Origin: a virus
IMG/VR virus record: IMGVR_UViG_3300020469_000168
Coordinates: 1-30,503 of that record
Direction: 5' to 3' (one strand)
Length of the DNA: 30,503 nt
Positions 1-30,503 of this stretch are shown here, piece after piece; the first letter of the stretch is position 1; the number at the start of each line of letters is the position of its first letter. A program made the position numbers and the translations under genes. The notes beneath the pieces were generated by a model. It saw only the letters and a program-made list of their open reading frames with translations. It did no database searches and was not told where the DNA came from.

Positions 1-2
1 TT

Positions 3-449
3 AAAAATGAATTGGTTATTCAAAACAGTAGTACTCTGTTAAATCAACCTTTTACATCTTTTTTAAACAGTGTTGGCGGACCAGCTGGTGCAATCATTCA
101 GAATGGAGTTAACTCAGTTACATACTCTACTTCATCAGATTATCGTTTGAAGGATAATGTTGTTGAACTAACAGGCGCAATTCCTCGCTTAAAGCAATTA
201 GCTCCAAAGCGTTTTAACTTCAAAGCTGCTAGTGATATTACAGTAGATGGATTCATTGCTCATGAAGCTCAAATCGTAGTCCCGGAAGCTGTCACAGGAA
301 CCCATAATGAGTTAGATGGTAATGGCAACCCTGTTTATCAAGGCATTGATCAAAGCAGGCTTGTTCCTCTGTTAACAGCTGCACTACAAGATGCAATCAC
401 ACGTATAGAAAATCTTGAGTCAGAAGTTTCTTCATTAAAAGGTGCTTAA
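3..449 (+). CDS. Tail fibre/spike C-terminus with S74 intramolecular chaperone domain (5' partial)
   Basis: The reading frame is open to the left edge of the window, so this is the end of a longer virion protein. The last ~105 residues match the S74 (endosialidase-type) intramolecular chaperone: a serine-aspartate followed by YRLKDNV (positions ~132-165), then a segment ending in a predicted C-terminal coiled coil (ITRIENLESEVSSLK). In this family the domain trimerises the fibre, then cuts itself off just before the Ser-Asp. The gene ends 4 bases before the oppositely oriented endolysin. An apparent TTG start at 12 is an artefact of the window edge. The receptor-binding part lies outside the window, so host specificity cannot be judged. 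Confidence 0.85.
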   Translation, partial: KNELVIQNSSTLLNQPFTSFLNSVGGPAGAIIQNGVNSVTYSTSSDYRLKDNVVELTGAIPRLKQLAPKRFNFKAASDITVDGFIAHEAQIVVPEAVTGTHNELDGNGNPVYQGIDQSRLVPLLTAALQDAITRIENLESEVSSLKGA

Positions 450-453
450 TTAA

Positions 454-1218
454 TTAATTAGCGCTTGACATAAGTAAAGTTCGATATGCCCTATCTGTGT
501 AATCAATTCGATTGTCAGCACCGTTAGGACGCATACGCCCATTTACTCTTGCACCTACTTCATCAATTTGAAAATTTGTGCATTTACCCCGGTTAGCACA
601 ATAGGCATTCATATTACTTTTGTGCCACCAGTAACCACTGATAGTCCAAGGGTATGCCTTGCTGGTATATGTCTTACCTTCATCCATCACTCGGTAATCC
701 TGCTGACCAATGTTATCTAGATAATCACTAAATTCTTGATGATTATATCTCCCAGTTACTTGAATGTAGCCAGTTCCAGCAAATTTAACACCATCACCCG
801 GATAAATATTTCCTAGATCTGACCTCATTTCATAGTTACTTCCATCATGAATTTCTACAGGATGACGTAATCCAGCACTTTCATGACCACACTGCCCTAA
901 GAAATAAACTTGGGATAATCGATCCATTTTAAATGTAGTTACGCACCTTGTGTAATCATCTAGCAAACTATCTGATAATTCATGAATTGGAGAATCCATG
1001 ATTGTTGCCATATCTTGCTTAGTTATTGCCCACTTCTTTGCTGCCTGTGGCTGTTCTTTGTCTTCCGTTTTACGATAAATATTTATCCAGTCAGATTGAT
1101 TAGTCAAAAGATCAGCATCAATATCTTGATAAAGCTCTTCAATAGCACGTTGCTGATGTTCTAAGCTGTCGTAATATTTAAAAAAGTTTTTAAACTCTTC
1201 AACAGTAATTTTTGACAT
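454..1218 (-). CDS. GH19-like endolysin (chitinase/lysozyme fold)
   Basis: A 254-residue protein whose C-terminal ~150 residues resemble glycoside hydrolase family 19 endolysins. A helix carries FLGQCGHESAGL (probable catalytic Glu at residue 113), followed by the motif G-x-G-Y-I-Q-V-T-G-R at 148-157, which lines the substrate groove in the family. Phage members cut peptidoglycan glycan strands at lysis. The first ~65 residues look like a helical N-terminal extension. No signal peptide is seen, so a holin would be needed for export. It is the only minus-strand gene in an otherwise plus-strand neighbourhood, and it lies tail to tail with the tail-fibre gene. Confidence 0.8.
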   Translation of the reverse strand: MSKITVEEFKNFFKYYDSLEHQQRAIEELYQDIDADLLTNQSDWINIYRKTEDKEQPQAAKKWAITKQDMATIMDSPIHELSDSLLDDYTRCVTTFKMDRLSQVYFLGQCGHESAGLRHPVEIHDGSNYEMRSDLGNIYPGDGVKFAGTGYIQVTGRYNHQEFSDYLDNIGQQDYRVMDEGKTYTSKAYPWTISGYWWHKSNMNAYCANRGKCTNFQIDEVGARVNGRMRPNGADNRIDYTDRAYRTLLMSSAN

Positions 1219-1282
1219 AGTAATATATTTACCTACGGTTCATTCTAACTTGTAGAATATAGATATTGTTTTAAATGTATTG

Positions 1283-1558
1283 ATGACTATTGATGAACGT
1301 CAGGCATTTTGGGAAGCTGTTGAAAATGGCGACAATCCTCTTTTGTCTGTATTGCATGGATTAGTAGAAAAGTGGGGACTACCTGCAATCATCATGAGTT
1401 TAGGCGATATTGGTGAAGTTTTAGCAGAAGATGCAATTGATGCTGAACTTACTCCAAATCAGCGTGGATTAATAATGGGAGCTTGTGCGCAAGTATGTGC
1501 ACTCAGCGAACAAATGCATGCAGAAATGTCACACCTTACAATTTCTGAAAATGGATAA
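1283..1558 (+). CDS. Small acidic protein of unknown function
   Basis: A 91-residue protein, mostly helical, with no recognisable domain. ATG at 1283 is preferred to the in-frame TTG just before it. It opens the run of plus-strand small genes upstream of the integrase and overlaps the next gene by 8 bases, which suggests translational coupling. Confidence 0.7.
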   Translation: MTIDERQAFWEAVENGDNPLLSVLHGLVEKWGLPAIIMSLGDIGEVLAEDAIDAELTPNQRGLIMGACAQVCALSEQMHAEMSHLTISENG

Positions 1559-1688
1559 GACCGAACTAGAAAATTGGAAGAAAGTTAAAGATGCTTTAGA
1601 AAAAGCTGATAAAACAGATTCAATGTTTTACACTAGAGCTGTTGCCATTGTTAAGGGTCAAGACGACCCTTTAGATAAGTTAAAATAA
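1551..1688 (+). CDS. Very small charged protein (45 aa)
   Basis: The ATG at 1551 overlaps the stop of the previous gene (ATGGATAA arrangement), which is why it is preferred to the longer frame opening at 1485. The product is lysine/aspartate-rich and ends in DDPLDKLK. Function unknown. The spacing and coupling support expression. Confidence 0.55.
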   Translation: MDKTELENWKKVKDALEKADKTDSMFYTRAVAIVKGQDDPLDKLK

Positions 1689-1710
1689 ATTTAGCGTCTG
1701 AATATTTGCA

Positions 1711-2013
1711 ATGGCCGATAGTGCTCGTAGTAAAGCAAAAGCTAAAGCTCAGTCATATACAAAAAGCAAAAAGAAAGGTGCAATGAAAGGCATGACTGTC
1801 AAAGGCGGTCACAAACTTTCAGTTAAACAAGGTGCTGGATTAACAGCTAAAGGTCGTGCTGCGATTAATCGTAAGACTGGTTCTAATTTAAAAGCACCCG
1901 CACCTAACCCCAAAACGAAAAAAGATGCAGCACGTCGTAAGTCGTTCTGCGCTCGTTCACGTGGGTGGAATGGTGAAAGGGGCAAAGCAGCACGTAAACG
2001 ATGGAATTGCTGA
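1711..2013 (+). CDS. Small highly basic conserved protein
   Basis: A 100-residue protein very rich in Lys, Ala and Gly, with a segment MKGMTVKGGHKLSVKQGAG, then KAPAPNPKTKKDAARRKSFC and a Trp/Cys-containing tail. Similar sequences occur in cyanophages and large DNA viruses of algae without a known role. The charge suggests nucleic-acid binding or a packaged internal protein. Its stop overlaps the next start (TGATG at 2011-2015). Confidence 0.75.
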   Translation: MADSARSKAKAKAQSYTKSKKKGAMKGMTVKGGHKLSVKQGAGLTAKGRAAINRKTGSNLKAPAPNPKTKKDAARRKSFCARSRGWNGERGKAARKRWNC

Positions 2014-2462
2014 TGTCTCTTAAATGTGGCGAAGCTGTTGGCTATGTAATCTTTGATTGTGTCTGCCTGTTTTTAGGGGCAGCAAACCTTAGAGCATCAG
2101 CCACAACAGAAGTAGCAGAAGAAATTACAGAAGCTGCTAAGCCTGTACTTAGTGCATTAGAACAACACATTGTCGTTATTGCTAGTGAAGGCTCAAGTAA
2201 AACTGATGTAGCAGCAGCAGTTTTTGGTATTATTAACACTATTTATAGTGGAGGCTGTTTAGGTGCTGTAATTAATACTTGGCTAGGTTCACTATCTGTA
2301 GGCGACAAAATTTTATATGCGGCTACTGCATTGACTACAATAGTAGCAGCTGTCTGCACAGACGGCATGGCTGAAATCGGGATTATTGGTCTGGAGTTAG
2401 CCACTGCTGGCTGGTTAATCAGTGACAGTATTAAATGTACAGAGGCTTGTGAATATGGCTAA
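2013..2462 (+). CDS. Hydrophobic, Ala/Gly-rich small protein, possible holin-like membrane protein
   Basis: A 149-residue protein with hydrophobic stretches at roughly 10-25, 70-90, 100-118 and 123-140, so three or more membrane segments are possible. ATG at 2013 is preferred to 2001 because it forms a TGATG overlap with the preceding gene. It contains several Cys residues, including near the C-terminus (KCTEACEYG). No family is recognised. The membrane character, small size and presence near an endolysin make a lysis role (holin) possible, but nothing proves it. Confidence 0.65.
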   Translation: MSLKCGEAVGYVIFDCVCLFLGAANLRASATTEVAEEITEAAKPVLSALEQHIVVIASEGSSKTDVAAAVFGIINTIYSGGCLGAVINTWLGSLSVGDKILYAATALTTIVAAVCTDGMAEIGIIGLELATAGWLISDSIKCTEACEYG

Positions 2463-2673
2463 ACAACGAATGGCTGGCGAAAAGCTAAGCGGTAAAAAGA
2501 CCAAGTCGAAAGTTAATGAAGCCGGTAATTACACAAAACCTGGCATGCGTAAGCAGATCTTTAACCGTATTAAAGCTGGCAGCAAGGGTGGTAAACCGGG
2601 TCAGTGGTCTGCTCGTAAAGCACAGATGGTGGCTAAAGAGTACAAATCTAAAGGCGGCGGATACAAAGACTGA
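2455..2673 (+). CDS. Small basic conserved protein with KPGMRK...GSKGGKPGQWSARKAQ motif
   Basis: A 72-residue basic protein. The ATG at 2455 overlaps the previous stop by 8 bases and gives the start MAKQRMAGEK. The C-terminal half (KPGMRKQIFNRIKAGSKGG, then GQWSARKAQMVAKEYKSKGGGY) is typical of a small family found in cyanophages, bacteria and algal viruses with unknown function. It is coupled to the next gene by a TGATG overlap at 2671-2675. Confidence 0.75.
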   Translation: MAKQRMAGEKLSGKKTKSKVNEAGNYTKPGMRKQIFNRIKAGSKGGKPGQWSARKAQMVAKEYKSKGGGYKD

Positions 2674-2927
2674 TGGCTAAAGCTAAATCACAAAAGTCCT
2701 TGAGCAGTTGGACTAAAGAAGACTGGGGAACTAAGTCTGGCAAGAACAGTACTCAAGGTAAGAAGGCGACAGGTGAGCGCTACTTGCCTAAGAAGGCTCG
2801 TGAAGCGTTGTCAGACAAAGAATACGCAAGATCTACAGCCAAAAAGAGAGCCGCTGCACGTAAAGGCCAGCAGTTCAGCAAGCAGCCAAAAGACATTGCA
2901 GACAAAACCGCAAAGCATCGATCATGA
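2673..2927 (+). CDS. Small basic conserved protein (WTKEDWGTKSGK family)
   Basis: An 84-residue Lys/Arg-rich protein with the pattern SLSSWTKEDWGTKSGKNST, then GKKATGERYLPKKAREALSD and a C-terminus KGQQFSKQPKDIADKTAKHR. Proteins with this layout recur in cyanophages, some bacteria and phycodnaviruses. The role is unknown. It is the last gene before the attP-like region. Confidence 0.8.
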   Translation: MAKAKSQKSLSSWTKEDWGTKSGKNSTQGKKATGERYLPKKAREALSDKEYARSTAKKRAAARKGQQFSKQPKDIADKTAKHRS

Positions 2928-2989
2928 GTTCGTTGTGGAAAACCAAGGGGGTGCATTGATAAGAGGCACTTATTAGACTTAGGTTCTTG

Positions 2990-3047
2990 ACATGCTAGAT
3001 TACGCTTAGCTTCGCCAAAGGTGTGGGTTCGAATCCGACCCTCTCCG
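2990..3047 (+). other. attP: Candidate phage attachment site: tRNA 3'-half-like sequence (tRNA-Ser-like)
   Basis: The sequence GGTTCGAATCC at 3026-3036 is a tRNA T-loop. It is followed by CCTCTCC (a 7-nt 3' acceptor strand) and G at 3047, the usual discriminator of serine tRNAs, and preceded by a 19-nt stretch of variable-arm length. A TGCTA at 2993-2997 sits where a GCU anticodon would be. No D arm or 5' acceptor strand precedes it, and the T stem has a G-G mismatch, so this is not a functional tRNA. A tRNA 3' half beside an integrase is the classic attP arrangement and is known in T7-like cyanophages. The tRNA identity is tentative, because a leucine-like CTTAGGT loop also occurs at 2978-2984 but at the wrong spacing. 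Confidence 0.5.
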
Positions 3048-3060
3048 TTCTCTGACCTAC

Positions 3061-3085
3061 ACCCCACAACAAGTGGGGTTTTTTT
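3061..3085 (+). terminator. Rho-independent terminator between attP-like site and integrase
   Basis: A 7-bp stem ACCCCAC/GTGGGGT with loop AACAA is followed by seven T on the plus strand. It ends transcription from the upstream small-gene operon (and possibly from a host tRNA after integration) just before the integrase gene. Confidence 0.85.
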
Positions 3086-3118
3086 ATAGGTTGGTGATAG
3101 GCGCAGCTTATAACCCAA

Positions 3119-3916
3119 ATGAATCCAATGAACGTAAGAACTCTGGCTGAAAAGCTCAAAAAGCTTTACAAAATTTCGGACTCAACGTACGTCAACTGGC
3201 TCAAAGCAGTGAATCCTATTGGTGACCTTATGATTGACGAGGTCACGCCTGAAGTAGTACTTGACCAACGCATCTATTGGCTAGAGCGTGCATGCGAAGG
3301 GACGACAAAGACAAGGCTTAGCAGCCTGAAAGCAATATGGAACAAAGGTAGAAAGATGAAGATGGTGTTTGGAACTAAAGCTGATAACCCTTGGCTAGAT
3401 GCAGACGACGGCCTTGTAATTGAAAGCAGAGACCCGGAGTTTTATCCTTGGGAACACTACGAGCGTTATCACAACGATCCATACTTTGTAATTCTGTGGT
3501 TTACAGGAGCACGGATTGGAGAAGTAGCCGGTTTAGACCCAGCAAATATTGTGGAAGATGCGCCTATACCGTACTTTACTTTTATAGACCAAGAGAACAG
3601 AGACTTAAAGAACAGACCTTCAAAAAGAAAGGTGCCTATTCATTCTTCCTGCAAACGAGTGCTTGGTAATTTTCGTCAATCAAAAGCCAAACGCCCTGGC
3701 TCTAGTTGGAGTGAGAATTTTAAAAAGAACATGGGACTACCTAAATTTTCAGCAGCACATACTCTCCGCCACAGCTTTCACACACGCTGTCGAGATGCAG
3801 GCGTCGAAGAATACATGATAGATATTCTGACCGGCCACGCTAAGGCAACAACTACAGCACAATATGGCAAGACGCGACTACATCTTCTTAAAACAGCGAT
3901 TGAAAAAATAAAATAA
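3119..3916 (+). CDS. int: Tyrosine-type site-specific integrase
   Basis: A 265-residue phage integrase. It has a SAM-like N-terminal core-binding region (~1-100), then the catalytic domain. The pentad is complete: Arg132 in FTGARIGEVAGL, a beta-hairpin lysine near 171, His214 and Arg217 in HTLRH, His240 in TGHA, and nucleophile Tyr249 in TTAQYGKT. The protein is therefore probably active and would join the attP-like tRNA sequence just upstream to a host tRNA gene. It lacks a long arm-binding domain, as in short cyanophage integrases. ATG at 3128 is an alternative start. It is followed by the inverted repeat with a U-tract. Confidence 0.92.
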   Translation: MNPMNVRTLAEKLKKLYKISDSTYVNWLKAVNPIGDLMIDEVTPEVVLDQRIYWLERACEGTTKTRLSSLKAIWNKGRKMKMVFGTKADNPWLDADDGLVIESRDPEFYPWEHYERYHNDPYFVILWFTGARIGEVAGLDPANIVEDAPIPYFTFIDQENRDLKNRPSKRKVPIHSSCKRVLGNFRQSKAKRPGSSWSENFKKNMGLPKFSAAHTLRHSFHTRCRDAGVEEYMIDILTGHAKATTTAQYGKTRLHLLKTAIEKIK

Positions 3917-3946
3917 AAAGTAAGCAATAAAAATGCTAAGCTACAG

Positions 3947-4065
3947 AAGCTACGTTAGCTACACTTAATCCTATAAACTGGATAAATAAAACATAGAGTA
4001 GTGATCGGCAAAGAATTAAAAAGCAGGTATATGGATAACTACTGTAGCGAGCGTAGCTTTTTTTA
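3947..4065 (+). terminator. Long-range inverted repeat ending in a U-tract: integrase terminator or small RNA
   Basis: AAGCTACG-TTA-GCTACA (3947-3963) is complementary to TGTAGC-GAG-CGTAGCTT (4043-4059), with 14 of 17 positions pairing around a symmetric 3x3 internal loop. It is followed by a run of T to 4064. The 79-nt interior contains a small ATCC/GGAT hairpin near 3967-3982. The layout would end the integrase transcript, but the closed ~115-nt structure with a U-tail also looks like a discrete small RNA. Confidence 0.5.
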
Positions 4066-4099
4066 GATAGATAGAATAGGCATAGTCTTATAGATAATC

Positions 4100-4243
4100 A
4101 TGGCTATTTTAGAATCTGCAATTTTTTGGATCGTGGTTGCAGCTGCAAGTGAAATCATTGCATTGTCACCACTTAAGGACAACAGCATCATCCAACTGGT
4201 ACTTCACGCTGTCACTAGCTTGAAGCCCTCAAAAAAGAACTAA
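4100..4243 (+). CDS. 47-aa membrane protein (zero-frame product; frameshift donor)
   Basis: A small conserved-looking cyanophage-type protein, MAILESAIFWIVVAAASEII..., with one N-terminal hydrophobic segment (~residues 5-24) and a basic C-terminus ending LKPSKKN. I recall similar short proteins from other marine cyanophages, all without known function. The end of the gene carries the heptamer A AAA AAG one codon before the TAA stop, so a fraction of ribosomes may slip into the -1 frame and make a 137-residue product (see next entries). A membrane or lysis role is possible but unsupported. Confidence 0.75.
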   Translation: MAILESAIFWIVVAAASEIIALSPLKDNSIIQLVLHAVTSLKPSKKN

Positions 4244-4271
4244 ATATCCCACCCGACGCAGAGTGGGTATT
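4231..4271 (+). promoter_or_regulatory. Predicted programmed -1 ribosomal frameshift signal
   Basis: The slippery heptamer A AAA AAG (4231-4237) is in the correct phase (TCA AAA AAG AAC TAA) and is the same heptamer used in E. coli dnaX. Five bases later a hairpin begins: AATA-(T bulge)-CCCAC (4243-4252) pairs with GTGGGTATT (4263-4271) around a 10-nt loop. The zero-frame stop lies 3 bases after the heptamer. All three parts needed for -1 slippage are present. Confidence 0.7.
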
Positions 4272-4512
4272 TCGTTATGACAGCAGAAATGCAGCTGTCA
4301 GATTAAAGCATTGGGTCCAAGATCAAAAGTTTAGAGCTACTCTTCCGCAGAAAATTGATAATTCTGTGGAGGAGTATCTTGCTGTCGTAGAAGAAGCCCA
4401 ACGGAAAGAATGGGAATATTGCGAAAAAATAGATGGAGAGACACCGTTAGGTGGAGAAATGCGGCTCACTCATAAAAGTAATAATCACACTACATCCGAA
4501 AAGAATCATTAA
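4237..4512 (+). CDS. -1 frame extension of the 47-aa membrane protein (no start codon of its own)
   Basis: A 91-codon frame with no usable start codon at its 5' end. It opens at 4219 after a TAG and its first ATG is 19 codons from the end. It reads ELNIPPDAEWVFRYDSRNAA... and is soluble, rich in Glu and Trp, with a helical stretch VEEYLAVVEEAQRKEWEY. Fusion to residues 1-46 of the upstream gene by -1 slippage gives a 137-aa protein with a membrane anchor and a cytoplasmic or periplasmic tail. A GTG at 4366 could start a ~48-aa fragment but has a poor context. No homologous domain is recognised. Confidence 0.6.
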   Translation, partial: ELNIPPDAEWVFRYDSRNAAVRLKHWVQDQKFRATLPQKIDNSVEEYLAVVEEAQRKEWEYCEKIDGETPLGGEMRLTHKSNNHTTSEKNH

Positions 4513-4551
4513 GCAGCTATAGTTGTGCTAAGTTGCTAATAACAACTCGCT

Positions 4552-4950
4552 ATGGGTATTGCTGAAGACTGGGCTGAACTAATGTTTAGTCTGGACTGCC
4601 TTTCTAAAGGCTCCGCTAAGCGCAAATTCCGAAGGTCAATTAAATACGGCTGGGGCGGATTGTGTGCTTACTGTCGATCTAATCGAGCCACCACATTAGA
4701 TCACTTAAAGCCAAAATCAAGAGGAGGTTCGAGCCTAAGAAGTAATCTGATTCCAGCCTGTCAAGCGTGTAATCACTCAAAAGGTTCTAGACATTGGTTA
4801 GAGTGGTTTAAAGAGCAAAGTTTCTTTAATGAAACTGCCAAAGAATTAATTGAAGAATGGATTTCAAACAAAAGATTTATTGAAGAGGAATTAGATGAAG
4901 AACGACCTAACAATCGAGCAAAGATTTGCCCTGAGCCGTGCACGATATGA
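4552..4950 (+). CDS. HNH endonuclease
   Basis: A 132-residue protein with a complete HNH/ββα-metal core: CAYC...TLDHLKPKSRGG, then NLIPACQACNHSKG. It carries the two zinc-binding Cys pairs, the His of the LDH motif, the Asn and the final His. In phages such enzymes act as free-standing homing endonucleases or in packaging or DNA processing. The 3' end overlaps the next gene by 56 bases. Confidence 0.88.
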   Translation: MGIAEDWAELMFSLDCLSKGSAKRKFRRSIKYGWGGLCAYCRSNRATTLDHLKPKSRGGSSLRSNLIPACQACNHSKGSRHWLEWFKEQSFFNETAKELIEEWISNKRFIEEELDEERPNNRAKICPEPCTI

Positions 4951-5227
4951 AGTAAATCGAATGAGCAGACCGGCACTAGAAAAAGTTGCGCTGCGCTTGC
5001 TGAAGTCAAGAATGGAGCAGAAGAACGGTATTCAAACTATGCTGATGCAAAATGGAATCTTGTTCAAAATAGATGAGCAGCAAGCAGGATTACCAGAAAT
5101 TATTTCAGAGCAAACATTTATTGAATTGCTTGAAATGCAAGACGACGACTCAATGCCAACTGACATTATGGATAAAGGATGGGAAGACGATGATCTAGAT
5201 GATGATGACCTCATGTTTATTGGATAA
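4895..5227 (+). CDS. NblA-like (phycobilisome degradation) domain protein with acidic tail
   Basis: A 110-residue protein. Its first ~45 residues fit the NblA/Ycf18 pattern: LTIEQRFALSRARYEVNRMS, then R-x-A-(x)n helix with L-L and a Met/Gln-rich end, comparable to L-S-x-E-Q-x-F...V-x-x-M-S-R in NblA. NblA is a small helical adaptor that directs phycobilisomes to Clp protease. Homologues are known in some cyanophages. The rest (~50-110) is an acidic extension ending in DDDLDDDDLMFIG, absent from classical NblA. The start at 4895 lies inside the HNH gene. I base the family call on pattern only. It may instead be an unrelated helical protein. Confidence 0.5.
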   Translation: MKNDLTIEQRFALSRARYEVNRMSRPALEKVALRLLKSRMEQKNGIQTMLMQNGILFKIDEQQAGLPEIISEQTFIELLEMQDDDSMPTDIMDKGWEDDDLDDDDLMFIG

Positions 5228-5258
5228 GCGCTAGACTTAACGCAGATTTAGAAATCAT

Positions 5259-5486
5259 ATGGAATACATAGCATCTGGTGTGCTTGCACTTTTAATTGGT
5301 ATGAAGTTTACAGACTTCAAATCCAAAGAGCATCAAAAAGAATATACAGCTTTAATTGAACGTGTTGAAAGTATTGAACAAAAAGCAATTCTTGCTGAAG
5401 GTGAGACGTTCAAAAAAGTAATTAAAACAATTCAGCCTGTGGCTACAGCAGTCCAACGTTTAAATCAAGAAGTAGGTCTTCGCTAG
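5259..5486 (+). CDS. Small membrane-anchored coiled-coil protein
   Basis: A 75-residue protein with an N-terminal hydrophobic segment (residues ~3-16, IASGVLALLIGM) followed by a charged helix with heptad-like spacing (~20-75). The layout recalls phage spanin-like or virion anchor proteins and resembles the protein at 27761-27994, but there is no lipobox. Function unknown. Confidence 0.7.
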   Translation: MEYIASGVLALLIGMKFTDFKSKEHQKEYTALIERVESIEQKAILAEGETFKKVIKTIQPVATAVQRLNQEVGLR

Positions 5487-5516
5487 ATATAATAAGAAAG
5501 TAATCGCAGGTAAATA

Positions 5517-5861
5517 GTGGCTGGATTAAGGAATGGTCCCGTAGACCGGCGCTATTTAAGCGATCAAGATAATGATAACTATCAACGTGGTGGTGGCTTT
5601 GGTGAACGCGCTGTAGCTAAGGCACGAGCACAAGGGCGACGTGGCAGTATTAGCTATCAAGCCAACAGACCACCTAATACAACGATCAGTAAGGAGCAGG
5701 GTAAGGCACGCGGACGTGCACCAGAAACTCCAGGATTTGGCGATTTCACTAGATATGGGGATGAGTCACAGCGTCAGCGGATGACAGATATCTCGCAAGA
5801 GAAGGAAAGAGCTGAAAGCTTTAAACCAACCATGATGTCTGTAGAAGATATTTATCAGTAG
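5517..5861 (+). CDS. Disordered Arg/Gly-rich protein of unknown function
   Basis: A 114-residue protein starting at GTG (MAGLRNGPVDRRYLSDQDND). It is rich in Arg, Gly and Gln with little hydrophobic content, so it is probably disordered. Its stop overlaps the stop of the convergent kinase-like gene by 7 bases, leaving no terminator between the two transcripts. Confidence 0.7.
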   Translation: MAGLRNGPVDRRYLSDQDNDNYQRGGGFGERAVAKARAQGRRGSISYQANRPPNTTISKEQGKARGRAPETPGFGDFTRYGDESQRQRMTDISQEKERAESFKPTMMSVEDIYQ

Positions 5862-6625
5862 GGTGAAATAACATCAAAGAGATCCGACTCTTTTTTGACC
5901 TTATCTACTAATTGATCAACAGGGTTATGTACTTTACGGATTTTTTGTAATCGACTAAAGCCTTGCTTAGCTACATCCATTGCATCTTTGACGTCACCGC
6001 CTTCTAAAAGGTCCATAACAGTCGCTCGTAGTATTCCTCCAACTTCAGGTATACCCGCTGCTTCAAAGCCTTCAGCAGTGACATGACTAAGCCAAGCAGC
6101 TTGTTCTGAACCTTCAATTTTCCCTGCAATACCAAAGTCAAGTTGCATAGGTCTACCAGTCATTTTGTTATAGACAACATTTGCGTTATGCCTGTCTTCT
6201 AACCGAATGCCTTTTAGAGCTAACTGGCCAAGCTGCTGATTTACACGTACTGCATCCATTCCTGTTGGGAAAGAACGAGCTGTATCTCCACGAGTTTCAA
6301 AGTTATTTGTGATGTCTTCCATCTCAATGCGATTACCGATACCACCTCGGAATGTTTCTAAGCCAGCAACTTTAGGAGCGATACCCATTTCAGCAGCAAT
6401 AGCTTGTAAGTTAGCTTCTGCCTCCATATTTGAATTGTAGTCCGAACTCTGCTTAATCACATTGCCTGGTACATCAGATGAATAGACAACACCATATTCA
6501 CCAGCGCCAATCGGTTTACTACGATTAGAAGCAAGCGTCTGCTCGCGGAGTTGATCTTTAAATGCCTGTATTAATCCACCAGCACCGCCACCAGCTTCTG
6601 CTACACGACCAGCTAATCTAACCAT
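5855..6625 (-). CDS. Protein-kinase-fold protein
   Basis: A 256-residue protein with the ordered landmarks of a Ser/Thr-type protein kinase. There is a glycine-rich loop IGAGEYGVVY (39-48), an ATP-anchoring lysine in NVIKQ (Lys59), an αC-like glutamate (Glu68 or Glu70, EAEANLQAI), a catalytic loop EDRHNANVV with Asp144 and Asn149 five residues apart, and a Mg-binding DFG (Asp163) in QLDFGIAG. The domain is shorter than host kinases because the C-lobe is reduced. Phage T7 uses an unrelated-looking early kinase (gp0.7) to alter host transcription and translation, so a host-takeover role is a fair inference. A virion or ejected protein is also possible given the late-side position. All key residues are intact, so catalysis is plausible. 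Confidence 0.75.
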   Translation of the reverse strand: MVRLAGRVAEAGGGAGGLIQAFKDQLREQTLASNRSKPIGAGEYGVVYSSDVPGNVIKQSSDYNSNMEAEANLQAIAAEMGIAPKVAGLETFRGGIGNRIEMEDITNNFETRGDTARSFPTGMDAVRVNQQLGQLALKGIRLEDRHNANVVYNKMTGRPMQLDFGIAGKIEGSEQAAWLSHVTAEGFEAAGIPEVGGILRATVMDLLEGGDVKDAMDVAKQGFSRLQKIRKVHNPVDQLVDKVKKESDLFDVISPY

Positions 6626-6670
6626 CTCTATTTACATATAAGCTTATTACTTATTGTAGAAAATACAAAA

Positions 6671-6692
6671 AAATACCCTCCGTTAGGAGGGC
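6671..6692 (-). terminator. Terminator of the beta-barrel gene (minus strand)
   Basis: On the minus strand GCCCTCC-TAAC-GGAGGGT forms a 6-7 bp stem followed by ATTTTTTTG. It lies 22 bases after the stop of the gene at 6714-7079. The loop (TAAC on the minus strand) matches that of the dispersed 18-bp hairpins described separately. Confidence 0.8.
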
Positions 6693-6713
6693 TAAACACT
6701 TTAGATAAATAGA

Positions 6714-7079
6714 TCAAAAACGATAAGTAAGACCCAGCTTGGTGCCCAGGTTCAACTCATCAGTGTCAAAAGATTGATCTTCAGTAATGAAGGCAACTTC
6801 GCCGTATACTTCTAAGCTTTCAGATACGTCAGCAGCAATGCCCAGCTTTCCTGAGTATTCGGTCTCTAGATCTTCACCATCGACGCTGACAAATGCAGGG
6901 CCGCCTTGAACGTAGATGCCGTTGTCAAATTCGTAACCTGCATGCACTTCAGTTACAGCAGCTGAATAGTCGCCACCGGACCATGCAGCATTGTTCTCGA
7001 CATTGGCGTAGGGACCAGCAGCTACGACAGATCCGTGGGCAGCACCAAGAAGAAGCCCTGAAATAATAATAGATTTCAT
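6714..7079 (-). CDS. Secreted outer-membrane beta-barrel-like protein
   Basis: A 121-residue protein with a clear N-terminal signal peptide (MKSIIISGLLLGAAHGSVVAA, cut after ~21). It is followed by alternating-pattern beta strands rich in Gly/Tyr/Val and a C-terminal phenylalanine (GLTYRF), the signature used for outer-membrane insertion. Short host-like porin genes are rare but present in cyanophages. A role in superinfection exclusion or envelope change is an inference. It has its own terminator downstream and divides the micro-gene group at 7128-7695 from the kinase gene. Confidence 0.75.
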   Translation of the reverse strand: MKSIIISGLLLGAAHGSVVAAGPYANVENNAAWSGGDYSAAVTEVHAGYEFDNGIYVQGGPAFVSVDGEDLETEYSGKLGIAADVSESLEVYGEVAFITEDQSFDTDELNLGTKLGLTYRF

Positions 7080-7127
7080 AATAAAAATACCTATATGTAT
7101 AGCGACTAAGTAATATCGCTCATTAAA

Positions 7128-7289
7128 TTATAAGTAGTCAATACTGTTTTCACGAGCTGGATATACAGAACAAGTATTGTCTGTGCCAAAAGCTTGTTTA
7201 AACAAAGCATAACTCTCGTCGTAAGTTAAACCTTCAACGAGAGTTCCATCTTTGTATTTACAGATGTATTTAGTTTTTACTGGTAGCAA
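7128..7289 (-). CDS. Small Cys-containing protein of unknown function
   Basis: A 53-residue product if translation begins at the TTG at 7289, which has GGAG seven bases upstream and overlaps the preceding stop. A GTG at 7316 in the same frame is the alternative. It contains YICKYKDGTLVEGLTYDES and is not similar to a known family. Confidence 0.5.
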   Translation of the reverse strand: MLPVKTKYICKYKDGTLVEGLTYDESYALFKQAFGTDNTCSVYPARENSIDYL

Positions 7290-7450
7290 TACTGAACTCC
7301 ACGATAGGTGTAGCACTTGCCTGCTTTGTCCTCAGTCATCCAGTTATGACTAGAACTCATCTCTTGCTCTTGATGATGTGAGAGCTCGATGATGTCACGC
7401 TTCATTTTCTTTTGGGCACGAAGCCGTCCCATTACTTCAACAGTAGACAT
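7277..7450 (-). CDS. Small protein (57 aa), C-terminal Cys pair
   Basis: The ATG at 7450 is preceded by a good GGAGG Shine-Dalgarno (CTTATGGAGGTTTCCAATG), unlike the longer frame that opens at 7591. The product is basic and helical, then ends DKAGKCYTYRGVQYCYQ. Function unknown. Confidence 0.6.
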   Translation of the reverse strand: MSTVEVMGRLRAQKKMKRDIIELSHHQEQEMSSSHNWMTEDKAGKCYTYRGVQYCYQ

Positions 7451-7572
7451 TGGAAACCTCCATAAGTTAGTTCCCCGTTCCTTCAGTCTCTGACCTACTT
7501 GCGTCCCAACAAATGTGTTGAGATGAACGTATATATTAAGTGTAACTATAACTAATAGTTCGTGGCGAACAT

Positions 7573-7695
7573 TTAGTCCTTTTGTTGCCACTTATCGATT
7601 TGCTCCTGTGTAGGAATTTCAATGCGAAATGGCAGTTCTTCTTTTTTAAATTCTTCGTTCATTTGCTTATATGTCTCAGGAGTGATCTTAATCAT
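7573..7695 (-). CDS. Micro-gene, 40 aa, charged
   Basis: ATG at 7695 to TAA at 7573 gives MIKITPETYKQMNEEFKKEE and a tail ending in EQIDKWQQKD. It lies 8 bases downstream of the next gene in the same direction. It has typical protein composition and dense packing, but no homologue is recognised. Confidence 0.5.
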   Translation of the reverse strand: MIKITPETYKQMNEEFKKEELPFRIEIPTQEQIDKWQQKD

Positions 7696-7703
7696 AAATA
7701 TAA

Positions 7704-7886
7704 CTAGTCCTCTGCTAATAACTGATATTCTAAGTGGGCTTTATTTAAATTGAATTGAATTTCTTTTAGCATTACCTGTTCATCAGGGTGCCCCCCTGGC
7801 CACTTTTCAATATATTTATCCATAGCTCTGCATAAATAATGCAAAGCATCTCCATGAATTTCAAAAGAAAAGTAGTAGTCAGACAT
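7704..7886 (-). CDS. Small protein (60 aa) downstream of DNA polymerase
   Basis: The start at 7886 (MSDYYFSFEIHGDALHYLCR) lies 7 bases after the polymerase stop and is preferred to the longer frame that overlaps the polymerase gene. The product is helical and acidic. Function unknown. It is probably co-translated with the polymerase. Confidence 0.65.
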   Translation of the reverse strand: MSDYYFSFEIHGDALHYLCRAMDKYIEKWPGGHPDEQVMLKEIQFNLNKAHLEYQLLAED

Positions 7887-7893
7887 AATACGC

Positions 7894-9198
7894 CTAATGA
7901 GTGCAGGCCCAGTTGTCGCCAATAGAAGATGCAGCAGTAATAGGTACTCTGAATTTGTAATAATCACCAGCTTTGGGTGCTGCTGAAACTAATAAAGATG
8001 CAACATGATCGGCTTCGCTTGGTAATACACTAAGCTGTTGCTCGTCATGAACATAAGCACAGCGTGTATAGTCAATATTATATGTAAGCCCTGCGTCGTC
8101 TAGCAACTGTTGACTAACAACAACCCAACGCTTGCTCAGTATTGCACCCGCGCTCTGAAGCAGGAAGTTAAGGGAAGCGTGTTCTGCGCGGCAGAAGATA
8201 GGTCTACCGTCTAGACCACGCAGCCGCCCATAACTTCTGACTTTCTGCTTGACTGCATCAATTAGAGGCTCTAGTCCAGGAATAGCATCAAGAAACTTAC
8301 GACGAAGTTCATTACCAAGTTGTTTCTTCTGTGCATCAGATAGCTCAGGTCTGAGACTATGACCTAACTTCACGTCTCCAGCGCCGTAGATAAATGCGTA
8401 AGTAATTGTCTTGACCTCACGCCTTGTGCATCCCACACGATCAGCATTCTGCTGGTGTATGTCTCCATTAAGGACGACATCAGCAAACGCGCCTTCATCG
8501 AATCTACTTAGGTAATGCCCTAAAGCTCGAAGTTCTAAGCCTTCAAGGTCAGCACCGACCATTACCATTCCAGGGTGTGGCACAAACAACTGACGAGCCC
8601 AAGGTGCACTCACAACTTGCCCAAGATTGGGACCCCGGTGGGCATTACGCCCTGTAATTGTAGAAAGAGTGCAGCTGTGATGAATACAGTTGTCATCTTC
8701 AACGGTATTGAACCAGGAGTTTGATCCTTCTGACAGCTGCCCTAAATGCTTTTGCAGCGTTAGCAGCTTGATAAACATCTCACATTCTTCATGTAGCAGC
8801 GCATTGTCCTGCTGAAGAGCTATGTCACGCATTTCAGAGAGTGTTGCCTCATCAACTTTCGGCTTGCCTGTTTCAGTGACACGAGTGAAGCGAGCATCAC
8901 GGTGGGTCTGCAGTGCCCAAGCAATGTGCTGACGGCTAGTGGGATTGAAGTCAAGCAGCTTTGTCATCGGAGCACCTGAGACGTAGCCATTCTTTTTGTC
9001 AGTCCTTTTGGGTGTAAAGACTTTGCCAGGAACAAAACGAAAACGTTGCTGAATTGTGGACTTGAGTTGGTCTACTTCAGCATTGAGTCCTGTACGCACA
9101 CGCTCTGCAGCATCACGATCAAATCGAAAACCAGACGCTTCCTGCTCGGCCATAATCCGAGCCATAGACATTTCAAGTTCTACACAATCAAGCATCAT
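7894..9198 (-). CDS. T7-like family A DNA polymerase, polymerase domain only
   Basis: The product matches the palm/fingers/thumb part of T7 DNA polymerase. It has motif A VGADLEGLELRALGHYLS, motif B (O-helix) KTITYAFIYGAG, motif C YVHDEQQ with the catalytic Asp, the segment GLDGRPIFCRAEHASLN, and the C-terminal GDNWACTH that mirrors the T7 end. The 3'-5' exonuclease domain is missing here and is encoded by the separate gene at 9559-10083. No large thioredoxin-binding loop insertion is apparent between the thumb motifs. Three ATGs (9204, 9198, 9195) are possible. The one at 9198 has GAGG six bases upstream. It overlaps the end of the preceding small gene, so it is translationally coupled to it. 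Confidence 0.92.
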   Translation of the reverse strand: MMLDCVELEMSMARIMAEQEASGFRFDRDAAERVRTGLNAEVDQLKSTIQQRFRFVPGKVFTPKRTDKKNGYVSGAPMTKLLDFNPTSRQHIAWALQTHRDARFTRVTETGKPKVDEATLSEMRDIALQQDNALLHEECEMFIKLLTLQKHLGQLSEGSNSWFNTVEDDNCIHHSCTLSTITGRNAHRGPNLGQVVSAPWARQLFVPHPGMVMVGADLEGLELRALGHYLSRFDEGAFADVVLNGDIHQQNADRVGCTRREVKTITYAFIYGAGDVKLGHSLRPELSDAQKKQLGNELRRKFLDAIPGLEPLIDAVKQKVRSYGRLRGLDGRPIFCRAEHASLNFLLQSAGAILSKRWVVVSQQLLDDAGLTYNIDYTRCAYVHDEQQLSVLPSEADHVASLLVSAAPKAGDYYKFRVPITAASSIGDNWACTH

Positions 9199-9445
9199 CG
9201 TCATCCTCTTTTTTATTAAATCCAAATGCAATAGATTTTTCTTTAAGCAGTCGATCTGCTCTAGATTTGTGGCCCAGTTTGGCAATGCTTTCCATTATTT
9301 TTAAAGTATCTTCAGTTGTTGAACCCTTTGGCATTCGGCTGTGAACTTCATTGAACAATGGAAAGAACGTATCGGAAGCTTCTTTTACTTCTTCAACAGT
9401 AAGTGGATCAGATTTTTTAGGTGTTTTGCTCATTTGTTTCTTCAT
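9188..9445 (-). CDS. 85-aa protein encoded between the two polymerase halves
   Basis: Starts at ATG 9445 (MKKQMSK; 9433 is an alternative) and ends in an acidic cluster KKEDDDDA. It is helical with a conserved-looking LFNEVHSRMPKGST segment. It overlaps the genes on both sides, forming a chain from exonuclease to polymerase. It could be a linker or processivity subunit of the split polymerase, but no family is recognised. Confidence 0.7.
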   Translation of the reverse strand: MKKQMSKTPKKSDPLTVEEVKEASDTFFPLFNEVHSRMPKGSTTEDTLKIMESIAKLGHKSRADRLLKEKSIAFGFNKKEDDDDA

Positions 9446-9566
9446 TAATTTGGTTCCAATAGAGCTCCCAGTTATGGAAGCGGTAAACTACCCCGTCTAC
9501 GTCTTCTGTTTGTTTGACGTAATCAAGGGGGCATTGATTAAGCCAATCGTAAAATTCTTTAGGCAT
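9417..9566 (-). CDS. 49-aa protein directly after the exonuclease gene
   Basis: ATG at 9566 to TAA at 9417. Its start overlaps the exonuclease stop by 8 bases (ATGCCTAA) and is preceded by GGAG. The product MPKEFYDWLNQCPLDYVKQT continues with DGVVYRFHNWELYWNQINEE, rich in aromatic residues. Function unknown. Coupling on both sides supports it being real. Confidence 0.6.
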   Translation of the reverse strand: MPKEFYDWLNQCPLDYVKQTEDVDGVVYRFHNWELYWNQINEETNEQNT

Positions 9567-10083
9567 AATCTTTCATTCTCCGGAGCATCAGCTCATATAG
9601 TTTGAGAGTAACGAGAGTGTCTTGCTCGCAGTATGAGAGCATCTCAGGGGTGTAAACATCCCAAGCAGCTTCGTGCTTGCCGTAGTCACCTTTAAAGCAG
9701 CGGAGTCGATGACCCCACGCTTCTAGCGAGTGACGTCCATACAAACGTTGTGGCATGCCACTAGGGCGACGCTCATAGTCACGATCTTGAATATGAGGGT
9801 AGAACAGGCGACTAAGCACAAGGGTGTCTACGACTTGACCTTGATAGTCAAAGTCGTAGGTCTCTTTGATTAAAGGTATGTCATAGCCAGCAATGTTATG
9901 ACCAATTAAAAAGTCAGCACGCTTAAGCTGTTCAATACCAAGATCGATACTCTGATCGTTTTGATTATCAAACACTATAGTTTGATCGACTTCATTTAGA
10001 TCTCTGGCAACAATGCAGTGAATACGCGAGCCTTGACGAAGCAAGCCAGTGCTTTCAAGGTCAAACAGTAAAGTTCGATTCAT
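9559..10083 (-). CDS. DnaQ/T7-type 3'-5' exonuclease (proofreading domain of the split DNA polymerase)
   Basis: A 174-residue protein equal to the N-terminal exonuclease domain of T7 DNA polymerase. It has Exo I LLFDLEST (Asp and Glu), Exo II GHNIAGYDIPL, the shared block VDTLVLSRLFYPH, HSLEAWGHRLRCFKGDYGKH, and Exo III YCEQDTLVT (Tyr and Asp). All four metal-binding acids are present, so proofreading should work. It begins at ATG 10083, where the exonuclease homology starts, and not at the longer frame start at 10248. It overlaps the preceding deaminase-like gene by 23 bases. In T7 this domain is fused to the polymerase. Here ~360 bases and two tiny genes separate them. Confidence 0.9.
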   Translation of the reverse strand: MNRTLLFDLESTGLLRQGSRIHCIVARDLNEVDQTIVFDNQNDQSIDLGIEQLKRADFLIGHNIAGYDIPLIKETYDFDYQGQVVDTLVLSRLFYPHIQDRDYERRPSGMPQRLYGRHSLEAWGHRLRCFKGDYGKHEAAWDVYTPEMLSYCEQDTLVTLKLYELMLRRMKDYA

Positions 10084-10642
10084 CGTTTGGTTCTGAATAT
10101 TTGTCAATGTTGAAATCTGTGCTTTCAACCGGGATTCCCGTGTAGAGGTCTTGGTTTTCGAACTGCTTTTCTTCTTCGTCAAAGCGTGGGGCTTGATCGT
10201 TTGTGGTGAATCTTTCGTCATTGTTTTCAAAATATGGTTCAATTGCAATTGATAACTCGCGAGCTAGCCGAGCAGCCCTGCGGAATTCATCTTTGTAGTA
10301 AGGCTCCCACTCATGAGCAAGAACAACTAGCTTCCGAACACCCATAAGGTGCAGTTGGAATACTGAAGCAGAGAATGGATAACGTGTTGTATAAATAACA
10401 GCGCCGGCCATAGTCGTGCCACGCTTCGAAGCAGTGGCTATTGCATAGGTTACACAGTCGATTTCAACTTTGCAACTAGCAAGGATACTGCGACCATCAC
10501 CAATTATCTCTCGATCTCTAACAACAACTGCGCCACCTGGACTAATTGGGTGAGTAGATCCTTTAGCAACAGCTTTAGCAATTTCAATAAAATGCTTTTC
10601 TTTGTTTGCAATAAAAGACGGATCTCCAGTTACGATTGGCAT
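10061..10642 (-). CDS. dCMP-deaminase-fold protein lacking the zinc site (probable pseudoenzyme)
   Basis: A 193-residue protein. Residues ~30-110 follow the cytidine/deoxycytidylate deaminase fold: GGAVVVRDREIIGDGRS, then AIATASKRGTTMAGAVIYTT, then LHLMGVRKLVVLA. Active members have His-Ala-Glu before the helix and Pro-Cys-x-x-Cys after the third strand. Aligned here they read Asp-Cys-Val (62-64) and Pro-Phe-Ser-Ala-Ser (89-93). The proton-shuttling Glu and both zinc Cys are gone, so dCMP deamination is unlikely. The last ~60 residues are acidic and disordered. It may be a regulatory or structural relative. It heads the replication cluster and sits beside two other catalytically altered proteins. 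Confidence 0.65.
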   Translation of the reverse strand: MPIVTGDPSFIANKEKHFIEIAKAVAKGSTHPISPGGAVVVRDREIIGDGRSILASCKVEIDCVTYAIATASKRGTTMAGAVIYTTRYPFSASVFQLHLMGVRKLVVLAHEWEPYYKDEFRRAARLARELSIAIEPYFENNDERFTTNDQAPRFDEEEKQFENQDLYTGIPVESTDFNIDKYSEPNDESNFTV

Positions 10643-10704
10643 CTCACATATTCATACGTTTATTCCTATATTAGGTATGTAATCAACATAGCGCGACTAC
10701 ATAA

Positions 10705-11025
10705 ATGGAATACGAAAATTTCCGAAAAGAATTTCTTGAAAACGAAATGTGGGAAAAGCGCAATAGTAATGGTCCTTGGCTAGAGCTTGCTAATTCTTTT
10801 GATGCTGTAAACAGCCCTTCGCACTACACACGTGGCAAGCAGGAGGCTATTGAAATTATTGAAGACGCAATTATTGATGCACCTTCAGTAAAAGCTGGAC
10901 TGCTGCAAGGACAAGTGCTTAAATATATGCTACGTCTGTGGTTGAAAGATAACCCATCTCAAGACGCAGAAAAAGCTGAGTGGTATCTCAAGCGTCTTAT
11001 TGACAGCTTGAAAGAAGACAACTGA
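10705..11025 (+). CDS. DUF3310-family protein
   Basis: A 106-residue plus-strand protein with the family's NSPSHYTRGKQEAIEIIEDA motif and the later GQVLKYMLRLWLKDN and KAEWYLKRLID blocks. DUF3310 proteins are common in phages next to replication genes. Some are annotated as nucleotide-kinase-like, without firm proof. It is inverted relative to the surrounding operon and transcribed divergently from the deaminase-like gene, with only 62 bases for both promoters. It ends at a perfect hairpin shared with the convergent gene. Confidence 0.85.
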   Translation: MEYENFRKEFLENEMWEKRNSNGPWLELANSFDAVNSPSHYTRGKQEAIEIIEDAIIDAPSVKAGLLQGQVLKYMLRLWLKDNPSQDAEKAEWYLKRLIDSLKEDN

Positions 11026-11029
11026 CTTA

Positions 11030-11047
11030 TAGCCGGCGTTAGCCGGC
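11030..11047. repeat. 18-bp palindromic hairpin repeat, copy 1
   Basis: TAGCCGGCGTTAGCCGGC, a perfect 6-bp GC stem with a 4-nt loop, lies between two convergent genes (stops at 11025 and 11048). Identical copies are at 27060 and 27471. It probably acts as a bidirectional terminator or a 3'-end stabiliser. Confidence 0.8.
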
Positions 11048-11470
11048 CTAGCATCGTTGGAAGTAAAGATAGTTAGATCCGTTGTCATCAAGAAGCTTAA
11101 GTGTTTCAAATTCTTGAGTGTGGTCTTTAATAACGTTATAGACGTCTTCAGCATTCAGGATTGAGTGCTTAAAAAACAGTGAGATGCCTTCATTTAGGTA
11201 AGGAACTTCTGGCACGTACCAAGCCTGAGGTACAAGTGTTTCCCAAGGCTCATCGCAATTAGCAATCCAACTGTTTAGTTCTTCAAGGCGCTGAGCAGTT
11301 TTTACTATGTGCGCTTCAATAGCTTCAGAAGCAGGGATGTTAAGTGTGTTTTGATATAGAAGAGCATGTTTCCACATTAAAGTGCCATCTCTGATAATTA
11401 AACGGCAAGGATGCACTGAATTACCAGAAGGTAGATTGTAAAGAGATTCCTTTGCTAAATGCTTAGACAT
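11048..11470 (-). CDS. Conserved-looking protein of unknown function (140 aa)
   Basis: A 140-residue soluble protein with no recognised motif. Noticeable features are a Trp/Pro-rich centre (EPWETLVPQAWYVPEVPYL) and an aromatic C-terminus (NYLYFQRC). Its ATG overlaps the stop of the Dam-like gene (TAATG), so the two are translated together. It is the last gene of the upper replication sub-operon before the hairpin. Confidence 0.75.
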   Translation of the reverse strand: MSKHLAKESLYNLPSGNSVHPCRLIIRDGTLMWKHALLYQNTLNIPASEAIEAHIVKTAQRLEELNSWIANCDEPWETLVPQAWYVPEVPYLNEGISLFFKHSILNAEDVYNVIKDHTQEFETLKLLDDNGSNYLYFQRC

Positions 11471-12141
11471 TAGACTTGACCCTTGTTCTCTTCGTAGAAT
11501 TCCAAGTCTTTTGCCCAGCTATCACCCGCAAATTCGTTAAAGCATATACGTCCGATATCTCTAAAAGTATTGTGGAACAAAGTGATCTTGTCAATGTTTG
11601 ACATGACTTGATCTAGGGGAGGTCCATAGACAATGACATTCCACGTGCTTGGTGATACAGATTCAAAACCAGTGCCAGTAGCACGCAGCTGTTTTACACG
11701 TTTAAAAGGAATGCAAAAGGGATAGTCGTAAATGGCAGGTGCAGCACGGAGTATTTCTGATGCACTAGTGAAGAATATAAAACTATCAATATAGTTGTTT
11801 CTATATTCTGAGACAGTTTTGTTAAACCAAATTCGGTTATTCCTTACAGCTCCTTTTGGTGCAACAAAAACGTTGCCATGCCAGTGCTCTTGTAGAGGAT
11901 TTACTTCAATACTAGAGACTGATGTAGCATCAACTAAAACTTGTTGAACAGGATCTGATGTTGGATCATAGTCAATAGATCCCATTACCAACCTGGCTCG
12001 ATCAATGATCTGAGGGGTTGGATATAAAGGAAGCTTAAGTCCAGAAGACTTTAGCTTATTCGCTAAATTCCGCTGCGATCGATCGGAACTCTTCTTGGCC
12101 CCGACCTGCTTCGATTGCAAATGTTCTTGTTCCAGCATCAC
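11470..12141 (-). CDS. Dam-family (phage N6-adenine methyltransferase-like) protein with altered catalytic motif
   Basis: A 223-residue protein with the layout of the phage Dam family. It starts LYPTPQIIDRARLVMG, then IDYDPTSDPVQQ (the family's DPxS cofactor region), HWHGNVFV, WFNKTVSEYRNNYIDSFIFF, and PFKRVKQL. In active members the strand after W-x-G-x-V-F carries Asn-Pro-Pro-(Tyr/Phe/Gly), which holds the target adenine. Here it is Ala-Pro-Lys-Gly (94-97), so methyl transfer looks doubtful. The start at 12141 overlaps the preceding gene by 86 bases. No later ATG fits before the YPTP motif. Confidence 0.65.
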   Translation of the reverse strand: MMLEQEHLQSKQVGAKKSSDRSQRNLANKLKSSGLKLPLYPTPQIIDRARLVMGSIDYDPTSDPVQQVLVDATSVSSIEVNPLQEHWHGNVFVAPKGAVRNNRIWFNKTVSEYRNNYIDSFIFFTSASEILRAAPAIYDYPFCIPFKRVKQLRATGTGFESVSPSTWNVIVYGPPLDQVMSNIDKITLFHNTFRDIGRICFNEFAGDSWAKDLEFYEENKGQV

Positions 12142-12481
12142 TAATCAAGGTAATTAAAACGTTCTTAGTCCAGTCATTTTCATCAATCTCTTCGAGTGTT
12201 TTACGTAAAAAATCTAAGACTTCTTCTGCATTTTCATCATTCTCAGCAGTTCGGATGTCTGCTTCTAAATCTGATCCACTCATATATGTAGTGGAATCAT
12301 TTTGTAGATTAATGACAAGAGTACCGGCACCTCTAGCTTGAAGGCCATTCATAGCAATATTAATTAAATCTGTGAGAATCAACTCTGCAGTAGCAGTAAG
12401 AAACTTTTGTTCTTGTGTTTTTTCATCTCCAAATTTATCAGAAGAAATTAGTTGTTGAAGTAAATCTGTACGTCGTGACAT
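12056..12481 (-). CDS. Acidic helical protein of unknown function (141 aa)
   Basis: A 141-residue acidic protein with an N-terminal helical part and a C-terminal part with alternating hydrophobics (VLITLISDAGTRTFAIEAG). No family is recognised. Its 3' end overlaps the Dam-like gene by 86 bases. It is probably part of the replication operon. Confidence 0.75.
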   Translation of the reverse strand: MSRRTDLLQQLISSDKFGDEKTQEQKFLTATAELILTDLINIAMNGLQARGAGTLVINLQNDSTTYMSGSDLEADIRTAENDENAEEVLDFLRKTLEEIDENDWTKNVLITLISDAGTRTFAIEAGRGQEEFRSIAAEFSE

Positions 12482-12513
12482 AAGTAAATGACTCTTGCTT
12501 TAATTTAGTTAAT

Positions 12514-13329
12514 TTAAAAATCTTTTGTGGGCTCATCTAGATCTTCACCATTATCAATAGGTTCTCGATACATGCCAGGATCATTTGGTTTAATTTGAGT
12601 TGAATGCCTGCCTTCTAAAAGGTCAGTCATAACAGCCTCAAACTTTTCACCAAAGCCTGCATCAGGATCAAACAACAGTGCAGACCTAGCATCAATTTCT
12701 AACGATTGATCAATCTTTTCCTGCTCTTGCAAGGCTTGTTCAACCATGTATTCACTTACTTGCATCTTGAGTGTATGTAGTTGACAAGCAAGCTCAAAGC
12801 TTTCTAAATAACTATCATCATCAACATAGACGCCGATATGCTGAGGAATAAGATGAAACGGATTACAGCAGTATTTATTGCCGCAAGTAGTTTTGACTCC
12901 TGCGAAACCTAGATCTCCCCAAGTAAACCACATAGCGACACGTTGAGGATGATGCTGTGTTGACGATGAAATACCATTGCGCCTCCAAGCAAATTGCGGC
13001 TGCTTAGTTCTGGGATTAATACAACCGTTCCAATTCCAGCATTCATCAGGTGCAGCTATATCTACTTGACTCCAAAATTTAAGAGCTCTAGAACGATGCT
13101 TCTTTAATAGACGGTCAATATCAAATGACATTCGACCTTCACGTGCAGCTGCTACACATCGAGTGCATGCAGCGTGACTGTCGAAACGCATTGAGTGCGA
13201 TGAGAAGCGGCCAAGCGAATGGCCTGAGTACAGGCACAGTTCACCTTCTTCAGCAGTGTTAGACAGCTGTAGATGCCTACGGCCATACGTGTGGCCACCT
13301 CTTTTCTTACTTGGCTTTGCTTCACTCAT
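12514..13329 (-). CDS. HNH-like zinc-binding protein, catalytic histidine apparently replaced
   Basis: A 271-residue protein. After a basic N-terminus comes a Cys/His-rich stretch (LCLYSGHSLG, CTRCVAA). The central part (~85-165) has the classic phage HNH layout: FWSQVDIAAPDECWNWNGC, QRVAMWFTWG, and TTCGNKYCCNPFHLIPQ. In intact members the last block reads H-x-C-x4-C-x-N-P-x-H-L. Here the first His is Thr147 while the zinc Cys and the final N-P-F-H remain, so DNA binding may persist without cutting. The last ~100 residues are acidic, end TKDF, and could bind a replication partner. The start overlaps the upstream stop (TAATG). Confidence 0.65.
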   Translation of the reverse strand: MSEAKPSKKRGGHTYGRRHLQLSNTAEEGELCLYSGHSLGRFSSHSMRFDSHAACTRCVAAAREGRMSFDIDRLLKKHRSRALKFWSQVDIAAPDECWNWNGCINPRTKQPQFAWRRNGISSSTQHHPQRVAMWFTWGDLGFAGVKTTCGNKYCCNPFHLIPQHIGVYVDDDSYLESFELACQLHTLKMQVSEYMVEQALQEQEKIDQSLEIDARSALLFDPDAGFGEKFEAVMTDLLEGRHSTQIKPNDPGMYREPIDNGEDLDEPTKDF

Positions 13330-13559
13330 TAGAAATTGCCTTCAGGTTTCACGTAATCACCGCCATGAAATGGGTATTGATCTGAACAAAGAGTTAGTTG
13401 ATGATTAAGTTTGTATTCATAACGAGTACTATTTTCAAACTTGATGCGTACAAGCTTTGCTCGTGGTGTGTAGTACTCAGGATCACCAACAACAAGTGCG
13501 GTCATTCCAAAGGGAGACACAATAACTCTTTGCCCAATTTTGATATCTGATGTTTTCAT
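13329..13559 (-). CDS. Small beta-rich protein (76 aa)
   Basis: A 76-residue protein with an SH3/KOW-like pattern of short strands: IKIGQRVIVSPFG, TALVVGDPEYY and AKLVRIKFENST. No exact family is recognised. A nucleic-acid or protein-binding adaptor is possible. It lies between the primase-helicase and the HNH-like gene and is coupled to the latter by TAATG. Confidence 0.7.
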   Translation of the reverse strand: MKTSDIKIGQRVIVSPFGMTALVVGDPEYYTPRAKLVRIKFENSTRYEYKLNHQLTLCSDQYPFHGGDYVKPEGNF

Positions 13560-13592
13560 TTTTAAATATATAATCTATTGACTTAAGTGTAA

Positions 13593-15824
13593 TCAAAAGT
13601 CTTTTAAAATGTGATCTTCAGAGATAGGATCATCTTTGGGACGTGCCCAGATACGAACCGACTTTGACTTCTTACTAACAGGATCTTTTCTGCGTGTTAC
13701 TTGTCGTCTCCAACCCATAGTTTGAAGAACATCAGCAACACGTCGTGATTCCTTACGACCTTGCTGTCGTGGGTCAAGATCTAGTGCACTCGTTAAAACT
13801 TCTGAAGCGGTAACTTCAGGTTTATCAATGCAGTAAGAAGCAATTTTTTCAGTCCAAGGATCAGGATCGCCAAACTCTTGAATATAATCAGCAATCTGTG
13901 CGATCTCACCACTATTAAATTCATAGCCTTCACCTTGTCGATACGCTTGAACAGCGGCAGCCCAAAGCATGTCCCGCTCTTCAGTTAGCTTTTTCCAAGG
14001 TATGAGAAATCCTGCACCAATTTCAAGAGGAACAAACCGTCTATTACCTGTGGAATCCACAAGGAATTGATTACGGTTTGTTGTACCGATCATGACAAAG
14101 CGACGTGTTAGTCGTTCTGGCAAGCTTGCGTAAGGACGTCGGACTTCATCACAGCGAGTGGTAATGAGATTTTTAAAGTTTTCAATGTTGCGAGCATTGA
14201 AAAAGTGATCAATCTCAGGCAACTCAAGTAGCCATGCCACATGCAGTCGATACTGCTCTTTCATGAGCGTCTCAAGTGGAGTAGTGACTTCAGCGAACAG
14301 ACGGTCAGGAACCAAGCTGCGGCTGAACATCGACTTACCAACGCCTTGAGCCCCGACAAGAATTGGTAGCCAGCTCATTGAGCAGCCCGGTTTGTAAGCA
14401 CGGGCTACAGCACCAATCATCATTCGCTGCATTGCCAAAGTGGCTAGCGAGTGAGGGTTACCAAGAAAGACTTCTCCAATACGATTCCAATCTGCATGAG
14501 GAATAGCATGGTCGGCACACTTGTCAAGGTAACGACGAATAGGGCAGTAAGAGTTTTTACCAGCTGCATATTGAATAGCATTTTTAATTCGCATCTCAGG
14601 GATAAAGACACCATGCTCACAGCTGAGCTTTGTTGTCATTAAATCAAGATCGTTGCCTTGCAGTTCGATTGTTTTACCAGTGTTATCAGTGTATTCAATC
14701 GCCCCAGTAAGCTGGTTCTTACGTAGTCCATGCAGAATTTCTTGGACTTTTACTACGTCTCCTTCTCGCTCTTTGGCTAGATCGTCTGACGAACGTTTGG
14801 GGCGACCGCGCTTTTTTGTAACCACATCCGTATCTGGTAGTGGCTCAAATTCAATGACATTATCTGTGTTCATAAGTGGCAATGTATCTAATAAGTTGTC
14901 AAAGTTCGGCAGCTCGTCGAACTCTGTGTATCCAGCAGCTCCACCAGCAGCACCAAAACGTAACTGTGATGGTAAGTGGCTAGTCCAAGATGAATCTTGT
15001 TTCTTAGCCAACGAATAAAGTGTAGTATGACCGGCATAATTGCCGAGACCTCTCCACTTAAATGGACGAATATTTTCATCTTTGTGTCCGTGATGACCGC
15101 GTAGAACCCAGTCAACCCAATCATCAAATATGACTTCGCCTACACCCGCACAAGCAGCCATGACAGGGGTGAAGTAGCTGTCATATTCACCGTCATCAGA
15201 TGGGCGCAGGAACTCACGTAGGAGCCACTGACATCGTTTTACATCAATGTCAGTAACGTCTGCATGCACAAAGTTGATTGTCTCTTCGTAGTCAATATCT
15301 TTAAGCAGAAAGTCCGGAACAGGTTCAGCTTCTTTATTGACATTCCATTCAGCATTAGTATTGCCAAACCACAGCCTCTCAGGCTTTTGCCCGCTATTGT
15401 CGATCAGCTTTTCAATACCTAAATCAGCTAACAAGCGATCAACAATGAGCCAATAAGCACCACGATGCTGCTGAGTTGACTCAAGCTGTATGGCTAGCGG
15501 GAAGATGGCACGGAATCTATGCTCTTGCTCTGTATGGCTAGAGCTGGTGTAAGTAGCAGCACACCATTGGCGAGCGGTATCGGTAGTCCAGAACCTGGCT
15601 AATGTCGTGTCTCCATCAACATCAATAGCAATGAGATTGCTACCACGAGCGTTATCAGCCCTACGGTACCGATCGACAAAGTGAGTAGAGCACCAGGCGT
15701 ATCCAGCAGATACCCATCCTTGTAGCCACGCAAGACTTTCATTAATGTTAAGCCATCCATTAGCTGTCTCCCTTGCATTGCCCTTGTTCTGGCAATTGCG
15801 GTTCACTGCTATCCGTAGTTTCAT
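13593..15824 (-). CDS. PrimPol-type primase fused to VirE-type P-loop helicase
   Basis: A 743-residue replication protein. The N-terminal ~160 residues look like an archaeo-eukaryotic primase: LIAIDVDGD (metal-binding Asp68/70), TYTSSSHT, HRFRAIFPL and KPERLWFGNTNA. A helical linker (~190-330) follows. The helicase domain of the virulence-associated E family follows, with Walker A VGAQGVGKS (Lys near 497), a Walker B-like WLLELPEID, a sensor MIGTTNR and an arginine-rich GNRRFVPLE. A C-terminal winged-helix-like part completes it. This replaces the T7 gp4 primase-helicase and is typical of siphovirus-like replication modules. It has a very strong ribosome site (GAGGAGG four bases before ATG) and overlaps the nuclease gene by 65 bases. 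Confidence 0.88.
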   Translation of the reverse strand: MKLRIAVNRNCQNKGNARETANGWLNINESLAWLQGWVSAGYAWCSTHFVDRYRRADNARGSNLIAIDVDGDTTLARFWTTDTARQWCAATYTSSSHTEQEHRFRAIFPLAIQLESTQQHRGAYWLIVDRLLADLGIEKLIDNSGQKPERLWFGNTNAEWNVNKEAEPVPDFLLKDIDYEETINFVHADVTDIDVKRCQWLLREFLRPSDDGEYDSYFTPVMAACAGVGEVIFDDWVDWVLRGHHGHKDENIRPFKWRGLGNYAGHTTLYSLAKKQDSSWTSHLPSQLRFGAAGGAAGYTEFDELPNFDNLLDTLPLMNTDNVIEFEPLPDTDVVTKKRGRPKRSSDDLAKEREGDVVKVQEILHGLRKNQLTGAIEYTDNTGKTIELQGNDLDLMTTKLSCEHGVFIPEMRIKNAIQYAAGKNSYCPIRRYLDKCADHAIPHADWNRIGEVFLGNPHSLATLAMQRMMIGAVARAYKPGCSMSWLPILVGAQGVGKSMFSRSLVPDRLFAEVTTPLETLMKEQYRLHVAWLLELPEIDHFFNARNIENFKNLITTRCDEVRRPYASLPERLTRRFVMIGTTNRNQFLVDSTGNRRFVPLEIGAGFLIPWKKLTEERDMLWAAAVQAYRQGEGYEFNSGEIAQIADYIQEFGDPDPWTEKIASYCIDKPEVTASEVLTSALDLDPRQQGRKESRRVADVLQTMGWRRQVTRRKDPVSKKSKSVRIWARPKDDPISEDHILKDF

Positions 15825-16554
15825 TATCCTCCTCTATTTTGTGAAATTGTTCAGCTCGTTTAAGGAAACGAGACTCGTATAGATTCATTTGATCTCCATC
15901 AATGAATATGCCTTGAGTTGTTTCAGGTGTTGAAACAATAATCAAAGCAACATCACATTTGAATCCAGTACGTTCAGCAAGTGCAAGCCGATAAGCTGCC
16001 ATTTGCTGGGCACACTTTTGATACTTCCTGAAGCCACCGAAACCAATACGGTCACCGCGTTCTGGGAATGTATTCATGTATGGTCCGTTGCTGGTCTTAA
16101 AGTCAGCAATGACTTTGACACCACCAATTTCGCCAATTAAGTCAGGGCAACCTGCATATTTATGTTCAGTAGACCAAACAAATGCAACTTCTTTATCCTC
16201 CGATCTCAAATGATACCAATCAGGACGCAAAGGACGCTCTGACCAATGAAGTATATCAAACCAATCTAGATATTGTGTAATACCATTCCAAAAGTCTCCA
16301 TATTCATCCGGTACACCAGGGTCAAGACCACGGAGATAATTTTCACAGCCAAGGTGAATAGCTGAGCCACGTTTGCTAGCAGCTTCTAGAGCACCAGGAT
16401 TGTTTTGTTGCCAAGTTTTTAACCCTGCTTTGGACTTAGCGCTTTCCGTCGCAGACAACACTGTTGTGACAGACGGAAGATAAAGCCCAGAACAGAGGTA
16501 CTTCCGGTACCCAGCGGGAGTCTGGATACGGAAGGGTTTGCTCTGTGTGTTCAT
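15760..16554 (-). CDS. PD-(D/E)XK nuclease (RecB/Cas4-like exonuclease)
   Basis: A 264-residue protein with the PD-(D/E)XK core: a conserved RG..H (KRGSAIHLGCENYL), then GCPDLIGEIGGVKVIADFKT with catalytic Asp, Asp and Lys in the D-x(n)-D-x-K arrangement, and a Gln-Tyr motif helix QMAAYRLALAE. This makes it a RecB/Cas4-type single-strand exonuclease that could process ends or recombine DNA in replication. It starts one base after the preceding stop and overlaps the primase start. Confidence 0.85.
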   Translation of the reverse strand: MNTQSKPFRIQTPAGYRKYLCSGLYLPSVTTVLSATESAKSKAGLKTWQQNNPGALEAASKRGSAIHLGCENYLRGLDPGVPDEYGDFWNGITQYLDWFDILHWSERPLRPDWYHLRSEDKEVAFVWSTEHKYAGCPDLIGEIGGVKVIADFKTSNGPYMNTFPERGDRIGFGGFRKYQKCAQQMAAYRLALAERTGFKCDVALIIVSTPETTQGIFIDGDQMNLYESRFLKRAEQFHKIEEDNETTDSSEPQLPEQGQCKGDS

Positions 16555-16555
16555 A

Positions 16556-16903
16556 TCAATAATCAGTGTCGTCTACGGATTCCTGAAACGTTTGGCTATA
16601 CGTCGGGCTTTCAGAAGCGCTCCCGGCTGACGGTTGAAACATGGCGTATAACTGCCCAACGGCATTACCAACAGCTTCAGTAACTTGACCAACGGCACTT
16701 ACTTCTTGACGCATCGCATTTACTTCTTGACGCAATGCGATCACATGATCCATTAGGGACGGAGGTTTTGTTGTAGGCGGTTGAGGAGCAGCGGGTTGCT
16801 CCGGAGGATTAACTGTGGGCGGTTGTCCTTGTTGAGCATTAGCCATGATTTGAGCAAGTCGTGCTTGCATTTCAGGTGGGAGATTTTGCAGTGCGTTTGA
16901 CAT
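16556..16903 (-). CDS. Pro/Gln-rich protein with C-terminal coiled coil
   Basis: A 115-residue protein: a short helix (MSNALQNLPPEMQARLAQIM), a proline-rich linker (~29-48), a heptad-like helix (HVIALRQEVNAMRQEVSAVG) and an acidic tail ending DDTDY. It is probably an oligomerising replication accessory. No family is recognised. Coupled upstream by TAATG. Confidence 0.7.
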   Translation of the reverse strand: MSNALQNLPPEMQARLAQIMANAQQGQPPTVNPPEQPAAPQPPTTKPPSLMDHVIALRQEVNAMRQEVSAVGQVTEAVGNAVGQLYAMFQPSAGSASESPTYSQTFQESVDDTDY

Positions 16904-17088
16904 TAGAATTCTTCTTTAAGTTGTTTAGTAACGATTTCGCCTACGATTTCTTCGAAGGCACGGCGGAGTTCATACTCCAAGTCATCTCGTTCCGCTTTGG
17001 CTCGATTGACTGTGATTGCAGGTACTGTCAGAGTTGCAGTTGCTTCATGCAGTCCGACATCATTTTTAAATATTGTGAGATCTATCAT
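16903..17088 (-). CDS. Small protein (61 aa) in replication operon
   Basis: A 61-residue protein with an N-terminal beta part and a helical, charged C-terminal part ending KQLKEEF. The start overlaps the preceding stop (GAATTCTAATG). Function unknown. Confidence 0.7.
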   Translation of the reverse strand: MIDLTIFKNDVGLHEATATLTVPAITVNRAKAERDDLEYELRRAFEEIVGEIVTKQLKEEF

Positions 17089-17834
17089 TAGAATTCAGTT
17101 TCATTGTCTTGTTCTTCTTTTTTAGTTTTAGCTTTAGGCAATACAGTTGAGCCACGTTTGTCTACTCCACCAGCAGGTAGACCTTTCTCGTCGCTTTGCT
17201 TGCCATCAAAAGGATCTTTTCCTTCAAAGAAATTTGGCAGCCAGATTGTGCTCTCTTGATCGGACCACTCTTTTGCAATTCTTTCAGGTACTTTCCGTAC
17301 TTTAGGTAAGATGCTGTATGAAGTTTCCAGGCCAGTTCCCTTACGACTAATCTTAATCGAAAAATTGGCAAGACCTTCTTTAGTCCATGTGTAGTCTTCA
17401 TCTTCTTGTAGGATTTCAGTTAGTTGTTCACGCAAAGATTTTTGTTCAATGAACATAACCTCAAGACGACCACGGGCAGCGGATGTTGCAACCCATGCGA
17501 GGAATCGTCGAGGCTTGACGTAGGAGCCGTCAATTTTTGGTCTGTCTGGTTTTGACCAGTCGGTTTCTCTTGCGAGATCGTCTGGAGTTCCAGGATGACT
17601 GCGAGTGACAACATAGCCATTAAAACGGAGCTCGCCGTCTTTACCCCTGGCCTCGCTAGCGTATTGCCAACCAACGATTGCGTGTCCTGTTTCGTAGCAT
17701 CCAAGCAATCTAAATTCTTCTGACTCTCCATCTTTAAGTGAACTAGGTTTCCAATAAGGTTGTGCTTCTGCTTTTTCAATAGTGTCTTTTTTACCTTCAC
17801 CGAGCAACTCGGGAGGTAGAACTTGTAAGGTCAT
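17088..17834 (-). CDS. Replication-module protein with acidic C-terminal tail
   Basis: A 248-residue protein with a beta-rich middle (SEEFRLLGCYETGHAIVGW, ELRFNGYVVTRSH, RRFLAWVATSAARGRLEVMF) and a charged, probably disordered tail ending EEQDNETEF. The gene position at the head of the nuclease/primase operon and an acidic tail with terminal Phe recall ssDNA-binding or recombination mediator proteins such as T7 gp2.5. This is inference only, as no family motif is clear. Confidence 0.8.
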   Translation of the reverse strand: MTLQVLPPELLGEGKKDTIEKAEAQPYWKPSSLKDGESEEFRLLGCYETGHAIVGWQYASEARGKDGELRFNGYVVTRSHPGTPDDLARETDWSKPDRPKIDGSYVKPRRFLAWVATSAARGRLEVMFIEQKSLREQLTEILQEDEDYTWTKEGLANFSIKISRKGTGLETSYSILPKVRKVPERIAKEWSDQESTIWLPNFFEGKDPFDGKQSDEKGLPAGGVDKRGSTVLPKAKTKKEEQDNETEF

Positions 17835-17897
17835 ATGATTGTTTAAGTGACCTTACAAATATAAGTAATACAATTAATAAATGTGGGCTAGAAACTA

Positions 17898-18047
17898 ATG
17901 ACACGAATGGCTGGAGATTACATGTTGAAAGGTAAGAATCTTTACTGCAAAGGTGAAAGTTTGCTAAACAACGGATCTGTATTACCTTTCAATGCACAGC
18001 CGCAAGAGCAAGCATTACATATGAAAATAGCTAAAAACCAGTCATAA
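17898..18047 (+). CDS. Plus-strand micro-gene (49 aa) inside the minus-strand operon
   Basis: ATG 17898 to TAA 18047 gives MTRMAGDYMLKGKNLYCKGE, then SLLNNGSVLPFNAQPQEQAL. It is the only coding-like content of the ~320-base gap between the acidic-tail protein and SSB, and it is read divergently from the former. Composition is protein-like, but no family is recognised. Confidence 0.45.
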   Translation: MTRMAGDYMLKGKNLYCKGESLLNNGSVLPFNAQPQEQALHMKIAKNQS

Positions 18048-18069
18048 AAAAAGACCTTATAAAGGCCTT
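18046..18069 (-). terminator. Terminator after the SSB gene (minus strand)
   Basis: On the minus strand AAGGCCTT-TAT-AAGGTCTT forms an 8-bp stem (one G-U) followed by TTTTT, 89 bases after the SSB stop. It should separate the thyX-side transcript from the replication operon that starts at 17834. Confidence 0.75.
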
Positions 18070-18157
18070 CGAAATTTTCTATCTCATTTTTAGGCCCCTA
18101 TGGGCTTTTTTATATATTGGTAGGTCATACCAGTATGGCGGTACTAGACGTGGGCCA

Positions 18158-18817
18158 TCAATAATCGGGCGTGGGGTCAACTTCCGCATAGCCCGACGCA
18201 GTTCCGTTCGTCGCTGGATTGCTGCGAGATTTCCGCTGCTCTTTTCGAGTAGTGAAATCAGTAGCGACAATGGCTCGATAGGGAGAATCAGAATCGTCTT
18301 TCCTATATTCGCGAAGGTAGCCTTGAACGCAGATAGCACGTCCTTTACGAATACGATCGTTGAGTTTTTTCTTGCGAGATTCATGTGTTTCAAGGTATAA
18401 CCAAGTAGTTACGTCTGAGTTGTCTAATGTGCTGCCTATTTTGACAGCAAGCTGGCCTGTTTTACGTTCTTTTATTTCTGCAGATCCAAAGAAAGCGTTG
18501 CCAAGAACTACTTGATTGCAGTACATATCTTGTGGAACGTTAGGTTCAATAGTACTAACGATAAGATCAAGAGGTTGTTTTGGGTCTTCACTAAAAACAA
18601 TATTGCCAGTAATTAATGCCCTAGTGCCTGGAGCCCATTCAGTAAAAGCAGTCAGCTTTGCACCTTCTCGGTCGTAGCAGAGGAGCCGGAATCGTACCTC
18701 TCCATTACTATTACCAGCGGGCACAGCAGCGTCAGCACCGCGATAGTTAAGCCCGTAAGCAGTAATTTGATCTGGGCTAAGAGATTTAAGTTCAATAGTT
18801 GCTGCAATGAAATTCAT
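18158..18817 (-). CDS. ssb: Single-stranded DNA-binding protein, apparently two OB folds
   Basis: A 219-residue protein. Residues ~1-85 (MNFIAATIELKSLSPDQ ... GTRALITGNIVF) and ~98-190 (NQVVLGNAFFGSAEIKERK ... AICVQGYLREYRK ... AIVATDF) each follow the SSB OB-fold layout, including the late G-x-I/V strand. It ends with a flexible Ser/Asn-rich linker and the acidic tip AEVDPTPDY. Bacterial SSBs have one OB fold and tetramerise, so two folds in tandem could dimerise. It lies between thyX and a terminator, separate from the main replication operon. Confidence 0.7.
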   Translation of the reverse strand: MNFIAATIELKSLSPDQITAYGLNYRGADAAVPAGNSNGEVRFRLLCYDREGAKLTAFTEWAPGTRALITGNIVFSEDPKQPLDLIVSTIEPNVPQDMYCNQVVLGNAFFGSAEIKERKTGQLAVKIGSTLDNSDVTTWLYLETHESRKKKLNDRIRKGRAICVQGYLREYRKDDSDSPYRAIVATDFTTRKEQRKSRSNPATNGTASGYAEVDPTPDY

Positions 18818-18851
18818 TATTTAGTTTCATAGTCAGCCTCTAATATAAGCA

Positions 18852-19484
18852 CTAACCCCACATTGCGCGAGATATTGTAGGCAACTTAGTGTCTAATATT
18901 TCGCCAACAGATCTAGCAATTTGCATATGCTCTTTTTGTGTACCGTTGTCTGCACGCAAATCTATGTAATGTAGCCAACTGCGAATTGTTCCACTCATAT
19001 ATAAACGAGTAACTGTGTTTAAAGGAAGCACGGATCTAGAACACTCCTTGGCTACGCCTGAGTGAAGAAGTGACTCATAGAGATTTACAGCTTCTCGAAA
19101 ATGATCATCAATACGCTGCTTATAATACTCTTGAGTTTCTACAGGCAAGTCATCTATTGAATTTTGCCTGTTCTTTTCATCCTGTCTTCGGAGATCAGGC
19201 AATACTGTAGCGAACGTATCTGTCGGGATAGCGTACCTTTGAGAAAACTCTTGAAAGGAGAACGATCTATGCCTAAGAATTTGTGGAGCAATTGCACGAG
19301 TTGTGTGTATCTCAACGCACATTGACGCCATTTCAAATGGAGACCAGTGCTTGTGCTTAATGAGATATTTGAGAAGTTTTTCACAGTCAGGGTTATCTTC
19401 GTTTTTTGGATTGGATACTCTCGCAATTTTACCGATAAGTTGTTCGGCGTCAGGAGTTATCCAAATTAAATTAGCATTATGCAT
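18852..19484 (-). CDS. thyX: Flavin-dependent thymidylate synthase ThyX
   Basis: A 210-residue protein containing the ThyX signature RHRSFSFQEFSQRY (71-84), which matches RHRxxSxxxxSxRY. Other conserved blocks are SPFEMASMCVEIHTTRAI, ECSRSVLPLNT and SGTIRSWLHYIDLR. It makes dTMP from dUMP using methylenetetrahydrofolate, FAD and NAD(P)H and acts with the RNR genes to raise dNTP supply. Picocyanobacteria also use ThyX, so the phage copy complements the host route. It is divergent from the plus-strand gene at 19523. Confidence 0.95.
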   Translation of the reverse strand: MHNANLIWITPDAEQLIGKIARVSNPKNEDNPDCEKLLKYLIKHKHWSPFEMASMCVEIHTTRAIAPQILRHRSFSFQEFSQRYAIPTDTFATVLPDLRRQDEKNRQNSIDDLPVETQEYYKQRIDDHFREAVNLYESLLHSGVAKECSRSVLPLNTVTRLYMSGTIRSWLHYIDLRADNGTQKEHMQIARSVGEILDTKLPTISRAMWG

Positions 19485-19522
19485 TACAATTGCAATAGTG
19501 TTATTAGATAGTAACAGGTAAA

Positions 19523-20407
19523 ATGTCGTTTGATTCTAAATGGAGTGAACTATCTGAAGATCAAAGAACAGCAGCTAAAGAACAGCATGGAGGGAGTAGA
19601 AGTAGTTGGCAAGACGCAAAAGCCAGGTCTCAAGGTTATAAAGATAGATCTGATTTTGAAACGCAAAGATCAGCTTCTAAAACTTTAGAACCTTCATCGC
19701 AACCTTCGGCTGCTACTACTAATACTTCTAACTCAGACGCATTAAACAATGAGCATTCACCTAAAGCTAATGATGTAGGAGCTGCTGCTAAACCAGCAGT
19801 TAAAGCTCCTAATTATGATAAGCCCTTCCACGCAGCTGCACCTAAAGGACAAGCAGCTACTCCCACTAAACAGCTTACTTCTTACGAGCGTTATGTGCAA
19901 GAGCGTAAGGACAATGCTGCATCACATCATGCATCTGCTAGGCATGCTAAAGAGATGCACACAAAATTTGGAAGTGGCGATTTAGGTAGAGATAGTACAA
20001 AAGATTTCTATGATGGAATGGCGGCTAAGAACGCAAGGCGAACTAATGAAAGTTACAAGTACGACAAAGTCAATGATCCTCACGTCAAAGCATTGATGGA
20101 GTCTGGTAATGACTATAACGAACTGGAAGTATTAAGAAGTAGAAATGGTGGAGAATATCAAGATCCCAGCAGAGATCCACATTATGGTGGTGACCTCTAT
20201 AAAGCATATGGTGGTGGTCACGAAGGATACACAAACTGGAAAAATAATTTCTCAATTTACAGCAGAGGTGGATTCCAAGGCGTGCAAGATATGATGTCAA
20301 CTGAGGATGTACAAAAATCAAGAGACCAACGTCAATCAAACATTGATGCTTGGAAAAATAGTGATGAGTACAAATTTAAGTATGGCAAATACGACTGGAG
20401 TCGTTAA
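19523..20407 (+). CDS. Large hydrophilic protein of unknown function
   Basis: A 294-residue, strongly polar protein without membrane segments or signal peptide. The first ~110 residues are Ser/Ala/Thr-rich and low-complexity. The rest is rich in Tyr, Asp, Lys and Gly (DPHYGGDLYKAYGGGHEG; DEYKFKYGKYDWSR end). It is probably disordered. Together with the next gene it forms a plus-strand island inside the minus-strand metabolic region. An internal virion or ejected protein is one possibility. No family is recognised. Confidence 0.75.
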   Translation: MSFDSKWSELSEDQRTAAKEQHGGSRSSWQDAKARSQGYKDRSDFETQRSASKTLEPSSQPSAATTNTSNSDALNNEHSPKANDVGAAAKPAVKAPNYDKPFHAAAPKGQAATPTKQLTSYERYVQERKDNAASHHASARHAKEMHTKFGSGDLGRDSTKDFYDGMAAKNARRTNESYKYDKVNDPHVKALMESGNDYNELEVLRSRNGGEYQDPSRDPHYGGDLYKAYGGGHEGYTNWKNNFSIYSRGGFQGVQDMMSTEDVQKSRDQRQSNIDAWKNSDEYKFKYGKYDWSR

Positions 20408-20489
20408 GCGTGTTTAGTTCTTAAATAAATTTAGTTGAATTCATTACAATAATAATATTAGATGTTTGAAGTTAAAACAAATGGCGTTG

Positions 20490-21038
20490 ATGACTGACGA
20501 GGAACGGAATAGAGCGTTTGGTAAAGCCAGCCGCAGTGGATCAACAATGGGTGGAAGGTCGCGGGCTGACCAGGATCCACGTAAGGAAATGGATAATTAT
20601 CAGGCAGCAGTTACTGAGATGAAAGCATCAACTGGAAAATCAAATCTAGGTATGGATGCACACGCAGAACTTAGTAAAAAACATCTTGGCTATGACAACA
20701 CTGGAATGGCAAGAAAGTATATAGAAAAAACTAAAACTAAAGACCGGCATTGGGATGACAAGACTGTAACTTATGGAGCCAATGGACCTAATCCACTTAC
20801 GTATGAAAAAAGGATGGCAATCGACCCTAACCATGGGAAAGAAGGTGATGATCCAAGAGAACTAGCAGCACAAGCAAGGAAACATACAGAGTATAAAAAA
20901 GAGTTCGCTAATCGTTCAGAAGCTAAAGAAAGAGCGGCGTCATTTGAGAGGGATTATGGGTTTACTCCTCGGTTAGATTTAAGTGAAGAGGAAAGGAAAG
21001 CTGCTCAACAACGTGGTCGCGATAGAGGTTTATATTAA
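20490..21038 (+). CDS. Hydrophilic protein of unknown function, second gene of the plus-strand island
   Basis: A ~182-residue charged protein. The ATG at 20490 (MTDEERNRAFGKASRSGS) is preferred. ATG 20481 and TTG 20466 are in-frame alternatives. The composition is Lys/Glu/Arg/Gly-rich with several helices and ends EEERKAAQQRGRDRGLY. It resembles the upstream gene in style but not clearly in sequence. Confidence 0.7.
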   Translation: MTDEERNRAFGKASRSGSTMGGRSRADQDPRKEMDNYQAAVTEMKASTGKSNLGMDAHAELSKKHLGYDNTGMARKYIEKTKTKDRHWDDKTVTYGANGPNPLTYEKRMAIDPNHGKEGDDPRELAAQARKHTEYKKEFANRSEAKERAASFERDYGFTPRLDLSEEERKAAQQRGRDRGLY

Positions 21039-21128
21039 GGTTGATATTTAGAGAGTAGTTGTCGTAATTGTTTAACAGTCAGCTGTGACGCATAGCCTGA
21101 GGTTAATAGAAGTAGCTGCGCTACGTAA

Positions 21129-21389
21129 TCACTTTTCTTCTTTGATTTTGCCATATAGATTTGGTCTAATAGATCCATGTCCACTACTAATTGAGTGGAT
21201 AGGGTTATCTTTACCTAACTTGTCGTAGTATTCATCAAAGATATCAGCTTTTGTGTAAGCACGGACTGCATCAAACTGACGCTTACCATCTTTAGTGAAA
21301 GTAATGATGTGTAGGTCAGAAGGCATTTGTTTATCATCAAATGTATCAGGACAGATTCCTTCTTCAATGATTTGAATTTTAGTTGGCAT
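21129..21389 (-). CDS. Small protein of unknown function downstream of nrdB
   Basis: An 86-residue protein, MPTKIQIIEEGICPDTFDDK onward, with TFTKDGKRQFDAVRAYTKAD and a Gly/His-containing end. It is the last gene of the RNR transcript and lies 21 bases after nrdB. No family is recognised. Confidence 0.75.
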   Translation of the reverse strand: MPTKIQIIEEGICPDTFDDKQMPSDLHIITFTKDGKRQFDAVRAYTKADIFDEYYDKLGKDNPIHSISSGHGSIRPNLYGKIKEEK

Positions 21390-21410
21390 ATGTAATGTTT
21401 GAGTATAGTT

Positions 21411-22142
21411 TCAAGCGTACTGAGGTAAATTAACGTTATTAGTCTCAAAGAAGGCAGGCATTCTTGAAGCGCGAGTACTAATTAAATTCTCTGCTTTTCC
21501 ACGGGTGTAGAGACTATCTGAACTTGCCATCCAAAAGTTAGAAGACAAGTGCTTATGAGGTGAGTCACCTTTAAGTGACTGGAGAACCCAGCCTACGGTA
21601 GCTCTACGTAATTTGTTCAGTTCTTTGTCTGACTTAAGTCCGAGTTCTTCGCAGACGAGCGTGTTAGCCGCCACGTGGGTCTGTTCGTCTCTGCTGATGT
21701 CGGCACTAGTGGTTCGTAAACCAGTATCACCAAGGAATCTGAAAATCGGGAGGAGTACGAAAAAGACGGATCTTTCAAGGACCACAGCCTTGAGGACAGG
21801 GTGTCGATCAAGTTCAAGCCAAGCTTTACAGATGCGTTGAGCTTCTTTTTCAAATTGAGGAGAGACTCCATGGGCTTCAGCAGCAAAATTAAGGGCAATG
21901 TCATGGTTCTCTTCATCTACTACATTTGATTGAAGCAGTTCCTTGCACCCCTTTACATCAGGTAAGTCACCTTTCATAGCATCGCTAATAAAGTCACCTA
22001 CCGGAATTTCAAGGCAACGTAGTGCTAATGCTCGTTGAATGACTTCTTCGCCGCCATCAAGCAGTGTGCCAGCAGTTACTTGAACAGGGGTCCAGGTGCG
22101 CTTGCGCTGGTGCAAGTGAATGTAAGGAGATTCTGCTTTCAT
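21411..22142 (-). CDS. nrdB: Class I ribonucleotide reductase beta subunit, radical Tyr position is Leu
   Basis: A 243-residue ferritin-like protein, much shorter than bacterial NrdB. The six metal ligands can be placed: Glu45, Glu77 and His80 (DEENH), Glu123 (LERSVFF), Glu153 and His156 (DEQTH). In standard enzymes the radical Tyr lies four residues after the first His. Here that residue is Leu84. Cyanophage P-SSP7-type RNRs, first called class II, have been re-assigned as class I with a beta subunit that lacks this Tyr, and this gene fits them. It would then need another radical or metal cofactor. It lies directly downstream of nrdA. Confidence 0.85.
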   Translation of the reverse strand: MKAESPYIHLHQRKRTWTPVQVTAGTLLDGGEEVIQRALALRCLEIPVGDFISDAMKGDLPDVKGCKELLQSNVVDEENHDIALNFAAEAHGVSPQFEKEAQRICKAWLELDRHPVLKAVVLERSVFFVLLPIFRFLGDTGLRTTSADISRDEQTHVAANTLVCEELGLKSDKELNKLRRATVGWVLQSLKGDSPHKHLSSNFWMASSDSLYTRGKAENLISTRASRMPAFFETNNVNLPQYA

Positions 22143-22159
22143 TGTTCTATTGATTGGGT

Positions 22160-23575
22160 TTACTCAGCGCAACCAACACAGGTTGCTGGGCCATTGAAGA
22201 GATCAGCAATTTCTTCGTCAGTCTCATCATCGAAACCAAACATGTCACCAAAGTTGCCATCAAGGGCAGCTAAGGCATCATCTTTAGCTTGTGTGTTCTG
22301 CATGACTTGGAGTGAGTAATACAGGCTGGTTTGCGGAGAACGCAACCAACGTTGAATAAAATCTTCGTCATATGTAACGACATCACTCCAGCTATTAAAG
22401 CTGTAGCCGTGACAGAGTCCTGTCCGCATCAGCATCTCCATTACTCCGTCTACTACTTTTTTGTAATCATCCCAACCAACAGATTCGGATGTTTCAACAT
22501 TGCCGTAGTCAAAGCTTTCGACACCAAACGTAGAGCTGTCCCTATCAACGTTGCGCCCGATGGGTGGTGCCAGTTCGGGGGCGGTTGTATAGCCTGCTCG
22601 GTCTTTGTAGCGGTAGGAGCAAGATGCAGTCGGTGCAATAGCAAAAGCACGGTCCATATTGGCCATGCGTGCTATAGCGGCTGAACTAGCAATACCTTGC
22701 GCAAGTGCTTTAACGATTTTAGTTGCAGCTGGAGTCACGATGTAATCAGCCATTGGATATAGGTGCGCATTAAGAGCTTCACCAAATTCTGCATAGGTAA
22801 CACCTTCGATTGCTAGCAGATTGGCTAGTCCCAGCATTCCAAGTCCGACTTGACGATCTTCTTCTTGTGTCAGATATTCACCGGTAGATTCAACACCTGT
22901 CTTTGCGTGCAGATCGATAAGCTCTTCCATGCCAGCGACAAACGCTCCAGGCAGCTCTTCAACAGTGCATGCACCCATGTTGATATGTTCAAGTAAACAA
23001 GTGCCACGAGAGCGCAGAAAGACTTCTAAGCAGACATTTGCATAAATACGCTGACCATATTGATCTGAACGGATTTTAGCTAACCAAATGTCACCACGTG
23101 CAATGCCTTCAAGGATGCTTGATTTAACACTATCAGCAGCTGCATTCCAGAGTTCAGTTGTCAGATTTACGCATCGCTTAGCCCACGGAAGTTCGTTGCG
23201 AGGTGTCTGCACAAATTCGAGGATGTCTGCGTGGTTAATGTCGAGGTGAAGGACAACAGCTCCGTTTTTATAGACTCCGCCTCTTCGAAGCTGTTCGTTA
23301 AGGCAGCTATAGATTTTGCCAAATGAAACCGGGCCACTTGCCACGAGTCCTTTCCCGTTATCCGTTCCAGCTCCTCGCAAGTTACTGAGATGGACAGCAA
23401 CTCCTGCTCCATAGCGCAATGCATGCGAGACAAATCTCCAACTTGCTTCAATTCCATTTGGTCCTTCCATTGAGTCTTGTACAACAAACACCGTGCAACT
23501 CACAGGTAAACGGCTGTTGGGATCGTCGATCCATGATTGGACACGACCGGTGCGTGCAATGAATTCAGTGGTCAT
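22160..23575 (-). CDS. nrdA: Class I ribonucleotide reductase alpha subunit (short cyanophage type)
   Basis: A 471-residue catalytic subunit without an ATP cone. The active-site set is present: Cys27 (PVSCTV), Asn180-Cys182-Glu184 (NVCLE) and Cys203 (MGACTVEE). A Tyr-Tyr dyad (SLYYSLQ) for radical transfer and a C-terminal Cys-x-x-Cys (CVGCAE) for re-reduction complete it. The Tyr dyad and neighbouring beta gene argue for class I and against B12-dependent class II. It reduces ribonucleotides for phage DNA. Redox partners could be the glutaredoxin-like protein and ferredoxin encoded just upstream. It overlaps mazG by 11 bases. Confidence 0.9.
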   Translation of the reverse strand: MTTEFIARTGRVQSWIDDPNSRLPVSCTVFVVQDSMEGPNGIEASWRFVSHALRYGAGVAVHLSNLRGAGTDNGKGLVASGPVSFGKIYSCLNEQLRRGGVYKNGAVVLHLDINHADILEFVQTPRNELPWAKRCVNLTTELWNAAADSVKSSILEGIARGDIWLAKIRSDQYGQRIYANVCLEVFLRSRGTCLLEHINMGACTVEELPGAFVAGMEELIDLHAKTGVESTGEYLTQEEDRQVGLGMLGLANLLAIEGVTYAEFGEALNAHLYPMADYIVTPAATKIVKALAQGIASSAAIARMANMDRAFAIAPTASCSYRYKDRAGYTTAPELAPPIGRNVDRDSSTFGVESFDYGNVETSESVGWDDYKKVVDGVMEMLMRTGLCHGYSFNSWSDVVTYDEDFIQRWLRSPQTSLYYSLQVMQNTQAKDDALAALDGNFGDMFGFDDETDEEIADLFNGPATCVGCAE

Positions 23576-24002
23576 AGCGACTTAGATCGAATGTTGTGTT
23601 TGTTAGGTCATTAAGAACTGGAGGCTTGTAGCTAGGTCCTTTAAGCACCTTGCCGTCATCTCTTCTGACAGGTTTACCGTCTTCTCCAAGCTTTGACATA
23701 TTGCTTTTGTGGACACGACGGAGAGCTTCCATCAAGTCCCAGTCAAGATTCTCAGCGTATTGAAAACAGACGTAAACAAGATCAGCCAACTCTTTTAGAC
23801 AGTCAGCTTCTGCTCCTTCATAATCATGAGCTTTTAGATGAGCTTCTAATAACTCTCTGTGTTCTTCATTTATCAATGTTAGCTGGAAATTCCGACGCTG
23901 TGGGTCATTTATGACACCATAAGCGTGACGAAATTCTTGCGCTTGTACTTGTAAATCCATCAAACTAATGCAGTTATACCAGTTTAATTTTCTTTCGTTC
24001 AT
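23565..24002 (-). CDS. mazG: MazG-like nucleoside triphosphate pyrophosphohydrolase
   Basis: A 145-residue protein with the MazG/all-alpha NTP-PPase motif: EEHRELLEAH, then LKELADLVYVCFQYAENL (ExxE and ExxD metal acids). The typical cyanophage C-terminal extension SNMSKLGEDGKPVRRDDGKV follows. Cyanophage MazG proteins are thought to act on (d)GTP and similar nucleotides and to adjust host nucleotide pools. It starts at ATG 24002, overlapping the infA stop by 4 bases (ATGA), so both are translated together. Confidence 0.88.
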   Translation of the reverse strand: MNERKLNWYNCISLMDLQVQAQEFRHAYGVINDPQRRNFQLTLINEEHRELLEAHLKAHDYEGAEADCLKELADLVYVCFQYAENLDWDLMEALRRVHKSNMSKLGEDGKPVRRDDGKVLKGPSYKPPVLNDLTNTTFDLSRYDH

Positions 24003-24226
24003 TTATCTCTAAGAGTGATACGGCCACGGTCTAAGTCATATGGACTTAATTCGACTGTGACACGATCACCTACTAATAATTGGATCTTGCGGGTAATTAA
24101 TTTACCGGAGGCGCGGCACAGGCATTTATGTTCTTTCGGTTCGTCTAATTCAACATTGAAATATCCGTTACCGCTTTCTTTGTAAATGGTGCCTTTGGCC
24201 TCAATTACATTCGCTTTCTTGCTCAT
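23999..24226 (-). CDS. infA: Translation initiation factor IF-1 homologue
   Basis: A 75-residue protein that matches bacterial IF-1 over its whole length: an S1-type OB fold starting IEAKGTIYKESGNGYFNVEL, then CRASGKLITRKIQLLVGDRV, then VELSPYDLDRGRITLRDK. The last block is nearly the family consensus (TVELTPYDLSKGRI). IF-1 occupies the ribosomal A site during initiation and stabilises the 30S complex. The ATG at 24226 gives the correct IF-1 N-terminus, and the longer frame to 24337 has no support. It sits between a small acidic gene and mazG with overlaps on both sides, so it is not a cellular contaminant. Confidence 0.93.
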   Translation of the reverse strand: MSKKANVIEAKGTIYKESGNGYFNVELDEPKEHKCLCRASGKLITRKIQLLVGDRVTVELSPYDLDRGRITLRDK

Positions 24227-24392
24227 CTGAAAAGTATTCTTTGTATTCTTGTTCAATCTGCTCAGTAGTCCAATCAGCGTATTCACGTTGCTGGTAATAT
24301 TCGAAGTAGCTCCAGAAGGTTCGGGTCCAGCCGTCATAGGTTTCTTCTATGAGGCGATCAACCATTTCTTCTCGTGTTAAATCAATTTTCAT
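24201..24392 (-). CDS. Small acidic protein (63 aa)
   Basis: A 63-residue protein, [20 protein letters not shown], then an aromatic-rich middle (WTRTFWSYFEYYQQREYADW) and an acidic end. Its stop lies 26 bases inside infA, and its start overlaps the ferredoxin stop. No family is recognised. Confidence 0.75.
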   Translation of the reverse strand: MKIDLTREEMVDRLIEETYDGWTRTFWSYFEYYQQREYADWTTEQIEQEYKEYFSDEQESECN

Positions 24393-24682
24393 TAATACAG
24401 TGATTCTTCTTTGTGTGTTTCTACAGTTACATCAGAGGTTGGATAAGTCACGCACAGCAGTGCAAATCCTCCTTCCATCTGATCATCATCAAGGAAGCTC
24501 TGCTCTTCCTGGTCAATAGTTCCAGCAGTAATCATGCCAGCGCATGATGAGCATGCACCTGCACGGCAGCTGTAAGGAATATCAACCCCTGCATCATCAA
24601 TAGCATCTAAGATGTACTGATCTTCTGCACACTCAAGTGTGAGTGTTTTGTCAGGTGTAACGACAGTAATAGTGTAGTTCAT
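24392..24682 (-). CDS. petF: Plant-type [2Fe-2S] ferredoxin
   Basis: A 96-residue ferredoxin with the cluster ligands Cys39, Cys44, Cys47 and Cys77 (C-x4-C-x2-C-x29-C) in [15 protein letters not shown] and LLCVTYP. This is the photosynthetic electron carrier that takes electrons from photosystem I. Phage ferredoxins are thought to redirect electrons to phage-useful reductases. Neighbours are RNR and glutaredoxin genes. The start overlaps the upstream stop. Confidence 0.95.
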
Positions 24683-24903
24683 CAGAAACCTTTTGGTCTA
24701 GCTTTGTTTCGTTTGTCTTTAGTCTTTTTAGGAACTACTATCAAACAGCTAGGTGCTATTGCTAACAGTTCTTTGTCAGACTTTTTAAGCAACATGTCGC
24801 TAATACGATCTATTGCCATAGCAAATATACCAGGCTTTGATACATTTGTGAGGAAATGATTTGCTAAATCATACACAAATTCTTCGCGTTCGCTATCAGT
24901 CAT
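24682..24903 (-). CDS. Small protein (73 aa) of unknown function
   Basis: ATG at 24903 ([18 protein letters not shown]) is preferred to an upstream TTG at 24912. It is helical, with a basic tail [15 protein letters not shown]. It follows the 71-aa gene and overlaps the ferredoxin start. Function unknown. Confidence 0.7.
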
Positions 24904-24908
24904 TTTTT

Positions 24909-25124
24909 TCAAGTACCGAAATGTTTTGTAAGAACATCGAGACGTTCTGAATGTTCGGAAATGACATCTAGTTGCTCTTGAATCGCAGCCATAACATTTG
25001 GATGCTCTCCAATACCTACAGGATTATGTAAATAAACTTCTACGTTCATTCGAGCAGTTTCAATAGAACCACGCGCTTCAGCTACTAAAGCAGATAAAAT
25101 TTGCGTTCTTAAATTAATATCCAT
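24909..25124 (-). CDS. Small helical protein (71 aa)
   Basis: ATG at 25124 (MDINLRTQILSALVAEARGS). The product is mainly helical (AAIQEQLDVISEHSERLDVL) and likely forms a helical hairpin. It sits 3 bases from the glutaredoxin-like gene. No family is recognised. Confidence 0.7.
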   Translation of the reverse strand: MDINLRTQILSALVAEARGSIETARMNVEVYLHNPVGIGEHPNVMAAIQEQLDVISEHSERLDVLTKHFGT

Positions 25125-25126
25125 TG

Positions 25127-25480
25127 TCAATCAGGATGTGCGTATGTATATGCATCAAGGGTTGCTTGTAGATGTTCGATGATGTTGTTAGCACCAACAA
25201 AGCGCTCTACTGATTCTTCTTCTAGGTCGCAGAACTCATAGCCGTCTTCTTCCGAGAAGTCACATTGGACCGTCTCATGGACGACAACCAGCGTTGGTGT
25301 AAGTTCCACCGATAGCTCCTCCGCAAGCGCCGTACGCTGGCCAGAGGGTGTTTTAAGAGGGACAATGTCCAGCTCTGCTTGCTCATTTGCTGTGAGAGTT
25401 TTGAAGTGATCTTTGAGGCGAGCACAAGGAACACACTCGTCTTGTGAAAATACATAAAGGTGATACTGTTTCATAGCCAT
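25127..25480 (-). CDS. Glutaredoxin/thioredoxin-like protein
   Basis: A 117-residue thioredoxin-fold protein. It has a first strand YHLYVFSQDEC, active-site Cys16-Val-Pro-Cys19 followed by a helix, and a cis-proline motif Thr61-Pro62-Thr (LTPTLVVVHE). An acidic loop (CDFSEEDGYEFCDLEEES) is an unusual insertion carrying two further Cys. It is the likely electron donor to the phage RNR encoded in the same transcript. The start overlaps the upstream stop (TAATG). Confidence 0.85.
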   Translation of the reverse strand: MAMKQYHLYVFSQDECVPCARLKDHFKTLTANEQAELDIVPLKTPSGQRTALAEELSVELTPTLVVVHETVQCDFSEEDGYEFCDLEEESVERFVGANNIIEHLQATLDAYTYAHPD

Positions 25481-25791
25481 TATTCTGCAGATGTTCCATC
25501 GGTGTAATAAAAACCACCGATGCAGTTGCCTTGATTAGATGTTACAACGTGTCGGCTGTGCTTATAGCACCGCATTCCTGAATGATAGGTAATCAAAACA
25601 GGATTGCCAACATCAACTGTGTCTAATTTAGAACACATAATTAGTCGGACTACGTTGTCTTTTGTTTTGTACTGAACCTCAGCGTCATAACAAAGGTGAT
25701 CAACAAGCTCACCCTTTTCAGGGTGCATAACAAATCGCATTGAAGGTTCGGAAACTGCAATAGCTTCCATTTCGCCCATAGTGCTTTTCAT
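25480..25791 (-). CDS. Protein of unknown function (103 aa)
   Basis: A 103-residue beta-rich protein (EPSMRFVMHPEKGELVDHLC; VRLIMCSKLDTVDVGNPVLI) with four Cys. No family is recognised. It is chained to both neighbours by stop/start overlaps. Confidence 0.75.
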   Translation of the reverse strand: MKSTMGEMEAIAVSEPSMRFVMHPEKGELVDHLCYDAEVQYKTKDNVVRLIMCSKLDTVDVGNPVLITYHSGMRCYKHSRHVVTSNQGNCIGGFYYTDGTSAE

Positions 25792-25949
25792 TCTTCAAAC
25801 ATTGGTGAGGGTGTACAGCTAGTAACTCGACGACAATCAGGACAGAGTTCTATAACGGTGTTGATGGCGTGCTGCACGTCTTTACCAGAAGTTTTGAACT
25901 CTTGAAAGTCGCCTGATTTATCAATATATTTAACTGTGTAATCAGTCAT
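25788..25949 (-). CDS. Micro-gene, 53 aa, with CPDC motif
   Basis: ATG 25949 to TGA 25788: MTDYTVKYIDKSGDFQEFKT ... INTVIELCPDCRRVTSC. The stop overlaps the next ATG by 4 bases (ATGA) and the start lies inside the end of the previous gene. The Cys-Pro-Asp-Cys plus a third Cys could bind a metal. Unknown function. Confidence 0.65.
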   Translation of the reverse strand: MTDYTVKYIDKSGDFQEFKTSGKDVQHAINTVIELCPDCRRVTSCTPSPMFEE

Positions 25950-26205
25950 TAACTATGATCTGGGCAGCTTCATTGGCTTGTGTTTCGTTTGGAGCAACGA
26001 GTTTAAGTGGTGGTAGATATTTCTTTTCAGCCAAGTACTCTTCAACTTCTTTTCTACCTTCAATAGAGAGGTAGCCAAACATAAGGTTGAGTATTTGATT
26101 GAGATAGAACCTAGAAGGGTTCGGTGAGTCTTGGGCCAGTCCTGCGTGACACAAGCAAACGACATCGATTGCATCCCAGTCAGCGATTTCATTTGGTTCG
26201 GGCAT
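25942..26205 (-). CDS. Small protein (87 aa) of unknown function
   Basis: An 87-residue acidic protein, MPEPNEIADWDAIDVVCLCH onward, with RFYLNQILNLMFGYLS and a helical Glu/Lys-rich part. It is coupled by overlap with the genes on both sides. Confidence 0.75.
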   Translation of the reverse strand: MPEPNEIADWDAIDVVCLCHAGLAQDSPNPSRFYLNQILNLMFGYLSIEGRKEVEEYLAEKKYLPPLKLVAPNETQANEAAQIIVND

Positions 26206-26362
26206 GATTAGTTAGTTGTTTGAACTCGTCAGGGTTTTCGCAAAGATGATCAAGCAATGTCAGCAGAGTTGATACTGTCATTTCTGATGCTTTTAAATCA
26301 ACGTTGAGAAGAAAGGCGGTGATATACCGCCGTGTAGCTCTTAGCTGTGAAACAGCATTCAT
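26189..26362 (-). CDS. Micro-gene, 57 aa
   Basis: ATG 26362 to TGA 26189: MNAVSQLRATRRYITAFLLN, then VDLKASEMTVSTLLTLLDHL. It fills the gap between the 215-aa gene (stop at 26365) and the 87-aa gene, overlapping the latter by 17 bases. Helical. Function unknown. Confidence 0.6.
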   Translation of the reverse strand: MNAVSQLRATRRYITAFLLNVDLKASEMTVSTLLTLLDHLCENPDEFKQLTNHARTK

Positions 26363-26364
26363 TA

Positions 26365-27012
26365 TCAGAATTCTTCCGTTTCTACAGCTACAGTGACGTC
26401 TTCAACGATTGCTGGAATTCCAGTCAATGACTCATTGATGATGGCAATAGAGTCACGCATAATTTTTTGCTTAGCTGCGTTGTCTTTGTTAGATCGTGCG
26501 TCTGCTAGCAATGCGTAAGTCTCATCACTAGTGACTTTGTTGCCGTTGTTGCGAATGCAGGCAAAGCAAGGGCGCATTTTTGAATCGCCTTTCCAGCTAT
26601 CAATTGCAACAAGGCAATCAAGCTGTTGAGCATCAGCTAGACCCATCAACCCAGTGATCAAACACTGAGACCAGATAGTGGTCAGACCAGATGTAATCAT
26701 GACAGTACGACCAGACTGTGTCTCAGCAAAGAGATTGATTTTGGTACCATCGAAGCCAGAATCTTTATAAACATCTTCAGCAATAGTCAGGCCCGTAATG
26801 CGCACGGGTCCAATGCGAGTCACTGGCTTACCGTTGTCACGTACGAGTGCTTGTGTGCTGTCATCACCCAAGTATTGGAAGAAGACTGCCTCACTATCTT
26901 TAACTAAGCCAACACCGATCATGATGTCAACTTGAGGTGCAGATCCGCCACCAATCTCAGCGACGATAGATGCAGCATCAGTGGTCAGATTGGCAGTAGA
27001 AACAATAGTCAT
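26365..27012 (-). CDS. Conserved-looking protein with acidic tail ending ETEEF (215 aa)
   Basis: A 215-residue beta-rich soluble protein. The first ~130 residues contain regular strands (VDIMIGVGLVKDSEAVFFQY; GPVRITGLTIAEDVYKD; GRTVMITSGLTTIWSQCLIT), then CLVAIDSWKGDSKMRPCFAC, and a helical end with acidic tail VAVETEEF. The tail style matches DNA-replication accessory proteins that bind partners through a C-terminal Phe. This is a weak inference. It heads the gene chain that runs to nrdB. Confidence 0.8.
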   Translation of the reverse strand: MTIVSTANLTTDAASIVAEIGGGSAPQVDIMIGVGLVKDSEAVFFQYLGDDSTQALVRDNGKPVTRIGPVRITGLTIAEDVYKDSGFDGTKINLFAETQSGRTVMITSGLTTIWSQCLITGLMGLADAQQLDCLVAIDSWKGDSKMRPCFACIRNNGNKVTSDETYALLADARSNKDNAAKQKIMRDSIAIINESLTGIPAIVEDVTVAVETEEF

Positions 27013-27059
27013 TTGTATACAGAGTTAGGTTTACAGTTGCCCGTAGGCGCTATATCAAG

Positions 27060-27077
27060 TAGCCGGCGTTAGCCGGC
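27060..27077. repeat. 18-bp palindromic hairpin repeat, copy 2
   Basis: TAGCCGGCGTTAGCCGGC, identical to the copies at 11030 and 27471. It is located 9 bases past the stop of the 56-aa gene (minus strand) and upstream of the 215-aa gene, so it is again at a 3' end. The following bases on the minus strand are only weakly T-rich. Confidence 0.8.
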
Positions 27078-27086
27078 ATTATTCAG

Positions 27087-27257
27087 TTATTTGTTGCGTT
27101 CAGGATCAATGCTTTTTAGGCGTCCTGCTTTTTCAAGGCAAAGCTCGGCTACACGTTCAAGAACCTCTAGTTCGTCCGCATAATGGTTATACGTAAGAGA
27201 TTTAATGAACTGCATGCAGCCTTCAGCTACGTAGTTCGTCTTATTTTTTATGTTCAT
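27087..27257 (-). CDS. Micro-gene, 56 aa
   Basis: ATG 27257 to TAA 27087: MNIKNKTNYVAEGCMQFIKS, then LTYNHYADELEVLERVAELC. Helical. Its ATG overlaps the previous stop (ATGA). Function unknown. Confidence 0.65.
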   Translation of the reverse strand: MNIKNKTNYVAEGCMQFIKSLTYNHYADELEVLERVAELCLEKAGRLKSIDPERNK

Positions 27258-27421
27258 GCTGAGGCCAGAATCCCACTCATTTCAGTGAGTTTTGCAGCAG
27301 CAAGAGCTTCAATGCATGTCCAAGCAAGCTCGCCAGACACCTGTTCTTGATCACAGAAGTATTCAATTGTGTCTTCAATTACCTCAGTCAACTCTTTGAG
27401 CTGATCATGCGATATGTTCAT
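27254..27421 (-). CDS. Micro-gene, 55 aa, helical
   Basis: ATG 27421 to TGA 27254: MNISHDQLKELTEVIEDTIE, then YFCDQEQVSGELAWTCIEAL. It looks like a two-helix protein with Cys residues. It is coupled to the following 56-aa gene. No family is recognised. Confidence 0.65.
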   Translation of the reverse strand: MNISHDQLKELTEVIEDTIEYFCDQEQVSGELAWTCIEALAAAKLTEMSGILASA

Positions 27422-27470
27422 CTAGTTGTTAGATATAAACTTCAAGCCCATCACGGGCATACAAATAATA

Positions 27471-27488
27471 TAGCCGGCGTTAGCCGGC
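27471..27488. repeat. 18-bp palindromic hairpin repeat, copy 3
   Basis: TAGCCGGCGTTAGCCGGC between hli and the 55-aa gene. On the minus strand the stem is followed by TATATTATTTG, the most terminator-like of the three copies. A second small hairpin GCCC-ATCAC-GGGC (27447-27459) lies next to it. Confidence 0.8.
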
Positions 27489-27534
27489 AATGGGGTATCT
27501 AAACCTTACAAAATAGTTAGTGAAAGCAAAGCAA

Positions 27535-27726
27535 TCACCAGATGCCGGGAATAATTTGTCCGGTCAATGCATATGCACCAAGTGCAGCAATAATGCCGAT
27601 CATTGCAAAACGTCCATTGAGCATTTCAGCTTTTTCATTGTGAGTCACGGTAATCTCCTGTGTATACATAGTTGGTTCTTTGGCGTAGATATTTTGAATT
27701 CCACGATCCTCTGTAATTGTAGTCAT
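27535..27726 (-). CDS. hli: High-light-inducible protein (Hli/Scp)
   Basis: A 63-residue single-helix chlorophyll-binding protein. The family motif is EMLNGRFAMIGIIAALGAYA (ExxNGRxAMxG), followed by GQIIPGIW. ATG at 27726 (MTTITEDRGIQNIYAKE) gives normal length. Hli proteins bind to thylakoids and dissipate excess light energy, protecting photosystem II during infection. Cyanophage hli genes derive from hosts and are commonly found beside psbA/psbD. It ends before hairpin copy 3, so it is probably the 3' gene of its transcript. Confidence 0.95.
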   Translation of the reverse strand: MTTITEDRGIQNIYAKEPTMYTQEITVTHNEKAEMLNGRFAMIGIIAALGAYALTGQIIPGIW

Positions 27727-27760
27727 TGGAATAATAGACAACTGTAAATTATTGTAACAA

Positions 27761-27994
27761 TTAACGACGATCAAATGTGAGTTTATCGAGTTTATTTTCA
27801 ATACGGACCATATGTTGTTCAACACGGCCCATCATCTCACTCAAGTCAGCTTTACTGACATATTGCTCGGCAACTCGAAGCTCAACTTCATCGACACGTT
27901 TGTCGAGTTCATGGATACGTCCATGCAATCGATTAGTTAGAGCAGCCAAACCTGTCACAACAGCTATTGCTATAGGTATTGTAGCTTCTAACAT
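27761..27994 (-). CDS. Membrane-anchored coiled-coil protein (77 aa)
   Basis: A 77-residue protein with a hydrophobic N-terminus (LEATIPIAIAVVTGLAALT) followed by a long heptad-like helix (RIHELDKRVDEVELRVAEQY; VEQHMVRIENKLDKL). Proteins of this plan in cyanophages have been guessed to be spanin-like or virion parts. No direct motif supports either. Confidence 0.75.
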   Translation of the reverse strand: MLEATIPIAIAVVTGLAALTNRLHGRIHELDKRVDEVELRVAEQYVSKADLSEMMGRVEQHMVRIENKLDKLTFDRR

Positions 27995-28002
27995 TGCTCA
28001 AT

Positions 28003-28146
28003 TTACTTATCGATGCTATAAGTTATTTTATCAAGAATTTGTTCAATGTCTTTATATTGAGGATTTTTAGCTGACATGTGATGTGTCATATAAAACACAA
28101 TGATTTTGCGAATTAAAAGCAAATCGGTTGTGTGTAGTTTTGTCAT
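28003..28146 (-). CDS. Micro-gene, 47 aa
   Basis: ATG 28146 to TAA 28003: MTKLHTTDLLLIRKIIVFYM, then THHMSAKNPQYKDIEQILDK. It is amphipathic to hydrophobic in the first half. It starts one base after the stop of the 27-aa gene. Function unknown. Confidence 0.55.
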   Translation of the reverse strand: MTKLHTTDLLLIRKIIVFYMTHHMSAKNPQYKDIEQILDKITYSIDK

Positions 28147-28147
28147 T

Positions 28148-28231
28148 TTATAATTTTGTGAAATATAATCCTATTGCAACAATTAAACATGGCAATAATA
28201 TTAATGCTATCGAATAATAGAAACCAACCAT
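28148..28231 (-). CDS. 27-aa single-transmembrane microprotein
   Basis: ATG 28231 to TAA 28148: MVGFYYSIALILLPCLIVAI, then GLYFTKL. It is almost entirely one membrane helix with a basic C-terminus. Its size and topology are like the low-molecular-mass subunits of photosystem II or cytochrome b6f, and it lies between hli and psbD, but its sequence fits none of the ones I know. A gap of one base couples it to the following gene. Confidence 0.4.
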   Translation of the reverse strand: MVGFYYSIALILLPCLIVAIGLYFTKL

Positions 28232-28250
28232 TGCTTCAATTAATTAAATC

Positions 28251-28763
28251 TCAATTAAAGACTTCTCCAGCCATACGCTGCTTAGAGTTACTTCTGCTTT
28301 TATAAGAAGACTTTCTAGGAACATAACCTTGGCCACCTCTTGCAGGCGTTTGAGAAGGTCGATTTCCAGCTGCGTATTGACCTCCACCTTTTTGGGGATA
28401 AGAGCGGTTTTCAGGGTCATCACGTCTGTCGCCATCTTCAATGGGTTTAGAGCTGCCGTTAGGGCCAACTCCGATTTCTTCAATAGGTTCATAACGTCTA
28501 CCATCTTCAATGGGAGACATTGGACTAGCAGGACTTGCTGGGGAATAACCTGAACCATATTTGTTCATTCCATTCGCAACGCGGTCACCGTATGTGTGAC
28601 TAGGAGAAACTACAGAGCGACCGTCACGATCAATTCCAGGAGGCGGCCCAGTATATATGTGTGTACGTTCTCCTTCCTTACGTTTGTTTTGTAAATATTG
28701 ATTTTTCATAAATCGTTCGTACCCAGGCATCTCGTTTCTAGGCTCTTCCTGAGGTAAAGACAT
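28251..28763 (-). CDS. Pro/Gly-rich disordered protein (170 aa)
   Basis: A 170-residue polar, disordered protein with repeats of Pro-Ile-Glu-Asp/Glu (SPIEDGRR, EPIEE, KPIEDGDRR), a TGPPPGIDRDGRS stretch and a basic Ser/Arg/Lys end. It is probably a virion internal or scaffold-type protein, by composition only. Located between psbD and the membrane micro-genes. Confidence 0.75.
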   Translation of the reverse strand: MSLPQEEPRNEMPGYERFMKNQYLQNKRKEGERTHIYTGPPPGIDRDGRSVVSPSHTYGDRVANGMNKYGSGYSPASPASPMSPIEDGRRYEPIEEIGVGPNGSSKPIEDGDRRDDPENRSYPQKGGGQYAAGNRPSQTPARGGQGYVPRKSSYKSRSNSKQRMAGEVFN

Positions 28764-28825
28764 TTGTAATAATCTACACTTTTACTATTTAGTTTAACAG
28801 GTTACTATAACAATGAATTTTTAAA

Positions 28826-29890
28826 TTACAAAGCATTGCCTCTTGGAAGAACTTCTTCTGGAAAAATAAAATTCTCGTGAGGCTGGTCTGCTGGTGCAAG
28901 CCAAGCTCTCAATCCTTCGTTGAGTAGTACGTTCTTCGTGTAGAACGTTTCGAACTCGGGGTCTTCAGCTGCTCGAAGCTCTTGGGAAACAAAGTCGTAA
29001 GCACGGAGATTAAGGGCAAGGCCAATAATACCAATGCTAGATACCCAAAGACCCATAACAGGTACAAACAGCATAAAAAAGTGAAGCCAGCGCTTGTTAC
29101 TAAAAGCCACACCAAAGATCTGAGACCAGAAACGATTAGCTGTAACCATCGAGTAAGTCTCTTCTTCTTGCGTTGGTTCGAACGCTTTAAATGTATTTGA
29201 TTGTTCTCCATCTTCAAACAATGTGTTCTCTACAGTTGCTCCATGAATGGCACAAAGCAGAGCACCTCCAAGAATGCCTGCTACTCCCATCATATGGAAC
29301 GGGTTGAGCGTCCAGTTATGGAAACCCTGTAGGAAGAGTAAGAAGCGGAATATCGCAGCAACACCAAACGATGGTGCAAAGAACCAACTGCTTTGTCCGA
29401 GTGGGTAAATGAGAAACACACTGACAAAAACAGCAATTGGCCCAGAAAACGCAATAGCATTGTACGGACGTATGCCTACTAAACGACTGATTTCAAATTG
29501 CCGAAGCATGAAACCAATCAAAGCAAATGCGCCGTGCAGTGCTACAAAGTTCCACAGGCCACCAAGTTGTACCCAACGTACAAAGCTACCTTGTGCTTCA
29601 GGTCCCCACAGCAGCATTAGTGAATGACCCATGGCGTCAGCAGGTGTGCTTACCGCCGCTGTGAGGAAGTTGGCTCCTTCGAGATACGAACTGGCAAGAC
29701 CATGGGTGTACCAGGAGGTAGCGAAGGTGGTTCCTGTGAGCCATCCGCCAATAGCCATATAAGCAGTTGGAAACAGCAGGATGCCAGACCAACCCACAAA
29801 AATAAATCGATCACGTTTGAGCCAGTCATCAAGTCGATCAAACCAAGAGAACCGGTTTCTAGATAATGTTCCATTAGAAAGTGTTGTCAT
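28826..29890 (-). CDS. psbD: Photosystem II reaction-centre protein D2
   Basis: A 354-residue D2 protein of full length, with the conserved N-terminus ([20 protein letters not shown]), the chlorophyll/quinone region [15 protein letters not shown], and [20 protein letters not shown] with the iron-ligand histidine. It ends with the usual [10 protein letters not shown]. No truncation or frameshift is seen. D2 pairs with D1 and binds pheophytin and the plastoquinone QA. A phage copy keeps photosystem II repaired while host transcription falls. No psbA is in the window. It begins within the stop of the DoxX-like gene (ATGA). Confidence 0.98.
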
Positions 29891-30282
29891 TGTTTTATTA
29901 AACGTCTGTTTATAAGTTCATCGATTGAGAATTGACCCGCTCCATTTAGAGTTACGCATAGCGCTCCTCCGAGATAGAGCACTAACAGTTCTAACAGATA
30001 GATATTGAAACCGGTGGTCATTAATGCGTGGTATATGCCGACAGATGCAGTACTTGCTATGAGCAAACCACCTAGGCGTGCTCCAAGTCCTGTTACTAAT
30101 AGCCAGCTACCAACGACTTCAGAGAAAGCCGCAGCATATGAAAGAACTACAGGGAAAGGCAAATGCAGAGGTCGTACAAAGGCATCGGCAAAGTTGTCGA
30201 TGTTTGCAAGTTTCTCATACCCATGATGGATAAGCATTATGCCAATTGATAATCTAAGTATCAGTAGTCCCAATGATTTCAT
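29887..30282 (-). CDS. DoxX-like membrane protein, coupled to psbD
   Basis: A 131-residue membrane protein beginning at ATG 30282 ([20 protein letters not shown]). It has about four transmembrane segments and the DoxX-family feature [12 protein letters not shown] early in helix 1, then [20 protein letters not shown] and [14 protein letters not shown]. DoxX proteins are small quinone- or redox-linked membrane proteins of unsure role. The 4-base ATGA overlap with psbD suggests translational coupling and perhaps a thylakoid function. The longer frame to 30390 overlaps the previous gene and is less likely. Confidence 0.8.
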
Positions 30283-30502
30283 TTGCTTTTGATGGTGTAA
30301 TTTCTTCTGGTTTACGGATGACGATGAATGCATCCTTATTATGTTTTCGTGTGCCTTGTACAGGAGCCCACTTTGTTCCTGCTCCGTCAATCTCGTAGAC
30401 AGAGGTACCGCCTGTGACTATTTCTAATTCATCACTAGAAGAAAAGCCCAGCTCTTGAAGTGCAAGAGCCAGGCGTCCAAGGAAATCATCCTGTCTAAGC
30501 AT
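30254..30502 (-). CDS. Protein of unknown function upstream of the DoxX-like gene (possibly 5' partial)
   Basis: An 82-residue frame, MLRQDDFLGRLALALQELGF, then TGGTSVYEIDGAGTKWAPVQ and [20 protein letters not shown]. The ATG at 30502 is at the window edge, so the true start may lie outside. It overlaps the DoxX-like start by 29 bases. No family is recognised. Confidence 0.6.
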   Translation of the reverse strand: MLRQDDFLGRLALALQELGFSSSDELEIVTGGTSVYEIDGAGTKWAPVQGTRKHNKDAFIVIRKPEEITPSKANEIIGTTDT

Positions 30503-30503
30503 C

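Follow-up and report, generated by a model that had tools for sequence, protein, structure and literature searches.

Between positions 4100 and 4512 of a cyanophage sequence, an open reading frame for a 47-residue membrane protein is followed, in the -1 frame, by 91 codons that lack a start codon, which raises the question of how the second frame is translated and what its product might do. The sequence (hereafter the window, meaning the whole 30.5-kb stretch of DNA that was analysed) is an IMG/VR virus record whose gene content marks it as a cyanophage. It carries cyanophage-type genes for ribonucleotide reductase, thymidylate synthase, helicase/primase and DNA polymerase, and psbA (28829-29890) and an endolysin gene (457-1218) are both located on the minus strand. 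The locus has an integrase-like gene on one side and an HNH gene on the other, with an NblA-like gene nearby. The best explanation of the locus is a programmed -1 ribosomal frameshift at 4231-4237, to which a probability of about 0.9 is assigned from sequence comparisons; these comparisons show conservation of the slippery heptamer, its phase and the stop position, as well as coding constraint on the extension.

Two other features of the window were recorded in passing. The NblA-like protein (4895-5227, 110 aa) scored 27.3 bits against Pfam NblA, for which the cut-off is 25 bits, in a cyanophage that bears psbA, and similar genes follow an HNH gene in L013, L015, L016, L018, L022 and L023. The DNA polymerase gene (7894-10248, minus strand) is apparently split, with ORFs at 7894-9285 and 9559-10248 corresponding to different parts of one PHROG.

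Organization of the Proposed Frameshift Locus

The zero-frame ORF (4100-4243, plus strand) opens with an ATG at 4100 and encodes a 47-aa protein with a single transmembrane (TM) segment, MAILESAIFWIVVAAASEIIALSPLKDNSIIQLVLHAVTSLKPSKKN, which belongs to the PHROG 22542 family. The hydrophobic segment, read off the sequence, spans approximately residues 7-24, and an alignment revealed that S-E is conserved inside it. Near the end of the ORF, the heptamer A AAA AAG occupies 4231-4237 on the plus strand in the phase X XXY YYZ (context TCA AAA AAG AAC TAA, 4229-4243), and the zero-frame stop TAA (4241-4243) lies one codon beyond it. The -1 frame, closed upstream by a TAG at 4216-4218, runs open from 4219 to the TAA at 4510-4512, and its first ATG, GTG or TTG is the GTG at 4366. 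The extension (4237-4512, plus strand) thus has 91 codons and a stop, without a start codon, and a slip at the heptamer would join it to the membrane protein in a predicted fusion of 137 aa (4100-4512, plus strand). The extension ends in a version (PLGGEMRLTHK) of a C-terminal motif, LGGxMxI(xAPW), that recurs among its relatives.

Minimum free energy (MFE) folding of the 65 nt that follow the heptamer gave a bulged stem-loop on the plus strand (4242-4272), which begins 4-5 nt 3′ of the heptamer and might act as a stimulator. Its 10-bp stem pairs 4242-4252 with 4263-4272, and the fold has a z-score of -4.2 relative to dinucleotide shuffles. An earlier, sequence-only reading of the window had described the heptamer and its phase, the stop one codon past it and the start-less 91-codon frame, all of which are borne out by the sequence; the 9-bp bulged hairpin that it placed at 4243-4271 was recovered essentially as claimed.

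According to the proposed mechanism, most ribosomes would terminate one codon past A AAA AAG and release the 47-aa single-TM protein, and a fraction would undergo tandem slippage in the P and A sites and translate 91 further codons to yield the 137-aa fusion. The fusion would present the same membrane segment, followed by a long helical stalk and the conserved C-terminal motif. We infer that both products accumulate, presumably with the short form as the major one and the long form as the minor.

Conservation of the Predicted Frameshift among Cyanophages

The nearest relative, on an independent 18-kb contig (L004/L013), shares this heptamer but closes its zero frame with a different stop, TGA, and its extension has 90% amino acid identity. 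The divergent cultured cyanophage KBS-S-2A carries a homologous -1 extension, significant by tblastn, after the sequence GCA AAA AAG AGC TGA. Both loci speak against a coincidental arrangement. A AAA AAG is present at the same place in the cultured phages S-CBS1, S-CBS3, 7B11-B, WH11-B and S-B28, and G GGA AAG is present at the slip site of cultured S-EIVl. The records of the cultured phages either give the parts as a hypothetical protein, or as two separate ones, or omit them from the annotation.

A profile search with the TM protein yielded at least 527 matching stretches in IMG/VR, the best 80 of which were used. A canonical heptamer precedes the zero-frame stop by 7 or 10 nt in 75 of these 80 loci, and the -1 extension was open in all 73 heptamer loci that could be read, the other two running off their contigs. 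The heptamer is missing from the remaining five, namely L021 and a MedDCM-type group. Two of the 80 duplicate S-CBS1 and S-CBS3 in IMG/VR, and one more is L013, which is the same as L004, so these counts are not fully independent. The 73 IMG/VR loci, together with eight further sequences (the window and cultured phages), formed a set of 81 loci with 71 distinct fusions. The heptamer is A AAA AAG in 78 members of this set and G GGA AAG in three, and in every one of the 81 the zero-frame stop follows the first slip base at a distance of 7 or 10 nt.

Because these loci had been picked by similarity to the TM protein, a second scan, blind to the TM gene, was performed with a degenerate pattern that looked only for DNA able to encode the C-terminal motif, LGGxMxIx[AS]PW. 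Each of the 88 loci read has its match close to the C-terminal end of a frame that resembles the extension. A TM gene was recognisable upstream in 69 of them, and all 69 showed both the -1 relation and a canonical heptamer: A AAA AAG in 44, C CCA AAG in 20, G GGA AAG in four and C CCA AAA in one. The other 19 comprise incomplete contigs, a few TM genes that escaped the search expression, and ten one-frame genes of the cyanomyovirus type. Homologous loci from both the profile search and the blind scan therefore keep the heptamer and an open -1 frame, a check on which the sequence-only reading had staked its proposal.

That reading had also suggested that the extension might be an overlooked general feature of cyanophages. 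Many cyanosiphoviruses and some cyanopodoviruses bear this out, but P60, S-SRP01 and the MedDCM-type group have no extension, S-CBS2 and a Cyanobium locus use stop-start overlaps, and in the cyanomyoviruses the counterpart lies in one frame (see below). The gene was also encountered in L101, L102 and L103, which are filed under bacterial metagenome-assembled genomes (TMED88, Blastopirellula, Hyphomonadaceae) and are probably phage contigs that were mis-binned.

Coding Constraint and Codon Choice

The selection and codon figures are summary statistics on related sequences rather than exact probabilities: the median pN/pS of the extension was 0.245 in the -1 frame (388 pairs), compared with 1.94 when read in a shifted frame; between the window and L013 it was 0.12, and third codon positions account for 19 of the 27 substitutions; and, given local codon usage, the synonymous codons that preserve the heptamer had a log10 P of about -37 (29 lineages, <80% nucleotide identity). 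Lys-Lys dipeptides elsewhere in these loci are encoded as A AAA AAG in only 7 of 197 instances. On the pN/pS comparisons, the -1 frame is under purifying selection.

Decoding of the Junction

Slippage could in principle occur during transcription, if RNA polymerase added one A in the A6/A7 run to produce mRNAs that join both frames, and runs of this length are indeed present in most members. However, the members with GGGAAAG, CCCAAAG or CCCAAAA contain no run longer than four nucleotides and still display the exact X XXY YYZ phase, and codon phase is not read by a polymerase. The variation of X among A, C and G, with AAG (once AAA) as the A-site codon and with phase and stop fixed, fits ribosomal slippage better, and polymerase slippage is considered very improbable. 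A similarly small probability is given to termination-reinitiation, whereby the extension would be translated separately, without frameshifting, as the arrangements in the S-CBS2 (TAGTG) and Cyanobium (GTGA) relatives and the CTGA at the junction of some members might suggest. The corresponding junction in the window is CTA, which is not a start codon, and this route would need no canonical heptamer. In addition, the part of the -1 frame that leads from the preceding stop to the slip site contains neither ATG nor GTG in any of the 81 loci, and contains TTG in only three, which speaks against independent initiation; an independent gene for the extension was rejected on the absence of ATG and GTG. 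The homopolymer run at the junction might also point to an error in sequencing or assembly, or to a gene in decay that an indel has split. This explanation is hardly credible, given the purifying selection in the -1 frame and the many independent contigs and cultured genomes that share the arrangement with different stops and heptamers; the specific concern of an error in the A-run, raised with the original proposal, is thereby ruled out.

Programmed ribosomal frameshifting is therefore the favoured reading of the junction. The contribution of the downstream structure is less uniform, since the 65-nt folds among the relatives have a mean z-score of -1.5, with many near 0 and some strong. The hairpin is thus only a possible stimulator, and downstream structure may tune the slip site rather than define it.

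Other Arrangements of the Two Modules

In S-CBS2 (L093 1250-1740), the two modules are encoded as gp049, which is TM-like (hhalign probability 82%), and gp048, which is extension-like (95%), with a TAGTG stop-start overlap. In a contig of Cyanobium sp. N5-Cardenillas (L104, near 2471-2900), they are joined by a GTGA overlap. These two arrangements indicate that covalent fusion is not always needed. In cyanomyoviruses, for example in S-PM2 p161 (PHROG 3316), the C-terminal module (hhalign 97% with the extension) is found in one frame behind an N-terminal membrane segment that is unrelated to the 47-aa TM protein, and these one-frame forms have Cys-rich C-termini. Taken together, the arrangements suggest that the membrane segment and the stalk with its motif work together, and that the decoding route can change.

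A C-terminal GDEGWSIxISNP stretch that resembles the motif was observed in T4-GC 410 / PHROG 6464 proteins of P-HM1, S-SSM4 and P-SSM4 (L234-L236). This family was rejected as a full relative at an hhalign probability of only 27%.

Possible Role in Host Lysis

Searches of Pfam, PHROGs and PDB sequences returned no informative match for the function of either part, and no holin family was matched by the 47-aa protein in Pfam or PHROGs. An AlphaFold model of the extension consists of a long helix and a weak beta hairpin, at low confidence (mean pLDDT 69.5, pTM 0.34). Of 69 testable loci, 51 have a lysozyme gene downstream on the same strand, no more than 1.5 kb away, and four more have one on the other strand at a distance of 400 nt or less. 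In 55 of 78 loci, a TM or coiled-coil gene is likewise no farther than 400 nt away. In L038 (2501-3597), no stop closes the -1 extension, which reads on in frame into a lysozyme as a 324-codon frame. Among the cyanomyoviruses, the PHROG 3316 gene directly follows a DPBB lytic transglycosylase gene in S-PM2 (L225) and a Phage_lysozyme2 gene in DSL-LC02 (L226) and S-CAM7 (L227), and the counterpart in S-H34 (L228) is near a C39 endolysin; the proteins of all four share a C-terminus of the LGGEMRIxAPW type.

The annotated lysozyme of S-EIVl (L010 4330-4638, minus strand) matches Pfam DUF7936, not a lysozyme domain, and a frame near this gene matches lysozyme queries in phmmer.

Lysozyme adjacency and the muralytic neighbours in cyanomyoviruses favour a role in lysis. 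At close to even odds, the pair may work in host lysis, in which the 47-aa form would be a holin-like or holin-regulating membrane protein, and the fusion would offer its stalk and motif to some partner, for instance the endolysin or another small TM/coiled-coil protein. The link is weaker in the window, where, unlike in most relatives, the endolysin gene is about 2.9 kb from the locus and on the opposite strand. A serious if somewhat less probable alternative is that the frameshift is real and the protein is not a lysis factor, being instead a host-takeover protein of the thylakoid or plasma membrane, or a virion protein. In favour of this possibility, the window locus is separated from the endolysin and has the integrase-like gene on one side and the HNH and NblA-like genes on the other, and the weakly similar T4-GC 410 proteins are located near gp3/uvsY/nrdB, whereas the lysozyme genes that adjoin the locus in most relatives, and the cyanomyovirus muralytic genes, argue against it. 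The fusion might also be an i-spanin-like protein, with an N-terminal TM segment and a helical periplasmic stalk, and the 47-aa form its truncated partner. The predicted long helix after the TM segment, the endolysin adjacency and the Cys-rich C-termini of the cyanomyovirus forms would suit such a protein. It is nevertheless an unlikely assignment, because an o-spanin lipoprotein partner was not identified, the window protein matched no spanin family in Pfam or PHROGs, and the charge distribution of the 47-aa form suggests a C-in topology. By eye, the positive-inside rule would place the C-terminus of the 47-aa protein in the cytoplasm and that of the Lys-rich, Cys-bearing cyanomyovirus form in the periplasm.

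Returning to the lysis reading, the findings can tentatively be generalised, at somewhat less than even odds, to a widespread new class of cyanophage lysis regulators. In this class, -1 frameshifting would set the ratio of a minimal holin-like form to a form bearing the LGGxMxIxAPW stalk, with X interchangeable among A, C and G, and relatives would use stop-start coupling or a one-frame gene instead. If the lysis link is true, these genes would offer a handle on the timing of host lysis by these cyanophages. The comparisons add a frameshift family that is conserved widely among viruses infecting major primary producers of oceans and lakes; a single C-terminal motif links the hypothetical-protein families PHROG 22542 and PHROG 3316 with the unannotated extensions. 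They also indicate that the annotations of S-CBS1, S-CBS3, KBS-S-2A and S-B28 miss or split a protein.

Comparison with Known Frameshift and Lysis Systems

No earlier description of this cyanophage frameshift was found in the open-access literature, partly represented by abstracts, in which absence is weak evidence. In E. coli dnaX, -1 frameshifting occurs on A AAA AAG with a downstream stem. The window has the identical heptamer and also a downstream stem, and no upstream Shine-Dalgarno stimulator was noticed in it by eye; the outcome differs, however, in that frameshifting shortens the dnaX product and would extend that of the window. G GGA AAG, which is found at the slip site of some cyanophage members, is the heptamer of phage lambda.

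Phage genes, a lysin gene among them, are already known to undergo frameshifting. In tail assembly chaperones of the lambda gpG/gpGT type, a short gene undergoes a -1 frameshift close to its 3′ end, which generates a C-terminally extended minor product (PMC5009743). The same kind of extension is predicted here, although the cyanophage product is a membrane protein rather than a tail chaperone, and its gene is usually found beside a lysozyme gene. The capsid gene 10 of T7 and T3 likewise yields two products, gp10A and the C-terminally extended minor product gp10B (PMC5009743); two products of one gene are predicted for the cyanophage locus as well, but gp10 is a capsid protein of unrelated sequence. 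A frameshift is also reported in a phage lysis gene, which is listed among the genes known to contain one (PMC10885494), but this gene encodes the endolysin itself and not a small membrane protein. Class III holins, such as ORF70 of cyanophage MaMV-DC, are small single-TM proteins, and holin genes are usually located near endolysin genes (PMC12843271). The 47-aa protein resembles them in its size and single TM segment, and differs in matching no holin family; a word search of that paper found no mention of frameshifting. Further counterparts are the PHROG 3316 proteins (S-PM2 p161 and others), which likewise combine a membrane segment with a C-terminal LGGEMRIxAPW module and have muralytic neighbours, but which are encoded in one frame, without a frameshift, and begin with an unrelated membrane segment.
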